A program made the translations under genes and the position numbers. A stretch of 64,000 bases of DNA from Actinotalea soli (lineage in GTDB: Bacteria; Actinomycetota; Actinomycetes; Actinomycetales; Cellulomonadaceae). Below the pieces are notes generated by a model. The model did no database searches. It worked only from the letters and a program-made list of their open reading frames with translations, and was not told where the DNA came from. Within the stretch, counting starts at the first letter, position 1, and every line of letters starts with the position of its first letter. The DNA is taken from NCBI RefSeq assembly GCF_017565425.1, contig NZ_JAGEMK010000001.1, positions 434,001 to 498,000 on the forward strand. Reading direction: 5' to 3'. This document shows, piece after piece, positions 1 to 64,000 of the stretch.

Positions 1-207
1 GACCAGGTACGTCACCAGCGAGCGAGCCAGCTGGGGGCCGTCCTCGGGGTCGGTCAGGTCCTCCAGGTCGACCCGGGCGACCAGGCCGACGCGCCCCGAG
101 GACCGGAGGCTCACGACCACGGCGCTCTCGTGCGGCTCGAAGCCCAGCTGGAACGGGATGAAGGCCAGGAGCTCTCGCGGCTCCCCTACTCGGATCGTCG
201 TCTGCAT
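1..207 (-). CDS. DUF4192 family protein, N-terminal part (cut by window edge)
   Basis: This is the first 69 codons of a minus-strand gene that runs off the left edge. It starts at ATG 207 and reads MQTTIRVGEPRELLAFIPFQ, followed by LGFEPHESAVVVSLR. The pattern of an 'RELLAxIPFxLGFxPxES' opening followed by a short hydrophobic strand is typical of the actinobacterial DUF4192 family. That family has no settled biochemical role. The gene is divergent from the lipoprotein gene at 348. The family call rests on the N-terminus only. Confidence 0.7.
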   Translation of the reverse strand, partial: MQTTIRVGEPRELLAFIPFQLGFEPHESAVVVSLRSSGRVGLVARVDLEDLTDPEDGPQLARSLVTYLV

Positions 208-347
208 GACCCGATCCGACACCCACAGCCCTCGGCCGAGGCGCCAGGGCCTGGTGCCCTGTGGACCGCCCGTCGCCGGGTGACGCTGTGGATTTCACCC
301 GGGTGGCGCTCTCGGTGCCAGGGCCCTTCCGGGACTACCGTGGGGGC

Positions 348-935
348 ATGGCCACGGTGGCGGCACGAACCCGACCGAGGCGCACAGCGCGCCTGGTCTC
401 CGTGCTGGCCGCAGGAGCCGTGCTGACGGGGCTCACCGGCTGCACGAGCGGCGGCGAGGACAGCGGCGATGCCGCCGGGGAGACCCTGGTCACCACCTCC
501 GCGACGGCCGAGGCCTCCGCCGGACCCACCCCCGAGCCGACTGCCACCGAGTCCGAGACCTGGTCCCTTCCCGGACCCGACGGTCATGCCGAGGTCGGCG
601 ACCTCGTCGAGGGCTTCCCGACCGACCTCCTTCCGGTGCCGAGCGACGCGATCGTCCTCGTGACCTCGGCCGTCCCCGTCGGCGACGCCGACGTGCAGGA
701 GGTGTCCCTGAACCTCCGCACCCAGGCCACGGCGCAGGACCTCGTGCGGCTGTACCGCACCGCGCTGCTCGAGGCCGGCTTCACCGAGACCGAGCAGCCG
801 GGCACCCAGTCGGACCTGGCGGCCGAGTCGGTCTTCACCCGCTCGGGCGGGGACGAGATCGTCTCGATCGGGGTGCTCGAGGTCGACGGCGGACGGACCG
901 TGACGATCGGCGGGCGGATCCGCACGACCAGCTGA
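348..935 (+). CDS. Putative lipoprotein, secreted
   Basis: The product is 195 aa. A basic N-terminus and a hydrophobic stretch lead to an LTGC lipobox with Cys32 as the likely lipidated residue, so the protein should be anchored outside the membrane. A low-complexity Ser/Thr/Ala/Glu linker follows (about 33-75). A compact C-terminal domain (about 85-195) contains a run reading VGDADVQEVSLNLRT. I do not recognise its family. ATG 348 is chosen because TACCGT at 336-341 lies six bases upstream, the spacing of a leaderless promoter, and because the signal peptide starts there. An in-frame upstream start at 261 would add 29 residues that do not look like a signal peptide. Confidence 0.72.
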   Translation: MATVAARTRPRRTARLVSVLAAGAVLTGLTGCTSGGEDSGDAAGETLVTTSATAEASAGPTPEPTATESETWSLPGPDGHAEVGDLVEGFPTDLLPVPSDAIVLVTSAVPVGDADVQEVSLNLRTQATAQDLVRLYRTALLEAGFTETEQPGTQSDLAAESVFTRSGGDEIVSIGVLEVDGGRTVTIGGRIRTTS

Positions 936-972
936 GCCCGGGGGGCGCCCGCGCCCCGACCTGGGGCGGCCG

Positions 973-978
973 TAGGGT
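973..978 (+). promoter_or_regulatory. Leaderless -10 element (TAGGGT) that decides the idsA start
   Basis: TAGGGT sits six bases before GTG 985. Many genes in this window show the same TAnnnT-N6/7-start geometry. If it holds here, ATG 979 lies upstream of the transcription start and cannot be used. Confidence 0.5.
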
Positions 979-984
979 ATGGCG

Positions 985-2124
985 GTGGCCTCCTCCCCCT
1001 CCTCGCTCGTCGACGTCGACCGGGTCCGTCAGGACGTCGACGAGATCCTCGCCGGGCACGTCGCCGACCTGAGGCTCGAGCTCGAGCACCTCGGGCCGGC
1101 TGTCACGCCCCTCGTCGAGGCGGTCGAGCGCATGCTGAGCGGCGGCAAGAGGCTGCGCGCGGCCTTCTGCTACTGGTCCTGGCGAGCTCACGGTGGGACC
1201 GACCTCGGCACGGCTCCAGGAGCTGCCGGTCGCGTGGCTGCGTCCCGGGCCACCGTGCTCCGGGTGGGTGCGGCGCTCGAGCTCTTCCAGGCAGCAGCCC
1301 TGTTCCACGACGACGTGATGGACGACTCCGACACCCGGCGGGGCAAGCCCTCGGCGCACCGCCACTTCGCCGAGGTGCACCAGGGGGCGGGGTGGGCAGG
1401 CTCGGCCCGACGCTTCGGCGAGTCAGCAGCGATCCTGCTCGGCGACCTGAGCCTCATCGCGAGCGAGCGAGAGCTCGCCCTCGCCGTCGCCGGGCTCCCG
1501 GAGGCGGCACGCCTGCGGGTGCGCGGGGTCTTCGACCGGATGCGCACCGAGGTCACCGTGGGCCAGTACCTCGACGTGCTCGTCCAGGCGACACCGTGGG
1601 GCGAGGACCCGGTGGCCGACGAGGAGCGCGCGCGCCAGGTGATCCGGGCCAAGAGCGCCCGGTACAGCGTCGAGCACCCGATGGCGCTCGGAGCGACCCT
1701 TGCCGGGGCCGACGACGGCGCCGTCCGCCGGTGCCGAGGGATCGGCCTGCCGCTCGGAGAGGCCTTCCAGCTGCGCGACGACCTGCTGGGCGTCTTCGGG
1801 GACCCCGGGGTGACCGGCAAGCCCGCAGGAGACGACCTGCGCGAGGGCAAGCGGACCGTGCTGGTCTCCCGCGCCCTGCGCGAGGCAGACCTTGACGCGC
1901 GCCGCCTCGTCCTCGGGCGCCTGGGCGCCCCCGACCTGACCACGGACGGCATCGACGAGCTTCGCGCGGTGATCGTGCGTACCGGCGCCGACCGGCAGGT
2001 CGAGCAGCTCATCGCCGAGCTCGCCGACCCGGCGCTCGCCACGCTCGAGGGCGCTGCCCTCGAGGAACCGGGTCGGTCGATGCTCGTCGAGCTGGGCCGA
2101 GCCGCGGTCGACCGACAGACCTAG
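985..2124 (+). CDS. idsA: Trans-isoprenyl diphosphate synthase (GGPP/polyprenyl type)
   Basis: The enzyme condenses isopentenyl diphosphate with an allylic diphosphate to make C20 or longer prenyl diphosphates for menaquinone, carotenoids or lipid carriers. Both aspartate-rich motifs are present: FHDDVMDDSDTRRGKP near residues 107-122 and QLRDDLLGVFGD near residue 260, with GGKRLR near residue 54. The length (379 aa) is normal. A start at ATG 979 is possible, but TAGGGT ends at 978, which would put transcription start at GTG 985. I therefore prefer 985. The gene is convergent with the Rv2175c-like gene and overlaps it by 4 bp. Neighbours match the M. tuberculosis Rv2173-Rv2178c block. Product chain length cannot be read from the sequence. 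Confidence 0.88.
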   Translation: MASSPSSLVDVDRVRQDVDEILAGHVADLRLELEHLGPAVTPLVEAVERMLSGGKRLRAAFCYWSWRAHGGTDLGTAPGAAGRVAASRATVLRVGAALELFQAAALFHDDVMDDSDTRRGKPSAHRHFAEVHQGAGWAGSARRFGESAAILLGDLSLIASERELALAVAGLPEAARLRVRGVFDRMRTEVTVGQYLDVLVQATPWGEDPVADEERARQVIRAKSARYSVEHPMALGATLAGADDGAVRRCRGIGLPLGEAFQLRDDLLGVFGDPGVTGKPAGDDLREGKRTVLVSRALREADLDARRLVLGRLGAPDLTTDGIDELRAVIVRTGADRQVEQLIAELADPALATLEGAALEEPGRSMLVELGRAAVDRQT

Positions 2125-2516
2125 AAGGCCTCGGCCTGGGCCCGGCGCCGGATCTCCGTCTTGTGCCCGGCGGCCAGCGCCTCGATCGGCGTCCGCACCG
2201 GCACCGGGCCGTTGCCGAGACCCTCGAGAGACGGGTCCGGGGTGAACAGCCACCGGATCGCTTCCTCGTCCCCCAGCCCGGCGTCGCCGAGGAGCACGAG
2301 CGTGCCCTGCAGCGAGGGGACGATCTCCCAGCCGCCGTCGGCGCGCTCCACGAGGAACCGCTCGGGAACGCTGAGGATCCGCCGTTCACCGTGGCGGACG
2401 GCGATGAACCGCCCTTCCTGCATCTGACGTCGGACCTTGCCGACGTCGAGGCCGAGTCGTTCGGCGACGTCAGGGAGCGGAAGCCAGTGGTCGACGAGGG
2501 CATCGAGATCAGTCAC
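2121..2516 (-). CDS. Rv2175c-family helix-turn-helix DNA-binding protein
   Basis: The product is 131 aa. An N-terminal winged-helix/excisionase-like segment (about 10-55: WLPLPDVAERLGLDVGKVRR, then QMQEGRFIAVR) is followed by a C-terminal domain with DEEAIRWLFTPDPSLEG (about 85-105). This matches actinobacterial Rv2175c, which in M. tuberculosis is a DNA-binding substrate of the neighbouring kinase PknL; a PASTA kinase lies 1.4 kb away here. The start is GTG 2516, six bases after TAGGCT on the minus strand (2523-2528), again leaderless. Its stop overlaps the convergent idsA stop. That this kinase phosphorylates this protein is inferred from synteny. Confidence 0.82.
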   Translation of the reverse strand: MTDLDALVDHWLPLPDVAERLGLDVGKVRRQMQEGRFIAVRHGERRILSVPERFLVERADGGWEIVPSLQGTLVLLGDAGLGDEEAIRWLFTPDPSLEGLGNGPVPVRTPIEALAAGHKTEIRRRAQAEAF

Positions 2517-2601
2517 CTCGCCAGCCTAGAGCCTGCGGATCACCCGCACGGCCCAGCCCTCGACCTTCCCCCGGGGGCCGGAGTGGGCTACGTTCACTTC
2601 T

Positions 2602-2619
2602 GTCACACCAGTCACACCA
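2602..2619 (+). promoter_or_regulatory. Tandem GTCACACCA repeat, MtrA-like box
   Basis: Two perfect head-to-tail copies of the 9-mer GTCACACCA lie 46 bp upstream of the LysM transglycosylase start. The response regulator MtrA is known to bind tandem GTCACA-containing 9-mers in mycobacteria and to control cell-wall hydrolase genes. A possible -10 element (TACGTT, 2589-2594) lies just upstream. No mtrA gene is in the window, so the assignment rests on motif and gene type. Confidence 0.5.
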
Positions 2620-2664
2620 GTACCTCGAGCACCTTCAGCCCCACGAAACACCCCGGGATGGACC

Positions 2665-3870
2665 ATGACCCACGCTGCCGCGCCGTGCGCAGACCTGACC
2701 TCGATCCGCCGACGCCGCACCGCAGGCGGGACCGGGATGGGCCTCGCCCTGGCCGTCGCGTCCGTGGCGGGCACCGGGACCGCGGCCCATGCCGAGGACT
2801 ACACGGTCAAGGAGGGCGAGACCGTGAGCCACATCGCGCTCCGGACCTCCGCCTCGGTCTCGCAGATCGTCGCCGCGAACGGCCTGGACCAGCGCGCGTT
2901 CGTGCGGGCCGGTCAGACGCTCACGATCCCTACGCCCACGAGCTCCGCGACCCCCGCCGCCCCGGCGGCACCCAGCGCCACCTCCCACACCGTGGTGCGC
3001 GGGGACACGGTCTCGGCACTCGCCACCCGGTTCGGCACGACCACCGAGGCGATCGTCGCGGCCAACGGCCTGGACAGCACCGCCCTGATCCGCATCGGCC
3101 AGGACCTCACCATCCCCGCCCCCGGTGCTGCGAGCACGTCCACGGCACCAGCGACGACGAGCACCACGAGCTCCACCCAGCACACCGTCGCCCGGGGCGA
3201 GACGGTCTCCGGCCTGGCCACCCGCTACGGCACGACGACCGCGGCGATCGTCGCGGCCAACGGCCTGGACAGCACCGCCCTGATCCGCATCGGCCAGGAC
3301 CTCACCGTCCCCGGCCCGGGCGCTGCGAGCACCACCGCCGCGGCCCCGACCTCCTCGGCGGCGAGCACGGCACCGTCGACCACCCTCGTCGGAAACACCT
3401 TCCTCGGGCGCACCTACCCGGCCGCGACCGTGGCATCGGCCAACGAGAACAAGGCCACGCTGCTCAGCGTCGGCGTGCCGTCGACGACCGAGATGCAGGC
3501 CCTCGTCGCCCGCACCGCGCGGGACATGGGCGTCGACCCCGCCCTCGCCCAGGCCATCTCCTTCCAGGAGTCCGGTTTCAACCACACCTCGGTCTCCCCC
3601 GCGAACGCGATCGGCGCGATGCAGGTGATCCCGTCCTCGGGTGACTGGGCCTCCGACCTGGTCGGGCGGGAGCTCAACCTGCTGGACCCGCAGGACAACG
3701 TCGTCGCCGGCGTCGCGATCCTGCGTCAGCTGGTGAGCACCAGCCCTGACCTGGGCACCGCGATCGCGAGCTACTACCAGGGCCAGGCCGGTGTGCGGAA
3801 GCACGGCATGTACCCGGACACCCGTCGGTACGTCGCCAACGTCCAGACGCTCATGTCGCGGTTCGCCTGA
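2665..3870 (+). CDS. Secreted LysM lytic transglycosylase
   Basis: The product is 401 aa. A Sec signal ends near AAHA-ED (about 43/44). Three LysM repeats that bind peptidoglycan follow (about 45-89, 108-151 and 172-215), separated by Ala/Thr/Pro/Ser linkers. A C-terminal SLT transglycosylase domain covers about 275-395, with SFQESGFN carrying the likely catalytic Glu302, and later NAIGAMQVIP and SYYQGQAGV. The enzyme should cleave glycan strands outside the membrane during growth or division. LysM 2 and 3 are nearly identical (VAANGLDSTALIRIGQDLT in both), which points to recent internal duplication. The start is ATG 2665. The tandem MtrA-like box upstream fits control of a cell-wall hydrolase. 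Confidence 0.9.
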   Translation: MTHAAAPCADLTSIRRRRTAGGTGMGLALAVASVAGTGTAAHAEDYTVKEGETVSHIALRTSASVSQIVAANGLDQRAFVRAGQTLTIPTPTSSATPAAPAAPSATSHTVVRGDTVSALATRFGTTTEAIVAANGLDSTALIRIGQDLTIPAPGAASTSTAPATTSTTSSTQHTVARGETVSGLATRYGTTTAAIVAANGLDSTALIRIGQDLTVPGPGAASTTAAAPTSSAASTAPSTTLVGNTFLGRTYPAATVASANENKATLLSVGVPSTTEMQALVARTARDMGVDPALAQAISFQESGFNHTSVSPANAIGAMQVIPSSGDWASDLVGRELNLLDPQDNVVAGVAILRQLVSTSPDLGTAIASYYQGQAGVRKHGMYPDTRRYVANVQTLMSRFA

Positions 3871-3906
3871 TGGGTTCTGCGCCCCCCCGACCGTAGACTG
3901 CGCCAC

Positions 3907-5910
3907 GTGGCAGCGACTCTGACCGACCCGCTCCTCGGCCATGTCGTCGACGGACGGTACGAGGTGCTGTCCAGGATCGCCCGCGGTGGGATGGCCACGG
4001 TCTACCTCGCCAACGACCGCCGCCTCGACCGCGAGGTCGCCCTCAAGGTCATGCACGCCCACCTCGCCGAGGGCGGGGCCGGCTCCGAGTTCGTCGCCCG
4101 GTTCCGCCGCGAGGCGCGCGCCGCGGCACGCCTGACCCACCCCGGCCTGGTCGGCGTCTTCGACCAGGGGGTCGACGGCGAGACGAGCTACCTGACGATG
4201 GAGTACGTCGACGGGACGAACCTGCGACGGCACCTCGGCACCCAGGGATCCCTCACGGTGGACGAGGCGTTCTCGATCGCCGAGTCGGTCCTCGACGCCC
4301 TCGCTGCGGCGCACCGCGCAGGCCTGGTCCACCGGGACGTCAAGCCCGAGAACGTCCTGCTCGCCTCAGACGGCCGCGTCAAGGTCGCCGACTTCGGGCT
4401 CGCCAGGGCGGTCACCGAGGTCACCTCGACCACGACAGGCACCGTCCTGGGCACGGTCGCCTACCTCGCCCCCGAGCTCGTCGCCCACGGCAGCAGCGAC
4501 GCCCGCACCGACGTGTACGCCGTGGGCATCCTGCTCTTCGAGATGCTCACAGGGCAGCAGCCCTTCACGGGAGCGACCCCCATCCAGGTCGCCTACCAGC
4601 ACGTCCACTCCGACATCCCGGCCGCCTCCGACGTCGTCGACTGGCTGCCGATGGAGGTCGACGAGCTGCTCGGCGCCCTCGCGGCCCGTGAGCCCGAGGA
4701 ACGCCCGGCCCACGCAGCGGCTGCGCTGGACCTCGTGCGCCGGACCCGCGGCTCCCTCGACGAGGCGACCCTCACGCGCCGGCACGAGGTCCCCGGTGCC
4801 GCGCCGGTCGAGGACGAGCACGACGACGAGGAGCCCGAGGCCCCGGACGCCGACCGTGACGCGACAGCGGTCCTGAGCACCGGGCGCCCGTCCAGCCCTC
4901 GTACCCGCGGGGGCACCGACGAGGACGGCCCCGGCCGCACGATGGCCCTGCGGATCGGCTCTGGCCTCGACGAGGGACCTGCACCGGTCGACGCCCCAGC
5001 GCCGCAGGACGCCCGGTGGCGGCGCACGGTGCTCGTCGTGCTGACCGCCGTCGCCGTGGCCGCCCTGGGGGGCCTCCTTGCCATCTGGTACACGGTCTAC
5101 GGGCCGGGTGCCTACACCGACGTCCCGGACGGGCTGGTCGGCACGGAGGCCTCGGTCGCCGAGCAGACCCTCGCCGCAGCGGGCCTGGCGGCGACCACCG
5201 CCGAGGCCTTCGACCCCGAGGTACCTGCCGGGCTCGTCGTGGCCACCGACCCGGCGAGCGGGGAACGCATCGCCGACGACGGCAGCGTCGAGCTCACGGT
5301 CTCCCTGGGCCCGGACCTCCGGGCCGTCCCCGAGGGCATCACCGGCGTGCCGGCCGAGGAGGCCACGGCCCTGCTCACCGACGCCGGCTTCGTCGTCCCC
5401 GACCCCACGACCGACCACCACGACGAGGTGCCCGAGGGGCACGTGATCTCGGCCACCGCCGAGGCCGGGGACCAGCTCCCGGTGGACTCCGAGGTGTCCC
5501 TCACGGTCTCGGACGGCCCCGCCCCCGTGACCGTGCGCTCCCTGGTCGGCCTGACCCGCGACGAGGCCGTCGCGTTCCTCGAGGAGGACGGCCTCCGGGT
5601 CGCCGAGGAGCAGGACTTCAGCACCGAGTACCCCGAGGGACAGGTCATGGCCCAGTCCCCCGCTCCGGACTCCCCGGCACGTCGCACCGATGTCGTGACC
5701 ATCACCATCTCCCAGGGCCCTCCCCTGGTCGCAGTCCCCGACGTGTTCGGCATGCAGTACGCGGAGGCGCAGGAGATCCTCGAGGAGCTCGGGCTCGTCG
5801 TCGAGCGCGAGGACTTCCTCGGCGGCGTCTTCGGCACCGTCCGCAACCAGGATCCCGAGGCGGACGAGCGGGTGCGGGTCGGCAGCACGGTCACCCTGCG
5901 CGTCGTCTGA
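3907..5910 (+). CDS. pknL: PASTA-domain Ser/Thr protein kinase (PknL type)
   Basis: The product is 667 aa. The cytoplasmic kinase domain covers about 18-277: glycine-rich loop IARGGMATVYLA (24-35), Lys47 in ALKVM, HRDVKPEN with catalytic Asp144, DFG at 162-164, and an APE equivalent in YLAPE. An acidic/Pro juxtamembrane linker leads to one transmembrane helix (about 373-395). About four PASTA repeats follow outside (roughly 403-468, 469-536, 540-604 and 605-667), predicted to sense cell-wall fragments. The start is GTG 3907, seven bases after TAGACT (3894-3899). The symbol follows synteny with M. tuberculosis pknL; corynebacterial PknL likewise carries PASTA repeats. PknB-type naming would also fit the domains, but the location does not suggest it. 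Confidence 0.9.
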   Translation: MAATLTDPLLGHVVDGRYEVLSRIARGGMATVYLANDRRLDREVALKVMHAHLAEGGAGSEFVARFRREARAAARLTHPGLVGVFDQGVDGETSYLTMEYVDGTNLRRHLGTQGSLTVDEAFSIAESVLDALAAAHRAGLVHRDVKPENVLLASDGRVKVADFGLARAVTEVTSTTTGTVLGTVAYLAPELVAHGSSDARTDVYAVGILLFEMLTGQQPFTGATPIQVAYQHVHSDIPAASDVVDWLPMEVDELLGALAAREPEERPAHAAAALDLVRRTRGSLDEATLTRRHEVPGAAPVEDEHDDEEPEAPDADRDATAVLSTGRPSSPRTRGGTDEDGPGRTMALRIGSGLDEGPAPVDAPAPQDARWRRTVLVVLTAVAVAALGGLLAIWYTVYGPGAYTDVPDGLVGTEASVAEQTLAAAGLAATTAEAFDPEVPAGLVVATDPASGERIADDGSVELTVSLGPDLRAVPEGITGVPAEEATALLTDAGFVVPDPTTDHHDEVPEGHVISATAEAGDQLPVDSEVSLTVSDGPAPVTVRSLVGLTRDEAVAFLEEDGLRVAEEQDFSTEYPEGQVMAQSPAPDSPARRTDVVTITISQGPPLVAVPDVFGMQYAEAQEILEELGLVVEREDFLGGVFGTVRNQDPEADERVRVGSTVTLRVV

Positions 5911-5964
5911 CCCGAGGCCACGTGCCAGCCCTCGTCCCGGGGCCCCCTGCCCTTCGACGACGAG

Positions 5965-6001
5965 CAGAGCCCCGCACCGCGATCAGCGGTACGGGGCTCT
6001 G
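5965..6001. terminator. Bidirectional hairpin between pknL and the DAHP synthase gene
   Basis: A perfect 10-bp stem (CAGAGCCCCG / CGGGGCTCTG) is extended by an inner ACCGC/GCGGT pair. It lies between two convergent genes. There is no U-run, as is usual in GC-rich actinobacteria. Confidence 0.8.
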
Positions 6002-6016
6002 GCGTCGTGCGGGCCC

Positions 6017-7369
6017 TCAGCCCTGACGGATCATCTCGGCGACCTGGAAGGCCATCTCGAGGGACTGCTGGTGGTTGAGCCGAGGGTCGACCAGGGTCTC
6101 GTAGCGCAGGGCGAGCCCCGCGTCGTCGATCTCCTCGCTCCCCCCGAGCACCTCGGTGACGTCGTCGCCGGTGAGCTCGACGTGCAGGCCGCCGGGCACG
6201 CTGCCCACGGCACGGTGCACCTCGAAGAAGCCGCGGACCTCGTCGAGCACGTCGGCCAGGCGACGGGTCTTGTAGCCGCTGTCCGAGGTGATCGTGTTCC
6301 CGTGCATCGGGTCGCAGACCCACGTGACCGGACGCCCCGAGGCGGTCACCTTCTCGACGAGCTGGGGCAGGGCCTCACGGATCCGGCCCGCCCCCATGCG
6401 GGTGATGAAGGTGAGCCGACCGGGGACGTCCGACGGGTTGAGCTTGTCCATCAGCGCGAGGGCGTCGTCGGCCGAGGTGGTCGGCCCGAGCTTGACGCCG
6501 ATCGGGTTGCGGACCCTCGACAGGAAGTCCACGTGCGCACCGTCGAGCTGACGGGTCCGCTCCCCGATCCACAGGAAGTGGGCCGAGCAGTCGTAGGCCG
6601 TGCCGGTCCGCGAGTCGATCCGCGTGAGCGCCCGCTCGTAGTCGAGCAGGAGGGCCTCGTGGCTCGAGAAGAACTCGACCGTCCGCAGGGCGTCGAAGTC
6701 CGCACCGCAGGCCGCCATGAAGCGGATCGCCCGGTCGATCTGCTCGGCCGTCGCCTCGTACTGCGCGTAGGCCTTGTTCGCGAGGAAGCCGCGGTTCCAC
6801 TCGTGGACCCGACGCAGGTCGGCGAACCCACCCGTCGTGAACGCGCGGATGAGGTTCAGCGTCGCCGACGACCGGTGGTAGGCGTCGAGCAGCCGTCGGG
6901 GGTCGGGGATGCGCTCCTGCGGCGTGAAGGCGTGCGCGTTGACCGCGTCCCCCCGGTACGCGGGCAGCGTGACGCCGTCACGCGTCTCGTCGTCCGAGCT
7001 CCGGGGCTTGGCGTACTGCCCGGCCATCCGGCCCATCTTGATGACGGGCAGACTCGCGCCGTAGGTGAGCACGACGGCCATCTGCAGGATCGTCTTGATC
7101 TTGTTGCGGATGTTGTCCGCGGTGGCCTCGGCGAAGGTCTCGGCGCAGTCCCCTCCCTGCAGGAGGAAGGCCTCACCGCGCCCGGCCGCGGCCAGACGGG
7201 CGGTGAGGACGTCCGCCTCCCCCGCGAAGACCAGCGGAGGCAGGGCGGAGAGCTCCCGCGACACCTGCTCGACCGCGGCGGCGTCGGGCCAGGCCGGCTG
7301 CTGGCGAGCCTGCATCGAGCGCCAGCTGTCGAGTCCCGCGACGAGGGCGGGATCTGGCGCGACGCTCAT
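6017..7369 (-). CDS. aroG: Class II 3-deoxy-7-phosphoheptulonate (DAHP) synthase
   Basis: The enzyme joins phosphoenolpyruvate and erythrose 4-phosphate in the first step of the shikimate pathway. The product is 450 aa, the usual class II size. Diagnostic motifs are LQGGDCAETF with metal-ligand candidate Cys75, KMGRMAGQYAKPRSSD, RNPIGVKLGPTTS, WVCDPMHGNT and HVELTGDDVTEVLGG. The start is ATG 7369, overlapping the phosphofructokinase stop by 4 bp (ATGA), so the two genes should be translationally coupled with the kinase first. An upstream in-frame extension to 7681 is just the kinase gene read in another frame. Class II enzymes in actinobacteria are feedback-controlled; nothing in the sequence defines the effectors. 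Confidence 0.93.
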   Translation of the reverse strand: MSVAPDPALVAGLDSWRSMQARQQPAWPDAAAVEQVSRELSALPPLVFAGEADVLTARLAAAGRGEAFLLQGGDCAETFAEATADNIRNKIKTILQMAVVLTYGASLPVIKMGRMAGQYAKPRSSDDETRDGVTLPAYRGDAVNAHAFTPQERIPDPRRLLDAYHRSSATLNLIRAFTTGGFADLRRVHEWNRGFLANKAYAQYEATAEQIDRAIRFMAACGADFDALRTVEFFSSHEALLLDYERALTRIDSRTGTAYDCSAHFLWIGERTRQLDGAHVDFLSRVRNPIGVKLGPTTSADDALALMDKLNPSDVPGRLTFITRMGAGRIREALPQLVEKVTASGRPVTWVCDPMHGNTITSDSGYKTRRLADVLDEVRGFFEVHRAVGSVPGGLHVELTGDDVTEVLGGSEEIDDAGLALRYETLVDPRLNHQQSLEMAFQVAEMIRQG

Positions 7370-8586
7370 GAGGTGCTCGCGGGGACCAGCGGCTGCCCGA
7401 GGTCGGAGAGCATCGCGCCGAACCACGGCTGCGAGACGTCGAAGGCCTTGCCGCCGGCGATGCGCGGGAACGCGATCGCCTTGAGCCGGTCGCCGTCCTC
7501 CTCGTCGTGGCCGATGACGCCCGACTCGGCCCGCAGGGCGCACTCCACGGCCAGGTCGGTCATCGACTTGATCAGGCGCAGGTCCTCGGCGTTGGCCGCG
7601 GCAGCACGCGAGTAGTAGCCGCTCTTCTGCACCATGACCTTCTCGGCCCCGAGACGCTCCGCGAACTGCTGGGCGAACCACTGGCCCGGGTTGATGGTGT
7701 CGAGCTTGACGTGGCCGAAGGGGTCGCGCTGCACGGTCTCACCCGCGGCCTCGAGCTGCTCGACGATCTCGTGCATCCCGGCGCCCTCGGAGAGGAAGAT
7801 GTTGACGTTGCCGACCTCGTCCATGATGGTCCGCAGACGCGCGGCCTCGGCCTCGATGTCGAGGGCGAGCTCGGGCACGAAGACCGCGTGCACGTCCCAG
7901 CGCTCCCGGGACAGGCCGATGCTCGGCACCCACTCCTGGGTGTCGAGCCAGCGACGGTAGTCAGCAGCGGAGGCGGCCGTGAGCCAGCCGCAGTGCCGCC
8001 CCATGACCTCGTGCACGATCAGCATCCGGTTGCCCGAGCGGTGCTCGCCGATGACGTTGCGCGCGAACCCGGCGGCCTCCTCGGCCGCGGTCCACGCCCC
8101 GAGGGACTGCTTGATCGGCACGACGTCGTTGTCGATCGTCTTGGGCAGGCCGACGACGGTCAGCTCGTAGCCGTTCTCGTGGAGGTAGGCGGCGAGGTCG
8201 GCAGCCGTCGTGTTCGTGTCGTCGCCACCGATGGTGTGCAGCACGTCGACGCCGTCGGCCTTGAGCCGCTCGGCCGCGACGTGCAGCGGGTCCTGGCCCT
8301 CCTGGACCAGACCGCGCTTGACGCAGTCGGCCGCATTGGTCAGCTTGACGCGCGAGTTGCCGATCGGGCTCCCGCCGAAGCGGTGCAGCAGACCCGCCTT
8401 GGCGCGCGCCTCGTCGTCGACCACGATCGAGGTACCCGTCAGCAGGCCGTGGTACCCGTGCTCGTAGGCGATGATCTCGATCTCGGGCGCGATCTCGGTG
8501 TATCGCTCGATGAGACCGCCCACCGCGGAGGAGAGGCAGGGGGCGAAACCGCCCGCGGTCAGCAGGGCGACACGACGAACCGACAT
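7366..8586 (-). CDS. pfp: 6-phosphofructokinase, PPi-dependent type by motif
   Basis: The product is 406 aa of the PfkA superfamily. It has GGDDTN at 120-125 and PKTIDND at 148-154. In the family, Asp after GGD and Lys in PKTIDND (in place of Gly residues) mark pyrophosphate-dependent enzymes, which interconvert fructose 6-phosphate and fructose 1,6-bisphosphate reversibly. Some actinobacterial members with these residues use ATP, so the donor is a prediction. The start is ATG 8586 with a GGAAGG Shine-Dalgarno sequence six bases upstream. It is first of a two-gene unit with DAHP synthase and overlaps it by 4 bp. Confidence 0.85.
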   Translation of the reverse strand: MSVRRVALLTAGGFAPCLSSAVGGLIERYTEIAPEIEIIAYEHGYHGLLTGTSIVVDDEARAKAGLLHRFGGSPIGNSRVKLTNAADCVKRGLVQEGQDPLHVAAERLKADGVDVLHTIGGDDTNTTAADLAAYLHENGYELTVVGLPKTIDNDVVPIKQSLGAWTAAEEAAGFARNVIGEHRSGNRMLIVHEVMGRHCGWLTAASAADYRRWLDTQEWVPSIGLSRERWDVHAVFVPELALDIEAEAARLRTIMDEVGNVNIFLSEGAGMHEIVEQLEAAGETVQRDPFGHVKLDTINPGQWFAQQFAERLGAEKVMVQKSGYYSRAAAANAEDLRLIKSMTDLAVECALRAESGVIGHDEEDGDRLKAIAFPRIAGGKAFDVSQPWFGAMLSDLGQPLVPASTS

Positions 8587-8632
8587 GGTGAACCTTCCGT
8601 TGGGACATCCCCGCCCCGAGCGGCGGACGCGA

Positions 8633-9433
8633 TCATCCTAGTGGCGTGGGCGTGCCGTCCTCGGGCGGGCCCGGAACCTGGACGTCCGGCGCGGGCCGCC
8701 CACCGGGAGCGACCGGTCCGGCCTCCCCCGGCCGCGGGGCGTCGGGGGTGTGGCCGGCCGCGATCCTGGCCTTGGCGGTCGCCGCGTAGATGTCGACGTA
8801 CTCCTGGCCCGAGAGGCTCATCAGGGCGTACATGATCTCGTCGGTCACCGAGCGCAGGATGAACCGGTCGTTCTCCATGCCCTTGTAGCGGCTGAAGTCC
8901 AGGGGCTCGCCGACGACGATGCCGAGGCGCATGGGCTTGGGGATCACCCGCCCGATCGGCTGGGCGACGTCGGTGCCGACCATCGCCACGGGGATCACCG
9001 GCACACCAGACTCGAGGGCCAGCCGGGCCACTCCCGTCTTGCCGCGGTACAGGCGGCCGTCAGGGCTCCGGGTGCCCTCGGGGTAGATGCCGAACAGGTT
9101 CCCCGACTCGAGCACCCCCAGGCCGGTGTTGAGGGCGGCCTCGCTGGCCTTGCCGCCGCCCCGGTCCACGGGGATGGTCCCGACCCCGCGGAAGAACCCG
9201 GCCTTGAGCCGACCCTTGAGGCCTGTGCCGGTGAAGTACTCGGCCTTGCCGATGAACCGGATCTTGCGGGACAGCACTAGGGGCAGGACGAAGGAGTCGA
9301 TCACCGCGAGGTGGTTGCTCGCGAGGATGGCGCCACCGGTCTCCGGGATGTTCTCGATCCCCCGGACCCAGGGGCGGAACATCCCGCGCAGCAGCGGACC
9401 CGCGAGGACCCGCTTCATGAACCAGTAGAACAA
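8633..9433 (-). CDS. plsC: 1-acyl-sn-glycerol-3-phosphate acyltransferase (PlsC type)
   Basis: The product is about 266 aa and should acylate lysophosphatidic acid or a related lipid acceptor at the inner membrane face. It carries the family blocks ASNHLAVIDSFVLP (HX4D), FFRGVGTIPVDRG, GNLFGIYPEGTRSPDG and VPVIPVAMVGT. The C-terminal 40 residues are a Pro/Gly/Ala-rich tail. I prefer TTG 9433 (MFYWFMKRVLAG) because GGAGG lies seven bases upstream; GTG 9463 and ATG 9418 are alternatives. It lies 46 bp upstream of the phosphofructokinase gene on the same strand, so the three genes may be co-transcribed. Confidence 0.85.
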   Translation of the reverse strand: MFYWFMKRVLAGPLLRGMFRPWVRGIENIPETGGAILASNHLAVIDSFVLPLVLSRKIRFIGKAEYFTGTGLKGRLKAGFFRGVGTIPVDRGGGKASEAALNTGLGVLESGNLFGIYPEGTRSPDGRLYRGKTGVARLALESGVPVIPVAMVGTDVAQPIGRVIPKPMRLGIVVGEPLDFSRYKGMENDRFILRSVTDEIMYALMSLSGQEYVDIYAATAKARIAAGHTPDAPRPGEAGPVAPGGRPAPDVQVPGPPEDGTPTPLG

Positions 9434-9501
9434 CCCATCACCTCCGCCGCTGCGTCGACGCACGCCGCACGCAGCGTCCTTCCGACTCTAGAGTGCTCTG
9501 C

Positions 9502-10104
9502 ATGGCCTCACGTCCGCACTCCGCCGATGAGCCCGCCGACGACGCCCACGACCATCTCGACGACGACCTCTCGGTCGACCCGGCCGATGCCCCCGACCCG
9601 ACCGACGTCCAGACGCGCTGGGAGGAGATCGTCGCACAGCTCGGCGACCTCGACCTCGACGTCGACGCGACGGAGGACCCGACGCGGCCCGCCGAGGCTA
9701 CCGCCCCCGGTGACGACCCCGAACCACCCCGTGGACGACGCGCCGAGCCACCGGCCCGGGCCGGCGACGGGGACACCCCGCCAGCCGAGCGGGACGCACC
9801 GGTGCCCGCACCGACCGGGCCACGGGCGTGGAGCCTCGACCCAGCCGTCGAGGAGGCGGAGGAGCACTTCACCCCGCCCGAGCCCGGCCCCGTCCTGGGA
9901 GGTGACCCGTTGCTCACGATGGCGTGGGTCGCCGCGGTCGGCGTACCCGCCCTGGTCCTGCTGGGCATCGTGCTCTGGCGCGACATGCCGACCGTCCTGC
10001 TGCAGGTCGCCGCCGCCGTCTTCGCGGTCGGTCTCGGGATCCTCGTGTGGCGGATGCCCCACGAGCGCGGGGACGACGACCGCGGGAACGGCGCCGTCGT
10101 CTGA
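9502..10104 (+). CDS. Hypothetical membrane protein with acidic N-terminal half
   Basis: The product is 200 aa. Residues 1-125 are acidic and low in complexity, rich in Asp, Pro and Ala, including a conserved-looking VQTRWEEIVAQLGDLDLDVD. Two hydrophobic segments follow near 135-155 and 160-180 (MAWVAAVGVPALVLLGIVLW and VLLQVAAAVFAVGLGILVW), separated by RDMPT. A short charged tail ends the protein. I do not recognise a function. ATG 9502 is preferred over the upstream start at 9493 because TAGAGT (9489-9494) sits seven bases before it. It is divergent from plsC and convergent with the glucokinase gene. Confidence 0.65.
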   Translation: MASRPHSADEPADDAHDHLDDDLSVDPADAPDPTDVQTRWEEIVAQLGDLDLDVDATEDPTRPAEATAPGDDPEPPRGRRAEPPARAGDGDTPPAERDAPVPAPTGPRAWSLDPAVEEAEEHFTPPEPGPVLGGDPLLTMAWVAAVGVPALVLLGIVLWRDMPTVLLQVAAAVFAVGLGILVWRMPHERGDDDRGNGAVV

Positions 10105-10110
10105 GCAGGG

Positions 10111-10134
10111 GGGCGCCGGCGTGGCCCGGCGCCC
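10111..10134. terminator. GC hairpin between convergent genes
   Basis: The stem GGGCGCCGG / CCGGCGCCC has a 6-base loop. A second hairpin (CGGCTCTGA-cc-TCAGAGCCG, 10142-10161) covers the glucokinase stop codon just beyond it. Together they probably end transcription from both sides. Confidence 0.65.
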
Positions 10135-10152
10135 GCGCGCACGGCTCTGACC

Positions 10153-11100
10153 TCAGAGCCGCGCCAGGTCGGCCGCTCCGACGATCCCCGCGTCGTTGCC
10201 TGCCGCAGCGAGCTCGATGCGGGCCTCGGGACGGAAGCCGCGCCCGGAGAGCTGCGCGAGGAACGCCTCGCGCGCGGGCTGGAGGAGCAGGTCGCCCGCC
10301 GCGCCGACTCCGCCGCCGACCACGACCAGGGCAGGGTCGAGGAGGGCCGCGACCGAGGCAGACCCGGCACCGATCCACCGCCCGAGCTCAGCCAGCAGCT
10401 CGACGGCCAGGGGGTCGCCCTCCTGCGCCGCGACCGTGACCGACGGCCCGCTCACCAGGGCCGCCTCGCCTCCCGCGAGCTCGAGGAGGCGAGCAGCACG
10501 ACTGGGGTCCGCTGCGGCGGCCTGCCGAGCCTCACGCACCAGGGCGCTGCCCGAGGCGTACTGCTCCCAGCACCCTCGCAGCCCGCACCCGCACAGGTGC
10601 CCCTCGGGGACCACGCGGACGTGCCCGACCTCGGCAGCCACGCCCCAGGCCCCGCGCACCAGCTGACCGCCGACCACGAGGGCACCGCCGAGCCCCGTGC
10701 CGACCGTGAGAAGCAGCATGTCGTCCACGTCGCGGCCCGCGCCGAAGCGGAACTCCGCCCACCCGGCGGCGTTCGCGTCGTTCTCGACCACGACGCGCAG
10801 GTCGGGGTCGCCGACGAGGGAGGCGATGCGGTCCCGCAACGGGTAGTCGCGCCAGGCGATGTTCGCACCGAAGAGCGCTGTCGCACGGTCGGAGCTGATG
10901 AACCCCGCCGCGGCGACGCCGAGCGCGTGGACCTCGTGACCTGCAGACAGCTCCCGATAGAGGTCCGCGACAGCGCGGTCGATCTCAGCGGCGTCACCGG
11001 CGACGGTGCTGCGCTTGGCCTGGGCCAGGATGACGCCGGCCTCGTCGACCAATCCGGCGGCGATCTTCGTCCCGCCGATGTCCACACCGATCGCGTACAT
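10153..11100 (-). CDS. glkA: Glucokinase, ROK family
   Basis: The product is 315 aa. The N-terminal phosphate-binding signature is IGVDIGGTKIAAGLVD. The sugar-binding ENDANAAGWAEFRFGAG block contains the catalytic Asp, and TVGTGLGGALVVGG follows. The zinc site CGCGLRGCWEQYASG identifies a ROK kinase. There is no N-terminal helix-turn-helix, so this is an enzyme rather than a NagC-type repressor. It should phosphorylate glucose in the cytoplasm; other hexoses cannot be excluded. The start is ATG 11100. It is divergent from the acyl-CoA ligase gene with a 128-bp gap. Confidence 0.88.
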   Translation of the reverse strand: MYAIGVDIGGTKIAAGLVDEAGVILAQAKRSTVAGDAAEIDRAVADLYRELSAGHEVHALGVAAAGFISSDRATALFGANIAWRDYPLRDRIASLVGDPDLRVVVENDANAAGWAEFRFGAGRDVDDMLLLTVGTGLGGALVVGGQLVRGAWGVAAEVGHVRVVPEGHLCGCGLRGCWEQYASGSALVREARQAAAADPSRAARLLELAGGEAALVSGPSVTVAAQEGDPLAVELLAELGRWIGAGSASVAALLDPALVVVGGGVGAAGDLLLQPAREAFLAQLSGRGFRPEARIELAAAGNDAGIVGAADLARL

Positions 11101-11228
11101 GTCCGTCCTTGCTGCCGAGGGGGTCCTGCAACGTGTCCAGGCGCAGGCTACCCACGTCGCGCCCTCCCAGGTCGGGACTCTCAGACTCTGTATGGTCGAG
11201 CCATTATCCGTCTGCCACTGGAGTCAGC

Positions 11229-13049
11229 ATGGACGAGTTCCACAGCCCCCCCGTCGTCGAGATCGACCCCTCCGAGAACCTGAGCACCCTGCTCGCCGGT
11301 CGCGTGCAGTCGAAGCCCGACGCTCCCCTCATCGAGCACAAGGCGACTCCCGACGGCCCGTGGCAGTCGATCACGGCCCGCGAGTTCGACGCGCGGGTCG
11401 TCGCCGTGGCCAAGGGTCTCGTCGCCCGCGGGGTCGAGCCCGGTCAGAGCGTCGGCATCATGAGCCGCACCCGGTACGAGTGGACCCTTCTCGACTTCGC
11501 GATCTGGGCCGCCGGCGCGGTCCCGGTGCCGCTGTACGAGACCTCCTCGGCCGAGCAGGTCGAGTGGATCCTCACCGACGCCGACGTCCGCCTCCTCGTC
11601 GTCGAGACCTCCGAGCTCGCCACCACCGTCGAGCAGGTGCGCCCCAAGGCCCCGCACCTCGGGGACGTCCTGGTGCTCGACGACGGCGCCGTGGACATGC
11701 TCGTGAGGGACGGCCAGGAGGTCGCCGAGACCGAGATCACCCGCCGACGCGCCCTGGCGACCACCGCCGACGTCGCGACGATCATCTACACCTCAGGGAC
11801 CACGGGTCGCCCCAAGGGCGCTGAGCTCACCCACGGCAACTTCGTGTCCCTCACCCGCAACGCCGTCGCCAAGCTCGGCGAGAAGGTCTGCCCGCCCGGG
11901 TCCCGGACCCTGCTCTTCATGCCCCTCGCCCACGTCTTCGCCAGGTTCATCGAGGTCCTGGTGATCCCGGCGGGAGCGGTCCTCGGACACACCCCCGACA
12001 CCAAGAACCTGCTCGCCGACCTCGGCACCTTCCAGCCGACCTTCATCCTCTCCGTGCCGCGGGTCTTCGAGAAGGTCTACAACTCCTCGGAGCAGAAGGC
12101 CGCGGCGGGTGGCAAGCGAGGCATCTTCCAGCGCGCCGCCAAGACCGCCATCGTCTACTCACGAGCCCTGGACACCCCCGGCGGCCCCGGACCGTGGCTC
12201 AAGCTCCAGCACAAGGTCGCCGACGTCCTGGTCCTGTCCAAGCTCCGCAAGGCGCTCGGCGGACGTGCCGAGTGGGCCATCTCCGGCGGCGCTCCCCTGG
12301 GGGAGCGGCTCGGCCACTTCTACCGGGGTGTCGGGCTCCAGGTCCTCGAGGGCTACGGCCTCACCGAGACGACGGCCCCCGTCTCGGTGAACCTCCCTGA
12401 CGCGACCAAGATCGGCACCGTCGGCCCACCGCTTCCCGGGCTCGCCCTGCGAGTGGCGCCGGACGGCGAGATCCTCGCCAAGGGCGACGGTGTGTTCCTC
12501 GGCTACCACAACAACACCGAGGCCACGCAGGCCGCCTTCGAGGACGGTTGGTTCCGCACCGGCGACCTGGGGTCGATGGACGAGGACGGCTTCGTCCGGA
12601 TCACCGGCCGCAAGAAGGAGATCATCGTCACGGCCGGGGGGAAGAACGTCGCCCCCGCCGTGCTCGAGGACCGCCTGCGCGGACACCCCTTGGTGAGCCA
12701 AGTCGTGGTGGTCGGCGACGAGAAGCCGTTCATCGGTGCCCTGATCACCCTGGACGCCGAGGCCCTCCCCGGCTGGCTGTCGACCCACGGCTTGCCGGAG
12801 ATGGACGTCGCGACCGCTGGCGAGAACCCTGAGGTGCGCGCTGCCCTGGACCGGGCGGTCGACCGCACCAACCAGGCCGTCTCGCGGGCGGAGTCCATCC
12901 GCCGGTACACGGTGCTCACGACCGACTTCACGGTCGAGAACGACTACCTGACACCGTCGATGAAGGTGAAGCGCTCGCTGGTCATCAGCGACTTCACCGC
13001 GCAGATCGAGGAGCTCTACGCGAACGTCGGTGACCACGACCACTCCTGA
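11229..13049 (+). CDS. fadD: Long-chain fatty acid-CoA ligase (AMP-forming)
   Basis: The product is 606 aa. It has the P-loop IIYTSGTTGRPKGAELTHGN (A3), GYGLTETTAPVSVN (A5), the GWFRTGDLG motif (A7) and ITGRKKEIIVTAGGKN, with a C-terminal catalytic Lys candidate in PSMKVKR. The enzyme should activate long-chain fatty acids to acyl-CoA via acyl-AMP. It resembles the bacterial FadD15/FAA1 group, with no transmembrane segment. ATG 11229 is chosen because the family N-terminus starts there and CTGGAG lies just upstream; the longer in-frame start at 11109 would read through the divergent promoter region. Confidence 0.88.
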   Translation: MDEFHSPPVVEIDPSENLSTLLAGRVQSKPDAPLIEHKATPDGPWQSITAREFDARVVAVAKGLVARGVEPGQSVGIMSRTRYEWTLLDFAIWAAGAVPVPLYETSSAEQVEWILTDADVRLLVVETSELATTVEQVRPKAPHLGDVLVLDDGAVDMLVRDGQEVAETEITRRRALATTADVATIIYTSGTTGRPKGAELTHGNFVSLTRNAVAKLGEKVCPPGSRTLLFMPLAHVFARFIEVLVIPAGAVLGHTPDTKNLLADLGTFQPTFILSVPRVFEKVYNSSEQKAAAGGKRGIFQRAAKTAIVYSRALDTPGGPGPWLKLQHKVADVLVLSKLRKALGGRAEWAISGGAPLGERLGHFYRGVGLQVLEGYGLTETTAPVSVNLPDATKIGTVGPPLPGLALRVAPDGEILAKGDGVFLGYHNNTEATQAAFEDGWFRTGDLGSMDEDGFVRITGRKKEIIVTAGGKNVAPAVLEDRLRGHPLVSQVVVVGDEKPFIGALITLDAEALPGWLSTHGLPEMDVATAGENPEVRAALDRAVDRTNQAVSRAESIRRYTVLTTDFTVENDYLTPSMKVKRSLVISDFTAQIEELYANVGDHDHS

Positions 13050-13055
13050 GCTCTT

Positions 13056-13085
13056 CCGGGGGGTCGGTGCGGACCGGCCCCCCGG
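13056..13085. terminator. Hairpin after the acyl-CoA ligase gene
   Basis: A 13-bp stem (CCGGGGGGTCGGT / ACCGGCCCCCCGG) with one G-T pair and a 4-base loop lies 6 bp past the stop codon and before the convergent small gene at 13134. Confidence 0.8.
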
Positions 13086-13133
13086 GCAGGGCAACCCGCA
13101 CCTCGACCGGGGCTGAACGCTCCCCCGTCCGGC

Positions 13134-13337
13134 TCATCCCGCGCGCACGAGCCGGAGCGGCGGGACGAGGCCGCCGCGGGCGAGGACCCCGAGGGCCGCC
13201 TGCTCTGCCTCGTCGAGGTCGACCGGGGCCGGTGGCGGCGGGGCCGCACCCGGCCGCACGGGCACGGTGAGAAAGGTCACCACGCAGTCGGTGCAGGCGG
13301 CTCCCCGCACGGTGCAGCTTCCGCAGTCGATCATCAT
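13134..13337 (-). CDS. Small conserved Cys-rich protein
   Basis: The product is about 67 aa. It opens MMIDCGSCTVRGAACTDCVV, a CxxC...CxxC arrangement that could bind a metal or an Fe-S cluster. The C-terminal half reads DEAEQAALGVLARGGLVPPL. This pattern recurs as an uncharacterised small actinobacterial protein; I know no function for it. Starts at ATG 13337 or 13334 are both possible. TAGCGT on the minus strand (13350-13345) is seven bases before 13337, so a leaderless transcript is likely. The gene shares its promoter region, a long inverted repeat, with the DEDDh/GIY-YIG nuclease gene on the other strand. Confidence 0.75.
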   Translation of the reverse strand: MMIDCGSCTVRGAACTDCVVTFLTVPVRPGAAPPPPAPVDLDEAEQAALGVLARGGLVPPLRLVRAG

Positions 13338-13344
13338 GCGACGC

Positions 13345-13413
13345 ACGCTAGGGGCCCCCACCGACACGCCCCCGGCGAGCCGCGGCGACCGTGTCGGTGG
13401 GGGCCCCTAGCGT
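13345..13413. promoter_or_regulatory. Perfect 24-bp inverted repeat forming a symmetrical divergent promoter
   Basis: The arms at 13345-13368 and 13390-13413 are exact reverse complements around a 21-bp spacer. Each arm's outer end is a TAGCGT -10 element seven bases from a start codon (13337 minus, 13421 plus). The core reads GGGGCCCCCACCGACACG on the left. The two divergent genes therefore have the same promoter sequence. It may also serve as a regulator operator, or form a cruciform. Confidence 0.8.
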
Positions 13414-13420
13414 CGCCGTC

Positions 13421-15178
13421 ATGCAGCAGCCAGGCACCCTCGCGCTCCAGCCGACCCTCGAGGAGATCGGCACCCCGCTCGCCGAGGTGACCTTCGTCGT
13501 CCTGGACCTCGAGACCACCGGAGGCAGCCCGGCCACCTCCGCGATCACCGAGGTCGGCGCCGTGAAGGTCCGTGGCGGCGAGGTCCTCGCCGAGCTGCAG
13601 ACGCTGGTCGACCCCGGTGGTCCCGTGCCCGCGCACATCGCGACGCTGACGGGCATCACCACCTCGATGGTCCACGGTGCGCCACGGATCGAGCAGGTCC
13701 TGCCCGACCTCCTCGAGTTCCTCCGAGGCGCGGTCCTCGTGGCACACAACGCAGCCTTCGACGTCGGCTTCCTCAAGGCGGCGGCCCGCGACCACGGGTA
13801 CCCCTGGCCCGCGCCCCAGGTCCTCGACACGGTGGCCCTGGCGCGGCGAGCCGTCGGTCGCGACGAGGTGCCCAACCACAAGCTCGGCACCCTCGCCGGC
13901 TACTTCCGTGCCACGGTCACCCCAGATCACCGTGCCCTGTCGGACGCGCGCGCCACGGTCGACGTGCTGCACGCGCTCCTGGGTCGTCTGGCCCCGCTCG
14001 GGGTGACCCATCTGGAGGACCTCGCGACCGCGACCGACCCGGTCCCCCCCGCTCGCCGCCGCAAGCGCCACCTCGCCGACGGCCTGCCCGACGCCCCGGG
14101 GGTCTACCAGTTCCGTGACGCCCGGGGCGAGGTGCTCTACGTCGGGACCTCGACCTCGATCCGCACCCGGGTGCGCAGCTACTTCACCGCGGCCGAGCAC
14201 CGGAGACGGATGAACGAGATGGTCATGCTGGCCGAAGAGGTGGTCCCGGTGGTCTGCGGGACCACCCTCGAGGCCAGGGTCCGCGAGCTGCGTCTCATCG
14301 CCGAGCACGGCCCGCGCTACAACCGACGCTCGCGCTTCCCCGAACGCATGCCGTGGGTACGCCTGACGGTCGAGCCCTTTCCGCGGTTGAGCATCACCCG
14401 CGAGGTCCGGCCCGAGGGTCAGCCCCCGGGCCGGGCCGAGGCGCACATCGGCCCCTTCAGCAGCAGGTCGACCGCCCAGCGTGCGATCGAGGCCCTCCAC
14501 GCGACCTTCCCGGTGCGACAGTGCTCACCGCGCCTGCCGCGCATCCCGGGCCCGGGCGCGAGCTCGTGCGCCCTCGCCGGCATGGGACGGTGCGGTGCGC
14601 CGTGCACAGGGGGGCAGGACGAGGTCGGGTACGCCGCCGTGGTCGAGGCCGTCAGGGCCGCGATGCTCACCGACCCAGGGCCTGTGCTCGACGTCCACGC
14701 AGCGCGCATCGCCGCCCTGACCGGCGAGGAGCGCTACGAAGAAGCGGCTGCGTGGCGCGATCAGCTCGCGGCCTTCCTGCGAGGGACCGCACGCGCCCAA
14801 CGGTCCGCACGCCTGTCCGCCCAGTCCGAGCTCCACGCCGCGCGTGCGGTGCCGGGAGGCGGCTGGGAGCTCGTCGTCGTGCGTCACGGCCGGCTCTGCG
14901 CCACGACCACGAGCCCAGCGGGAGTGGATCCCCGTCCCCTGCTGGCGGCGCTCGTAGCCACCGCGGAGCAGCCCGACGCACCGGTGCTGCCCGCCTCGGC
15001 GGCCCACCCCGAGGAGACGGACCTGGTGCTCGCGTGGCTCGAGCAGCCCGGCGTGCGGCTGGTCGCGGCCGGGGACCACTGGGCGTGCCCGGTCCGGGGG
15101 GCCGAGCGCCTGACGGACCCGGCAGCGACGGCGGCGGCCGTCGCCGCGGCAGGTCCAACCGGTCTGGTCGCGGCATGA
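13421..15178 (+). CDS. DEDDh exonuclease / GIY-YIG (UvrC-N-like) fusion nuclease
   Basis: The product is 585 aa. The N-terminal DEDDh 3'-5' exonuclease domain covers about 23-190: VLDLETTGG, HNAAFDVGFL and DHRALSDARAT supply the acidic residues and His. A GIY-YIG endonuclease domain follows (about 213-295): GVYQFRDARGEVLYVG, an Arg in IRTRVRSYF and a Glu in TLEARVRELRLIAEHGPRYN. The C-terminal part has Cys residues (RQCSPRLP, CALAGMGRCGAPC) like UvrC and Cho homologues. This resembles actinobacterial 'DNA polymerase III epsilon / UvrC-like' proteins and suggests a DNA-repair nuclease. It lacks the UvrC RNase H-like and helix-hairpin-helix parts. ATG 13421 is set by TAGCGT-N7; an upstream in-frame start at 13391 would only translate the inverted repeat. 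Confidence 0.85.
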   Translation: MQQPGTLALQPTLEEIGTPLAEVTFVVLDLETTGGSPATSAITEVGAVKVRGGEVLAELQTLVDPGGPVPAHIATLTGITTSMVHGAPRIEQVLPDLLEFLRGAVLVAHNAAFDVGFLKAAARDHGYPWPAPQVLDTVALARRAVGRDEVPNHKLGTLAGYFRATVTPDHRALSDARATVDVLHALLGRLAPLGVTHLEDLATATDPVPPARRRKRHLADGLPDAPGVYQFRDARGEVLYVGTSTSIRTRVRSYFTAAEHRRRMNEMVMLAEEVVPVVCGTTLEARVRELRLIAEHGPRYNRRSRFPERMPWVRLTVEPFPRLSITREVRPEGQPPGRAEAHIGPFSSRSTAQRAIEALHATFPVRQCSPRLPRIPGPGASSCALAGMGRCGAPCTGGQDEVGYAAVVEAVRAAMLTDPGPVLDVHAARIAALTGEERYEEAAAWRDQLAAFLRGTARAQRSARLSAQSELHAARAVPGGGWELVVVRHGRLCATTTSPAGVDPRPLLAALVATAEQPDAPVLPASAAHPEETDLVLAWLEQPGVRLVAAGDHWACPVRGAERLTDPAATAAAVAAAGPTGLVAA

Positions 15179-15209
15179 TGAGGCCACCACCACTCTCGGA
15201 GGACCACCC

Positions 15210-15491
15210 ATGATCACCGCCATCGTCATGATCGACGCCGACCCCTCACGCATCCCGGAGATCTGCGCCGAGGTCGCCGAGGTCCCCGGTGTCTCCGAGG
15301 TCTACTCGGTGACCGGCGAGGTCGACCTCGTGGCGATGGTGCGCGTACGAGAGCACGACCAGCTCGCCGAGGTCATCGCCGACCGCCTGAGCAAGGTCGA
15401 GGGCGTGGTCCGCACCCAGACCTACATCGCCTTCCGTGCCTACTCCCAGCAGGACCTCGACCAGGCCTTCGACCTCGGTCTGGACGGCTGA
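15210..15491 (+). CDS. Stand-alone Lrp/AsnC effector-binding (RAM) domain protein
   Basis: The product is 93 aa and consists of just the ligand-binding half of an Lrp/AsnC regulator: ITAIVMIDADPSRIPEICAE, GVSEVYSVTGEVDLVAMVRV and EGVVRTQTYIAF. The DNA-binding helix-turn-helix is absent. Such proteins form octamers that bind amino acids and may modulate full-length Lrp proteins. The start is ATG 15210 with GGAGG seven bases upstream. It follows the nuclease gene by 31 bp on the same strand and is convergent with trpD. The ligand is unknown. Confidence 0.85.
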   Translation: MITAIVMIDADPSRIPEICAEVAEVPGVSEVYSVTGEVDLVAMVRVREHDQLAEVIADRLSKVEGVVRTQTYIAFRAYSQQDLDQAFDLGLDG

Positions 15492-15522
15492 ACCACCCGC
15501 CGACCCGCACCGCTGCGGCCGG

Positions 15523-16578
15523 TCAGCGCTGCGAGGCCTGGATCCAGCGCTCCAGCAGCTGCGCGGCGCGACCGTCGTCCACGGCCCGGGCCGCGATCGC
15601 GATGCCGTGACGCAACCGCTCGACGAGGGTTCCCTCCCCCGTGCCTGCGTGCGTCCCGTCGGCGACCAGTCCGGCGGCGGCGTTGAGGAGCACCGTCTCG
15701 CGCACGGGCCCCGGCTCACCAGCCAGGACCCTGCGGACCACCTCGGCGTTGCTCGCGGCATCACCGCCACGGAGCTGCCCCACGTCGATCGGCGTGAGCC
15801 CCAGCTCGGAGGCAGGGTCGACCTCGTGCTCGGTCACCCCGCCCTCCCGCACCCACCACAGCCGGGCGGGCCCGGTCGCGGCGAGCTCGTCGAGCCCGTC
15901 GTGCCCCCGGAAGACCAGCGCCTCCCGCCCGCGGGCTGCCAGGACCCCGGCGATCAGACGCGCCATCGACGCCTCGGGGACCCCGATCGCCGAGGCCGCG
16001 GGCTGGGCGGGGTTCGTCAGCGGGCCGAGGAGGTTGAAGGCTGTCGGCACCCCGAGGCCTCGGCGGGCCGGGGCGGCGTGGCGCATCGCCGGGTGGAAGA
16101 CCTGGGCGAAGCAGAAGGTCATGCCCACCTCGGTCGCGAGCTCGGCGACCCGCTCAGGTGACTGGTCGAGACGGAGCCCGAGCGCCTCGAGCACGTCGGC
16201 CGTACCGCTCGAGGACGAGGCCGCGCGGCCTCCGTGCTTGACGACGCGCACGCCCGCCCCGGCGACGACCAGCGAGGCCATCGTCGAGATGTTGACGGTG
16301 TGGTGCATGTCGCCGCCCGTGCCGACGACGTCGACGCAGCGACCGGGGACCTCGATCCGGTGCGCGTGGGCGAGCATCTCCTCGACGAGTCCACGGACCT
16401 CCTCGACCGTCTCTCCCTTGGCCCGGAGGGCGACCAGGAACCCGGCGAGCTGCACGGCCGAGGACTCCCCCGCCATGACCTGACCCATGGCCCAGCGCGC
16501 CTGCGGGGCGGTCAGGTCTTCACGGGCGAGGAGCCCGCGGATCAGGATCGGCCAGGTCGGCGCACCCGCACCTGTCAT
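15523..16578 (-). CDS. trpD: Anthranilate phosphoribosyltransferase
   Basis: The enzyme transfers phosphoribose from PRPP to anthranilate in tryptophan synthesis. The product is 351 aa. Motifs are the PRPP loop [56 protein letters not shown] and [20 protein letters not shown] 16578 gives the family N-terminus and overlaps the stop of the receiver gene upstream by 4 bp, so the two are coupled. No other trp gene is in the window, so trpD is separated from the rest of the pathway. Confidence 0.93.
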
Positions 16579-17024
16579 CCGACGACAGCACCGCCGCGCA
16601 CGAGCGACGCGACGGCCTTCTGGAGCGCGATCGGGTCGAGCGGACGGGACACGACCGCGTCGGCCTGCGACCACGAGGCCAGCCAGGCGTCCTGGGGCCG
16701 ACCGGTGAGAGCGAGGGCGGGCGGGCAGCCGAAGATCTCGTCCTTGAGCTGCCGTCCGAGGCCCAGGCCGCCGTTCTTGCCCGTCTCGCCGTCCAGGACG
16801 AGGAGGTCGAGCCCGCCGGCCTCCACGGCGGCGACCGCCGCGGCAGGGGTCGCGACCTGGAGCCACTCGACAGGAGGCAGGTCCTTGGCGACGCGTCGGC
16901 CTACCGCGAGGATCACCGCGTCCCGGGTCCGGACGTCGTCGCTGTAGAGCAGGATCCGCATCCGTGAGGGCTCCTGCCCGTCGTCGATCGCGTCCCACTC
17001 GTCGTGCTGCTCGGTCGCGGCCAT
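16575..17024 (-). CDS. Single-domain response-regulator-like receiver protein
   Basis: The product is 149 aa. A receiver-like fold spans about 22-145: the acidic pair in MRILLYSDD, the candidate phospho-acceptor Asp in LDLLVLDGE, the switch Thr in ALALTGR, and RPLD where the family has KP (the conserved Lys is Arg here). There is no output domain. It may act through protein contacts or be only a degenerate receiver. It is coupled by ATGA overlap to trpD. The start is ATG 17024; an internal ATG at 16961 would begin at the receiver itself. It is divergent from ctaE across a perfect palindrome. Its partner is unknown. Confidence 0.68.
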
Positions 17025-17051
17025 GCTCGCCTCACTCGTCGGTCGACATCA

Positions 17052-17069
17052 CGGCACCTGCAGGTGCCG
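17052..17069. promoter_or_regulatory. Perfect 18-bp palindrome between the receiver gene and ctaE
   Basis: CGGCACCTGCAGGTGCCG is its own reverse complement. It lies 28 bp upstream of the receiver gene start and 115 bp upstream of ctaE. Its position and symmetry suggest a dimeric operator, most directly for the receiver-trpD transcript. I do not recognise the regulator. Confidence 0.5.
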
Positions 17070-17183
17070 ACACCACCCAGCATCTTGGCACGGACACCCC
17101 TGCGTGCGGGCTCAAGGTCACGGAACCACGCCGATTGTGGGCCCTTGGACCCACGCACCGCCGACGTCAGCCATAATGACAAC

Positions 17184-17822
17184 GTGTCAACCGCTACAGC
17201 CGCCTCCACCTCGCGTCCACACCTGAGCGTCAACCGGCCGAACCCGGTGTCGGTCGGGACGATCGTCTGGCTCGCGAGCGAGCTGATGTTCTTCGCGGGC
17301 CTCTTCGCGATGTACTTCACGATTCGCTCGACGGTCCCTGAGATCTGGGCCGAGGAGACCGCGAAGCTCAACCTGACCTTCGCCGCGGTCAACACCACGA
17401 TCCTGGTCCTCAGCTCGATCACCTGCCAGATGGGGGTCTGGGCCGCCGAGCGGTTCCAGCCCGCACGGACCGGTGGCCTGCTGCAGTTCACGCGCTGGGG
17501 CATGAACGAGTGGATGACCATGACCTTCGTGATGGGGGCCATCTTCATCGGCGGGCAGGTCTTCGAGTACGCCGAGCTCGTCGAGCACGGCCTGACCATC
17601 GCCTCGAGCCCCTACGGCTCGGTGTTCTACCTGACGACGGGCTTCCACGGCCTGCACGTGATCGGCGGGCTCATCGCCTTCCTGTTCCTGCTCGGCCGCT
17701 CCTTCGCGGCCAAGCGCTTCGGCCACCACGAAGCCACGACCGCGATCGTGACCTCGTACTACTGGCACTTCGTCGACGTCGTGTGGATCGCGCTGTTCGC
17801 AGCGATCTACCTCATCCGTTGA
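17184..17822 (+). CDS. ctaE: Cytochrome c oxidase (aa3) subunit III
   Basis: The product is 212 aa with about five transmembrane helices: [75 protein letters not shown] and [19 protein letters not shown]. The core family pattern FHGLHVIGG and the final WHFVDVVW are intact. It is part of the aa3 oxidase that forms a supercomplex with bc1 in actinobacteria. The start is GTG 17184; CATAAT (17172-17177) lies six bases before it, so a leaderless transcript is likely. It heads the ctaE-qcrC-qcrA-qcrB unit; the other oxidase subunits are in the convergent operon 5 kb away. Confidence 0.93.
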
Positions 17823-17925
17823 CGCACCACCGCAGAGATCGTGGGCCGGTGACCGGCCTGCCGACGACCGGTTCGACCCGTACGACCGCTCGGCCCGCCG
17901 GGCGCAACGAGATGAGGGTTAGTTC

Positions 17926-18705
17926 GTGAAGGCAATCGCCGCCCGCAGGCACCACCGGCTCGCCCCGGTGGCCCTGCTCCTGCTGGCGCTCCTCGTGACC
18001 GGAGGGCTCTACGCAGCCCTCGCACCCAGCGCCGCCAGCGCGTCGGCCCCGTCTGAGGACGACATCGCGGCGGGGCGCGCGCTGTTCCAGGCGAACTGCG
18101 CCACGTGCCACGGGCCGAGCGCGGAAGGGCGCGAGGGAGCGCCGTCGCTCATCGGGGTCGGTGCGGCGGCCGTGGACTTCCAGGTCTCCACCGGACGCAT
18201 GCCGATGCAGATGGACGGGGCGCAGGCGATGGCGAAGCCCCCGCAGTTCAACGCCGAGGAGACGAGCCAGCTCGCCGCCTACGTGGCATCCCTGGGCGCC
18301 GGCCCGGCCATCCCGTCCGCCGAGCAGGTCGACCCCTCCCTGGGCGACGCGGCGAACGGCGGCGCTCTGTTCCGTACCAACTGCGCGATGTGCCACGGGG
18401 CGATCGGCAAGGGCGGAGCGCTCTCGGAGGGCAAGTACGCCCCGAACCTCGGCCCGAGCACCCCCACGCAGATCTACGAAGCCATGCAGACGGGGCCTCA
18501 GTCGATGCCCGTCTTCAACGACGCGAACCTCACCCCGGAAGAAAAGCGGGACATCATCGCGTTCCTAGGAGAGCAGGACGCCGGCTCGCCGGGCGGCACC
18601 GACCTCGGTGCCATCGGGCCGGTGGGTGAAGGCATCTGGGTGTGGGTCGTGGGTATGGGCCTGCTGATCGCGTGCGCCGTCTGGATCGGAGCGAAGTCCT
18701 CATGA
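17926..18705 (+). CDS. qcrC: Cytochrome bc1 complex diheme cytochrome c subunit
   Basis: The product is 259 aa. It has an N-terminal signal or anchor helix, then two c-type haem domains, each with CXXCH: CATCHG (about residue 57) and CAMCHG (about residue 151), with distal Met candidates in GRMPMQM and QSMPVF. A C-terminal transmembrane helix (GIWVWVVGMGLLIACAVWIG) anchors it. The diheme form is typical of actinobacteria, where it replaces a soluble cytochrome c and passes electrons straight to the aa3 oxidase. The start is GTG 17926 with GAGGG upstream. It overlaps qcrA by 4 bp. Confidence 0.94.
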   Translation: MKAIAARRHHRLAPVALLLLALLVTGGLYAALAPSAASASAPSEDDIAAGRALFQANCATCHGPSAEGREGAPSLIGVGAAAVDFQVSTGRMPMQMDGAQAMAKPPQFNAEETSQLAAYVASLGAGPAIPSAEQVDPSLGDAANGGALFRTNCAMCHGAIGKGGALSEGKYAPNLGPSTPTQIYEAMQTGPQSMPVFNDANLTPEEKRDIIAFLGEQDAGSPGGTDLGAIGPVGEGIWVWVVGMGLLIACAVWIGAKSS

Positions 18706-19736
18706 GCAACGAGCACAGCTCGACCGACCTCACGGTCAGCGGCGCGGGCACGTCCCCGGCGACCTTCCAGGACCCCGGCATGCCACCGCACCAGGAGCGG
18801 ATGGCGGACAAGGACCCTGCTGCAGCCAAGCGGGCCGAGCGCCAGGTCGTGGTCCTCTTCGCCGTGTCCGTGCTGGGCACGGTCGGCATGCTCCTCGCGT
18901 ACTTCCTGGTCCCGTCCGGGGACACCGTCGAGTCGATGCGCACCTCGAACCTGCTGCTCGGCCTCGGCCTCTTCCTGTCGATGTTCGGCATCGGCGCTGC
19001 TGCCGTCCACTGGGCCAAGACCCTGATGTCCGACCACGAGCAGGCCGAGGCCCGCCACCCGCAGAAGAGCGACCCCGAGACCCGCGCGGCCGCCCTCGCC
19101 GCCCTCGAGGCCGGTGCGCAGGACTCCGGGATCGGCCGTCGCGGTCTCCTCAAGGGAGCCGTCGTCTCGGCGGTCGCCCTCGCACCGCTGACCTTCGCGG
19201 TCCCCCTCGTGGGGCAGGTCGGTGGCGACTGGGACGTCTCGAAGTTCCGTCACACCCTGTGGGAGCGCGGGCGCCGACTCGTCCGTGACCCGTCGGGCGA
19301 CCCGATCCGTGCCGCCGACGTCACGATCGGCTCGGCCTACCACGTGATCCCTGACGGACTGCGCGAGGGCGAGCACGCCACGCACTGGATCGAGGAGAAG
19401 GCCAAAGCGGTCGTGCTGATGGTCCGCATGGATCCCCGTGACCTCACCGAGGCCGAGGACCGTCGCGACTGGTCCTACGAGGGCATCGTCGCGTACTCGA
19501 AGATCTGCACCCACGTCGGCTGCCCGGTCGCCCTCTACGAGCGTCAGACGCACCACCTGCTGTGCCCGTGCCACCAGTCGACCTTCGACATGGCGGACGG
19601 CGCGAAGGTCGTCTTCGGGCCCGCCAAGCGGCCGCTCCCCCAGCTGCCGATCACCGTGGACGACGAGGGGTATCTCGTCGCCCAGAGCGACTTCACCGAA
19701 CCCATCGGTCCGAGCTACTGGGAGCGTCTCAAGTGA
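18702..19736 (+). CDS. qcrA: Cytochrome bc1 complex Rieske iron-sulfur subunit
   Basis: The product is 344 aa. Three transmembrane helices occupy the first half, near 53-72, 85-105 and 155-175, as in other actinobacterial QcrA proteins. The C-terminal Rieske domain has CTHVGC and CPCHQS, giving two Cys and two His ligands for the [2Fe-2S] cluster. It takes electrons from menaquinol. ATG 18702 overlaps the qcrC stop by 4 bp; the longer in-frame start at 18642 lies inside qcrC. Its own stop overlaps the qcrB start by 4 bp. Confidence 0.94.
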   Translation: MSNEHSSTDLTVSGAGTSPATFQDPGMPPHQERMADKDPAAAKRAERQVVVLFAVSVLGTVGMLLAYFLVPSGDTVESMRTSNLLLGLGLFLSMFGIGAAAVHWAKTLMSDHEQAEARHPQKSDPETRAAALAALEAGAQDSGIGRRGLLKGAVVSAVALAPLTFAVPLVGQVGGDWDVSKFRHTLWERGRRLVRDPSGDPIRAADVTIGSAYHVIPDGLREGEHATHWIEEKAKAVVLMVRMDPRDLTEAEDRRDWSYEGIVAYSKICTHVGCPVALYERQTHHLLCPCHQSTFDMADGAKVVFGPAKRPLPQLPITVDDEGYLVAQSDFTEPIGPSYWERLK

Positions 19737-21430
19737 GTACTCGAGCGACCACCGGGCAGCGTGCCGCTGCCGGCACGGCTGACTACCTGGACCAGCGCAC
19801 GGGCGTCGGGACCGCGGTCAAGGGCTTCGCCCGCAAGATCTTCCCCGACCACTGGTCCTTCCTGCTCGGCGAGATCGCCCTGTACTCCTTCGTGATCCTG
19901 ATCCTGTCCGGGTTCTTCCTCACGATGTTCTTCGTGCCGAGCATGACCCTCATCGTGTACGAAGGCCCCCTCGCAGCCATGAACGGCGTCGAGATGTCCG
20001 AGGCCTTCGCCTCGACCCTCGACCTCTCCTTCGAGGTCACCGGTGGCCTGCTCATGCGGCAGATCCATCACTGGGCCGCGCTGCTCTTCATGGCCGCGAT
20101 CGTCACCCACATGATGCGCGTGTTCTTCACCGGGGCCTTCCGCAAGCCGCGCGAGATCAACTGGGTCGTCGGCTTCGTCCTGATGATCCTGGGTCTCGCG
20201 GCCGGCTTCACCGGCTACTCCCTGCCGGACGACGTGCTCTCCGGCAACGGGCTGCGGATCACCGACGGAGTCGTGAAGTCGATCCCCGTGGTCGGCAGCT
20301 ACATGTCGTACTTCATCTTCGGTGGCGAGTTCCCGGGCGAGCACATCATCCCGCGCCTGTTCACCCTGCACATCCTGCTGATCCCCGGTCTGATCCTGGC
20401 CCTCATCGGCCTGCACCTGTTCCTCGTCGTGCTGCACAAGCACACGCACTTCCCCGGACCCGGTCGCACCCAGCGCAACGTCGTCGGCTTCCCCCTGTTC
20501 CCCGTCTACGTCGCGAAGGCCGGTGGCTTCTTCTTCATCGTCTTCGGCGTGCTCGCCCTGATGGCCGGCACCATGACGATCAACCCGGTGTGGAACTACG
20601 GGCCGTACGACCCGTCCCCGGTGGCGGCGGGTGCCCAGCCAGACTGGTACATGCTGTTCCTCGAGGGTGGGCTACGGCTCATGCCCGGGGCGACGGAGTT
20701 CGTGATCGCGGGGTACACCCTGTCGCTCAACGTGCTCATCCCCGCCGTGGTCATCCCGGGGCTGCTCTTCACGGCCCTTGCTGCCTACCCGTTCATCGAG
20801 GCCTTCGCGACCGGCGACAAGCGCGAGCACCACCTGCTCGACCGCCCCCGCAACGCCCCGGTCCGTACGGGCATCGGCGTCGCGATCCTCACAGCCTTCT
20901 TCATCCTGCTTCTCGCCGGCGCGAACGACCTGATCGCCACGCACTTCGCGATGTCGCTCAACGACATCACGTACATCTTCCGCGTGCTGTTCTTCGTCGC
21001 ACCGGTGGTCGCCTTCTGGGCCACGAAGCGGCTCTGCCTAGGCCTGCAGCGCAAGGACCGCGAGCTCGTGCTGCACGGGCACGAGACAGGGCGGATCGTC
21101 CGGTTCGCGGACGGCGAGTACATCGAGGTGCACAAGCCTCTCGACGAGTACGAGCGGTGGATCCGCGTCCAGCACGAGCCGCGGCGGCCCCTCGAGATCC
21201 TCCCGGAGCACGACGAGCGCGGCGTGCGCCGCAAGGGCTACCACCGCGACGCCCTGCGCGCCCGGGTCTCCCGCTTCTTCTACGAGGACCGGATCGAGCC
21301 GGTCACCCCGGCCGAGCTCGCCGCCGCGCACTCCCACGGCGAGCACGACGCCCTCGAAGGGCGCCCCAGCAGCGACGGCGTGCCGGCTGAGATCGCCTCC
21401 GGGCCCTCGGTCGACGCGCGCGATCGCTGA
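19733..21430 (+). CDS. qcrB: Cytochrome bc1 complex cytochrome b subunit
   Basis: The product is 565 aa with eight or nine transmembrane helices. Haem-ligand His residues lie in the helix-B segment IHHWAALLFMAAIVTHMMR and the helix-D segment GLHLFLVVLHKHTHFPG. The Qo-site region reads NPVWNYGPYDPSPV, with PDWYMLFLEGGLRLMP following. A roughly 120-residue cytoplasmic C-terminal tail, rich in charged residues, is typical of actinobacteria. It oxidises menaquinol in the membrane. The start is GTG 19733, overlapping qcrA by 4 bp. A 21-C homopolymer begins 41 bp after the stop. Confidence 0.94.
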   Translation: MSTRATTGQRAAAGTADYLDQRTGVGTAVKGFARKIFPDHWSFLLGEIALYSFVILILSGFFLTMFFVPSMTLIVYEGPLAAMNGVEMSEAFASTLDLSFEVTGGLLMRQIHHWAALLFMAAIVTHMMRVFFTGAFRKPREINWVVGFVLMILGLAAGFTGYSLPDDVLSGNGLRITDGVVKSIPVVGSYMSYFIFGGEFPGEHIIPRLFTLHILLIPGLILALIGLHLFLVVLHKHTHFPGPGRTQRNVVGFPLFPVYVAKAGGFFFIVFGVLALMAGTMTINPVWNYGPYDPSPVAAGAQPDWYMLFLEGGLRLMPGATEFVIAGYTLSLNVLIPAVVIPGLLFTALAAYPFIEAFATGDKREHHLLDRPRNAPVRTGIGVAILTAFFILLLAGANDLIATHFAMSLNDITYIFRVLFFVAPVVAFWATKRLCLGLQRKDRELVLHGHETGRIVRFADGEYIEVHKPLDEYERWIRVQHEPRRPLEILPEHDERGVRRKGYHRDALRARVSRFFYEDRIEPVTPAELAAAHSHGEHDALEGRPSSDGVPAEIASGPSVDARDR

Positions 21431-21471
21431 CGAACCACCACAGTGGTGGAGAGCGGTGGGGGGCCGGTGTG

Positions 21472-21492
21472 CCCCCCCCCCCCCCCCCCCCC
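21472..21492 (+). repeat. Homopolymer of 21 consecutive C, upstream of sodA
   Basis: The run lies between qcrB and sodA, 40 bp before the sodA start. A G-run just before it (21457-21463) could pair with it in a hairpin, and a short palindrome (CCACCAC-A-GTGGTGG) lies at 21436-21450. Long homopolymers slip during replication and sequencing, so the exact length is uncertain. Confidence 0.85.
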
Positions 21493-21532
21493 GCCCGCGC
21501 AGACGACTGCGACCTGACCGGAGAGGCCATCC

Positions 21533-22159
21533 ATGGCTGACTACACGTTGCCCGACCTTCCGTACGACTACGCCGCTCTCGAGCCGCACATCTCCGGCAG
21601 GATCATGGAGCTGCACCACGACAAGCACCACGCGGCCTACGTCACCGGCGCGAACACGGCCCTCGAGAAGCTTGCCGAGGCACGCGAGAGCGGGGACCTG
21701 GGGACCGTCAACCTGCACGAGAAGAACCTCGCGTTCAACCTCGGCGGGCACGTCAACCACTCCGCCTTCTGGCAGAACCTCTCCCCCGACGGCGGCGACC
21801 GCCCGACCGGCGAGCTGGGTGCAGCGATCGACGAGTTCTTCGGCTCCTTCGACGGCTTCCAGAAGCACTTCGCCGCCAATGCCGCGGGCATCCAGGGATC
21901 GGGATGGTCGATCCTCGCCTGGGACTCGGTCGGCGAGCGGCTCGTGATCGTCCAGCTCTACGACCAGCAGAGCAACATCGCCCTCGGGCTCGTCCCGATC
22001 GTGCTCCTGGACATGTGGGAGCACGCGTTCTACCTGGACTACGTCAACGTCAAGGCCGACTACATCAAGGCCTGGTGGAACATCGTGAACTGGGCCGACG
22101 CCGCTGAGCGCTTCACGCGGGCACGGACCCAGACCAAGGGACTGATCGTCCCCGTCTGA
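21533..22159 (+). CDS. sodA: Superoxide dismutase, Mn/Fe family
   Basis: The product is 208 aa and converts superoxide to hydrogen peroxide and oxygen. The metal ligands are His28, His76, Asp160 and His164, numbered as in the M. tuberculosis enzyme. Position 145 is Gln (QLYDQQSN) rather than the His of the M. tuberculosis iron enzyme, which favours Mn. The signature [11 protein letters not shown] is intact. There is no signal peptide. The start is ATG 21533, with GGAGAGG a few bases upstream. It lies next to the respiratory genes, a source of superoxide, and downstream of a poly-C tract. Confidence 0.95.
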
Positions 22160-22186
22160 TCGCCCAGCAGCGCCGCTGCGACACCG

Positions 22187-22220
22187 AGGCCCGGCTCCCG
22201 CACCACGCGGGGCCGGGCCT
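22187..22220. terminator. Hairpin after sodA
   Basis: A 9-bp stem, AGGCCCGGC / GCCGGGCCT, lies 28 bp past the sodA stop. Confidence 0.75.
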
Positions 22221-22605
22221 TCGTCGTCGCGCCGTCCGTGGCCCCGATCCGTCGAGACCCCCGTGCGCGCCGCTGGCCCCGAAGGGGCTACCCGACCGCG
22301 CAGGCCCTTCCTGGCTCGCTCGCCCACCCGTGGCAGCACCTGGACCGCCCTCGAGGGCACGAGAAGTCTGCGCAGGCCAGCGCCGCGTCTCCACGACACG
22401 CCCCGCGGCCGCGCTCCCGGTCCGCCAGGCCGACGAACTCACACGACCCTCCCCGCAGATGCCGGGATGCGCTCCCTGGCCCGTCAGAGGGGCCGGAGAC
22501 AGCCGAGAGGCCCGGCACCATGGCGGTGTCGGGCCTCTCGGTCTCGCGTGTCAGGGCACCGAGCCAGTGAGGCGGGTCGGTGCGCCGGGTCAGAGCGCTG
22601 CGTCG
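22221..22605. other. Intergenic stretch without a gene (sodA to ctaF)
   Basis: The region from the sodA stop to the ctaF stop spans 446 bp, the longest gene-free stretch in the window. It holds the two hairpins listed separately. Open frames here lack a Shine-Dalgarno sequence, a leaderless -10 element or a recognisable motif. I see no gene. Confidence 0.6.
22503..22541. terminator. Hairpin downstream of the ctaC-ctaD-ctaF operon
   Basis: A perfect 12-bp stem (CCGAGAGGCCCG / CGGGCCTCTCGG) lies 65 bp past the ctaF stop on the minus strand. It probably ends the oxidase operon. Confidence 0.8.
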
Positions 22606-23004
22606 TCAGTGCGCGTGCTGCCCGCGGGAGAACTCGAAGATCCACCCGACCAGGCCGATCACGGCGACGGCCGCCCCGATGTAGAAGAGCCACCAGCCGA
22701 CAGCCATCCCGGCGAAGCACACGGCCGAGGCACCGCCGATGACGATCGGCCACCAGCTCCCGGGGCTGAAGACACCTTGCTCGCCGGCTCCCTGCTCGAT
22801 CTCGCCGAAGGCGTCGTCCTCGGGCCGAGGGTCGATCCGCCGGGCGACGAGGGCCAGATACGCACCGACCATGCCGACGAGGCCGCCGACCAGCAGGAGC
22901 CCCACGGAGCCGACCGCTTCCCAGCTGCTCCAGAAGCCGTAGATCACCCCGACCACGATGAAGAACGGCGTGAGGTAGAGAAAGAGACGGGCCTCGAACT
23001 TCAT
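22606..23004 (-). CDS. ctaF: Cytochrome c oxidase subunit IV, actinobacterial type
   Basis: The product is 132 aa with four hydrophobic segments: [59 protein letters not shown] and [19 protein letters not shown]. The linker [11 protein letters not shown] and the block [14 protein letters not shown] are typical of actinobacterial CtaF. It is last in the ctaC-ctaD-ctaF operon; its ATG overlaps the ctaD stop by 4 bp. Confidence 0.92.
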
Positions 23005-24818
23005 CGCTTCTCCTCCTCGGTGTGGTCACCCTCGCCGTCAGGTCGCGGCCCGCGGCCGTCGTCGACGATCGTCGAGGAGGACTGCTCAGGCTCGGCGTCC
23101 CCGCTCGCGAGGCGCTCGGCGGCCGCCGAGGTCTGCCCACGGCGATCCGCCTCCCAGTCCAGGACGCCGGCGTCGGGCTCCACGTGGTCCATCGCCGCCA
23201 CCTCGGGGTGGTGCAGGTCGAAGGCCGGGCGCTCGGACCGGATGCGCGGCAGCGACGTGAAGTTGTGCCGCGGCGGCGGGCAGGACGTCGCCCACTCCAG
23301 GGAGTTCCCGTAGCCCCACGGGTCGTCGACGGTCACCTTGGGAGCCTTGCGCCAGGTCACGTAGACGTTCCAGAGGAAGGGCAGCGTCGAGGCCGCGAGC
23401 AGCACCGAGCCCACGGTCGACAGCTGGTTCATCCAGGTGAAGCCGTCCTCAGGCATGTAGTCCGCGTACCGCCGGGGCATCCCCTCGACACCGAGCCAGT
23501 GCTGGACGAGGAAGGTCCCGTGGAACCCGAAGAAGAGCGTCCAGAAGTGCCACTTGCCCAGGCGCTCGTCGAGCATCGTCCCGGTGAACTTGGGCCACCA
23601 GAAGTAGAAGCCCGCGAACATCGCGAAGACGACGGTCCCGAAGACCACGTAGTGGAAGTGCGCGACGACGAAGTAGGTGTCCGAGACGTGGAAGTCCAGT
23701 GCCGGGCTCGACAGGATGATGCCGGTCAGGCCACCGAAGAGGAAGGTCACCAAGAAGCCGATCGACCAGAGCATGGGCGTCTCGAAGGTGAGCTTCCCGC
23801 GCCACATCGTGCCGATCCAGTTGAAGTACTTCACACCGGTCGGCACCGCGATGAGCATCGTCATCAGGGCGAAGAAGGGCAGCAGGACCGCGCCCGTCAC
23901 GTACATGTGGTGGGCCCACACGGTGACGGAGAGAGCCGCGATCGCGATCGTCGCGTAGACCAGGCCCTTGTAGCCGAAGATCGGCTTGCGGCTGAAGACC
24001 GGCAGGATCTCGCTGATGATCCCGAAGAACGGCAGGGCGATGATGTAGACCTCGGGGTGGCCGAAGAACCAGAACAGGTGCTGCCACAGGATGGCGCCGC
24101 CGTGCTCCGGGTTGAAGACCTGCGCACCGAGGCGGCGGTCCGCGCCGAGGGCGAACAGCGCCGCCGCGAGCGGCGGGAAGGCCATGAGCACGAGAAGGCT
24201 GGTGACCAGCGTGTTCCAGGTGAACAGGGGCATCCGGAACATCGTCATGCCCGGCGCACGCATCGTGATGATCGTGGTGATGAAGTTCACCGCGCCCAAG
24301 ATGGTGCCGAACCCGGTCAGAGCGAGGCCGAAGACCCAGAGATCACCGCCCAGCCCCGGGGAGAACGTCGAGCTCGACAGCGGGGCGTACGCGAACCAGC
24401 CGAAGGAGGCCGCCCCCTGGGGGGTCAGGAAGCCCGCCACGACGATCAGCCCGCCGAAGAGGTACAGCCAGTAGGCGAAGGAGTTCAGCCGAGGGAAGGA
24501 GACGTCCGGCGCACCGATCTGCAGCGGGACGAGCACGTTGGCGAACCCGGCGAAGAGAGGCGTCGCGAAGAGCAGCAGCATGATCGTGCCGTGCATCGTG
24601 AAGAGCTGGTTGTACTGCTCCTTGCTCTGGACGAACTGGATCCCCGGCTCGAAGAGCTCGGCCCGGATCACCAGCGCCATGAGACCGGCGATGCAGAAGA
24701 AGATGAACGAGGTGATCAGGTACAGGTACCCGATCTTCTTGTGATCGGTCGTGGTGATCCACTCGACGATCGAGGTCCCGAGGCTCTTTCCCTCGCGGCG
24801 TACGGTCTGCGTGGCCAT
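23001..24818 (-). CDS. ctaD: Cytochrome c oxidase subunit I
   Basis: The product is 605 aa with about 12 transmembrane helices. This is the catalytic haem a / haem a3-CuB subunit. CuB and haem ligands are visible in [12 protein letters not shown] (the His-Pro-Glu-Val-Tyr crosslink motif), WAHHMYVTG and [10 protein letters not shown]. The C-terminal tail is cytoplasmic and acidic. ATG 24818 overlaps the ctaC stop by one base (TGATG), and the gene overlaps ctaF by 4 bp, so the three genes form one coupled unit. The longer in-frame start at 25004 lies inside ctaC. Confidence 0.95.
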
Positions 24819-25708
24819 CAGCCCTCTCCTGCCGCAGTGGCGTTGTCGTCCCCGCGGGTCTGCTGACGGTCGAGCTCGGGGCCCAGCTGGCCGGTCTGCC
24901 CGGCGGCCCGCAGGCTCTCGATGTGGGCGTCGTACTCCTCGCGCGAGACGACCGCGACGTTGAAGAGCATCCCTGCGTGGTGCTGGCCGCACAGCTCGGC
25001 ACACTTGCCGGCGTAGACCCCCTCACGCGTCGGGACCACCTGGAAGGTGTTGATGTGGTTACCGGGGAACATGTCCTTCTTGTAGAGGAAGGCAGGGACC
25101 CAGAACGAGTGGATGACGTCGCGGGACCTGAGCTCGAACTCGACCCGCTCGTCGACCGGCAGGTAGAGGGTCGGCAGCCGCTCGGGGTTGCCCGGCTCGC
25201 CGATGTCGATCACGTGGACGCCGGTGTCGTAGACGTCCTCGTCGACGTAGTTGAAGTCCCAGCTCCACTGCTTGCCGTAGACCTGGACGACCACGTCGGG
25301 GTCCGCGTCGGTGTCCTCGATCGCGTCCATGTCACGCGCCGTGAAGAAGAACAGCACGCCGACCATGAGGATCGGGAGGATCACGTACATGATCTCGAGC
25401 GGGACGTGGTAGCGGAGCTGCACCGGGAGGGTGTCGTCGTCCTTGCGCTTCCGGTAGACGGCGACGCACCAGATGATCAGGCCCCAGGTGATGGCCCCCA
25501 CGATGAGCGCGGCGATCCACGACCCGGTCCACAGGTTCGTGATGCGCTCGGTCATGTTGGTGACCTGCTGGCCGTCGTCGTAGCCGGGCATCCAGCCGCG
25601 GCTCACCTCGCCCGCCGAGCAGGCGGTGGTGGTGAGCGCGACGATCACGGCGGTCGCGGCGAGCCGCGCGGCGGTGGACCGCTTGCGGCCGGGGTTCTGC
25701 ACGTCCAA
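24818..25708 (-). CDS. ctaC: Cytochrome c oxidase subunit II
   Basis: The product is 296 aa. A lipoprotein-type signal ends in TTAC with Cys30 as the lipidation site. Two transmembrane helices follow (about 60-82 and 105-125), then the periplasmic CuA domain with [21 protein letters not shown] and [12 protein letters not shown], which supply the CuA ligands. It accepts electrons from QcrC. The start is TTG 25708: AGAGG lies six bases upstream and the signal peptide begins there. No ATG fits. It is first in the oxidase operon. Confidence 0.93.
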
Positions 25709-25861
25709 GGGTGCCTCTCATGTACGCGCCCCGATGGGCACCGCTACGCGCGCCGCACCGTGGGACTTTCGTCCTCGACCCCTGCAGCCTAGCGTGCAGA
25801 TCGCCGTCGTCCGCGCCGGGCCGGGTCCCGGGCGTGGCCAGGCGGTCGTGGCGCAGGCGGC

Positions 25862-25867
25862 TAGCGT
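25862..25867 (+). promoter_or_regulatory. Leaderless -10 element (TAGCGT) setting the start at 25875
   Basis: TAGCGT lies seven bases before GTG 25875. It overlaps an alternative in-frame GTG at 25866, which would be upstream of the predicted transcription start. Confidence 0.55.
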
Positions 25868-25874
25868 GGCCAGG

Positions 25875-27071
25875 GTGAAGCGCACCTACCTGGACGCCGG
25901 TGGGCGGGCTCCCCTCCACCCGGCGGGGCTCGCCGCCCAGACCGCTGCCCTCGACGAGGGCTGGGCCGACCCGCGCAGGCTGCACGCGGAGGGACGGCGC
26001 GCGCGGATGCTCCTCGACGCAGCGCGTGAGGTCTTCGCCGAGGGCCTCGCGTGCCGGCCGGAGGAGGTGCACCTGGGCCCCTCGCACACCGTGGCCCTCC
26101 AGCACGGTCTCCTCGGGATCGCCCGTGGTCGTCGGCGGGCGGGCAGCGGCATCGTGCTCTCGGCCGTCGAGCGCGCCGCCCTGCACGCGGGTGCGCAGCT
26201 CGTCGCCGAGCGCCACGGCTCGTGGACCCGACCTGCGCGCCCAGGGCACGCGAGGAGCGAGGAGGCCGCCGCGCACCCTGGTGCACCGGTACCGGTCGAC
26301 CGGGTCGGTCGGGTGGACCTCGAGGCGTGGCGCGCGGCCGTCGGTCTCCCAGGAGTCGCTCTCGCCGTCCTCCAGCATGCCAACGGCGAGGTCGGGACGG
26401 TGCAGCCGCTGACCGCCGCGTACGACGCGACGCAGGCCGCCGGGGTCCCGCTCCTGGTCGACGCAGGGTCGAGCCTGGGCCACCATGGGATTCCGCCGGC
26501 CTGGGACGCGGTCGTGGCCGATGCCGGAGACTGGGGAGCCCCGTCGCCCCTCGGCGTCCTGGCGGTCCGCACCCGCGTACGGATGGCCCCCGACTGGCCG
26601 GAGGACGAGGACCGGTGGTTCCCCGGCGGTGTCCCGGTCCCGGCGGCCCTCGGCGCTGCGGCCGCCCTCCGCGCCACGCTCGCGGACCAGGAGGAGGCCG
26701 AGCAGCGCCGCCGGAGGCTGATCGGTCGGCTCCGCGACCAGGTCGCACAGAGGGTGCCCGACGTGGACGTGGTCGGCGATCCCGAGGACAGGCTCCCGCA
26801 CGTGGCCACGTTCTCCTGCCTCTACGTCGACGGCGAGGCCCTCGTGACCGAGCTCGACCGCCGCGGCTTCGCCGTCGGGTCCGGGTCGGCGTGCACCTCG
26901 AGCTCCCTCGAGCCGAGCCACGTGCTGGCCGCCATGGGCGCGCTGACCCACGGGAACGTGCGGGTGACGCTCTCGCGCGAGGTCACCGAGGCCGAGGTGG
27001 ACCGCTTCGCCGACGAGCTGCCCGAGGCCGTGGCTCAGGTGCGTCGGTCCCTCGGCGTCCAGGGCCTGTGA
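25875..27071 (+). CDS. Cysteine-desulfurase-like protein lacking the PLP lysine
   Basis: The product is 398 aa with the NifS/IscS fold order. The loop Cys is kept: FAVGSGSACTSS (Cys340). So are Asn170 (QHANGEVGTVQ) and Asp196 (LLVDAGSSLG), which contact PLP. The PLP-lysine block, normally like SGHKxxGPKG, reads VADAGDWGAPSPLG, so His-Lys is Gly218-Asp219. The PLP-stacking His in the VEH motif is Arg100, and the Gln after the PLP Asp is Ser. It therefore should not form the usual PLP Schiff base and may act as a sulfur acceptor, a scaffold or an inactive paralogue. Its stop overlaps the TusA-like gene by 4 bp. The start follows TAGCGT-N7. It is commonly annotated simply as cysteine desulfurase, which the residues do not support. 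Confidence 0.8.
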   Translation: MKRTYLDAGGRAPLHPAGLAAQTAALDEGWADPRRLHAEGRRARMLLDAAREVFAEGLACRPEEVHLGPSHTVALQHGLLGIARGRRRAGSGIVLSAVERAALHAGAQLVAERHGSWTRPARPGHARSEEAAAHPGAPVPVDRVGRVDLEAWRAAVGLPGVALAVLQHANGEVGTVQPLTAAYDATQAAGVPLLVDAGSSLGHHGIPPAWDAVVADAGDWGAPSPLGVLAVRTRVRMAPDWPEDEDRWFPGGVPVPAALGAAAALRATLADQEEAEQRRRRLIGRLRDQVAQRVPDVDVVGDPEDRLPHVATFSCLYVDGEALVTELDRRGFAVGSGSACTSSSLEPSHVLAAMGALTHGNVRVTLSREVTEAEVDRFADELPEAVAQVRRSLGVQGL

Positions 27072-27334
27072 TCGTCGTCGACGCCCGGGGCCTGCGCTGC
27101 CCCCTGCCCGTGATCCGCCTGGCGTCCCTCGCGCGGGACGCCAACCCGGGTGACGAGGTCCTGGTCCGCTGGACCGACCCCGCGGCAGAGCACGACATCC
27201 CCGCCTGGGCCCGCATGCGCGGGCACACCGTCCTCGAGACCAGGCTCCCTCAGCCCGCGTCGGGCGAGGCAGGACCGGACGCCCTCGCTGACGAGCCCTC
27301 GGGCGCCACACTGGTGCGCCTGGGCCCCGGCTGA
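27068..27334 (+). CDS. TusA-family sulfur-carrier protein
   Basis: The product is 88 aa. The N-terminus is IVVDARGLRCPLPVIRLASL, with the CPxP motif and persulfide-carrying Cys11. The usual TusA C-terminal strand is present as WARMRGHTVLE. TusA proteins take a persulfide from a cysteine desulfurase and pass it on, for example for tRNA or cofactor thiolation. The start is GTG 27068, overlapping the stop of the desulfurase-like gene by 4 bp, so the two are made together. A 25-residue tail follows the core domain. Confidence 0.85.
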   Translation: MIVVDARGLRCPLPVIRLASLARDANPGDEVLVRWTDPAAEHDIPAWARMRGHTVLETRLPQPASGEAGPDALADEPSGATLVRLGPG

Positions 27335-27353
27335 GCCGCACCCGGCCGCTGGC

Positions 27354-27395
27354 ACGCCGCAGGGCCGGCACCCTGAGGCACCGGCCCTGCGGCGT
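27354..27395. terminator. Bidirectional hairpin between the TusA-like gene and erpA
   Basis: A perfect 15-bp stem, ACGCCGCAGGGCCGG / CCGGCCCTGCGGCGT, with a 12-base loop lies between convergent genes. Confidence 0.85.
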
Positions 27396-27420
27396 CACGG
27401 GTCCGGGGGACCCGTGGAGG

Positions 27421-27771
27421 TCAGGCGAAGGAGCCCCCGCAGGCGCACGAGCTGCCTGCGTTGGGGTTGTCGATCGTGAAGCCCTGCTTCTCGATGGTGT
27501 CGGCGAAGTCGATCTTGGCGCCGTCGAGGTACGGGACGCTCATGCGGTCGACGACGACCTCGACGCCGTCGTAGTCCCGCAGCGCGTCGCCGTCGAGGAC
27601 CCGCTCGTCGAAGTAGAGCTGGTAGATGAGGCCCGAGCAGCCCCCGGGCTGCACGGCGACGCGCAGCCGCAGGTCGTCGCGGCCCTCCTGCTCGAGCAGG
27701 GTGCGCACCTTGCCCGCGGCGACGTCGCTCAGCTCGACCCCGTGGGTCGCGGTCTCCGTGGTCTCGCTCAT
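27421..27771 (-). CDS. erpA: A-type iron-sulfur cluster carrier (IscA/ErpA/SufA)
   Basis: The product is 116 aa. The three conserved Cys are Cys45 (GGCSGLIY) and Cys109 and Cys111 (SSCACGGSFA). It has the family blocks LRVAVQPGGCSG and IDFADTIEKQGFTIDNPNA. It should carry nascent Fe-S clusters to target proteins; QcrA, NadA, LipA and NirB in this window all need clusters. The start is ATG 27771 with GGAG five to six bases upstream. A much longer in-frame opening upstream reads through the glycerate kinase gene and is not real. The exact paralogue (ErpA or SufA) is uncertain. Confidence 0.9.
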   Translation of the reverse strand: MSETTETATHGVELSDVAAGKVRTLLEQEGRDDLRLRVAVQPGGCSGLIYQLYFDERVLDGDALRDYDGVEVVVDRMSVPYLDGAKIDFADTIEKQGFTIDNPNAGSSCACGGSFA

Positions 27772-27859
27772 GGTGTCTCCGGTGGCTCTCGGGGGCTTGC
27801 ACAGTCCGTCGATGGCAACACCGTCGGGTGCCGCCATGTTCCCGTCCAGCCTACGCCCC

Positions 27860-29050
27860 TCAGCGGGACCAGGTCCGGGCCACCCGGGCCACACGGGCCA
27901 CGAGGGACTCGGCCGGGGCGGCCAGCGCCCGGGCCAGCTCCTCGGGTCGCTCGGCGAGCGCGTAGACGCCGGCGAGGCCGGCCGCACCCCACTCCCGTCG
28001 ACCGATGGCCACCTGACCGGCCACGGCGACGACGGGGACCGCGTGCTCGAGCCCCTCGGCGGCGACCGCAGCGACGACCTTGCCGTGCAGGGACTGCCAG
28101 TCGAGGGTCCCCTCCCCCGTGAGCACGAGGTCGCTCTCGGCGAGACGAGCACCCAGCCCGACCGCCTCGGCCACGACCCGCGCCCCGGGCAGCACGCGGC
28201 CACCCAGCAGCGCGAGGGCGAAGCCCGCACCGCCGGCTGCCCCCGAGCCGGGCAGCTGCGTGAGGGAGCGGAAGGCCTCGCGCGCCGCAGAGCTCCCGGT
28301 GGCGGGGGCCAGCAGGCTGGGTCGCGGGGCCTCCTCGGCCGCCACGCCGGCGACCACCTGTGCCCAGTGCCCGAGGGCCCGCTCGAGCCGCTGGGCCTGC
28401 TCGGGGTCGGCGCCCTTCTGCTGGGCGAAGCCAGCGCTGGCGCCGTGCAGCCCGAGCAGGGGCACGTCGACGTCGGTCGCGATGACGAGGTCGATGCCGG
28501 CGAGCTCGCCGCGGAGGGCGTGCAGCCCGGCGAGGTCCTCGGGCACGGCGCGGGCAAGCGCCTCCCCCCCGTCCCGCAGCGTCGCGGCACCGAGGCCCAG
28601 GCCTGCGAGGAGCCCTGCGCCGGCGTCGTTGGTGGCCGAGCCCCCGAGACCGACCACGACGCGGGAGACGTCGAGGTCGATCGCGGCCCGCAGCAGGAGG
28701 CCGAGCCCGTAGGAGGACGTGCGCCCCGGGTCACGCCGGCCCGGGGGCACGAGGTGCAGGCCGATCGCGTGCGCGGACTCGACGTACGCGGTCCGCCCGC
28801 GCTCCCCCTCGACCAGCAGGACCGCGGCCGGTGCCGGCTCGCCGAGAGGGCCGGGGACCGTGGTCGGGACGAGCTCACCGCCCAGCCCTCGGCGCACCGC
28901 CTCGAGGAAACCGGGACCTCCGTCGGCCAGCGGGAGCAGCGCGATCTCGTCGTGCGGGGCGCCGCGCCTCCAGCCCTCAGCCATCGCCTCGGCGGCCTGC
29001 GGGGCCGTCAGGGTGCCGGTGAAGCAGTCGGGGGCCACGAGGATGCGCAC
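27860..29050 (-). CDS. glxK: Glycerate kinase (GarK/GlxK family)
   Basis: The product is 396 aa. Family blocks are ILVAPDCFTGTLTAPQAAEAM, LPLADGGPGFLEAV, VVVGLGGSATNDAGAGLLAGLG, IDLVIATDVDVPLLG and SDLVLTGEGTLDWQSLHGKVV. It phosphorylates D-glycerate to 2- or 3-phosphoglycerate; the position is not readable here. GTG 29050 starts at the family N-terminus (VRILVAPDC). The usual Lys of 'APDSFKG' is Thr here (APDCFTG), which is worth noting. It is divergent from nadA, 77 bp away. It may be co-transcribed with erpA, 88 bp downstream. Confidence 0.88.
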   Translation of the reverse strand: MRILVAPDCFTGTLTAPQAAEAMAEGWRRGAPHDEIALLPLADGGPGFLEAVRRGLGGELVPTTVPGPLGEPAPAAVLLVEGERGRTAYVESAHAIGLHLVPPGRRDPGRTSSYGLGLLLRAAIDLDVSRVVVGLGGSATNDAGAGLLAGLGLGAATLRDGGEALARAVPEDLAGLHALRGELAGIDLVIATDVDVPLLGLHGASAGFAQQKGADPEQAQRLERALGHWAQVVAGVAAEEAPRPSLLAPATGSSAAREAFRSLTQLPGSGAAGGAGFALALLGGRVLPGARVVAEAVGLGARLAESDLVLTGEGTLDWQSLHGKVVAAVAAEGLEHAVPVVAVAGQVAIGRREWGAAGLAGVYALAERPEELARALAAPAESLVARVARVARTWSR

Positions 29051-29127
29051 CTCGCCATCCTGCCCCAGCCCGCCCGGGTAGGGCCGACGACGTGGGCTCG
29101 GCGGGCACCGTGTGGGATCATCGTGGG

Positions 29128-30342
29128 GTGAGCGCCGTCGCCCCTCCTCCGCCCTCCCCCGGCTTCGCCGAGCCCGCACCCTCGGCAGTCCTGGAGCTCC
29201 TCGGCACCCCCCGGGACCTCGCCTCCGAGCGAGGTGTCGAGTGCCCCGGTGACCTCCCGGCCCCGAGCGATCCCGACCTGGTCGCCCGGGCGCGCGCCGC
29301 CCGGGCGGCCCTCGGCGACAGGGCGTTCGTCCTCGGCCACCACTACCAGCGGGACGAGGTCATCGACTTCGCCGACGTGACCGGTGACTCGTTCAAGCTC
29401 GCCCGCGAGGCGGCCGCCCGCCCCGAGGCCGAGTTCATCCTCTTCTGCGGCGTGCACTTCATGGCCGAGTCGGCGGACATCCTGACCCACGCGAACCAGT
29501 CCGTCGTGCTGCCCGACCTCGCGGCAGGCTGCTCGATGGCCGACATGGCAGCGATCGACCAGGTCGAGGAGGCCTGGGAGGTCCTGGCCGACGCCGGGAT
29601 CGCCGACCGGACCCTGCCCGTCACCTACATGAACTCCACCGCTGCCATCAAGGCCTTCACCGGTCGGCACGGGGGCACGGTGTGCACCTCGTCCAACGCG
29701 CAGGTCGCGCTCCGCTGGGCCTTCGACCAGGTGGGCGGGGTCGACGGGGACGGCAAGGTGCTCTTCATGCCCGACCAGCACCTGGGGCGGAACACGGCGG
29801 TCCTCGAGCTCGGACTCGCCCTCGAGGACTGCGTCGTCTTCGACCCGCGTCGGCCCGGTGGCGGCCTGAGCCAGGCCGAGCTCGAGAACGCGCGCATGAT
29901 CCTGTGGCGCGGGCACTGCTCGGTGCACGGGCGCTTCTCGGCGCAGAACGTGACGGACGTGCGGGAGCGGGTGCCGGGGGTCAACGTCCTGGTGCACCCC
30001 GAGTGCAAGCACGAGGTGGTCACGAGCGCGGACCTGGTCGGCTCGACCGAGTTCATCATCCGCGCCCTCGACGGGGCCGAGCCGGGCTCCTCCTGGGCCA
30101 TCGGCACCGAGCTCAACCTGGTGCGCAGGCTCGCGGCCCAGCACCCCGAGCTGGACGTGCACTACCTGGACTCCACGGTGTGCTTCTGCTCGACGATGAA
30201 CCGCATCGACCTGCCGCACCTCGTCTGGGCCATGGAGTCGCTGGTCGCGGGACGGACGGTCAACCGCATCGTCGTCGATCCGGACGACGCCCACTGGGCC
30301 CGCGTGGCCCTGGACCAGATGCTGGCGCTCCCGGGGCTCTGA
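29128..30342 (+). CDS. nadA: Quinolinate synthase A
   Basis: The enzyme condenses iminoaspartate with dihydroxyacetone phosphate to quinolinate for NAD synthesis, using a [4Fe-4S] cluster. The product is 404 aa. Cluster Cys candidates lie in FCGVHFMAES, HPECKHEV and CFCSTMNRI; substrate blocks include LGHHYQRDEVIDFAD, DLAAGCSMADM and TYMNSTAAIKAF. The start is GTG 29128, six bases after a GATCAT element. nadB and nadC are not in the window. A DJ-1/PfpI gene starts one base after its stop. Confidence 0.93.
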   Translation: MSAVAPPPPSPGFAEPAPSAVLELLGTPRDLASERGVECPGDLPAPSDPDLVARARAARAALGDRAFVLGHHYQRDEVIDFADVTGDSFKLAREAAARPEAEFILFCGVHFMAESADILTHANQSVVLPDLAAGCSMADMAAIDQVEEAWEVLADAGIADRTLPVTYMNSTAAIKAFTGRHGGTVCTSSNAQVALRWAFDQVGGVDGDGKVLFMPDQHLGRNTAVLELGLALEDCVVFDPRRPGGGLSQAELENARMILWRGHCSVHGRFSAQNVTDVRERVPGVNVLVHPECKHEVVTSADLVGSTEFIIRALDGAEPGSSWAIGTELNLVRRLAAQHPELDVHYLDSTVCFCSTMNRIDLPHLVWAMESLVAGRTVNRIVVDPDDAHWARVALDQMLALPGL

Positions 30343-30343
30343 G

Positions 30344-30943
30344 GTGCCGACCGAGAGCCCGCTCTGCCTCGGCGTCCTCGTCTTCGACGGGGCCGAGGAG
30401 CTCGACGTGGTCGGCCCGTACGAGGTGCTCTCGGCCTGGGCCGAGCTCTCGTCGCTGCGCCCGACGGTCACGACCTTCTCGCACGACGGTGCCGGGGTGC
30501 GCCTCGCCAAGGGCCTCCGCATGGTCCCCGACGCCGCGCGCGAGGACCTCGGCCCGATGCACGTCCTGGTGCACCCCGGTGGGGACGGCACCCGCCGCCT
30601 CGTCGAGGAGGCCGACCACCTGGCATGGTTGCGCGCCGTGCGGGCGACGACGCCCCTCATGGCCAGCGTGTGCACCGGGGCCCTGGCCTACGCTGCGGCC
30701 GGCCTGCTCGCAGGACGCCCCGCCACGACGTACTGGAAGGCCTTCGACGAGCTCGCGAGGATCGACCCGAGCGTGCTGATCGACACCGAGGCCCGGTTCG
30801 TGGACGACGGCGACGTCGTGACCTCGGCAGGGGTCTCGGCCGGGATCGACATGGCCCTGCACCTCGTCGCGCGCCTGGAGTCGGTCGAGGTCGCACGCGA
30901 GGTGCGACGCGCGATCCAGTACGACCCCGCTCCGCCCGTCTGA
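30344..30943 (+). CDS. DJ-1/PfpI (GATase1-like) family protein
   Basis: The product is 199 aa. The family fold opens LGVLVFDGAEELDVVGPYEV, has HPGGDGTR, and carries the nucleophile Cys in ASVCTGALAYAAAGLL. VTSAGVSAGIDMALHL follows. This pattern is closest to isonitrile-hydratase-like and GlxA-type proteins but without a C-terminal AraC domain. The substrate is unknown. GTG 30344 lies one base after the nadA stop, so the two are probably one transcript; there is no obvious functional link to NAD synthesis. Confidence 0.82.
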   Translation: MPTESPLCLGVLVFDGAEELDVVGPYEVLSAWAELSSLRPTVTTFSHDGAGVRLAKGLRMVPDAAREDLGPMHVLVHPGGDGTRRLVEEADHLAWLRAVRATTPLMASVCTGALAYAAAGLLAGRPATTYWKAFDELARIDPSVLIDTEARFVDDGDVVTSAGVSAGIDMALHLVARLESVEVAREVRRAIQYDPAPPV

Positions 30944-31013
30944 CCCTCGCGGCCCGAGCCGGGCCACCGATCTCCGTGGTCCAGGACGAGCCTCGCCTGG
31001 GTACCCTCCCGGG

Positions 31014-31541
31014 ATGACTCGACAGCTCCAGCTGACCCTCGCGACCACCCGCCCGCGCCGGGCGGTGCCCGGGCTGGGGATCCTCGACGTCTCGGTCACG
31101 CGGATGCGCGTGCGTCCGGGAGACCTCGACTTCTACCTGCACGTCAACAACGGCGTGTACCTGCAGATGATGGACGTGGCCCGCAGCAACCTCCTCGCGG
31201 ACCTCGGCGCCGTCGGGCTCCTGCGTCGTGCGCGGTGGTACCCGGTGGTCGCCGCCTCGACCATGACGTACCGTCGCTCGCTCCAGCTGGGCGACCGCTT
31301 CGAGATCCGCACCCGCGTCCTGGGCTGGGACCAGCGGGTGGTGTACCTCGAGCAGGCCTTCCTGCGCGGCGAGGAGCCGGTGGCACGGGGGCTCGTGGCG
31401 GGGCGCTTCCTCGCCCGCTCGGGCGAGAGGGTCCCTGCCCCCGAGGTCGCGGCCCTCCTCGGGGGCACGGAGAGCCCTCAGCTCCCCGAGGACCTCATGG
31501 CGTGGGCTCGGTCGGTCGACGTGGCCCACCGAGGCGGCTGA
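31014..31541 (+). CDS. Hotdog-fold thioesterase-like protein
   Basis: The product is 175 aa. The 4HBT-like core reads MRVRPGDLDFYLHVNNGVYL, followed by RSNLLADLG, VVAASTMTYRRSLQLGDRFE and VVYLEQAFLRGEEPVARG. In this family the Asp and His-Asn of DLDxxxHVNN line the active site. It should hydrolyse an acyl-CoA thioester of unknown chain length. ATG 31014 is six bases after TACCCT (31002-31007). Its last 47 bp overlap the end of the convergent M20 peptidase gene. Confidence 0.78.
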   Translation: MTRQLQLTLATTRPRRAVPGLGILDVSVTRMRVRPGDLDFYLHVNNGVYLQMMDVARSNLLADLGAVGLLRRARWYPVVAASTMTYRRSLQLGDRFEIRTRVLGWDQRVVYLEQAFLRGEEPVARGLVAGRFLARSGERVPAPEVAALLGGTESPQLPEDLMAWARSVDVAHRGG

Positions 31542-32898
31542 GCAGGAGGGCCTCGGCCAGCACGACCTTCTCCAGCTCGGCCAGGTGCACCGACTCGTCA
31601 GCTCCGTGGGCGCGGGAGTCCGGGTCCTCGACGCCCGTCACCAGGATCGCCGCGTGCGGGTACACCTCGAGCAGGTCGGCGATGAAGGGGATCGAGCCAC
31701 CGACGCCGATGTCTACCGGCTCCGTGGCCCAGGCATCGGCGAAGGCCCGCCGAGCCACCTGCATCGCGACCGAGTCGGTCGGCGCCTGGAACGGCTTGCC
31801 GAGCTCGCCGTCGTGCACCGTGACCCGGGCGCCGAACGGTGCGTGCCCCTCGAGGTGGGCGCGCAGGGCTGCAGCGGCCTCGGCGGGGTCCTGGCCCGGC
31901 GGGATCCGCAGCGAGAGCTTGGCCCGGGCCCGCGGCGCGAGGGTGTTCGAGGCCTCGGCCACCGAGGTCGCGTCGATCCCGATGACCGACAGCGCCGGCT
32001 TCGTCCACAGCCGCCCGGTCAGGGTCCCGGTCCCCGCGAGCCGGACCCCGGGGAGCACCGAGGCATCCGCACGCAGGTCCGCCTCCTCGTAGTCGACCGT
32101 GGGCTCGGGAGCGGCCGCGAGGCCTGCGACGGCGACGTCCCCGGCGTCGTCGTGCAGGGTGGCGAGGAGGCGGGCGAGCAAGGTCGGGGCGTCGAGGATC
32201 GGACCGCCGAACATCCCGGAATGGACCGCGTGCTCCAGCACGGCGACCTCGACCTCGCAGTCGACGAGCCCGCGCAGGCTCGTGGTGAGGGCGGGGATGC
32301 CGATGCGCCAGTTGGTCGAGTCCGCCACCACGATCACGTCGGCCTCGAGCAGGTCGCGGTACTGGGCCAGGAAGTCGGTGAAGCTGGGCGAGCCGACCTC
32401 CTCCTCCCCCTCGACGAAGACCGTGACACCGACGGCCAACTCGTCGGCCAGCACCCGCAGGGCACCCAGGTGGGCCACGACCCCGGCCTTGTCGTCCGCG
32501 GCGCCGCGCCCGTAGAGCCTGCCCTCGCGCTCGACGGGCTCGAAGGGCGGCGTCGTCCACGCGGAGTCGGCACCGGGGGGCTGCACGTCGTGGTGCGCGT
32601 ACAGCAGCACCGTGGGCGCCCCGGCGGCCGCGGGCCTCCGGGCGACGACAGCCGGCGCGCTCTGCCGCCCGTCGGCACCGGTCGAGGTGAGCACCTGGAC
32701 CTCGGGCAGCCCTGCGCCCTCGAGCAGGGACGCGACGGCCTCCGCGCTGCGCCGCACGTGAGCCTGGTCGAAGGCCGCGCTCGAGACGCTCGGGATGCGC
32801 ACGAGGTCCTCGAGGTCACGTCGCAGGGCAGGGAATGCCTCACGCACCCGGGCGCGCAGGACGTCGGTCTGGTGCTGGTCGTCTGGTGTGCTGTTCAC
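31495..32898 (-). CDS. M20-family metallopeptidase (dipeptidase)
   Basis: The product is about 467 aa. Zinc-ligand blocks are LLYAHHDVQPPG, GRGAADDKAG, VEGEEEVGSPSF and VIVVADSTNW, and the C-terminal His lies in DSRAHGADESVH. A dimerisation lid with VHSGMFGGP sits between. It matches cytosolic dipeptidase/carboxypeptidase enzymes of the ArgE/DapE/CPG2 group. I prefer GTG 32898 because TAGCGT on the minus strand (32911-32906) lies seven bases before it; GTG 32907 overlaps that element. The gene is divergent from the DUF3043 gene with only 39 bp between starts. Confidence 0.88.
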   Translation of the reverse strand: MNSTPDDQHQTDVLRARVREAFPALRRDLEDLVRIPSVSSAAFDQAHVRRSAEAVASLLEGAGLPEVQVLTSTGADGRQSAPAVVARRPAAAGAPTVLLYAHHDVQPPGADSAWTTPPFEPVEREGRLYGRGAADDKAGVVAHLGALRVLADELAVGVTVFVEGEEEVGSPSFTDFLAQYRDLLEADVIVVADSTNWRIGIPALTTSLRGLVDCEVEVAVLEHAVHSGMFGGPILDAPTLLARLLATLHDDAGDVAVAGLAAAPEPTVDYEEADLRADASVLPGVRLAGTGTLTGRLWTKPALSVIGIDATSVAEASNTLAPRARAKLSLRIPPGQDPAEAAAALRAHLEGHAPFGARVTVHDGELGKPFQAPTDSVAMQVARRAFADAWATEPVDIGVGGSIPFIADLLEVYPHAAILVTGVEDPDSRAHGADESVHLAELEKVVLAEALLLSRLGGPRRPTEPTP

Positions 32899-32937
32899 GA
32901 CGTCCACGCTACCGGCGGGCTCGACTACCCTGGGGCC

Positions 32938-33537
32938 GTGTTCTCCCGCCGCCGTTCGAACCCAGAGCCCACCCCTGAGACCCCTGAGGAGCCCACCGAG
33001 GTCCCCGGGACGGTCCAGAAGAAGGGGCGCCCCACGCCTCGACGCAGCACCGCCGAGGCTGCGCGCAAGCGCCCCCTGGTTCCGACCGACCGCAAGGCCG
33101 CGGCCCGGACGCAGCGCGCAGCCGCCCGCGAGCAGCGGGACCGCGAGTACAAGGCGATGCAGACCGGGGACGAGAAGAACCTGCCGCTGCGCGACCGCGG
33201 CCCGATCAAGCGGTGGATCCGGGACTACGTCGACGCCCGCCGCAACCTCGGTGAGTACTTCCTCCCGGTGGCGCTGGTCATGGTGTTCTCGACCTTCGTG
33301 ACGGCCAACAACATCACCGCCGGGATCGTCGTGATCATGGTGCTGTACCTGGTCGTGGTCGTGACCATCGCGGACGCCTTCATCCTGTCCCGGGTCCTCA
33401 AGCGCCGGCTGAACGCCCGCTTCGGCGAGGGCAAGGTGCCGCGGGGATCACTGATGTACGGCGTGCTGCGCGCCTTCCAGATCCGCCGCACCCGCCTGCC
33501 GCGCCCCCAGGTCAAGCGCGGCGAGTACCCGGTCTGA
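32938..33537 (+). CDS. DUF3043 family membrane protein
   Basis: The product is 199 aa. A basic, Pro/Thr-rich N-terminus contains KKGRPTPRRSTAEAARKRPL, the conserved DUF3043 opening, then DREYKAMQTGDEKNLPLRDRGP. Two transmembrane helices follow (about 108-150), and a basic C-terminal tail includes VPRGSLMYGVLRAFQIRRTR. The function is unknown; the family is widespread in actinobacteria. The start is GTG 32938, six bases after TACCCT (32926-32931). An in-frame opening further upstream runs antisense through the M20 gene and is not real. Confidence 0.87.
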   Translation: MFSRRRSNPEPTPETPEEPTEVPGTVQKKGRPTPRRSTAEAARKRPLVPTDRKAAARTQRAAAREQRDREYKAMQTGDEKNLPLRDRGPIKRWIRDYVDARRNLGEYFLPVALVMVFSTFVTANNITAGIVVIMVLYLVVVVTIADAFILSRVLKRRLNARFGEGKVPRGSLMYGVLRAFQIRRTRLPRPQVKRGEYPV

Positions 33538-33586
33538 GGACACCTCCCCGGTCGAACCGTTTCGAGGTGAGGCATAGGCTGCGGGC

Positions 33587-34597
33587 ATGAAGCATCGATA
33601 CCTCGGCAACAGCGGCCTCAAGATCTCCGAGATCGCCTACGGCAACTGGCTCACCCACGGCTCCCAGGTCGAGAACGACGCGGCCACGGCCTGCGTGCAC
33701 GCCGCCCTCGACGCGGGCATCACCACCTTCGACACCGCCGACGTCTACGCGAACACCGTCGCCGAGAGCGTCCTCGGCGAGGCGCTCGCAGGCCAGCGGC
33801 GCGAGTCCCTCGAGATCTTCACCAAGGTCTACTGGCCCACCGGCCCCAAGGGACCCAACGACGTCGGGCTCTCCCGCAAGCACATCATGGAGTCGATCAA
33901 CGGCTCGCTGCAGCGCCTCGGCACCGACTACGTCGACCTGTACCAGGCTCACCGATTCGACACCGAGACGCCGCTCGAGGAGACGATGCAGGCCTTCGCC
34001 GACGTCGTCCGGCAGGGCAAGGCGCTCTACATCGGCGTCTCGGAGTGGACCGCCGACCAGATCCGTGCGGGGCACGCCCTGGCCAAGGACCTCGGCGTCC
34101 AGCTGATCTCGAACCAGCCGCAGTACTCGATGCTGTGGCGGGTCATCGAGGGGGAGGTCGTACCGACCTCGGCAGAGCTGGGCGTCTCCCAGATCGTCTG
34201 GTCGCCGATCGCGCAGGGCGTCCTGACCGGCAAGTACAAGCCGGGCGAGGCGCTGCCGGAGGGGTCCCGTGCGACGGACGCCAAGGGCGGGGCACAGATG
34301 ATCGACCGGTTCATGAACGACGAGGTCCTGGGCGCCGTGCAGCAGCTGACCCCGGTCGCGGCCGAGCTCGACCTGTCGATGGCCCAGCTCGCCGTGGCAT
34401 GGGTGCTGCAGAACGAGAACGTCGCGGCCGCGATCATCGGCGCGTCGCGCCCCGAGCAGGTCCACGAGAACGTCGCCGCCTCGGGCGTCACGATCCCGGC
34501 CGAGCTCATGGCCCGGATCGACGAGACCCTCGCCGCGGTCGCAGTCACCGACGCGCGGAAGACCGCCGAGAACGCCCCTGCGGGCCGCCCGGTCTGA
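33587..34597 (+). CDS. Aldo/keto reductase
   Basis: The product is 336 aa with a TIM-barrel AKR fold. The catalytic tetrad is Asp49, Tyr54, Lys80 and His122 (ITTFDTADVYANT, IFTKVYWP, DLYQAHRFD). The NADPH-binding end reads NENVAAAIIGASRPEQVHEN. Overall it resembles the potassium-channel beta-subunit-like/YghZ group of AKRs. The natural substrate is unknown. ATG 33587 is six bases after TAGGCT (33575-33580), so it is probably transcribed alone as a leaderless mRNA. It is convergent with the YczE-like gene. Confidence 0.88.
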   Translation: MKHRYLGNSGLKISEIAYGNWLTHGSQVENDAATACVHAALDAGITTFDTADVYANTVAESVLGEALAGQRRESLEIFTKVYWPTGPKGPNDVGLSRKHIMESINGSLQRLGTDYVDLYQAHRFDTETPLEETMQAFADVVRQGKALYIGVSEWTADQIRAGHALAKDLGVQLISNQPQYSMLWRVIEGEVVPTSAELGVSQIVWSPIAQGVLTGKYKPGEALPEGSRATDAKGGAQMIDRFMNDEVLGAVQQLTPVAAELDLSMAQLAVAWVLQNENVAAAIIGASRPEQVHENVAASGVTIPAELMARIDETLAAVAVTDARKTAENAPAGRPV

Positions 34598-34611
34598 GGT
34601 TCGCCGCCGGC

Positions 34612-35259
34612 TCAGCGGCCGGTCAGCGCCACGGGCTCCGTGGTCCTGGCCGGTCGCGGGCCGGAGAGGGCCGTGAACCGCGGCAGGAGCAGGTGCACGA
34701 TGAAGCCGATGGACACGGCGTAGGCGAGGGTGCCGAGGCCGACCGTGCCGCCCAGGGCCCATCCGGTCGCGACCACACCGATCTCGATCCCGGAGCGGAC
34801 CCACCGCACCCGCCAGCCGGTCCTGGCGACCAGCCCCGTCATCAGACCGTCCCGCGGGCCGGGCCCCAGACGGGCCCCGATGTAGCAGGCCGTCGCGACA
34901 CCGTTGACGACGATCCCGCCAGCGGTCATCAGGATCGCTCCCCACAGGGGCAGGTCACCCAGCAGGGCCGTCAGGGCCAGGAACGGGTCCACGAGCAGGC
35001 CGATGACCAGCACGTTCGCGACGGTCCCGATGCCGGGCCGCTGCCGCAGCGGGATCCAGCAGACGAGGACCGCGAGGCTGACGACGATCGTCGCCGTCCC
35101 CAGGCTCCACCCCAGCCGGCGACCGATGCCCTGGCTCAGCACGTCCCACGGCATGTTGCCGAGCGAGGCGTGCACGAGCATCGCGATCGATGCCGCGTAC
35201 AGGACCAGCCCGATGACGAGCTGGGTGAGACGGGCTGCCGGACGCTCCACGACCCTCAC
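34612..35259 (-). CDS. yczE: YczE/YitT-family membrane protein
   Basis: The product is about 215 aa with five or six transmembrane helices. Family blocks are LYAASIAMLVHASLGNMPWD, IVVNGVATACYIGARLGPGP, RDGLMTGLVAR and RSGIEIGVVATGWALGGTVG. The function is unknown; the family is often found beside MocR regulators and is proposed as a transporter. GTG 35259 overlaps the stop of a small upstream ORF by 4 bp (GTGA) with GAGGA six bases before it. GTG 35250 is an alternative, placed seven bases after a TACGGT element. It shares its upstream region with the divergent MocR gene. Confidence 0.82.
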   Translation of the reverse strand: MRVVERPAARLTQLVIGLVLYAASIAMLVHASLGNMPWDVLSQGIGRRLGWSLGTATIVVSLAVLVCWIPLRQRPGIGTVANVLVIGLLVDPFLALTALLGDLPLWGAILMTAGGIVVNGVATACYIGARLGPGPRDGLMTGLVARTGWRVRWVRSGIEIGVVATGWALGGTVGLGTLAYAVSIGFIVHLLLPRFTALSGPRPARTTEPVALTGR

Positions 35260-35414
35260 CGTAGGTCCTCGAGGGTGGTCCCGGCTGCCCACGCCAGGTG
35301 CGACGGGGGCGGAGGACGCCGCCCGTGGCCATCGCCTCGGACGACCGCAGCGAGCGCGAGGATCAGCGCCACGACCAGTGAGCAGGCCACCAGGAGTACC
35401 ACTACGAGGATCAT
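35256..35414 (-). CDS. Possible small membrane protein upstream of yczE
   Basis: This ORF encodes 52 aa, reading MILVVVLLVACSLVVALILA and then LAAVVRG before a His/Pro-rich tail. The first 25 residues form one strong transmembrane helix. ATG 35414 faces the MocR gene and the stop overlaps GTG 35259 of yczE, so it could be the first gene of that transcript. No upstream Shine-Dalgarno sequence is clear. The support is the helix and the coupling geometry; it may also be a leader peptide or not a gene. Confidence 0.42.
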   Translation of the reverse strand: MILVVVLLVACSLVVALILALAAVVRGDGHGRRPPPPSHLAWAAGTTLEDLR

Positions 35415-35450
35415 GGCCCCATGCTCGCGTCATGTGGTCTGGTGATCCAT

Positions 35451-35472
35451 GGCCACCTGAGGAATAGTGGCC
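35451..35472. promoter_or_regulatory. Inverted repeat GGCCAC-N10-GTGGCC before the MocR gene
   Basis: The half-sites end two bases before ATG 35475, in the 60-bp space between the MocR gene and the small ORF/yczE transcript. This is where a MocR protein would bind to control itself and the divergent genes. Confidence 0.4.
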
Positions 35473-35474
35473 TC

Positions 35475-36944
35475 ATGAGTCACGCGGCCGGACCGATCGA
35501 CCGACGCATCTCAGGCCCTGGGCTCGCCCGGGTGCTGGGGCGCCTGCCCACCGCCGGCCCCGGCTACACGGCCCTCGCCGAGGCGATCCGGCGCGCGGTG
35601 CTCGACGGCGCCCTCCCCCTGGGCACCAGGCTGCCCAGCGAGCGAGAGCTCGCGCAGACCCTCGGCCTCTCCCGCACGACGACCGGCGCCGCCTACCAGC
35701 GCCTGCGTGACCTCGGTCTGCTCACCACGCGCCGAGGCTCGGGCAGCGTGACCACCGTGCCGGAGGGCCTCACCGCCGGGGGCGTCGGCCTCGTCATGAC
35801 GGCCAGCAGCGAGGACGGTCCGGTCGACCTCACCATCGCCGCCCCGTCGGCACCGCCCCAGCTCCACGGCGCCGTCGAGCGCGCCCTCGAGGCCCTCCCC
35901 GCCCACACCACCGGGCACGGCTACACGCACCAGGGACTGCTCGCGCTACGCGCCCGGATCGCCGAGCGGTACACCGCCCGCGGCACGCCGACCACCGCGG
36001 ACCAGATCCTCGTCACCAACGGCGCCCAGCAGGCCATCAGCCTTCTCCTTGCCGTCACGGTCGGCCCCGGAGACCGCGTCGTCATCGAGCAGCCCAGCTA
36101 CCCGAACGCGGTCGGGGCCGTGCGTGGCTCCGGGGCCCGCCCGGTGCCGGTCCCGGTCGGCCCGTCGGGACTGGATCTCGACCTCCTCGACTCGACCGTC
36201 CGCCAGGTGGCCCCTCGACTGGTCTACCTGACGCCCGACCACCACAACCCCACCGGGACGAGCCTGGACGACGCCGGGCGCCAGCACGTCCGGGAGATCG
36301 CCGGGCGTCACCGCACGCTCGTCGTCGCCGACGAGACGCTGACGGACCTGACCATCGAGGGTCCGCGACCGGCGAGCATCAGCGGCCCGTCCGCCGGGGC
36401 GAACCTGGTCGCGGTGGGCTCGGCGTCCAAGACGTTCTGGGGTGGCCTGCGCGTGGGCTGGGTACGCGGACCCCGCGAGCTCGTGACCCGGCTCGCGACG
36501 GAGCGGTCCCGCCATGACATCAGCACGGCCCTCCTCGACCAGCTCGTCACCTGCGCGCTGATCGACGTCGAGGAGGAGGTGCTCGCTGCCCGCCGACCGC
36601 AGCTGCGCACGCAGCGCGACACGCTGCTCGCCGCCGTCCGCGGCTCCCTCCCGTGGCAGGTCAGGAGCCCTCAGGGCGGCCTGTCGGTGTGGGCGGATCT
36701 CGGGGCACCGGTCTCCTCAGCCCTCGCTGCGGTGGCTCTGCAGCACGGGGTGCGCATCGTCCCCGGCCCCACGTTCGGGGTCGACGGCTCGCTGGAGTCG
36801 CGCCTGCGGCTCACGTTCAGCCAGGAGCCCGAGGTGATCGAGCGGGGAGTGGCCAGGCTGGCCGACGCGTGGACCACGCTGGGCCTCGCCGGGGACGCCG
36901 GCCACGAACGCGCGCTCGCCCGGACCGGGGCCGCGGTGATCTAG
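35475..36944 (+). CDS. MocR-type regulator (GntR winged helix plus aminotransferase-like domain)
   Basis: The product is 489 aa. The N-terminal GntR winged helix (about 30-95) reads LAEAIRRAVLDGALPLGTRL, ERELAQTLGLSRTTTGAAY and RRGSGSVTT. After a linker, a fold-type I aminotransferase domain (about 130-480) keeps DHHNPTG, ADETLTDLTIEG and the PLP Lys319 in GSASKTFWGGLRVGW. Such regulators sense PLP or an amine. Together with divergent yczE it matches the recurrent YczR-YczE arrangement. ATG 35475 is preferred; the upstream in-frame start at 35421 adds only residues over the operator. Confidence 0.88.
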   Translation: MSHAAGPIDRRISGPGLARVLGRLPTAGPGYTALAEAIRRAVLDGALPLGTRLPSERELAQTLGLSRTTTGAAYQRLRDLGLLTTRRGSGSVTTVPEGLTAGGVGLVMTASSEDGPVDLTIAAPSAPPQLHGAVERALEALPAHTTGHGYTHQGLLALRARIAERYTARGTPTTADQILVTNGAQQAISLLLAVTVGPGDRVVIEQPSYPNAVGAVRGSGARPVPVPVGPSGLDLDLLDSTVRQVAPRLVYLTPDHHNPTGTSLDDAGRQHVREIAGRHRTLVVADETLTDLTIEGPRPASISGPSAGANLVAVGSASKTFWGGLRVGWVRGPRELVTRLATERSRHDISTALLDQLVTCALIDVEEEVLAARRPQLRTQRDTLLAAVRGSLPWQVRSPQGGLSVWADLGAPVSSALAAVALQHGVRIVPGPTFGVDGSLESRLRLTFSQEPEVIERGVARLADAWTTLGLAGDAGHERALARTGAAVI

Positions 36945-36953
36945 GACGTGGGC

Positions 36954-37175
36954 CTATCCGTGGCGCGGTCCGGGCACCAACGCCACCGGGCTGGCGACGG
37001 CCGCGCCCTGGTGCTGCAGCCTGGCCGTGCGGACATCCTCGTCCACCAGGCGCCGCCAGTGCTCCCCGAGCCAGGACTCGGCGTCGAAACGGCTCGTGAA
37101 GGCCGGGCTCAGCGGCCGGTCGAGCTCGGAGCCGTCGTCGTCCAGGAAGGCCCAGCCCCACTGCGGCCGGGTCAC
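36954..37175 (-). CDS. Small conserved protein coupled to pyrD
   Basis: The product is 73 aa and reads MTRPQWGWAFLDDDGSELDR and then PLSPAFTSRFDAESWLGEHW. It is soluble, acidic in the middle, and ends with a Val/Pro-rich tail. I recognise the 'WGW-FLD-DG...F-S-DAE-WLGE' pattern as a small uncharacterised actinobacterial protein without known function. GTG 37175 overlaps the pyrD stop by 4 bp. It is convergent with the MocR gene. Confidence 0.7.
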   Translation of the reverse strand: MTRPQWGWAFLDDDGSELDRPLSPAFTSRFDAESWLGEHWRRLVDEDVRTARLQHQGAAVASPVALVPGPRHG

Positions 37176-38200
37176 GGGGTGGCTCCCGAGACCAGGGCAC
37201 GGTGCACGTGCGCGGCCCAGAACGGACCCTCGTAGACCAGGCCGGTGTAGCCCTGGACGAGGTCGGCCCCGGCGTCGAGGTAGGCCTGCGCATCCCGCCC
37301 GGAGGTCACGCCACCCACACCGATCAGGGTCGGGGTCGGCCCGAGCCGGTCCCGGAGGCGGCGTGTCACCTCCAGTCCCCGTGCCAGGAGCGGCGGCCCG
37401 GACAGGCCGCCCTCGCCGTGGTCGTGGTCGATGGTGGTGTTCACCGCGACGACGCCGTCGAGCCCGAGCTCGGTGACCAGGTCCGCCACGTCGTCTATCT
37501 CCCGGTCCTGGAGGTCAGGGGCGATCTTCACCAGGAGCGGGACGTGCCGGTGGCGCGGCGTCGCCCCGTCCGCCGCGGCGCGGACCGCCTCGAGGATGGG
37601 ACGCAGGTGCTCGACCGACTGCAGGGCGCGCAGACCCGGGGTGTTGGGCGAGGAGACGTTGACCACCAGGTAGTCGGCCACGGGAGCGAGCAGCGCGGCG
37701 CTGGTCGCGTAGTCGCTCGCGGCCTCGGCGTCCGGGGTGACCTTGGTCTTGCCGATGTTGACCCCCAGCACGACGTCGCGGCCCCACCCCGTCCCGCGCA
37801 GGCCCCGCAGGCGCGCCGCTGCCACGGCCGCCCCGGCGTTGTTGAAGCCCATCCGGTTGCGGACGGCGCGCTCGTCGAGCACCCGCCACAGACGAGGTCG
37901 AGGGTTGCCGGGCTGGGCGTGCGCCGTGATCGTGCCGACCTCGACGAAGGCGAACCCGAGGGTCGTGAGCCCGCGGACACCGACCCCGTCCTTGTCGAAG
38001 CCCGCCGCGAGCCCGAACCGACCAGGCAACCGTCGCCCGAAGACCTCGACCTCTCCCCCCGTGGGCGGGGCGCACCGGCGTGCCAGCAGGTGCCGGACCC
38101 CCGGCACGACCGCCGCCGCACGGATCGCCGCGAACCCCAGGTGATCGGCGCGCTCGGGGTCGATGCGTCGCAGGACGTGGGTGAAGAGGAGGCGGTACAC
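37172..38200 (-). CDS. pyrD: Dihydroorotate dehydrogenase, class 2 (quinone-dependent)
   Basis: The enzyme oxidises dihydroorotate to orotate in pyrimidine synthesis and passes electrons to menaquinone at the membrane. The product is 342 aa. Class 2 marks are the N-terminal helix region before GRFGLAAGFDKDG, the FMN and substrate blocks FVEVGTITAHAQPGNP, NRMGFNNAG, LVVNVSSPNTPGLRALQ (catalytic Ser) and PTLIGVGGVTSGRDA. GTG 38200 is seven bases after TAGGTT on the minus strand (38213-38208). That -10 element shares its TAG with the stop codon of the gene upstream. It overlaps the small downstream gene by 4 bp. Confidence 0.93.
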   Translation of the reverse strand: MYRLLFTHVLRRIDPERADHLGFAAIRAAAVVPGVRHLLARRCAPPTGGEVEVFGRRLPGRFGLAAGFDKDGVGVRGLTTLGFAFVEVGTITAHAQPGNPRPRLWRVLDERAVRNRMGFNNAGAAVAAARLRGLRGTGWGRDVVLGVNIGKTKVTPDAEAASDYATSAALLAPVADYLVVNVSSPNTPGLRALQSVEHLRPILEAVRAAADGATPRHRHVPLLVKIAPDLQDREIDDVADLVTELGLDGVVAVNTTIDHDHGEGGLSGPPLLARGLEVTRRLRDRLGPTPTLIGVGGVTSGRDAQAYLDAGADLVQGYTGLVYEGPFWAAHVHRALVSGATP

Positions 38201-38210
38201 GTGCGCCAAC

Positions 38211-38624
38211 CTATCGCCGCGGCTCGGCGGGGACGGAGGACGTCCGGCGCAGCCAGAGCAGCCCCAGCCCCGGCAGCACCAGCGGCACGAAGCCGTAGCC
38301 AGCGCCGAAGGTCGACCACACGGTCGGCTCGGGGAACAGCGAAGGAACCAGGAGCGAGAGCGTGCCGACGACCACCACACCGACCATCTCGATCGTGACA
38401 GCGACCCAGGCCACCCGTCGCGCCCGGGGGCCCGTCCGCGCGAGGGCCAGGGTCGCGACGACGTACACGAGAGCGGCGAAGGCCGAGAGGAGATAGGCGA
38501 CGGGGGCGCGGTCGAGGTCCCGCAGGACCTGCACGAGCGAGCGGGCCGTGGCAGCCACGGCGAGCAGGCCGTAGACCGCGACGAGGGCCCGACCAGCCCC
38601 GGAGGTCACCCGTGGCCCGCTCAC
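38211..38624 (-). CDS. Membrane protein of unknown function (pair member 2)
   Basis: The product is 137 aa with four predicted transmembrane helices: ALVAVYGLLAVAATARSLV, AYLLSAFAALVYVVATLALA, WVAVTIEMVGVVVVGTLSLL and YGFVPLVLPGLGLLWL. The block VLRDLDRAPVAYLLSA is reminiscent of an actinobacterial integral-membrane family of unknown function. GTG 38624 overlaps the stop of the upstream membrane gene by 4 bp. Its stop TAG lies inside the pyrD -10 element. Confidence 0.7.
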   Translation of the reverse strand: MSGPRVTSGAGRALVAVYGLLAVAATARSLVQVLRDLDRAPVAYLLSAFAALVYVVATLALARTGPRARRVAWVAVTIEMVGVVVVGTLSLLVPSLFPEPTVWSTFGAGYGFVPLVLPGLGLLWLRRTSSVPAEPRR

Positions 38625-38980
38625 GGGCCCACCCAGACCTGGAGCAGGCGGTACTGCAGGAAGGCCACCGTGACGGTCGCGACCACCAGCACGACCGAGC
38701 TCCACCGGGTGCGCTCGGTGAAGGCCCAGACCGCGGCGACGGGCAGCACGAAGAGCGTGGTCACCAGGTAGCCCCAGTACGTGACGGGGTCGTCGGGCCC
38801 GTCCCCCGCAGCCGTCACCACGAGGCCCAGCACCACCTGGACCACCAGGACCGCCTCGATCACGGCACCCGCCAGGAGCTGCCGCAGGATCACCGGTCGG
38901 TCGGTCAGCGCCCGCCATCCGGCCCAGGCCGCCAGGCCGAGGCACAGGAGGCCGACGAGCAGGAGGAGAGGGATCCACAC
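38621..38980 (-). CDS. Membrane protein of unknown function (pair member 1)
   Basis: The product is 119 aa with about four hydrophobic helices: WIPLLLLVGLLCLGLAAWAG, LLAGAVIEAVLVVQVVLGLV, YLVTTLFVLPVAAVWAF and VVLVVATVTVAFLQYRLL. RALTDRPVILRQ separates the first two. GTG 38980 is six bases after TATCCT on the minus strand (38992-38987). A longer in-frame start at 39088 would cross into the pepA promoter. It is coupled by 4-bp overlap to the next membrane gene, so the two may form a complex. I do not recognise a function. Confidence 0.68.
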   Translation of the reverse strand: MWIPLLLLVGLLCLGLAAWAGWRALTDRPVILRQLLAGAVIEAVLVVQVVLGLVVTAAGDGPDDPVTYWGYLVTTLFVLPVAAVWAFTERTRWSSVVLVVATVTVAFLQYRLLQVWVGP

Positions 38981-39066
38981 CCCGCGAGGATACGACCCCC
39001 GCAGGACCACCTCGGCCCGACCGGTGCCCATCCTCGGCCGTGGGTCCCGCCCGTTAGCATCGTGCG

Positions 39067-40539
39067 GTGACCTCCCTGAACCTGACATCCAAGGACCCTG
39101 CCCGCCTCGACGTCGACGTGGTGGTCGTGGCCGTCGCGCGGACCGCCTCGGGGATCGAGGTGCTCGGCGACGCCCTCCCGCCCACGACCGCCCGCGAGCT
39201 CGTGGCCGCGGCTCAGGGCCTGGGCCTGACCGGTGCTGCGGACTCTCTGCACCGCCTGCCGAGCCACGGCGAGCTCCGCGCCCCCGTCGTCGCGCTGGTC
39301 GGCGTGGGCGAGGCCGGTCGGCCGCTCGCTCCCGAGGCCCTGCGCCGCGCGGCAGGTGCCGCGACCCGCGGCCTGACCGGGGTGGGCGCCGTGGGCCTGG
39401 CCCTGCCCGCCGAGGACGCCCAGCAGGTCGCCGCGGTCGCCGAGGGAGCCCTGCTCGGCGCCTACGCCTACACCCGCTACCGCAGCAGCGAGAGCCAGCC
39501 GGTCACCCGCATCGACCTGGTGACCCCCCGCGCCCGCGAAGCCGCGGCCAAGAAGGCCGTGGCCCGGGCCGCGATCCTCGCCGAGGCCGTGCACGGGACC
39601 CGCGACCTGGTCAACGCCGCGCCGCTCGACCTGTTCCCCGGCGCCTTCGCCGACCACGCCAAGGCCCTCGCCAAGGGCACCAAGGTCAAGGTCACCGTCC
39701 TGGACGAGAAGGCCCTGGCGGCCGGTGGCTACGGCGGCCTGGTCGGCGTCGGGCAGGGGTCGACCCGCCCCCCGCGCCTGGTCAAGCTCACCTGGGCCCC
39801 AGCGCGAGCCAAGCGGTCGGTCGCCCTGGTCGGCAAGGGGATCACCTTCGACTCGGGCGGCCTGTCCATCAAGCCCGCCAAGGGCATGGAGGCGATGAAG
39901 TCCGACATGGCCGGGGCCGCGGCGGTGCTGCACACCGTCCTGGCCGCGGCAGCCCTCGAGCTCCCGGTCAAGGTCACCGCGTGGCTCTGCCTCGCGGAGA
40001 ACATGCCCTCGGGCAGCGCCCAGCGCCCGTCGGACGTCATCACCCAGCGCGGCGGCACGACGGTCGAGGTCCTCAACACCGACGCCGAGGGACGGCTCGT
40101 GCTCGCCGACGGGCTCGTCGCGGCCTGCGAGGAGAGCCCCGACGCCGTCATCGACGTCGCGACCCTCACCGGGGCTCAGGTGGTGGCCCTCGGCACGCGG
40201 GTCGGCGCCGTCATGGGCACCGAGGAGCTGCGTGACGCCGTCGTCGAGGCCGCAGGCGACGCGGGTGAGCAGTTCTGGGCGATGCCGCTGCCCGAGGAGC
40301 TCCGGGCGAGCCTGGACTCCAAGGTGGCCGACCTCGCCAACATCGGGGACCGGATGGGCGGCATGCTCGTCGCCGGGCTCTTCCTGCGGGAGTTCGTGGG
40401 CGAGACGCCGTGGGCGCACCTGGACATCGCCGGCCCGGCGTTCAACGACGGTGGGGCCCACGGGTACACCCCGGTCGGCGGCACGGGTGTCGCCGTCAGG
40501 ACCCTGCTGCAGCTGCTCGAGGCACCGACCACACCCTGA
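39067..40539 (+). CDS. pepA: Leucyl aminopeptidase (M17)
   Basis: The product is 490 aa. The N-terminal macro-like domain is followed by the catalytic domain with metal-ligand blocks SVALVGKGITFDSGGLSIKP, MKSDMAGAAAVL and the M17 signature NTDAEGRLVLADGL, plus ATLTGAQVVALG. It removes N-terminal residues from peptides in the cytoplasm and usually forms hexamers. GTG 39067 is six bases after TAGCAT (39055-39060). It is divergent from the membrane-protein pair. Confidence 0.93.
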   Translation: MTSLNLTSKDPARLDVDVVVVAVARTASGIEVLGDALPPTTARELVAAAQGLGLTGAADSLHRLPSHGELRAPVVALVGVGEAGRPLAPEALRRAAGAATRGLTGVGAVGLALPAEDAQQVAAVAEGALLGAYAYTRYRSSESQPVTRIDLVTPRAREAAAKKAVARAAILAEAVHGTRDLVNAAPLDLFPGAFADHAKALAKGTKVKVTVLDEKALAAGGYGGLVGVGQGSTRPPRLVKLTWAPARAKRSVALVGKGITFDSGGLSIKPAKGMEAMKSDMAGAAAVLHTVLAAAALELPVKVTAWLCLAENMPSGSAQRPSDVITQRGGTTVEVLNTDAEGRLVLADGLVAACEESPDAVIDVATLTGAQVVALGTRVGAVMGTEELRDAVVEAAGDAGEQFWAMPLPEELRASLDSKVADLANIGDRMGGMLVAGLFLREFVGETPWAHLDIAGPAFNDGGAHGYTPVGGTGVAVRTLLQLLEAPTTP

Positions 40540-40568
40540 GGCCCCGCGGCTCTCGCGCGTCGCGACGC

Positions 40569-40603
40569 CGCCCGTCGCTCGGGCTCAGCTCGAGCGACGG
40601 GCG
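40569..40603. terminator. Bidirectional hairpin between pepA and the convergent gene
   Basis: A perfect 13-bp stem (CGCCCGTCGCTCG / CGAGCGACGGGCG) has a 9-base loop. The stop codon of the minus-strand gene lies in the loop. Confidence 0.8.
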
Positions 40604-40923
40604 CGCTGGCGCGAGTTCCAGTCCCGCATGCGCTGCGGGTACCCGGTGAGCTGCACGTCGTAGACAGGGATGCCCAGGTCCTTCGCGATGGCCCGGGCCG
40701 CGCGCTCGTCGGGGACGCGGCGGCGGGTCCACTCACCCGTGGTCGCGATGAGCACGACGGTCGCCTGCGTCACGTTGGTGACCGGCTCGAGGTACGCCTC
40801 CACGCCGACGCGGGTGCGCACGAACTCGGCCATGTGCTCGACGGCGGCCTCACGGGCCTGGCGTCCCGACACGGGCGCGCCGTCGGGCGTCGGGGCGGCA
40901 CGTCGCCGGCGGAACAGTCCCAT
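40585..40923 (-). CDS. Conserved actinobacterial protein of unknown function
   Basis: The product is 112 aa. It begins MGLFRRRRAAPTPDG and has a conserved-looking core: EPVTNVTQATVVLIATTGEW, then TRRRVPDERAARAIAKDLGI and PVYDVQLTGYPQRMRDWNSR. The pattern recurs as an uncharacterised cytoplasmic protein in actinobacteria; I know no activity. ATG 40923 is six bases after TACGCT on the minus strand (40935-40930). The longer start at 41022 is rejected for that reason. Confidence 0.72.
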   Translation of the reverse strand: MGLFRRRRAAPTPDGAPVSGRQAREAAVEHMAEFVRTRVGVEAYLEPVTNVTQATVVLIATTGEWTRRRVPDERAARAIAKDLGIPVYDVQLTGYPQRMRDWNSRQRARRSS

Positions 40924-41075
40924 CCCCTTAGCGTACGGCGCCACGGACCCGGGCCCGGCAGCGGCCGACGCGGCGTCAGGCGCGGTGACGCGCTGCGCGA
41001 GGGCCGCCCGGGCCAGCCGCACCGAGTCATGGGATGAATAGTTGCGAGCGTCACACGCGCCGCGATCGTCTCCTG

Positions 41076-41105
41076 TTCACGCTCTCGCGCCGGTGATGAC
41101 AAGAT
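41076..41105 (+). promoter_or_regulatory. Candidate promoter for lpdA-sucB
   Basis: TTCACG (41076-41081) and CAAGAT (41100-41105) are 18 bp apart. Transcription would give a leader of about 50 bases with the GGAG Shine-Dalgarno sequence of lpdA. Both hexamers are imperfect. Confidence 0.35.
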
Positions 41106-41161
41106 GGCACGAGAGCCCGACGCGCCGACACGCGCCACCACCGTCCGAGGAGAGTCTTATC

Positions 41162-42544
41162 GTGGCTGACAGCCCCACCGTCTACGACATCGTGGTCCTG
41201 GGCGGAGGGAGTGGCGGCTACGCCACCGCTCTGCGCGCGACCGAGCTCGGCCTGAGCGTCGCCCTCGTCGAGGCCGGCAAGCTCGGCGGCACCTGCCTGC
41301 ACAACGGCTGCATCCCGACCAAGGCCCTGCTGCACGCGGCCGAGGTCGCCGACTCGACCCGCGAGAGCGAGAAGTTCGGCGTCAAGGCCTCCCTCGAGGG
41401 CATCGACATGGCCGGGGTCAACTCCTACAAGGACGGCGTGATCGGCCGCCTGTACAAGGGGCTCCAGGGCCTGGTGAAGGCCCACGGCGTCACCTTCGTC
41501 GAGGGCTACGGCAAGCTCGTCGCCCAGGACACCGTCGAGGTCGACGGCCAGCGCTACCAGGGCCGCCACGTGGTCCTCGCGACCGGTTCCTACTCACGCA
41601 CCCTCCCGGGCCTGGAGATCGGCGGCCGGGTCATCACCTCGGACGGCGCCCTCGAGCTCGACCACGTGCCCTCCTCGGCGATCGTCCTCGGCGGCGGGGT
41701 GATCGGCTCCGAGTTCGCGAGCGTGTGGAAGTCCTTCGGAGTCGACGTCACCATCATCGAGGCACTGCCCAACCTCGTCCCGAACGAGGAGCCCGTCATC
41801 TCCAAGGCCTTCGAGCGGGCGTACCGCAAGCGCGGCATCGCCTTCTCGACCGGCGTCCGCTTCCAGGGCGTCACGCAGGACGACGACGGCGTGCACGTCA
41901 CCCTGGAGGACGGCAAGACCTTCGACGCCGACCTGCTGCTGGTGTCCGTCGGTCGCGGTCCGCGCACCGAGGGCCTGGGCTACGAGGAGCAGGGCGTCAC
42001 CCTCGACCGTGGGTTCGTGACGACGAACGAGCGGCTCCACACCGGCGTCGGCAACATCTACGCGGTCGGCGACATCGTCCCCGGGCTCCAGCTCGCGCAC
42101 CGCGGCTTCGCCCAGGGCATCTTCGTCGCCGAGGAGATCGCGGGCCTGTCCCCCGCTCCGATCATCGAGTCCGGCATCCCTCGCGTCACCTACTCCGAGC
42201 CCGAGGTCGCCTCGGTCGGCCTGACCGAGGCCGCCGCCAAGAAGGAGCACGGGGACGACGCGGTCGAGACCCTCGAGTACAACCTGGGGGGCAACGGCAA
42301 GAGCCAGATCCTCGGGACGGCGGGCTTCGTCAAGCTGGTCCGCCAGAAGGACGGCCCGGTCCTGGGCGTCCACATGATCGGTTCCCGCGTCGGCGAGCTC
42401 ATCGCCGAGGGGCAGCTGGTCGTCAACTGGGACGCGTACCCGGAGGACGTGGCGTCGTTGGTGCACGCGCACCCGACGCAGAACGAAGCACTCGGCGAGG
42501 CCTTCATGGCCCTCGCCGGCAAGCCCTTGCACGCCCACAACTGA
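41162..42544 (+). CDS. lpdA: Dihydrolipoyl dehydrogenase (E3)
   Basis: The product is 460 aa. It has the FAD-binding VVLGGGSGGYATALRATELG, the redox pair in GGTCLHNGCIPTK, the NAD-binding IVLGGGVIGSEFASVWKSFG, and the C-terminal interface His-Glu in HAHPTQNEALGEAF. It reoxidises dihydrolipoyl groups of 2-oxo acid dehydrogenases or the glycine cleavage system. GTG 41162 has GGAG upstream (GAGGAGAG). The sucB gene follows by 24 bp, so E3 and E2 are co-expressed. Confidence 0.94.
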   Translation: MADSPTVYDIVVLGGGSGGYATALRATELGLSVALVEAGKLGGTCLHNGCIPTKALLHAAEVADSTRESEKFGVKASLEGIDMAGVNSYKDGVIGRLYKGLQGLVKAHGVTFVEGYGKLVAQDTVEVDGQRYQGRHVVLATGSYSRTLPGLEIGGRVITSDGALELDHVPSSAIVLGGGVIGSEFASVWKSFGVDVTIIEALPNLVPNEEPVISKAFERAYRKRGIAFSTGVRFQGVTQDDDGVHVTLEDGKTFDADLLLVSVGRGPRTEGLGYEEQGVTLDRGFVTTNERLHTGVGNIYAVGDIVPGLQLAHRGFAQGIFVAEEIAGLSPAPIIESGIPRVTYSEPEVASVGLTEAAAKKEHGDDAVETLEYNLGGNGKSQILGTAGFVKLVRQKDGPVLGVHMIGSRVGELIAEGQLVVNWDAYPEDVASLVHAHPTQNEALGEAFMALAGKPLHAHN

Positions 42545-42568
42545 CCCCACCGAAGGAGGCGCGAGGTC

Positions 42569-44401
42569 ATGTCTGACTCCGTGCAGATGCCGGCGCTCGG
42601 CGAGAGCGTGACCGAAGGCACCGTCACCCGCTGGCTCAAGCAGGTCGGTGACCAGGTGGAGGTCGACGAGCCCCTGCTCGAGGTCTCGACCGACAAGGTC
42701 GACACCGAGATCCCCTCCCCCTTCGCGGGGACCCTCACCGAGATCCTCGTCGAGGAGGACGACACGGTCGAGGTCGGCACCGCGCTGGCCACCATCGGCT
42801 CCGCCGACGAGGCCGGCGGCTCAGGTGACGCCCCGGCCAAGGCCGAGGAGGCACCGGCCGAGGAGGCACCCGCCGAGGAGCCCGCCACCGAGGAGCCCCA
42901 GGTTCCCGAGGAGGTGACCGAGGCCCCCGCAGAGCAGTCCGACGAGGCACCGGACGCCCCCCAGGAGTCCGCGGCCCCGGCCGAGGGCTCGCAGGGCGGC
43001 GGCGAGCAGGTCGAGATGCCGGCGCTCGGCGAGAGCGTGACCGAAGGCACCGTCACCCGCTGGCTCAAGCAGGTCGGTGACCAGGTGGAGGTCGACGAGC
43101 CCCTGCTCGAGGTCTCGACCGACAAGGTCGACACCGAGATCCCCTCCCCCTTCGCGGGGACCCTCACCGAGATCCTCGTCGAGGAGGACGAGACCGTCGA
43201 GGTCGGCACCGCCCTCGCGCGGATCGGCGGCTCGGCGTCGAGCGGCGGCGAACCTGCCCAGGCGGAGAAGGCGCCCGAGCCTGAGCCCGAGAGCACGTCC
43301 CCGGAGCAGGCCTCCACCCAGAGCACGGCGGCTCCTGAGGAGCCGGCGCAGCAGGAGCAGCCGGTCCAGGAGCCTCAGCCCTCGCCCGAGGCCTCGAGCA
43401 CCACCGCGCCGGGTCAGACCGGCGACCGTGAGGCGCAGGACACCTCGGCGGCCGGCGGCGCGGCGCGTGCCGGTGGCTACCTCACCCCTCTGGTGCGCAA
43501 GCTCGCAGCGGAGAAGGGGGTGGACCTCGACGGGCTCACCGGCACCGGGGTCGGCGGGCGCATCCGCAAGGAGGACGTGCTCGAGGCGGCCGAGAAGGCA
43601 GCGGCTGAGAAGCAGAAGAGCGCCCCTGCTGCGGAGACCCCGGCTGCTCCCGAGGCCACCGAGCGCAAGGCCGAGGTCTCGCCGCTGCGCGGCACCACCG
43701 AGAAGGCCAGCCGCCTGCGCCAGATCATCGCCGAGCGCATGGTCGACGCGCTGCACAGCATGGCCCAGCTCACCACCGTGGTCGAGGTCGACGTGACCGC
43801 TGTCGCCAAGCTGCGCACCCAGGCGAAGAACGACTTCAAGGCTCGTGAGGGCGTCAACCTCACCTTCCTGCCGTTCTTCGTGCTCGCGGCGACCGAGGCG
43901 CTCAAGGCCCACCCCAAGGTCAACGGTGTGCTCGAGGGCAAGGAGATCACCTACCACGGTCAGGAGAACGTCGGCATCGCGGTCGACACGGAGCGTGGCC
44001 TGCTCGTGCCCGTGATCCGCGACGCCGGAGACCTCAACCTGGCCGGGATCGCACGCAAGATCGCCGACCTCGCCTCCCGGACGCGGGACAACAAGGCGAC
44101 GCCGGACGACCTGAGCGGGGCGACCTTCACGGTGACCAACACCGGGTCGGGCGGGGCTCTCATCGACACCCCGATCGTCCCCGGCGGGACCTCGGCCATC
44201 CTCGGCACCGGCGCGATCGTCAAGCGTCCTGTCGTCGCGACCGACGAGTACGGCCAGGACTACATCGCCATCCGGTCGATGTGCTACCTGTCGCTGTCCT
44301 ACGACCACCGCCTGGTCGACGGGGCCGATGCCTCGCGGTACCTCATGGCCGTCAAGAAGCGCATCGAAGAGGCGGACTTCGAGTCCGAGGTCGGCCTCTG
44401 A
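42569..44401 (+). CDS. sucB: Dihydrolipoamide acyltransferase E2 with two lipoyl domains
   Basis: The product is 610 aa. Two lipoyl domains (about 3-78 and 146-221) carry Lys43 and Lys186 in [10 protein letters not shown]. They are joined by Ala/Pro/Glu-rich linkers to a peripheral subunit-binding domain (about 305-345: [20 protein letters not shown]) and a C-terminal acyltransferase domain (about 370-610) with the catalytic [15 protein letters not shown]. It fits the 2-oxoglutarate or pyruvate dehydrogenase E2 of actinobacteria. ATG 42569 has a GGAGG Shine-Dalgarno sequence. The DNA of the two lipoyl domains is identical over 178 bp. Confidence 0.92.
42585..42762 (+). repeat. Direct repeat copy 1 (first lipoyl domain of sucB)
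   Basis: This 178-bp stretch is identical, base for base, to 43014-43191. The spacing is 429 bp, a multiple of three. It encodes most of lipoyl domain 1. Confidence 0.95.
43014..43191 (+). repeat. Direct repeat copy 2 (second lipoyl domain of sucB)
   Basis: Second copy of the 178-bp repeat. Identity includes synonymous positions and ends at 43192, where GAC becomes GAG. Confidence 0.95.
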
Positions 44402-44449
44402 GCAGCAGCACCGCATGACGAGCACCGCGTCGCACCTAGACGCGTCAGC

Positions 44450-44490
44450 CGGGTCGGGCCCGGGTCCCTCAGGGGCCCGGGCCTGACCCG
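44450..44490. terminator. Hairpin after sucB
   Basis: The stem CGGGTC-G-GGCCCGGG pairs with CCCGGGCC-T-GACCCG (one G-T pair) and starts 49 bp after the sucB stop. Confidence 0.85.
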
Positions 44491-44561
44491 TCCTCGGCCG
44501 GGGGGCGCCCGCACCGCGACGGCCCCTCGCCGGGTGAGGCCCCATCCCTTACGGTGAGGCC

Positions 44562-45464
44562 ATGCAGGTGATCATCGCGGGCTCGCACGGTCTGATCGGC
44601 ACGGCCCTCGTCGAGCACCTCGCCGCCCACGGGCACCAGGTGCGACGGCTGGTGCGCCGCCCCGCGCGATGCTCCCGGGAGATCTCCTGGGACCCTGACG
44701 CGGGCGTCCTGGACCCGGAGGAGCTCCGCGACGCGCAGGCCGTCGTCAACCTGGGTGGCGCCGGCCTGGGCGACGCACGCTGGACCGCGCAGTACCGACG
44801 GACGATCCTGGCCTCCCGCACCGCGCCGACCGCGCTGCTGTCCCGCACCCTGGCCGACATGGACGGCGGCCCGCGGGTGCTCCTGCAGGGGTCGGCCGTG
44901 GGCTACTACGGCGACCGCGGGGACGCATTCCTCACCGAGGGCTCGGCTCCGGGAGAGGGCTTCCTCGTCGACGTCGTGCAGGCCTGGGAGGACGCCACGG
45001 CCCCGGCGGAGGCAGCCGGCGTGCGTGTCGCCCACCTGCGGACGGGCATCGTGATGTCTCGCAGCGGTGGCTCCTTCGGGCGACTCCTTCCCCTCATCCG
45101 CCTCGGTGTGGGCGGGCCGCTCGGCCGCGGGGACAACTACTGGCCCTGGATCACCCTCGCCGACCAGGTACGCGCGATCGAGCACCTCCTCGGGACCGAG
45201 GTCTCGGGACCGGTCAACCTCACGGCCCCCTCCCCCGCCCCTCAGCGCGAGATCATCCGCGCCGTGGCTCGCGCCCTGCGTCGCCCAGCCGTGGTGCCTG
45301 TGCCACGCCTGGCGCTCCGGATCGCCCTCGGTGAGTTCGCCGACGACATCCTCTCCTCGCAACGCGCGCTGCCCGCCGCCCTCACGGCCCACGGCTTCGA
45401 GCACGAGCACCCCGACCTCGCCTCCGCCGCCGCCTGGGTCACGCGCCGGCCAGCACCTCGCTGA
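44562..45464 (+). CDS. TIGR01777-family SDR epimerase-like protein
   Basis: The product is 300 aa. It has a Rossmann N-terminus IIAGSHGLIGTALVEHLAAHG (the family's G-x-x-G-x-x-G), NLGGAGLGDARWTAQYRRTI, QGSAVGYYGDRGD with the Tyr and Gly of the family, and a C-terminal DUF1731-like segment (FADDILSSQRALPAAL). This matches YfcH/SDR39U1 proteins, predicted nucleotide-sugar epimerases without a proven substrate. ATG 44562 is six bases after TACGGT (44550-44555). Its last 26 bp overlap the convergent kinase-like gene. Confidence 0.88.
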   Translation: MQVIIAGSHGLIGTALVEHLAAHGHQVRRLVRRPARCSREISWDPDAGVLDPEELRDAQAVVNLGGAGLGDARWTAQYRRTILASRTAPTALLSRTLADMDGGPRVLLQGSAVGYYGDRGDAFLTEGSAPGEGFLVDVVQAWEDATAPAEAAGVRVAHLRTGIVMSRSGGSFGRLLPLIRLGVGGPLGRGDNYWPWITLADQVRAIEHLLGTEVSGPVNLTAPSPAPQREIIRAVARALRRPAVVPVPRLALRIALGEFADDILSSQRALPAALTAHGFEHEHPDLASAAAWVTRRPAPR

Positions 45465-47010
45465 CCCGCCACCCTGCGGCCGACCGCTGGAGACGGAGCA
45501 CCACCGTCGTCGGCTCGACCGACCCTGGAACCGCCCCGGCGGTGACGGTCCGCGCGCGGACCCGTACCTGAGCGGTCCGCCCGTCCCCGGCGCAGCAGCT
45601 GGGAGCCGGGTGGGCCGCCATGACCTCGACCTCGGCGTCCAGGCGCCCCTCGCCGTCGAAGATCCCCGCAGCCGCCAGGCCGGAGTACGTCCTCGCGTCA
45701 GCCTCGGAGGCCGGGGACCCCGGGACGGTGACCATCGCGAGGGCCCGGGTGTCCCCCTCGGCAAGGGCGGCGACCCGGCGCTGGGTCAGCTCGACCGCGG
45801 CGCCCACCGGGTCCACGACGACCGGTCCCCGCGGCACGGACGTCTGGGGACCGGAGGCCGGCGTCGAGACGGCGCCCTCGCCCCCGTCCCCGACCGCTCC
45901 GGCCCCCTGGTCCGTCGGCGCTCCTGCGCCGAGGACCGCCCCGGCGGTCGTCGCTGCCCCCGGCACGGCCTGCGCCCCGCTGCCGGTCACCATCTCCTCG
46001 TCACGGGCAGCGCTGGCACCGACGACGATCGAGCAGACCATGAGGCAGCCCACCAACGTGGCGCCCAGCGCGGGGGTGCGCAGCCGTCCCGGCCGACGGT
46101 GCCGGCCCCGCACGGCCCTCTCCCGGCGCACAGTCTCCTCGACGGCAGTTCCCGCCCCAGCGGGCGTGTCGGCCAGGAGCACGCGCGGCCGCACCGGGCT
46201 CGCGGGGGCCACCTCGACGATCCTGCGCGCGAGGTCACCGGGCGCAGGACGGCCTGCCGGATCCTGGGTCGTCGCCTGGCGCAGCACCTCGACCAGGCTG
46301 CCGCGGGCTGCGGCCCACGGGTCAGGCGGCGCACCCTGGGTGTCGAGCTCGTCGATGGCCAGGAGCTGGAGGCCGATGAGGGCGAGGGCGTGGACGTCCC
46401 CCGCTGGTCCGGCACCGTGGACCCGCTCGGGGGCGACGAAGCCGGGGGTGCCCTCCTCCTCGGGGTCGGCGCCGGAGAGCAGGTCGATCAGCACGGGTGA
46501 CCCGTCGGGGGTGATGACGACGTTGCCCGGGGAGACGTCGCCGTGCACGAGGCCACGACGGTGCATCGCTGCGACCGCCTCCGCCAGGGGAGCGACCACC
46601 GAGACGACCTCGCCGACCGACCAGCGTCCCCGCTGGCCGCGGAGACGGCGCAGGTCGACCCCGGGCACCTCCTCGTAGGGGACCGCGAGGAGGCCGGGGG
46701 CGATCTCGACAGCCGTGCGGACCGTGGCCACGTGCGAGGAGTCGACGGCCCGCAGGCGTTCGACGCGTTCGCGGGCCCGCGCGGCCCGCCCCTCGGAGCC
46801 GACCCGGAGCAGGGAGACGACCAGGGTCCTGCCGTCGAGGTCCCGGGCGCGCCATCCGCGCTCCGGCGCGGGACCGGCCCCGAGCAGGACGAGGCCGTGC
46901 TCCGCGAGACGGACGGGTAGCTCTGGGGGTACGGCGCACGCCCCTGGGGCCGAGGTGCGGGCGGCTCCCGGCACAGGTCGTCCGGGTTCGAGGGGGACCG
47001 AGGTGATCAC
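45439..47010 (-). CDS. Membrane-anchored Ser/Thr kinase-like protein, probable pseudokinase
   Basis: The product is 523 aa. A kinase-like lobe covers about 50-270 but lacks key residues. There is no glycine loop; the VAIK Lys is missing (TLVVSLLR at 63-69). The catalytic loop reads VHGDVSPGN (Asp158 and Asn163 kept, but HRD is HGD and Lys is Ser160). DFG is DLL (176-178). One transmembrane helix (about 314-334) is followed by a roughly 190-residue extracellular part with Ala/Gly/Pro linkers and a terminal domain that contains paired Cys (PSCCAGDG). It probably senses or scaffolds rather than phosphorylates. The start is GTG 47010. It is convergent with the SDR gene, overlapping 26 bp. Confidence 0.75.
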   Translation of the reverse strand: MITSVPLEPGRPVPGAARTSAPGACAVPPELPVRLAEHGLVLLGAGPAPERGWRARDLDGRTLVVSLLRVGSEGRAARARERVERLRAVDSSHVATVRTAVEIAPGLLAVPYEEVPGVDLRRLRGQRGRWSVGEVVSVVAPLAEAVAAMHRRGLVHGDVSPGNVVITPDGSPVLIDLLSGADPEEEGTPGFVAPERVHGAGPAGDVHALALIGLQLLAIDELDTQGAPPDPWAAARGSLVEVLRQATTQDPAGRPAPGDLARRIVEVAPASPVRPRVLLADTPAGAGTAVEETVRRERAVRGRHRRPGRLRTPALGATLVGCLMVCSIVVGASAARDEEMVTGSGAQAVPGAATTAGAVLGAGAPTDQGAGAVGDGGEGAVSTPASGPQTSVPRGPVVVDPVGAAVELTQRRVAALAEGDTRALAMVTVPGSPASEADARTYSGLAAAGIFDGEGRLDAEVEVMAAHPAPSCCAGDGRTAQVRVRARTVTAGAVPGSVEPTTVVLRLQRSAAGWRVSEVLAGA

Positions 47011-47108
47011 CTGCCCATCGCACCATCACCAAGCTGGCTCGCCGAGGTTGTCCACAGGCTCGGTCGGAGCAGCACCGCGAGGGTCGGTCATCTGGCCAGA
47101 CACGAGCC

Positions 47109-48140
47109 TCAGTCGACGGAGAGGCGACGGCCCTCGGTGGCGCTGCGTCGCGCGAGGTCGAGCACGGCCGCGGTGCGGACCGCATCGGCGGGGTCGACGG
47201 GCACCGGTCCACCGGACAACACCCACTCGGCCACAGCGCGGTAGTAGTCGGCGTGGGTGCCTGGTGCGCGACGCACGGGCTCGCGGTCCTCCCCGTGCAC
47301 CAGCCACCCCTCGTGGTCGGGCCCCGGGTCGAGCTGCGCGAAGGGGGTGGGCTCTCCCTCGAAGCTCGTCACCAGGTAGGCGCCCGCGCTGCCCAGGACC
47401 CGCGTCCGTGGCCCGGGCGCGCCGACCACCCCACCGGCCCACAGGTGGCTCAGGGTGCCGCCCGCGTGCTCGAGGGCCAGGAAGACGTCGTCCTCGGTGG
47501 GGGTCGTCAGCGCGCGCAGCTCGGCGTAGACGCTGGTCACCGGGCCGAACAGATCGGTCGCCGAGTCGACGAGGTGGGCTCCGAGATCCAGCAGCAGTCC
47601 CCCGCCGTCACCGACGGCGTTCTCCTTCCACCGGTCCTTGGGCACCGGGCGCCACCGCTCCCAGCGCCGCTCGAACCGGTGCACGGTGCCCAGGGACCCC
47701 TCGTCCAGGAGGCGCCGCAGGGTGCGCTGCTCGGAGTCCCACCGGCGGTTCTGGAAGACGGTGAGCGGCACCCCGGCCTCCTGGGCAGCCCGCAGCACGG
47801 TCCCTGCTCCGTCGGCGTCGAGCCCGAGCGGCTTGTCCACCACGAGGGGTCGGCCCGCGGCGACGACCTCGAGGGCGTTCTCGACGTGCCGCCCGGTGGG
47901 TGAGGCCACCACCACGAGGTCGAGCTCGTCCCCTCTGCCCAGCAGGCCCGCGAGGTCCGGGTGCACCCGGACCCCTGGCCAGTCCTCGCCTGCGGCCGCG
48001 ATACGGGCCGGGTCGCGGGTGACGACGTCGGTCACCCGGTGACCGGCCTCCCGCAGCAGACGTCCATGGATCCCACGACCGGCGTCGCCGTACCCGACGA
48101 CCCCAACGCGGAGGCTCAGCTCGTGATCTTCGTGTGCCAT
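47109..48140 (-). CDS. Gfo/Idh/MocA-family oxidoreductase
   Basis: The product is about 343 aa. The Rossmann opening LRVGVVGYGDAGRGIHGRLL, the VVASPTGRH and DKPLGLDADGAG block (family motif EKP, here DKP), and AHLVDSATDLFGPV support an NAD(P)-dependent sugar or polyol dehydrogenase. The substrate is unknown. ATG 48140 (MAHEDHELS) lies inside the 3' end of the MMPL gene with a 25-bp overlap; GTG 48146 is an alternative. It is likely co-transcribed with the MMPL gene and so controlled by the same MarR operator. Confidence 0.87.
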   Translation of the reverse strand: MAHEDHELSLRVGVVGYGDAGRGIHGRLLREAGHRVTDVVTRDPARIAAAGEDWPGVRVHPDLAGLLGRGDELDLVVVASPTGRHVENALEVVAAGRPLVVDKPLGLDADGAGTVLRAAQEAGVPLTVFQNRRWDSEQRTLRRLLDEGSLGTVHRFERRWERWRPVPKDRWKENAVGDGGGLLLDLGAHLVDSATDLFGPVTSVYAELRALTTPTEDDVFLALEHAGGTLSHLWAGGVVGAPGPRTRVLGSAGAYLVTSFEGEPTPFAQLDPGPDHEGWLVHGEDREPVRRAPGTHADYYRAVAEWVLSGGPVPVDPADAVRTAAVLDLARRSATEGRRLSVD

Positions 48141-50323
48141 GGCCACCAGGATGCCCGACCCAGGTCGTGGACGAGACCTGGGACCAGCAGCGTGCGCACG
48201 ATCAGCGTGTCGATCAGCACGCCGAGCGACACGAGGAAGGCCAGCTGGACCAGGAAGAGCAGCGGGAGCACCGCGAGCGCACCGAAGGTCGCGGCGAGCA
48301 CCACGCCCGCACTGGTGATGACCCCTCCGGTGACCGAGAGCCCTCGTCGCACGCCGTCGCGGGTGCCGTGCACCAGGGACTCCTCCCGGACCCGGGTCAT
48401 GAGGAAGATCGAGTAGTCGATGCCGAGGGCCACGAGGAAGACGAAGGCGTACAGGGGCACCGAGGCGTCGGCCCCGGGCATGTCGAGGACGTGGTTGAAC
48501 ACCAGGGCCGCGATGCCGATGGTCGCCCCGAGGGAGAGCAGGTTCGCCAGCAGGATGAGCACCGGGGCCACGACGGACCTGAGCAGTCCGACGAGGACCA
48601 CGAGGATCACCGCGAGCACGGCAGGAACGATGACGCGAAGGTCGCGGGCGCTGGTCACCTGGGTGTCGAGCCTCTCGGCGGCGGCGCCCCCGACCAGCGC
48701 CTCGGGCGAGAGGTCGTGGGCCACGGCCCTCACCTCCTGGACGACGTCGAGGGCCTCCTGGCTGTCGGCACTCACCGCGGTGACGGCCTCGATCTGCACG
48801 CGACCGTCGACCTCGACCGGCGGGGCCTGCGGGTCGGAGGGGGCCCCGGGGGGTCCTGCCTCGGTGAGGGGTGCAGCCGCGATGACGCCCTCGATCTCGC
48901 CGATCGCCTCGGTGAGGTCGGTGAGGTCGGCGGCCGGGGCGATGACGACCACGGGCTGGACCTGCCCCGCGTCGAAGTGCTCGGCGAGCACCTCCTCCCC
49001 CGCGACGGACTCGACCTCGGTGAGGAAGATGTCGCTCTCGCTCGTGCCGCTGGCCTGGAAGGTCGGCAGGAAGGCCGCGGCGCCCAGGAGCGCGACGGTC
49101 GTGAGGACCCAGACCCGACGCGGTCGACGGCCGACGACCCTCGAGACCCGGCCCCAGACCCCCGAGCGGGCCTCGAGGTCGGCGAGGCTCTCGTGCTGGT
49201 CGAGCGGGGCGTCCGTGGGGCGGGGAACCCGCGGCCAGAAGACCGCCCGGCTGCGTCGGCCGCCCACCAGGAGCAGGGCCGGGAGCAGGGTGGTCGCGGC
49301 GAGGAAGGCCCCGACGATGCCGATCGCCGCGACGGGCCCGAGGCTCGAGTTGGACGTGAGGTCGGACAGGAGCAGGCAGAGCAGGCCGGCGATCACGGTC
49401 CCTGCGCTCGCGGAGATGGGTGCGATCGAGGCGCGCAGGGCGCGTCGCATGGCGGTGTGCGGGGACTCGACGCGTCGGAGCTCCTCGCGGTACCGGGCCA
49501 CGATGAGCAGCGAGTAGTCGGTCGCCGCTCCGACGACGAGGATGAAGAGGATCCCCTGGCTCTGCCCGTTGAGGACCACGGCCCCGGCCTTGGCGAGCTG
49601 GTAGACGGCGAAGGCCGCCGCCGCGAGGCCGAAGACGGAGGTGAGGAGGACGGCGAAGGGCAGCAGCGGAGAGCGGTAGACGAGGACGAGGATGACGAAG
49701 ACCACGACGAGTGCGACACCCAGCAGCAGACCGTCGATCCCTCCGAAGGCTTCGACGAGGTCGGCGATGGCTCCGGCGGGACCGGTCACCCAGGCCTCGA
49801 GCCCGTCCTGGCCGAGCTGGTCGGAGGCAGCCGCGCGCAGCTCGGCGACGACCTCGTTGACCACGCGCTCCTCGCCGACCTGCTCGTTGGCCCGGTCGGC
49901 GTCGAGGGCCACCGCCACGAGCACGGCCTCGCCGTCCTCGGAGGGGACGGGCACGACGGGGGCGAGCAGCAGGTCCCCGATGGTGAGGCCCTCGCCGAGC
50001 TCGATGGCCGGGATGCCCTCGGCGAAGGCCTCGACCTGCGAGAGCTGGTCCGCGGTGAGCTCCCCCTCCCCCTCGACGACGACGACGGCGGGCAGGCTCG
50101 CGTCCTGGACGAAGTCTCGCTGGGCCTGCGAGGCCTGCGTGGACTCGGCCCCCTCGGGCAGGAAGGACGCGGCATCGTTCTCCTGGACCTCGGAGAGCAT
50201 GCCCATCGAGCTCCCACCCAGGCCGGCGAGGGCCAGCCAGACGACGAGGACTCCCAGCACACCCAGGCCGCGCACGGCACCTCGACGGGCACCACTCCCA
50301 TTACTCAGCATGCTGAGTATCAT
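48116..50323 (-). CDS. MMPL/RND-family membrane exporter
   Basis: The product is 735 aa with 11-12 transmembrane helices in two halves of the MMPL type. Each half has a helix, a large outer loop (about 40-180 and 415-540), then a helix cluster. The cores are VGAATDYSLLIVARYREELR and LVALGIDYSIFLMTRVREES, including the GxxxDY(S) motif typical of proton-driven RND proteins. It probably exports lipids or drugs. ATG 50323 is chosen; the second ATG (50311) lies inside the palindrome that overlaps codons 2-7. The upstream in-frame part to 51160 is antisense to lipB and the MarR gene. Confidence 0.87.
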   Translation of the reverse strand: MILSMLSNGSGARRGAVRGLGVLGVLVVWLALAGLGGSSMGMLSEVQENDAASFLPEGAESTQASQAQRDFVQDASLPAVVVVEGEGELTADQLSQVEAFAEGIPAIELGEGLTIGDLLLAPVVPVPSEDGEAVLVAVALDADRANEQVGEERVVNEVVAELRAAASDQLGQDGLEAWVTGPAGAIADLVEAFGGIDGLLLGVALVVVFVILVLVYRSPLLPFAVLLTSVFGLAAAAFAVYQLAKAGAVVLNGQSQGILFILVVGAATDYSLLIVARYREELRRVESPHTAMRRALRASIAPISASAGTVIAGLLCLLLSDLTSNSSLGPVAAIGIVGAFLAATTLLPALLLVGGRRSRAVFWPRVPRPTDAPLDQHESLADLEARSGVWGRVSRVVGRRPRRVWVLTTVALLGAAAFLPTFQASGTSESDIFLTEVESVAGEEVLAEHFDAGQVQPVVVIAPAADLTDLTEAIGEIEGVIAAAPLTEAGPPGAPSDPQAPPVEVDGRVQIEAVTAVSADSQEALDVVQEVRAVAHDLSPEALVGGAAAERLDTQVTSARDLRVIVPAVLAVILVVLVGLLRSVVAPVLILLANLLSLGATIGIAALVFNHVLDMPGADASVPLYAFVFLVALGIDYSIFLMTRVREESLVHGTRDGVRRGLSVTGGVITSAGVVLAATFGALAVLPLLFLVQLAFLVSLGVLIDTLIVRTLLVPGLVHDLGRASWWPWHTKITS
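50302..50319. promoter_or_regulatory. Perfect 18-bp palindrome, probable MarR operator
   Basis: TACTCAGCATGCTGAGTA is its own reverse complement. It covers codons 2-7 of the MMPL gene and lies about 14 bp before TAGCCT (50333-50338), a likely -10 element of the divergent MarR gene. One bound dimer could block both promoters. Confidence 0.7.
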
Positions 50324-50368
50324 GAACCCCTCTAGCCTGCTGGCACAACCTGGCAGCGAGGACGACCT

Positions 50369-50920
50369 TTGACGAAGCAGCGGGACGGCCGATCCGGCAC
50401 CGACCAGTGGCCCACGGGCCGCCTGGTCTCCGCCGTCGCGCGCCGGATCGAGCGCGACTGGAACGCCCACCTCGCCCTCTGGGACCTCAACCACGCCAGT
50501 CTGCCGGTGCTCTTCATGCTGGCCCGGGGGCCGCGGTCGCAGCGCGAGCTCGCCGCCGCGTCCTCGGTGACCGAGCAGACCATGAGCCGGGTCCTGGCGC
50601 GCCTGGAACGCTCGGGGTACATCGAGCGACGCGCACACTCCGCCGACCGCCGTCGCTACGAGGTCGTGCTCACAGCCGCCGGCAGGACCGCGCTCGCCGA
50701 GGCGGGGGACGCCCGGCTCGCCGAGGAGATGAGCGTGCGCGGGCTCGAGCCCGCGCAGGTCGCCCAGCTCCGCGGGCTGCTCATGCAGATGATGACCGCC
50801 CGACCCCACCCCGGGGACCCCGTCCTCGCCGAGGTGGAGGCCGAGCACGCTCAGCGTGCCCGGGGTGCGCAGGGCCCTGCCTCCGGCCCGGCCGAGGACG
50901 GGCCCGCCGACGACGAGTAG
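50369..50920 (+). CDS. MarR-family transcriptional regulator
   Basis: The product is 183 aa. The winged-helix core is SQRELAAASSVTEQTMSRVL, followed by ARLERSGYIERRAHSADRRR, with the wing DRRRYEVVLTAAGR, flanked by dimerisation helices. The C-terminus is a loose Gly/Pro/Glu tail. It is divergent from the MMPL exporter, the usual layout of a repressor with its target efflux gene. The start is TTG 50369, with GAGGA about six bases upstream. The last codon, TAG, doubles as the start of the lipB -10 element. Confidence 0.87.
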   Translation: MTKQRDGRSGTDQWPTGRLVSAVARRIERDWNAHLALWDLNHASLPVLFMLARGPRSQRELAAASSVTEQTMSRVLARLERSGYIERRAHSADRRRYEVVLTAAGRTALAEAGDARLAEEMSVRGLEPAQVAQLRGLLMQMMTARPHPGDPVLAEVEAEHAQRARGAQGPASGPAEDGPADDE

Positions 50921-50923
50921 CGT
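50918..50923 (+). promoter_or_regulatory. lipB leaderless -10 element overlapping the MarR stop codon
   Basis: TAGCGT begins with the MarR stop codon TAG and lies six bases before the lipB ATG at 50930. Confidence 0.55.
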
Positions 50924-50929
50924 GCTGCC

Positions 50930-51637
50930 ATGGAGTTCGTGGACCTGCGGCAGGGCGGGCGCCTGACCGAGTACGCACCGGTCTGGCACCAGCAGCGCGA
51001 GCTGCACGCCGCCGTCGTGGCGGGCCGCGCCCCCGACACGGTGCTCCTGGTCGAGCACGAGAGCGTCTACACCGCAGGCCGCCGCACCGCGAGCTGGGAC
51101 CGCCCCACCGACGGCACCCCCGTGGTGGACGTCGACCGCGGCGGGCGCATCACCTGGCACGGGCCGGGCCAGCTGGTGGCCTACCCGGTCGTGCGGCTGG
51201 CCGAGCCGGTCGACGTCGTCGCCTACGTCCGGGCCCTCGAGCAGGCGGTGATGGACACCTGCGCCGAGCTCGGGCTGCCCACCCAGCGCGTGGAGGGGCG
51301 GTCAGGGGTCTGGCTCGGGGCCGAGGGCGGGCCCGGGGCACGGCGCGAGCGCAAGGTCGCGGCGATCGGGGTGCGCGTCGCGCGCGGGGTGACCATGCAC
51401 GGCCTCGCCCTCAACTGCCGCCCCGACCTCGGCCCCTTCGGGCGGATCGTGCCCTGCGGCATCACCGACGCCGACGTCACCTCCCTCACGGCCGAGCTGG
51501 GGCGCGAGGTCACGATCGAGGAGGTCGAGCCAGTCCTCCGTGCCCACCTGGGCGACGCCCTCGCCCCGCTGCTGCTGGTCGGCCCCCAGACCAGGGGCAC
51601 GTCGCCCGGCCCTGACGCGCACCTCACGCTGACGTAG
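50930..51637 (+). CDS. lipB: Lipoyl(octanoyl) transferase
   Basis: The product is 235 aa. It moves octanoyl from acyl carrier protein to lipoyl domains. It has the family blocks [50 protein letters not shown] with the active-site Lys, and IVPCGI with the acyl-accepting Cys. ATG 50930 follows TAGCGT-N6. With lipA 9 bp downstream it supplies lipoyl groups, for which SucB in this window is a target. Confidence 0.93.
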
Positions 51638-51640
51638 GGT
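51635..51640 (+). promoter_or_regulatory. lipA leaderless -10 element overlapping the lipB stop codon
   Basis: TAGGGT begins with the lipB stop TAG and is six bases before GTG 51647, giving lipA its own possible promoter. Confidence 0.5.
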
Positions 51641-51646
51641 GATCGG

Positions 51647-52648
51647 GTGACGATCGCACCCGAGGGCCGCAAGATGCTGCGCGTCGAGGCCCGCAACGCC
51701 GCCACCCCCATCGAGAAGAAGCCCGAGTGGATCAAGACCCGGGCCACCATGGGGCCCGAGTACTCCGAGCTCAAGCAGCTCGTGAAGCGCGAGGGGCTGC
51801 ACACGGTCTGCGAGGAGGCTGGTTGCCCCAACATCTTCGAGTGCTGGGAGGACCGCGAGGCCACCTTCCTCATCGGGGGCGACCAGTGCACGCGGCGCTG
51901 CGACTTCTGCCAGATCGACACCGGCAAGCCCGCGGACTTCGACGCCGACGAGCCGCGCCGCGTGGCCGAGTCCGTCCAGGCGATGGGCCTGCGCTACTCG
52001 ACCGTGACCGGCGTCGCCCGGGACGACCTGCCCGACGGCGGCGCGTGGCTCTACGCCGAGACCGTCCGGCAGATCCACGACCTCAACCCCGGGACGGGGG
52101 TCGAGCTGCTGATCCCCGACTTCAACGCCCTCCCGGACCTGCTCGCCGAGGTCTTCTCCTCGCGCCCCGAGGTCCTGGCGCACAACCTCGAGACCGTGCC
52201 GCGGATCTTCAAGCAGATCCGCCCGGGCTTCCGCTACGACCGCTCCCTGTCGGTACTGACCGCGGCCCGAGACGCCGGGCTGGTCACCAAGTCCAACCTG
52301 ATCCTGGGCATGGGCGAGACCTACGAGGAGGCCGCTGAGGCCCTCGCCGACCTGCACGAGGCGGGGTGCGACCTGGTCACGATCACCCAGTACCTGCGCC
52401 CCTCGGTCCGCCACCACCCGGTCGACCGATGGGTCAAGCCCGAGGAGTTCGTCGCCCTCTCCGAGGAGGCCGAGCGGATCGGGTTCCTCGGCGTGATGTC
52501 GGGTCCGCTGGTGCGCTCCTCCTACCGCGCCGGCCGCCTCTGGGGTCAGGCCATGCGCCGCCGCGGTGAGCGGATCCCTGAGAACCTCGCGCACCTCGCG
52601 GTCGAGCAGACGGCCCGTCAGGAGGCCGCGAGCCTGCTGCTGCGCTGA
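51647..52648 (+). CDS. lipA: Lipoyl synthase
   Basis: The product is 333 aa and belongs to the radical SAM superfamily. The auxiliary [4Fe-4S] cluster Cys lie in [13 protein letters not shown], the SAM cluster Cys in [14 protein letters not shown], and the C-terminal RSSYRAG Ser is present. It inserts two sulfurs into octanoyl-lipoyl domains. The start is GTG 51647. Directly downstream of lipB; a DUF4191 gene follows, which is the usual actinobacterial order. Confidence 0.95.
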
Positions 52649-52705
52649 GCCACGCAGCGCAGGCCCGGTGAACCCCGACCGGCCGGGCCACTAGACTCCT
52701 TGCCC

Positions 52706-53443
52706 ATGGCCCGTCAGAAGTCCGCAGCGTCCTCCCCTGCCCCCGACCAGGGCGGCAAGCCCGCCAAGGTCAAGAAGACCCGGTGGTACCACCAGATCTG
52801 GCAGGCCTACCAGATGACCCGCCGGGCAGACCCGGCCGTCACCTGGTGGATGCTCGCGGTCTTCGTCGGCGTCCTCGCCGTCGCGCTGGTCATCGGCCTC
52901 CTGGTCAACATGGTGATCTACCTGCTCGTGGTCGGTCTGCCCTTCGCCTTCCTCGGCGCCCTCTTCCTCCTCGCGCGTCGAGCAGAGGCCGCGGCCTACA
53001 GCCAGATCGAGGGCCAGCCCGGCGCGTCGATCTCGGCCCTGCGGACGATCCGCCGCGGGTGGGACTTCCCCGAGGAGCCCACCGCCGTCGACCCCCGCAC
53101 CCAGGACCTCGTGTTCCGCGGCATCGGCCGTCCGGGCATCGTGCTCGTGGGCGAAGGACCCGCGCACCGCATCCCGAAGCTGCTCGAGGCCGAGCGGCGC
53201 AAGGTCAGCCGCGTCCTGCCCAACGTCCCGGTCATCCTCATCCAGAGCGGGCGCGAGGAGGGCCAGGTCCCCCTGCGCAAGCTCCCTCGGACCGTGCAGA
53301 AGCTGAAGCCGTCGCTGACCAAGCAGGAGGTCAGCGAGGTGACCAAGCGGCTCAAGGCGCTGGGCGGAGCCCGCCTGCCCGTGCCCAAGGGCGTCGACCC
53401 GTACAAGGCCCGCCCGGACCGCAAGGGGATGCGCGGGCGCTGA
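52706..53443 (+). CDS. DUF4191 family membrane protein
   Basis: The product is 245 aa. A basic N-terminus precedes two transmembrane helices (about 48-68 and 73-92: WWMLAVFVGVLAVALVIGLL and MVIYLLVVGLPFAFLGALFL). The cytoplasmic part has EGQPGASISALRTIRRGWDF and then VLVGEGPAHRIPKLLEAERR. The family regularly lies downstream of lipA in actinobacteria; its role is unknown. ATG 52706 is preferred over TTG 52700; TAGACT (52692-52697) lies eight bases upstream. Confidence 0.87.
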   Translation: MARQKSAASSPAPDQGGKPAKVKKTRWYHQIWQAYQMTRRADPAVTWWMLAVFVGVLAVALVIGLLVNMVIYLLVVGLPFAFLGALFLLARRAEAAAYSQIEGQPGASISALRTIRRGWDFPEEPTAVDPRTQDLVFRGIGRPGIVLVGEGPAHRIPKLLEAERRKVSRVLPNVPVILIQSGREEGQVPLRKLPRTVQKLKPSLTKQEVSEVTKRLKALGGARLPVPKGVDPYKARPDRKGMRGR

Positions 53444-53445
53444 GC

Positions 53446-53499
53446 CCGTCCTGCCGCTGAGGCCCGTCCTGCCGCTGCGGCCTGTCGTCCCGCTGACCT
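53446..53499 (+). repeat. Short imperfect tandem repeat, about three 18-bp units
   Basis: The unit resembles GCCCGTCCTGCCGCTGAG; the first two copies are nearly identical and the third has diverged. It fills the gap between the DUF4191 gene and the convergent RDD gene. Confidence 0.5.
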
Positions 53500-53515
53500 G
53501 GGTCGTACCGCCGCG

Positions 53516-54010
53516 TCAGCGTCGCAGGATCGCGGTCCCGGCCGCCACGTCGTGCATCCCGCGGCCGTCACCGTCCCAGATCACGGCCGGGATGACCAGG
53601 GCGAGCAACGCGGTGCGGACCGCCGCGGACAGCAGACCCGGAGTGCCCGGCTGAGCACCTCCGGGACGCGGCGCCTGTGAGCCGGTCGACACCGAGACCC
53701 CCTGCGGGACGCACCGGACGACCGTCAGGCCCAGCATCCGGTGCCCCACGGTGTGCCCGAGGGTCGCGACCAGCACGAACGTCGAGACGGCGAAGATCGC
53801 CAAGGTAGCCATCGGGTGCCCTGCGAAGAACGCATTCGCGATGAGCAGCGAGAGCATCCAGTCCACGGCGAGGGCGACCATCCGGCGCGAGACCGGGGCC
53901 ATGGACCCCGAGCCCTCCTCGGGCAGACCGAGACGAGACCTGCCCGCGGGCCCCTGACCGCCCGGGGTACCCTCCAGCCAGGACCCGAGGTCCTCCCGAC
54001 GTGGTGTCAT
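53516..54010 (-). CDS. RDD family membrane protein
   Basis: The product is 164 aa. A Gly/Pro-rich N-terminus leads into the RDD domain: VSRRMVALAVDWMLSLLIAN (the Arg and Asp of the name), HTVGHRMLGLTVVR, and a last helix followed by WDGDGRGMHDVAAGT. There are three hydrophobic helices. RDD proteins are small integral membrane proteins, some suggested to be ion exchangers; this one's role is unknown. ATG 54010 is six bases after TAGGCT on the minus strand (54022-54017). It is divergent from glnA; the intergenic space holds the GlnR-type sites. Confidence 0.87.
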   Translation of the reverse strand: MTPRREDLGSWLEGTPGGQGPAGRSRLGLPEEGSGSMAPVSRRMVALAVDWMLSLLIANAFFAGHPMATLAIFAVSTFVLVATLGHTVGHRMLGLTVVRCVPQGVSVSTGSQAPRPGGAQPGTPGLLSAAVRTALLALVIPAVIWDGDGRGMHDVAAGTAILRR

Positions 54011-54075
54011 CGGGTCAGCCTAACGCCGTGGGCGTCAGGCTCCCGTGCTCCGCCCGGGGGCTCAGGTGCCGCGGA

Positions 54076-54129
54076 GTAACCCAGCCGAAACATGAGGTAC
54101 ACGGCGGAGAAACCCCCGCGGCCTACCGT
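54076..54129 (+). promoter_or_regulatory. glnA promoter with GlnR double box
   Basis: GTAAC-N6-GAAAC-N6-TACAC-N6-GAAAC lies at 54076-54113, matching the actinobacterial GlnR consensus (gTnAc-N6-GaAAc, repeated) in spacing and almost all bases. After 10 bp comes TACCGT (54124-54129) as the -10 element. This predicts a start near 54136 and a leader of about 41 bases. Confidence 0.78.
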
Positions 54130-54176
54130 CGAGTCGACGCCGCACACGCGCCTGCCGAGAGCAAGGAGAACACCGG

Positions 54177-55601
54177 ATGTTCAGTTCCGCCGATGACGTC
54201 ATGGCCTTCATCGAGAAGGAGGACGTCAAGTTCGTCGACGTCCGGTTCTGCGACCTGCCGGGCGTGATGCAGCACTTCAACGTCCCCGCCAAGACTGTGG
54301 ACGCGAGCTTCTTCACCGAGGGCCAGATGTTCGACGGCTCGTCGATCCGTGGCTTCCAGGCCATCCACGAGTCGGACATGAAGCTGATCGCCGACCTGAG
54401 CACCGCCTACCTCGACCCGTTCCGGACCGAGAAGACGCTCAACATCAACATGTCGATCGTCGACCCGTACACGGACGAGCCCTACAGCCGTGACCCGCGC
54501 CAGATCGCCGCCAAGGCCGAGGCGTACCTCAAGTCGACGGGCATCGCGGACACCGCGTTCTTCGCCCCCGAGGCCGAGTTCTACATCTTCGACGACATCC
54601 GCTTCCACACGAGCCAGTCGGAGAGCTACTACCACATCGACTCGATCGAGGCGGCGTGGAACACCGGGCGCAAGGAGGACGGGGGCAACCTCGGCCACAA
54701 GACGCCCTACAAGGGTGGCTACTTCCCCGTCCCCCCGGTCGACCACTTCGCCGACCTGCGTGACCAGATCTGCCTCGAGCTCGACAAGCTGGGCCTCGAG
54801 GTCGAGCGCTCGCACCACGAGGTCGGCACCGCCGGTCAGGCCGAGATCAACTACCGCTTCGACGAGCTCGCCAAGTCCGCGGACAAGGTCATGCTCTTCA
54901 AGTACGTCGTGAAGAACGTCGTGCACGCCGCCGGTCGCACCGCGACCTTCATGCCCAAGCCCCTCTTCGGGGACAACGGCTCGGGCATGCACGTGCACCA
55001 GTCGCTGTGGAAGAACGGCGAGCCGCTCTTCTACGACGAGAAGGGCTACGGCGGCCTGTCCGACACGGCCCGCTGGTACATCGGCGGCCTGCTCAAGCAC
55101 GCGGGCTCGCTGCTGGCCTTCACCAACCCGACGGTCAACAGCTACCACCGCCTGGTCCCCGGCTTCGAGGCCCCGGTCAACCTCGTCTACTCGGCCCGCA
55201 ACCGCTCGGCCTGCGTCCGCATCCCGGTGACGGGGTCGAGCCCCAAGGCCAAGCGCATCGAGTTCCGCGTGCCCGACGCCTCGTCGAACCCCTACCTCGC
55301 CTTCTCGGCGATGCTGATGGCCGGCCTGGACGGCATCAAGAACAAGATCGAGCCCCCGGAGCCCGTCGACAAGGACCTGTACGAGCTGCCCCCCGAGGAG
55401 CACGCCTCGATCCAGCAGGTGCCCGCGTCGCTCGGCGAGGCCCTCGACGCCCTCGAGGCCGACCACGACTACCTGACCGAGGGCGGCGTCTTCACGCCCG
55501 ACCTCATCGCGACGTGGATCGACTTCAAGCGCACCAACGAGATCGACCCGATCCGTCTGCGCCCGCACCCGCACGAGTTCGAGCTCTACTACGACGTCTG
55601 A
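54177..55601 (+). CDS. glnA: Glutamine synthetase type I
   Basis: The product is 474 aa. It makes glutamine from glutamate, ammonium and ATP. Family blocks are [64 protein letters not shown] and [12 protein letters not shown]. The adenylylation Tyr is Tyr402 in DLYELPPEE, so GlnE-type control is expected as well as GlnR. ATG 54177 has AAGGAG upstream. It ends at a strong hairpin. It accepts the ammonium made by NirBD, encoded 3 kb downstream. Confidence 0.96.
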
Positions 55602-55648
55602 TCCTCGGGTCTCAAGGGCGCGCCCCTGAGCCTCTGACCTGCAGTTCC

Positions 55649-55683
55649 GGCACCCCCGTCGCCCTCGTGGCGGCGGGGGTGCC
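55649..55683. terminator. Hairpin after glnA
   Basis: A 15-bp stem, GGCACCCCCGTCGCC / GGCGGCGGGGGTGCC, with one G-T pair and a 5-base loop lies 47 bp past the glnA stop. Confidence 0.85.
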
Positions 55684-55886
55684 ACTGTCTGTGCCACACG
55701 TGCGAGCGGCGGTCGACGCCCCCGGAGGGCCTCGGACGGTCGCCGGCATGCACCCGCGCATCTCCCGCGCGGCGCCGCGCACCGCGGCCCGCGCCGTCCA
55801 CGGGGTGGGCCGCCGCCGGGCGCGCGGGGCGACCTCTTCGCGCACGCTGGCTCCCCCGGCACACCTCAAGGCCTACGATCCACGTC

Positions 55887-56318
55887 ATGGCCAAGGCCCC
55901 GGCGATGTCCCCGTCCGACACCCCGGTCGAGACCGTCCTCGACGGGCTCGCCGAGGTCAAGCGTGCCGAGGCTGAGCAGCTCATGGGGCTCATGGCCGCG
56001 GTCACGGGTGAGCAGCCGCGGCTGTGGGCCTCCCGCATCATCGGCTACGGGCAGTACCACTACCGGTACGAGAGCGGCCGCGAGGGTGACGCCCCTCTGG
56101 CGGCCTTCGCCACCAACCAGCGGCAGCACACCATCTACCTGACGGCCGGCTTCGCCGAGCTCCACGCCACGCAGCTGGCCCGGTTGGGCAAGGTCAAGCA
56201 CGCCACGAGCTGCCTCTACGTCACCCGGCTCACGGAGGTCGATCTCGACGTCCTGCGTGAGCTGGTCGAGCTCGGTGTCCAGGACGCCCGGCGCAACCAC
56301 CACGAGCCGTCGGAGTAG
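55887..56318 (+). CDS. DUF1801 domain protein
   Basis: The product is 143 aa. The DUF1801 fold is marked by RLWASRIIGYGQYHYRYESG (family: 'WGxSIVGFGxYxY'), then AAFATNQRQHTIYLTAGF, LARLGKVKHATSCLYVTRL and the VDLDVLRELVELGV tail. This is a small cytosolic domain with a frataxin-like fold and no proven role. ATG 55887 is seven bases after TACGAT (55874-55879). It stands between glnA and narK but has its own promoter; there is no evidence it belongs to nitrogen control. Confidence 0.85.
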   Translation: MAKAPAMSPSDTPVETVLDGLAEVKRAEAEQLMGLMAAVTGEQPRLWASRIIGYGQYHYRYESGREGDAPLAAFATNQRQHTIYLTAGFAELHATQLARLGKVKHATSCLYVTRLTEVDLDVLRELVELGVQDARRNHHEPSE

Positions 56319-56386
56319 CGAGACCTCACCACCCGCGTCGCCGACGGAGGCGCCCGTTCTCACAGCCGGCTCCCCCGGTGTGTGCG

Positions 56387-56447
56387 GGAAACGTTCCGCT
56401 GCGGAAACTCCTGGGCCCCTCCGGGGGAAACACGACCTTCCTAACGT
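56387..56447 (+). promoter_or_regulatory. narK promoter with GAAAC boxes
   Basis: GAAAC occurs at 56388-56392, 56404-56408 and 56427-56431. The last two are 18 bp apart, then 10 bp separate them from TAACGT (56442-56447). The first box lies in GGAAACGTTCC. The geometry equals that of the nirB and glnA promoters, suggesting GlnR and/or NnaR control. The predicted leader is about 39 bases. Confidence 0.68.
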
Positions 56448-56492
56448 CGTGGTCACGAGCCCCAGCAGGGGGGCGGGCACCCAGGAGGAACC

Positions 56493-57863
56493 ATGGCGAC
56501 ACCGACGATCACCCGCTCAGACGGCACCGGGGACGCAGGTGGTCCGACCACGACGACCGCCGGCCCGACGGCGCTCGCGTACCGGCGAGGTCGCTGGATC
56601 GACAACTGGGACCCCGAGAACCACGAGCAGTGGACGACGGTGGGCCGACCGACCGCGCGCCGGAACCTGGGGTTCTCCATGGTGGCGGAGTTCCTGGGCT
56701 TCGCGATGCTCGCCCTCTGGGGCATCGTCACGCCACAGCTCCCCGCCGCGGGCTTCGCCTACACCGCCGACCAGCTCTTCTGGCTGATCGCCCTGCCCGG
56801 GCTCACCGGTGCGCTGATGCGGTTCGTGTACTCGTTCACCGTGCCGATCTTCGGCGGGCGCAACTGGACGGTGGTCTCGGCGCTGCTGCTGATCATCCCG
56901 GCCGGAGGGCTCGCCTGGGCGGTGAGCGACCCCGAGACGCCCTTCGGTCTCATGCTCGTCATCGCGTCGCTCGCGGGCCTCGGCGGAGGCAACTTCACCT
57001 CGTCGATGGTCAACATCTCGTTCTTCTACCCCGAGCGGGAGAAGGGCAAGGCCCTGGGCCTCAACGCCGCCGGCGGCAACCTCGGGACGGCCTGGGTGCA
57101 GTTCACCGTGCCGTTGGTCATCGTGGCCGCCGCGGGAGTGGCCCTCGAGCGGGCCGGGCTCATCTTCATCCCGCTGTGCGTCATCGCGGCCATCCTGGCG
57201 TGGCGCTACATGGACAACCTGTCCTGCGCGAAGTCGGACGTGAAGAGCTACATCCTCGCCACCCGCAACCCCCACACCTGGATCATCTCCTTCCTCTACA
57301 TCGGCACCTTCGGCTCCTTCATCGGGTTCGCCAACACCTTCCCGACGCTGATGCGGATCCAGTACCCCGAGGTCACCGCCAACATCGTGTTCCTCGGAGC
57401 ACTCATCGGGGCGCTGGTACGCCCGATCGGCGGGATGCTCTCGGACAAGGTCGGCGGAGCACGGGTCACCATCGCGGCCTTCACCCTCATGGCCATGGGC
57501 GTGATCGGGCTCCTCGCGACCTTCGACGTCCACTCGCTGCCCCTGTTCCTCGGCCTGTTCCTGCTGCTGTTCGCCGCGGCGGGGATCGGCAACGGCTCGA
57601 CGTACCGGATGATCCCCGCGGTGTTCCAGATGGGCGTGACCGACGAGGGCGGCGCCCTTCGAGGGCGACGCGCCGCCGCCGGGTGCATCGGCCTGGCCGG
57701 GGCGATCGGGTCCCTCGGGGCGTTCTTCGTCCCCCGGATCTTCGCCATGGCGGGCATCGAGGGCGGGTTCGCCGTCTTCATCGGGATGTACGTGGTGATG
57801 GGCGCCCTGGTGTGGGCCGTCTACCAGCGTCGCGGCTCGGCCCTTCGTGCGGCCGCCATCTGA
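56493..57863 (+). CDS. narK: Nitrate/nitrite MFS transporter
   Basis: The product is 456 aa with 12 predicted transmembrane helices. NarK marks are GLGGGNFTSSMVNISFFYPE, REKGKALGLNAAGGNLGTAW and the second-half counterpart near GIGNGSTYRMIPAVF. The conserved substrate-binding Arg residues lie near MRFVYSFTVP and RPIGGMLSDK. It takes up nitrate or nitrite, or exports nitrite. An N-terminal cytoplasmic extension of about 50 residues is present. ATG 56493 has AGGAGG upstream. It precedes the nir operon on the same strand but is separated from it by a terminator. Confidence 0.92.
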   Translation: MATPTITRSDGTGDAGGPTTTTAGPTALAYRRGRWIDNWDPENHEQWTTVGRPTARRNLGFSMVAEFLGFAMLALWGIVTPQLPAAGFAYTADQLFWLIALPGLTGALMRFVYSFTVPIFGGRNWTVVSALLLIIPAGGLAWAVSDPETPFGLMLVIASLAGLGGGNFTSSMVNISFFYPEREKGKALGLNAAGGNLGTAWVQFTVPLVIVAAAGVALERAGLIFIPLCVIAAILAWRYMDNLSCAKSDVKSYILATRNPHTWIISFLYIGTFGSFIGFANTFPTLMRIQYPEVTANIVFLGALIGALVRPIGGMLSDKVGGARVTIAAFTLMAMGVIGLLATFDVHSLPLFLGLFLLLFAAAGIGNGSTYRMIPAVFQMGVTDEGGALRGRRAAAGCIGLAGAIGSLGAFFVPRIFAMAGIEGGFAVFIGMYVVMGALVWAVYQRRGSALRAAAI

Positions 57864-57908
57864 CTCCCGGCGTCACGCGACTCGCCGCACCATCGGAGTC
57901 CAGCACCC

Positions 57909-57945
57909 GACCGGGGTCCTCGACACGTCGTCGAGGGCCCCGGTC
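57909..57945. terminator. Hairpin between narK and nirB
   Basis: A 16-bp stem, GACCGGGGTCCTCGAC / GTCGAGGGCCCCGGTC, with one G-T pair and a 5-base loop lies 46 bp after the narK stop. Confidence 0.85.
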
Positions 57946-58017
57946 CTCGTGCGCCCGCCGGGCGAGCCTGGACCGCCGGCGACCTCACACCCGGACCGTC
58001 TCGGCCGTGAGGTAAGT

Positions 58018-58072
58018 GTTTCGGACCGGAAACCTCCTCGTGTCCGCCCGAGAAACATGCGGTCCATAGCGT
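58018..58072 (+). promoter_or_regulatory. nirB promoter with GAAAC boxes
   Basis: GTTTC-N6-GAAAC (58018-58033) is palindromic. A second GAAAC at 58052-58056 follows after 18 bp, and TAGCGT (58067-58072) after another 10 bp. The geometry is identical to narK. The predicted leader is about 40 bases. Confidence 0.68.
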
Positions 58073-58118
58073 CGTCGCCAAGCCCCTCGTGGGGCAGACG
58101 ACGCTGGGGGGAACCACC

Positions 58119-60812
58119 ATGAGCGAGCACCCGACGCAGGCCGAGAGCACCACGACGACACCCGACGACGCGCGCCGGCACCTCGTGGTCGTCGGGGGCG
58201 GGATGGTCGCCCAGCGACTCGTCGAGGCCCTCCGGGACCGGGACGGTGCCGGGACCTGGCGGATCAGCGTCTTCGCGGAGGAGCCGCGGCCGCCCTACGA
58301 CCGGGTCGCCCTGACCTCGTACTTCTCCGGGCGCGACGCCGAGGACCTCGCCCTCGGCGACCCCGCGCTGTGGGAGGACCCCCTGGTGACCCTCCACCGT
58401 GGGGTCGCCGTGACGGGCCTGGACCGCGAGGCCCGCACCGTCACCACGTCCACCGGACGGGCCGGCGCCGACCGGACGATCCCCTACGACGAGCTGGTGC
58501 TGGCCACCGGCTCGGGTGCCTTCGTCCCGCCGATCCCGGGCACCGACCTGCCGGGGGTCTTCGTGTACCGGACCGTCGACGACGTCGCGGCCCTGCGCGG
58601 ATGGGTCGAGGAGCAGGGACGACGCTGGAACCGACCGGTGCGCGGCGCGGTGATCGGCGGTGGCCTGCTCGGCCTCGAGGCTGCTGGGGCCATGCAGGCC
58701 CTCGGCGCGCAGTCGACGGTCGTGCAGTTCGGCACCCACCTCATGTCCGCGCAGGTCGACCTCGGTGGTGGGGAGGCGCTGCGGCGCCTGATCAACCAGC
58801 TGGGGGTCGCCGTCCGCGTCAGCACCGCCACCACGCGCCTGCGCCCCAACCGGCGCGGCACGGTCGGTGGCCTGGAGTTCGCCGACGGCGGGCGGCTGGA
58901 CGTGGACGTCGTCGTCGTCGCCACGGGCATCACCCCTCGCGACGAGCTCGCCCGCACGAGCGGCCTCGCCGTCGGCGCCCGGGGAGGCGTGGTGGTCGAC
59001 GAGTCCTGCCGCACCGCGGACCCTCACGTGTGGGCCGTCGGGGAGGTCGCATGCATCGGCGGGTCCTGCATCGGCCTGGTCGCCCCCGGCTACGCGATGG
59101 CCGAGGTGGTCGCCGACCGGCTGCTCGGTGGTCAGGCGGTCTTCCCCGGGGCGGACACCGCGACCAAGCTCAAGCTCGCCGGGGTCGACGTCGCCAGCTT
59201 CGGTGACGCCTTCGCCCAGACCCCCGGTGCCCTCGAGCTCGTGCACTCCGACCCTGTCGCCGGGGTCTACACCAAGCTCGTCCTGTCCGACGACGCGCGC
59301 ACCCTGCTCGGCGGGGTGCTGGTCGGGGACGCCTCCGCCTACGCCACCCTGCGCCCCATGCTCGGCCGGGAGCTGAGCGGGGACCCGTCGGCCTACCTGC
59401 TCCCCGAAGGGGTCTCGGGCCTCAGCCGGGGGGACGGCGACCTGCCCGACGACGCGACGGTCTGCTCGTGCAACAACGTCAGCGCCGGGACGGTCCGGGG
59501 CGCCGTCACCGAGCACGGCTGCACCGACGTCGCCTCGGCCAAGGTGTGCACGCGCGCCGGGACGAGCTGCGGCTCCTGCCTGCCGCTGGTCAAGAAGCTC
59601 GTCGGGGCCGAGCTCGCCAAGGCCGGGCTCGACGTCAGCACGGCCCTGTGCGAGCACTTCGCGCTGTCCCGCCGCCAGCTCTTCGACGCGGTGCGCATCA
59701 CAGGTCTCCGGACGTTCAGCGACGTCCTGGGACGGCACGGTCACGATCAGGCCCCCGTGGGCTCCCGCGGCTGCGACATCTGCAAGCCGGTGGTCGCCTC
59801 GATCCTGTCCTCTCTGGACGACGGGCACGTCCTGGACGGGGAGCGCGCGACCCTCCAGGACACCAACGACCACGTCATGGCCAACCTGCAGAAGGACGGC
59901 ACGTACTCGGTGGTCCCCCGGATGCCGGGCGGGGAGGTGACGCCCGAGGGCCTCATCGCCGTGGGTCAGGTGGCCAAGGACTTCGACCTCTACACGAAGA
60001 TCACCGGAGGGCAGCGGGTCGACATGTTCGGGGCCCGCCTCGAACAGCTGCCCCTCATCTGGCGTCGGCTGGTGGACGCGGGCTTCGAGTCCGGACATGC
60101 CTACGGGAAGTCCTTGCGCACGGTGAAGTCCTGCGTGGGCTCGACCTGGTGCCGGTTCGGCGTCCAGGACTCCACGAGCCTCGCGGTCGCCCTCGAGCTG
60201 CGGTACCGCGGGCTGCGAGCCCCGCACAAGTTCAAGCTCGGCGTCTCGGGCTGCGCCCGCGAGTGCGCCGAGGCCCGCGCCAAGGACGTCGGGATCATCG
60301 CGACGGACCAGGGCTGGAACGTCTACGTGGGGGGGAACGGGGGCTTCACGCCGCGGCACGCCCAGCTGCTCGCCGAGGACCTCGACACCGAGACCCTGGT
60401 GCGGACCGTCGACCGGTTCCTCATGTACTACATCCGCACCGGCGACCGCCTGCAGCGGACGGCGCCGTGGATCGAGGAGGTCGAGGGCGGCCTCGGGGGC
60501 GTCCGCGAGGTGATCATGGAGGACAGCCTGGGCATCGCGGCTGAGCTCGACGCGGCCATGGCTGCCCACGTCGACCGGTACGAGGACGAGTGGCGGGCCA
60601 CCCTGGACGACCCGGAGAAGCTCCAGCGGTTCGCCTCCTTCGTCAACGCCCCCACCGAGCCCGACCCGTCCCTGGCCTACGTCACCGAGCGCGGTCAGCG
60701 ACGGCCGGCGACCGCCGAGGAGCGCGCCGCGGGGCTGGCCGTCGCGTCGAGCCCGACCCCCGCCGACGAACCCATGCTGGTCGCAGGGCCGACCCTGGAG
60801 GTGCGCGCATGA
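58119..60812 (+). CDS. nirB: Assimilatory nitrite reductase [NAD(P)H], large subunit
   Basis: The product is 897 aa and reduces nitrite to ammonium with six electrons from NAD(P)H. The N-terminal FAD/NAD domains (about 20-310) have VVGGGMVAQRLVEAL and the NAD loop VIGGGLLGLEAAGAM. A BFD-like [2Fe-2S] domain has Cys449, Cys451, Cys484 and Cys487. The C-terminal sulfite/nitrite reductase part binds [4Fe-4S] and sirohaem through Cys672, Cys678, Cys712 and Cys716 (SCVGSTWCRFG, SGCARECAEA). ATG 58119 is preceded by a purine-rich GGGGGGA. It overlaps nirD by 4 bp. Confidence 0.95.
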   Translation: MSEHPTQAESTTTTPDDARRHLVVVGGGMVAQRLVEALRDRDGAGTWRISVFAEEPRPPYDRVALTSYFSGRDAEDLALGDPALWEDPLVTLHRGVAVTGLDREARTVTTSTGRAGADRTIPYDELVLATGSGAFVPPIPGTDLPGVFVYRTVDDVAALRGWVEEQGRRWNRPVRGAVIGGGLLGLEAAGAMQALGAQSTVVQFGTHLMSAQVDLGGGEALRRLINQLGVAVRVSTATTRLRPNRRGTVGGLEFADGGRLDVDVVVVATGITPRDELARTSGLAVGARGGVVVDESCRTADPHVWAVGEVACIGGSCIGLVAPGYAMAEVVADRLLGGQAVFPGADTATKLKLAGVDVASFGDAFAQTPGALELVHSDPVAGVYTKLVLSDDARTLLGGVLVGDASAYATLRPMLGRELSGDPSAYLLPEGVSGLSRGDGDLPDDATVCSCNNVSAGTVRGAVTEHGCTDVASAKVCTRAGTSCGSCLPLVKKLVGAELAKAGLDVSTALCEHFALSRRQLFDAVRITGLRTFSDVLGRHGHDQAPVGSRGCDICKPVVASILSSLDDGHVLDGERATLQDTNDHVMANLQKDGTYSVVPRMPGGEVTPEGLIAVGQVAKDFDLYTKITGGQRVDMFGARLEQLPLIWRRLVDAGFESGHAYGKSLRTVKSCVGSTWCRFGVQDSTSLAVALELRYRGLRAPHKFKLGVSGCARECAEARAKDVGIIATDQGWNVYVGGNGGFTPRHAQLLAEDLDTETLVRTVDRFLMYYIRTGDRLQRTAPWIEEVEGGLGGVREVIMEDSLGIAAELDAAMAAHVDRYEDEWRATLDDPEKLQRFASFVNAPTEPDPSLAYVTERGQRRPATAEERAAGLAVASSPTPADEPMLVAGPTLEVRA

Positions 60813-61207
60813 GCATCGAGGCCGACCCCGTCACGGCGCAGGACGCCTCAGGACCCGTGAGCCCGTGGATCGCTGTCTGCCAGCTGCAGGACCTCGTGCC
60901 CGAGCGTGGCGCGGCTGCTCTGGTCCGGGGTGAGCAGGTCGCCCTGTTCCGTCTGGTCGACGACACCGTCCGAGCGGTCCAGCACCAGGACCCCTTCACC
61001 GGGGCGCACGTCCTGGCCCGCGGCATCGTCGGTACCCGCGGCACCACTCCCACGGTCGCCTCACCCCTGCACAAGCAGGTCTTCGACCTCAGGACCGGCG
61101 GGTGCCTGGACCCCGCGGACGGGCCCACCCTGCGCACCTGGGACGTCCGGGTCGAGGAGGGCGTCGTCCTCGTCTCGGCCGCCCCCGAGTCCGGGGGGCC
61201 GTCATGA
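60809..61207 (+). CDS. nirD: Nitrite reductase small subunit
   Basis: The product is 132 aa with a Rieske-like fold but, as usual for NirD, no Cys/His cluster ligands: VRAVQHQDPFTGAHVLARG, then SPLHKQVFDLRTGGCLDPAD. It associates with NirB. ATG 60809 overlaps the nirB stop by 4 bp, and its stop overlaps the cysG start by 4 bp. Confidence 0.92.
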   Translation: MSIEADPVTAQDASGPVSPWIAVCQLQDLVPERGAAALVRGEQVALFRLVDDTVRAVQHQDPFTGAHVLARGIVGTRGTTPTVASPLHKQVFDLRTGGCLDPADGPTLRTWDVRVEEGVVLVSAAPESGGPS

Positions 61208-62433
61208 CCGCCCTGATCGGCCTGGACCTCACCGACCGGCAGGTGCTGGTCGTCGGTGGCGGACCGGTCTCCGCCCGGCGGGCGACAGCGCTCCTCGCCG
61301 AGGGGGCGCGCATCCGCCTCGTGGCGCCCTGCCTGTGCGAGGACCTCGCCGCCCTCGCCGATCTCGGGGCCGTGGACTGGCGGGCCCGCGACGTGACGGC
61401 CGCCGACCTGGCCGACGTCTGGCTCGTGCACACCGCCACCGGGGACCGAGCGGTCGACGCGGCCGTCGCGCGCTGGGCCGAGGAGCGGCGCGTCTGGTGC
61501 GTGGTGGCCTCCGAGGCCACCGCGGGTACCGCTCGCACCCCTGCCACCGCACGGGAGGGCGACCTCGTGATCGGCGTCGTCTCCGAGGGCCTCCCCGACC
61601 CGGCCCGGGTGGCTGCGGTGCGGGACTCGGTGGCCGAGCACCTGCGCGACGGGGCAGACCTGCGTCGGCGACGGCGCGTGCCCGGCGCCCCCGGGCACGT
61701 GGTCCTCGTGGGTGGCGGCCCGGGTGCGGTCGACCTGCTGACCCTGCGGGCCCGACGCGCCCTGGCGGAGGCCGACGTCGTGGTCACCGACCGCCTGGGG
61801 CCGCGCTCGGTGCTCGAGCACCTGCCCTCGGCCGTCGAGGTGATCGACGTCGGCAAGACCCCCGGCCACCACCCCGTGCCCCAGCACGAGATCAACCGGA
61901 TCCTCGTCGAGCAGGCCCAGCGCGGGCGCTCGGTCGTGCGGCTCAAGGGCGGAGACCCGTTCGTCTACGGACGGGGCGGGGAGGAGGTCCTCGCGTGCCG
62001 CGAGGCCGGGGTGCCGGTCGAGGTTGTCCCGGGCATCAGCAGCGCCCTCGCCGTGCCGGCGGCTGCCGGGATCCCTCTGACCCACCGCGGGACCGTCGCC
62101 GCCGTGCACGTGGTCAACGGTCACGACGGGCTCGACGAGTCCGCGCGCGTCGCCATGCGGGAACGCTCCGCCACCGTCGTCGTCCTCATGGGTGTCTCGG
62201 CCCTGGGGACGATGGCGGCCGAGGCCCTCGAGCACGGCACCGACCCGCAGACCCCGGTGGCCATCGTCGAACGGGGCACCACCCCCTCGCAGCGCGTGAC
62301 CCGCGGCCCGCTGCAGGAGATCGCCGAGCTGGCACGGGAGGCCGGGGTGCGGGCGCCGGCGATCGTCGTGGTCGGAGACGTCGCCGCGCCGGGGCTGCTC
62401 GATCCGCCGCCAGCGGCCATGCTGGTCTCGTGA
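61204..62433 (+). CDS. cysG: Fused precorrin-2 dehydrogenase / uroporphyrinogen-III methyltransferase
   Basis: The product is 409 aa. The N-terminal SirC-like NAD domain (about 1-155) starts LDLTDRQVLVVGGGPVSARR. The C-terminal SUMT domain (about 160-400) has VVLVGGGPGAVDLLTLRARR, DVVVTDRLG, KGGDPFVYGRGGEE and VVPGISSALAVPAAAGIPLT. It methylates uroporphyrinogen III to precorrin-2 and oxidises it to sirohydrochlorin; SirB then adds iron. The central dimerisation part of the dehydrogenase looks shortened against E. coli CysG (457 aa). It overlaps both neighbours by 4 bp. Confidence 0.92.
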   Translation: MTALIGLDLTDRQVLVVGGGPVSARRATALLAEGARIRLVAPCLCEDLAALADLGAVDWRARDVTAADLADVWLVHTATGDRAVDAAVARWAEERRVWCVVASEATAGTARTPATAREGDLVIGVVSEGLPDPARVAAVRDSVAEHLRDGADLRRRRRVPGAPGHVVLVGGGPGAVDLLTLRARRALAEADVVVTDRLGPRSVLEHLPSAVEVIDVGKTPGHHPVPQHEINRILVEQAQRGRSVVRLKGGDPFVYGRGGEEVLACREAGVPVEVVPGISSALAVPAAAGIPLTHRGTVAAVHVVNGHDGLDESARVAMRERSATVVVLMGVSALGTMAAEALEHGTDPQTPVAIVERGTTPSQRVTRGPLQEIAELAREAGVRAPAIVVVGDVAAPGLLDPPPAAMLVS

Positions 62434-63569
62434 CGGAGCAGCTCGCGCAGACGATGGCCGGCTGTGTCGTGCTCGTGACCGCCGAGAGGCGGTCCGGCGA
62501 GCTCGGCGCCGCCCTCGAGCGTCGGGGCGCCGTCATCCGGCACGCTCCCTCGTTGAGCATGGTCCCCCACCAGGACGACGCGGAGCTGGTCCGCGGGACC
62601 CGCGATCTCCTGACCACCCCGCCCGACGTCGTCGTGGTCACCACCGGGATCGGTTTCCGTGGGTGGATCGAGGCCGCCGATGCCGCCGGGGTCGCGGACG
62701 ACCTCGTCGCGGTGCTGGGGGGAGCCCGGATCGTGGCGCGTGGGCCCAAGGCCCGCGGAGCGATCCAGGCCGCCGGTCTCCAGGCCGACTGGGTCGCCGA
62801 GTCCGAGACCTCGGCCGAGATCGTCGAGGCGCTCCTGGACGACGGCGTGGACGGCCTCCGGATCGCGGTGCAGCACCACGGCGCCGGCTCGACCGACCTC
62901 GACGAGGCCTTCAGCGCCGCGGGGGCCGACGTCGTGAGCCTGGTCGTCTACCGGTGGGGCCCGCCGCGCGACCCCGAGGCCGTCGCGGCCTCCACGCGGG
63001 CCACGGCCGCCGGTGAGGTGGACGCCGTCGTCTTCACCTCGGCGCCCGGGGCCGCGGCCTGGCTCGACTCCGCACGCGAGACCGGCGTGCTGCCCGAGCT
63101 CGTCGAACGGTTCCGCACGGGTTGCGCGGTCGCCGCCGCCGTCGGGCCCGTGACCGCGCAACCCTTGCGCGACGTCGGGATCGAGCCGATCGTGCCCGAC
63201 CGCGGGCGCCTCGGATCCCTCGTGCGGACCCTCGTCGGGCACTTCGGCGGGACCCGGACCGTGGAGACGGTCGCGGGCTCCCTGGTCGTCCGCCGTGGCC
63301 ACGCGGTCCTGGGCGGCCGCGTGCTGCCGCTCTCGCCCTCGGGGCTCGAGGTGCTGCGCCTCCTCGCCGACCATCCCCGCGAGGTGCTGACCCGCGCCCG
63401 GGTCCTCGAGGCCCTCCCCGGCGAGTCGCGTGACCCGCACGCCGCCGAGGTCGCGGTCGCCCGACTCCGCGAGGCCGCAGGGCGCGGCCTCGTCCGCACC
63501 GTGGTCAAGCGCGGCTACCGCCTCGACCTCGCCGAACCCACCCCCACGCAGGAGAGCACCCATGCCTGA
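62430..63569 (+). CDS. nnaR: HemD-like domain fused to a winged-helix DNA-binding domain (NnaR-like)
   Basis: The product is 379 aa. The N-terminal part (about 8-265) is a uroporphyrinogen-III synthase fold: VVVVTTGIGFRGWIEAADAA, VVSLVVYRWGPPRDPEAV, VFTSAPGAAAWL and VAAAVGPVTAQPL. The C-terminal part (about 285-370) is an OmpR/PhoB-type winged helix: LPLSPSGLEVLRLLADHPRE, VLTRARVLEALPG, VAVARLREAAG and VVKRGYRLDL. The same fusion is the nitrate/nitrite co-regulator NnaR in Streptomyces and Mycobacterium. It could also still make uroporphyrinogen III for sirohaem. GTG 62430 overlaps cysG by 4 bp. Confidence 0.87.
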   Translation: MTEQLAQTMAGCVVLVTAERRSGELGAALERRGAVIRHAPSLSMVPHQDDAELVRGTRDLLTTPPDVVVVTTGIGFRGWIEAADAAGVADDLVAVLGGARIVARGPKARGAIQAAGLQADWVAESETSAEIVEALLDDGVDGLRIAVQHHGAGSTDLDEAFSAAGADVVSLVVYRWGPPRDPEAVAASTRATAAGEVDAVVFTSAPGAAAWLDSARETGVLPELVERFRTGCAVAAAVGPVTAQPLRDVGIEPIVPDRGRLGSLVRTLVGHFGGTRTVETVAGSLVVRRGHAVLGGRVLPLSPSGLEVLRLLADHPREVLTRARVLEALPGESRDPHAAEVAVARLREAAGRGLVRTVVKRGYRLDLAEPTPTQESTHA

Positions 63570-64000
63570 CCCGGTCCTCGTCGGCTGCTCGCACGGCACG
63601 GACGACCCGGACGGGCGGCTCGCGGTCGCCTCGATCCTGACCGAGGTCCGACGACGCCGCCCCGACCTGGACGTGCGCGAGGCGTTCGTCGACGTGCAGC
63701 GGCCCGAGGTCGCCGACGTCGTCGCCGACGCGATCACCGAGACCAGCAGGGCTGGTGCGCCCGGGACCGCCGTGGTCGTCCCCCTGCTGCTCTCTGCCGG
63801 GTTCCACGTGCACGTCGACATCGCCGCGGCGGTCGCCGGGCGCACCGCCACCGCCTCCGGGGCCCTCGGGCCAGACCCCCGACTGGTCGAGGTGCTGGTA
63901 GACCGCCTGCGCGAGGTCGGGGCGACCCGAGGGGACGCCGTCGTGCTCGCTGCGGCCGGCTCGAGCGACGGGCGTGCCTCGCTCGCCGTCGAGGACGTGG
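63562..64000 (+). CDS. sirB: Sirohydrochlorin ferrochelatase (SirB/CbiX type), cut by window edge
   Basis: The first 146 codons are visible and the gene runs off the right edge. The CbiX-like half has the metal-site His in VLVGCSHGTDDPDGRLAV and in LLLSAGFHVHVDIAAAV. It should insert Fe2+ into sirohydrochlorin to give sirohaem for NirB. ATG 63562 has GGAG upstream and overlaps the nnaR stop by 8 bp. Confidence 0.88.
   Translation, partial: MPDPVLVGCSHGTDDPDGRLAVASILTEVRRRRPDLDVREAFVDVQRPEVADVVADAITETSRAGAPGTAVVVPLLLSAGFHVHVDIAAAVAGRTATASGALGPDPRLVEVLVDRLREVGATRGDAVVLAAAGSSDGRASLAVEDV

Follow-up and report, generated by a model that had tools for sequence, protein, structure and literature searches.

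A conserved cysteine-desulfurase-like protein without the PLP lysine, usually linked to TusA, in Actinotalea soli and its order

The window (the whole stretch of 64,000 nucleotides that was analysed, part of a contig in a 3.63 Mb genome) holds a gene for a cysteine-desulfurase-like protein from which the residues that hold PLP have been lost. Alignments and a structure model showed that, in the host's order, the PLP site is gone and that the protein has kept its predicted fold, the mobile loop with Cys340 and, in most cases, an adjoining TusA. The combination of no covalent PLP, an invariant Cys340 and a TusA that keeps its own cysteine is best read as a non-catalytic platform for sulfur handling. 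We tentatively propose, with a little less than even confidence, that it is a conserved pseudo-desulfurase, a platform for sulfur that has a Cys, lacks PLP and acts together with TusA. The Lys-less protein probably handles sulfur without acting as a classical enzyme, and TusA is probably its usual partner and not the only one.

The features of the locus are collected in Table 1. When re-read from the sequence, the reading frame, the residue numbering and the GTGA in which the stop of the pseudo-desulfurase gene and the start of tusA share four bases were as given in the initial annotation. There are two candidate starts, and in our reading an AGGCGG is better spaced 5' of GTG 25866 than of GTG 25875. 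The Lys-less protein scored 78.5 bits against Aminotran_5 (PF00266), the class V aminotransferase domain of fold type I that marks the group I cysteine desulfurases (IscS/NifS), and the TusA-like protein 62.2 bits against PF01206, being the only match to that family at E 0.001 in the window's genome. Against the NCBIfam equivalogs both were below the cut-offs, with 172.9 bits for the best match of the Lys-less protein, TIGR03402 (cut-off 530.75), and 41.5 bits for the TusA-like protein against the TusA equivalog (cut-off 78). Among the matches listed, the closest named orthologue was that of Actinotalea sp. C106, 91% identical.

Table 1. Positions in the window of the pseudo-desulfurase gene, its active-site codons and the neighbouring genes
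Feature	Positions	Strand	Remarks
ctaC (COX2)	24818-25708	-	divergent neighbour, conserved synteny
Lys-less cysteine-desulfurase-like gene	25866/25875-27071	+	398 aa from GTG 25875, 401 aa from GTG 25866
Arg100 codon	26172-26174	+	in place of the PLP-stacking His
Ser199 codon	26469-26471	+	in place of Gln
Asp216-Ala217-Gly218-Asp219 codons	26520-26531	+	in place of Ser-Ala-His-Lys
Cys340 codon	26892-26894	+	persulfide cysteine position, mobile loop
His359 codon	26949-26951	+	column best tracking linked TusA
Arg363 codon	26961-26963	+	kept
TusA-like gene	27068-27334	+	88 aa, Cys11 in RCPLP, PF01206
Fe-S_biosyn protein (ErpA/HesB type)	27421-27789	-	convergent neighbour, conserved synteny
nadA	29092-30342	+	nearby, conserved synteny

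In HMMER alignments to solved desulfurases the catalytic His-Lys pair aligned with Gly218-Asp219, the positions which we take to be those of the His and the Schiff-base Lys of the PLP site. The replacements of this pair, of the stacking His and of the Gln, all of which had been claimed from the sequence alone, hold on alignment, and the retention of the Cys340 loop, Asn170 and Asp196 is borne out both there and in the orthologues of the order. Two features were absent from the earlier description: Asp216 stands at what is presumably the position of the phosphate-cup Ser of desulfurases, and Arg363, assumed to be the substrate-carboxylate Arg, is retained. Residue roles follow E. coli IscS, except where a passage is cited. 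The sole lysine of the window protein is K2. The structure model that had been suggested as a check predicts an intact desulfurase fold, confident over the full length (AlphaFold2, pLDDT 87.6, pTM 0.88) and with a pLDDT below 50 in the Cys340 loop, residues 339-347. The nearest solved folds found with Foldseek include Mtb IscS (4isy, TM 0.84), A. fulgidus IscS (4eb5, TM 0.84-0.85) and human NFS1.

The gene was present in 103 of 396 genomes of the order (E 1e-72 or better). We made comparisons in a set of 248 loci (L009-L256), corresponding to 216 distinct proteins; the genomes were drawn evenly, and the counts describe the sampled loci and not all genomes. Own-order orthologues are here the loci matched within the same order together with the named-contig loci except L146, and they include two oddly labelled ones, L075 and L086. 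None of the 148 distinct own-order orthologues has Lys at position 219 or His at 218. Asn170 and Asp196 are found in all 148, and Cys340 and Arg363 in all 147 that reach them (L029 ends at a contig edge before both). A substitution pattern conserved to this degree is not due to chance. Over all 216 proteins position 219 is Lys in 57 and another residue in 159, namely Asp (121), Ser (19), Ala (9), Gly (5), Thr (3), Glu (1) or Met (1). The expectation that Lys would always be absent thus stands inside the order and fails farther away, where 57 of the 68 orthologues from elsewhere in the class carry it; Cys340 is present in all 68. The Lys of these distant orthologues tells of the protein's origin and is no sign of an error.

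The individual sites were followed in a tree subset of 41 Lys-bearing, 54 own-order Lys-less and 11 other Lys-less rows, from which L218, L219 and L250 (with Lys) and L210 (without) had been set aside. Position 216 is Ser in 41/41 Lys-bearing rows; in the own-order Lys-less rows it is Asp in 43/54 and Ser in 3/54, and His218 is lost in all 54. Gln at position 199 occurs in 28/41 Lys-bearing and 0/54 own-order Lys-less rows, and the Trp after the Lys position is present in 47/54 of the latter. The stacking His at position 100 is invariant among the Lys-bearing rows (41/41), and the own-order Lys-less rows have Arg in 36 cases, His in 17 and Gln in one. Since His is still there in 17 of 54, this suggests that the Lys was lost first and the stacking His later. 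In the 65 Lys-less rows taken together Cys340, Arg363 and Asn170 are each present in 65/65 and Asp196 in 64/65.

The pseudo-desulfurase gene is plainly under purifying selection. The nearest pair gave a dN of 0.040 and a dS of 0.261 (dN/dS about 0.15), and the NG86 dN/dS was about 0.09-0.23 in seven pairs, one of them Lys-bearing. The combination first proposed, a lost PLP site and a retained persulfide Cys, is real in the 148 own-order orthologues. A decaying gene or a sequence error, which close orthologues with Lys would have indicated, has next to no probability for the window protein and is refuted for the family by the agreement of these 148, the low dN/dS, the invariant motifs and the intact fold model. 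The cases of the kind expected from decay are isolated ones. L210 in genome G022 has diverged strongly, shows an in-frame TAG in its search match and is probably decaying. Genome G419 (1.9 Mb) has two diverged copies, L201 and L202, the first of which has the loop GCGCTCG and adjoins a TusA without its Cys.

The lysine content of the whole protein bears on whether PLP could still be held. The core (residues 5-390) is without any lysine in 121 of 157 Lys-less proteins, and the other 36 have at least one elsewhere in it; lysine does not exceed 10% in any one column of the Lys-less proteins. Exactly one core lysine is found in 23 of 55 Lys-bearing proteins. With no core lysine in these 121, and only K2 in the window protein, an internal PLP aldimine cannot form there, and judged from the residues most Lys-less members can have no covalent PLP aldimine. 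It is conceivable that the protein is still an enzyme, with PLP or PMP bound non-covalently or with a new chemistry using Asn170, Asp196 and Arg363, which are found in every own-order row that reaches them; the lysine-free cores, the loss of Lys and His in 148/148 and of the phosphate Ser in 51/54 make this very unlikely. A bare carrier need not have these three residues, and their invariance suggests that the pocket still has a job. A cofactor-free relay in which the emptied pocket (Asn170, Asp196, Arg363) binds a small persulfide, e.g. of cysteine or mycothiol, whose sulfur goes over Cys340 to TusA, would give it one, although we consider this particular arrangement rather unlikely. If it were true, the TusA branch would run without desulfurase catalysis at this step.

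The position of the gene indicates its descent. In all 20 loci examined (6 Lys-bearing, 14 Lys-less) it lies between a divergent ctaC-ctaD-ctaF and an erpA-like gene, and nadA is downstream in 19, the exception being L086 on a contig of 6999 bases. The Lys-bearing and the Lys-less forms are therefore orthologues at one and the same place, and as nadA and erpA are near to both, they give no pointer to a function specific for the Lys-less form. The gene most likely descends from a PLP-dependent, TusA-linked enzyme of IscS/NifS type that stood beside ctaC and erpA in the class. With Lys kept in most orthologues outside the order, the comparison suggests that this ancestral desulfurase most likely lost PLP within the host's order. 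The Lys-bearing actinomycete orthologues, e.g. L146 of Catellatospora sichuanensis and the fused L056, have the same Cys loop and differ by a full PLP pocket, mostly with SAHKWGG, VEHS and DAAQ or similar. Two loci, L086 (in a record of Sphaerisporangium cinnabarinum ATCC 31213) and L075 (in a MAG labelled Proteobacteria), have a Lys-less orthologue of Cellulomonadaceae type with 58-59% identity, and it looks as if the labels are wrong or the contigs foreign.

Trees were rooted with an outgroup of 11 paralogue rows, all with Lys. In a careful tree of 84 of 121 rows, the own-order Lys-less rows group together as a single clade within the Lys-bearing family (support 99/96). The 37 rows dropped from it were long or redundant and include L218, L219, L254, L253, L252, L210 and L236. 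In a quick tree of all 121 rows the own-order clade also held the long-branched Lys-bearing L218 and L219, for which a long-branch warning was given, and L254, a Lys-less row from outside the order; the clean clade of the careful tree thus depends on leaving out L218 and L219. The label changes between Lys and no Lys were 6 in the quick tree, at least 4 of them forced by starred branches, and 4 in the careful tree, 1 of them so forced. Eleven Lys-less orthologues from several families of the class lie beyond the order (L235, L236, L243-L247, L251-L254), which suggests further losses. Several independent losses were considered as a firm claim and dropped, since the AU test did not reject a common clade for all the Lys-less rows (p-AU 0.405).

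Among the 159 Lys-less members 125 have a TusA fused to the desulfurase-like protein or closely downstream of it, and among the 57 Lys-bearing members 54 do. Of the remaining Lys-less members 33 are without a linked TusA and one more ends at a contig edge. The TusA cysteine is kept in 124 of the 125 linked to Lys-less members (that of L246 shows CPLP), the one loss being that beside L201, and in 53 of the 54 linked to Lys-bearing members, where the match at L217 is too short to tell. In a hand count over 59 genomes, the window's and those of 58 relatives, 37 have a full gene, and in 31 of these TusA adjoins it; one of the six non-adjacent cases (G047) ends at a contig edge. One genome (G014) has a gene fragment, and any TusA was found in 3 of the 21 others. 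Co-occurrence in these 59 genomes, the window's included, was also used to look for a target of TusA, and by eye neither FdhD (22/59) nor NadA (51/59) showed a tie to the pair.

One column of the alignment follows TusA closely. Among 157 Lys-less rows (all but L029 and L201), 121 of the 124 with a linked TusA and 7 of the 33 without have His359, which lineages without a linked TusA have repeatedly changed. Phylogenetically independent pairs gave 6-8 that agree and none that disagree, with a median p of 0.0156 (range 0.0078-0.031). His359 was picked post hoc after viewing the alignment and was the third trait tried, and for this reason all 172 columns with a conservation of 80% or more among the TusA-linked rows were scanned; His359 ranked first among them. 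Most of the other columns near the top lie in the C-terminal third, where the Cys loop is (295-296, 313-316, 323, 343-346 and 357-358), and columns 18, 29, 155, 171 and 189 are also within the top 20. Such a pattern suggests that the pseudo-desulfurase and TusA interact, and the coupling to TusA that had been read from the gene overlap is strengthened both by the kept cysteines and by the way His359 follows TusA on the tree. Two other traits were tried as TusA determinants and rejected: Leu at loop residue 345 is found in 115/124 rows with and 13/33 without TusA (not significant in the pairs, median p 0.125), and a more extended loop motif did less well (median p 0.25). Too strict a link of His359 to TusA is countered by the eight Lys-bearing proteins that are fused to TusA, in which residue 359 is Glu. 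In these eight loci (L056, L057, L058, L059, L061, L063, L064 and L065), which are from large genomes, probably of Streptomyces, Lys-bearing desulfurase and TusA make up one protein of 460-471 aa.

All 33 Lys-less orthologues without a linked TusA have Cys340, which implies that loading of TusA is not the sole role of the protein. The proposed role with TusA is therefore upheld as regards the linkage, which is real, and not as a role limited to TusA. A search for unlinked TusA was made in 26 genomes, which represent all the TusA-less rows except 7 that come from named contigs (26 of 33), and 22 of these genomes have a PF01206 match at E 0.001 somewhere. Twenty such loci were examined. Nine show a CPGP domain within a long open frame, nine are of a type with GGD..CARLL and without CPxP, and the remaining two, L280 and L281, are short CPMP forms. 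The GGD..CARLL type (L291-L299) is a second, unlinked TusA-like type, with the pattern GGD..CARLL...DPVAPIDLP.WC and without the CPxP prolines, in genomes that lack a linked TusA.

By analogy, the nearest and direct precedent for the window protein is IscS2 of Archaeoglobus fulgidus (4EB5, 4EB7, 4HVK), which has the same fold, a natural Lys-to-Asp change and a Cys loop. In our alignment 4EB5 has Asp where 4R5F, titled D199K mutant, has Lys, and the Gln position is also changed (DATAS versus DAGSS). PMC7585200 describes A. fulgidus IscS as being without desulfurase activity, with its Cys as a ligand of the IscU cluster, and IscS1 of Methanosarcina acetivorans as also without the Lys. A. fulgidus IscS differs in being archaeal, in having IscU as partner, in keeping the phosphate Ser and in having Leu at the Arg363 position, whereas the window family has TusA as usual partner, keeps Arg363 and shows the trait in every own-order orthologue examined. 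In literature searches, largely without full texts, no paper on the actinomycete Lys-less family was recognised.

This precedent opens for a cluster-ligand role also here, in which Cys340 would be a ligand or scaffold in Fe-S assembly or transfer, perhaps involving the neighbouring ErpA-type carrier and with TusA as a side partner. An identical Lys-to-Asp change goes with cluster ligation in A. fulgidus, an erpA-like gene adjoins in each of the 20 loci examined, and Cys340 is retained in the lineages without TusA. The erpA gene is, however, convergent and outside the operon, and it is placed alike where the desulfurase keeps its Lys, so that the synteny is not specific for the Lys-less form. 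The archaeal Leu against Arg363 is a further difference, and the coupling of His359 to TusA would be left unexplained. We regard a cluster-ligand role as unlikely, if still deserving serious consideration.

The desulfurases of this fold are dimers, and serine palmitoyltransferase has Lys-less partner subunits. The Lys-less protein could by comparison be a regulatory or heteromeric pseudo-subunit, which pairs with an active desulfurase (an IscS-like paralogue or SufS) and directs it to TusA. The window's genome does have further class V aminotransferase-family proteins, including the IscS-like paralogue L002 with SGHK; an invariant Cys340 would be hard to explain if the partner's own Cys supplied the sulfur, and we find a pseudo-subunit quite unlikely.

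For our preferred reading, a sulfur-handling platform working with TusA, the E. coli pair IscS-TusA (PDB 3LVJ) offers a likeness, a protein of desulfurase fold with TusA as acceptor. According to PMC2854127, IscS of E. coli is a PLP protein with several acceptors, whereas in the window protein the PLP site is gone. The Lys-less protein would instead do without PLP and provide a docking platform with a cysteine. This cysteine, Cys340, would accept sulfane sulfur made elsewhere, by another desulfurase, by a rhodanese or from a small persulfide, and hand it on to Cys11 of TusA, which may then carry the sulfur onward to an acceptor.

The label of class V aminotransferase or desulfurase given to these proteins masks that most of them cannot form a PLP aldimine. 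The family looks like a natural split of the two halves of a desulfurase, the cofactor chemistry on the one side and the handling of persulfide and cysteine on the other, and since both the Lys-bearing and the Lys-less forms are found at the same locus, it should be possible to test which of the halves the TusA pathway needs.
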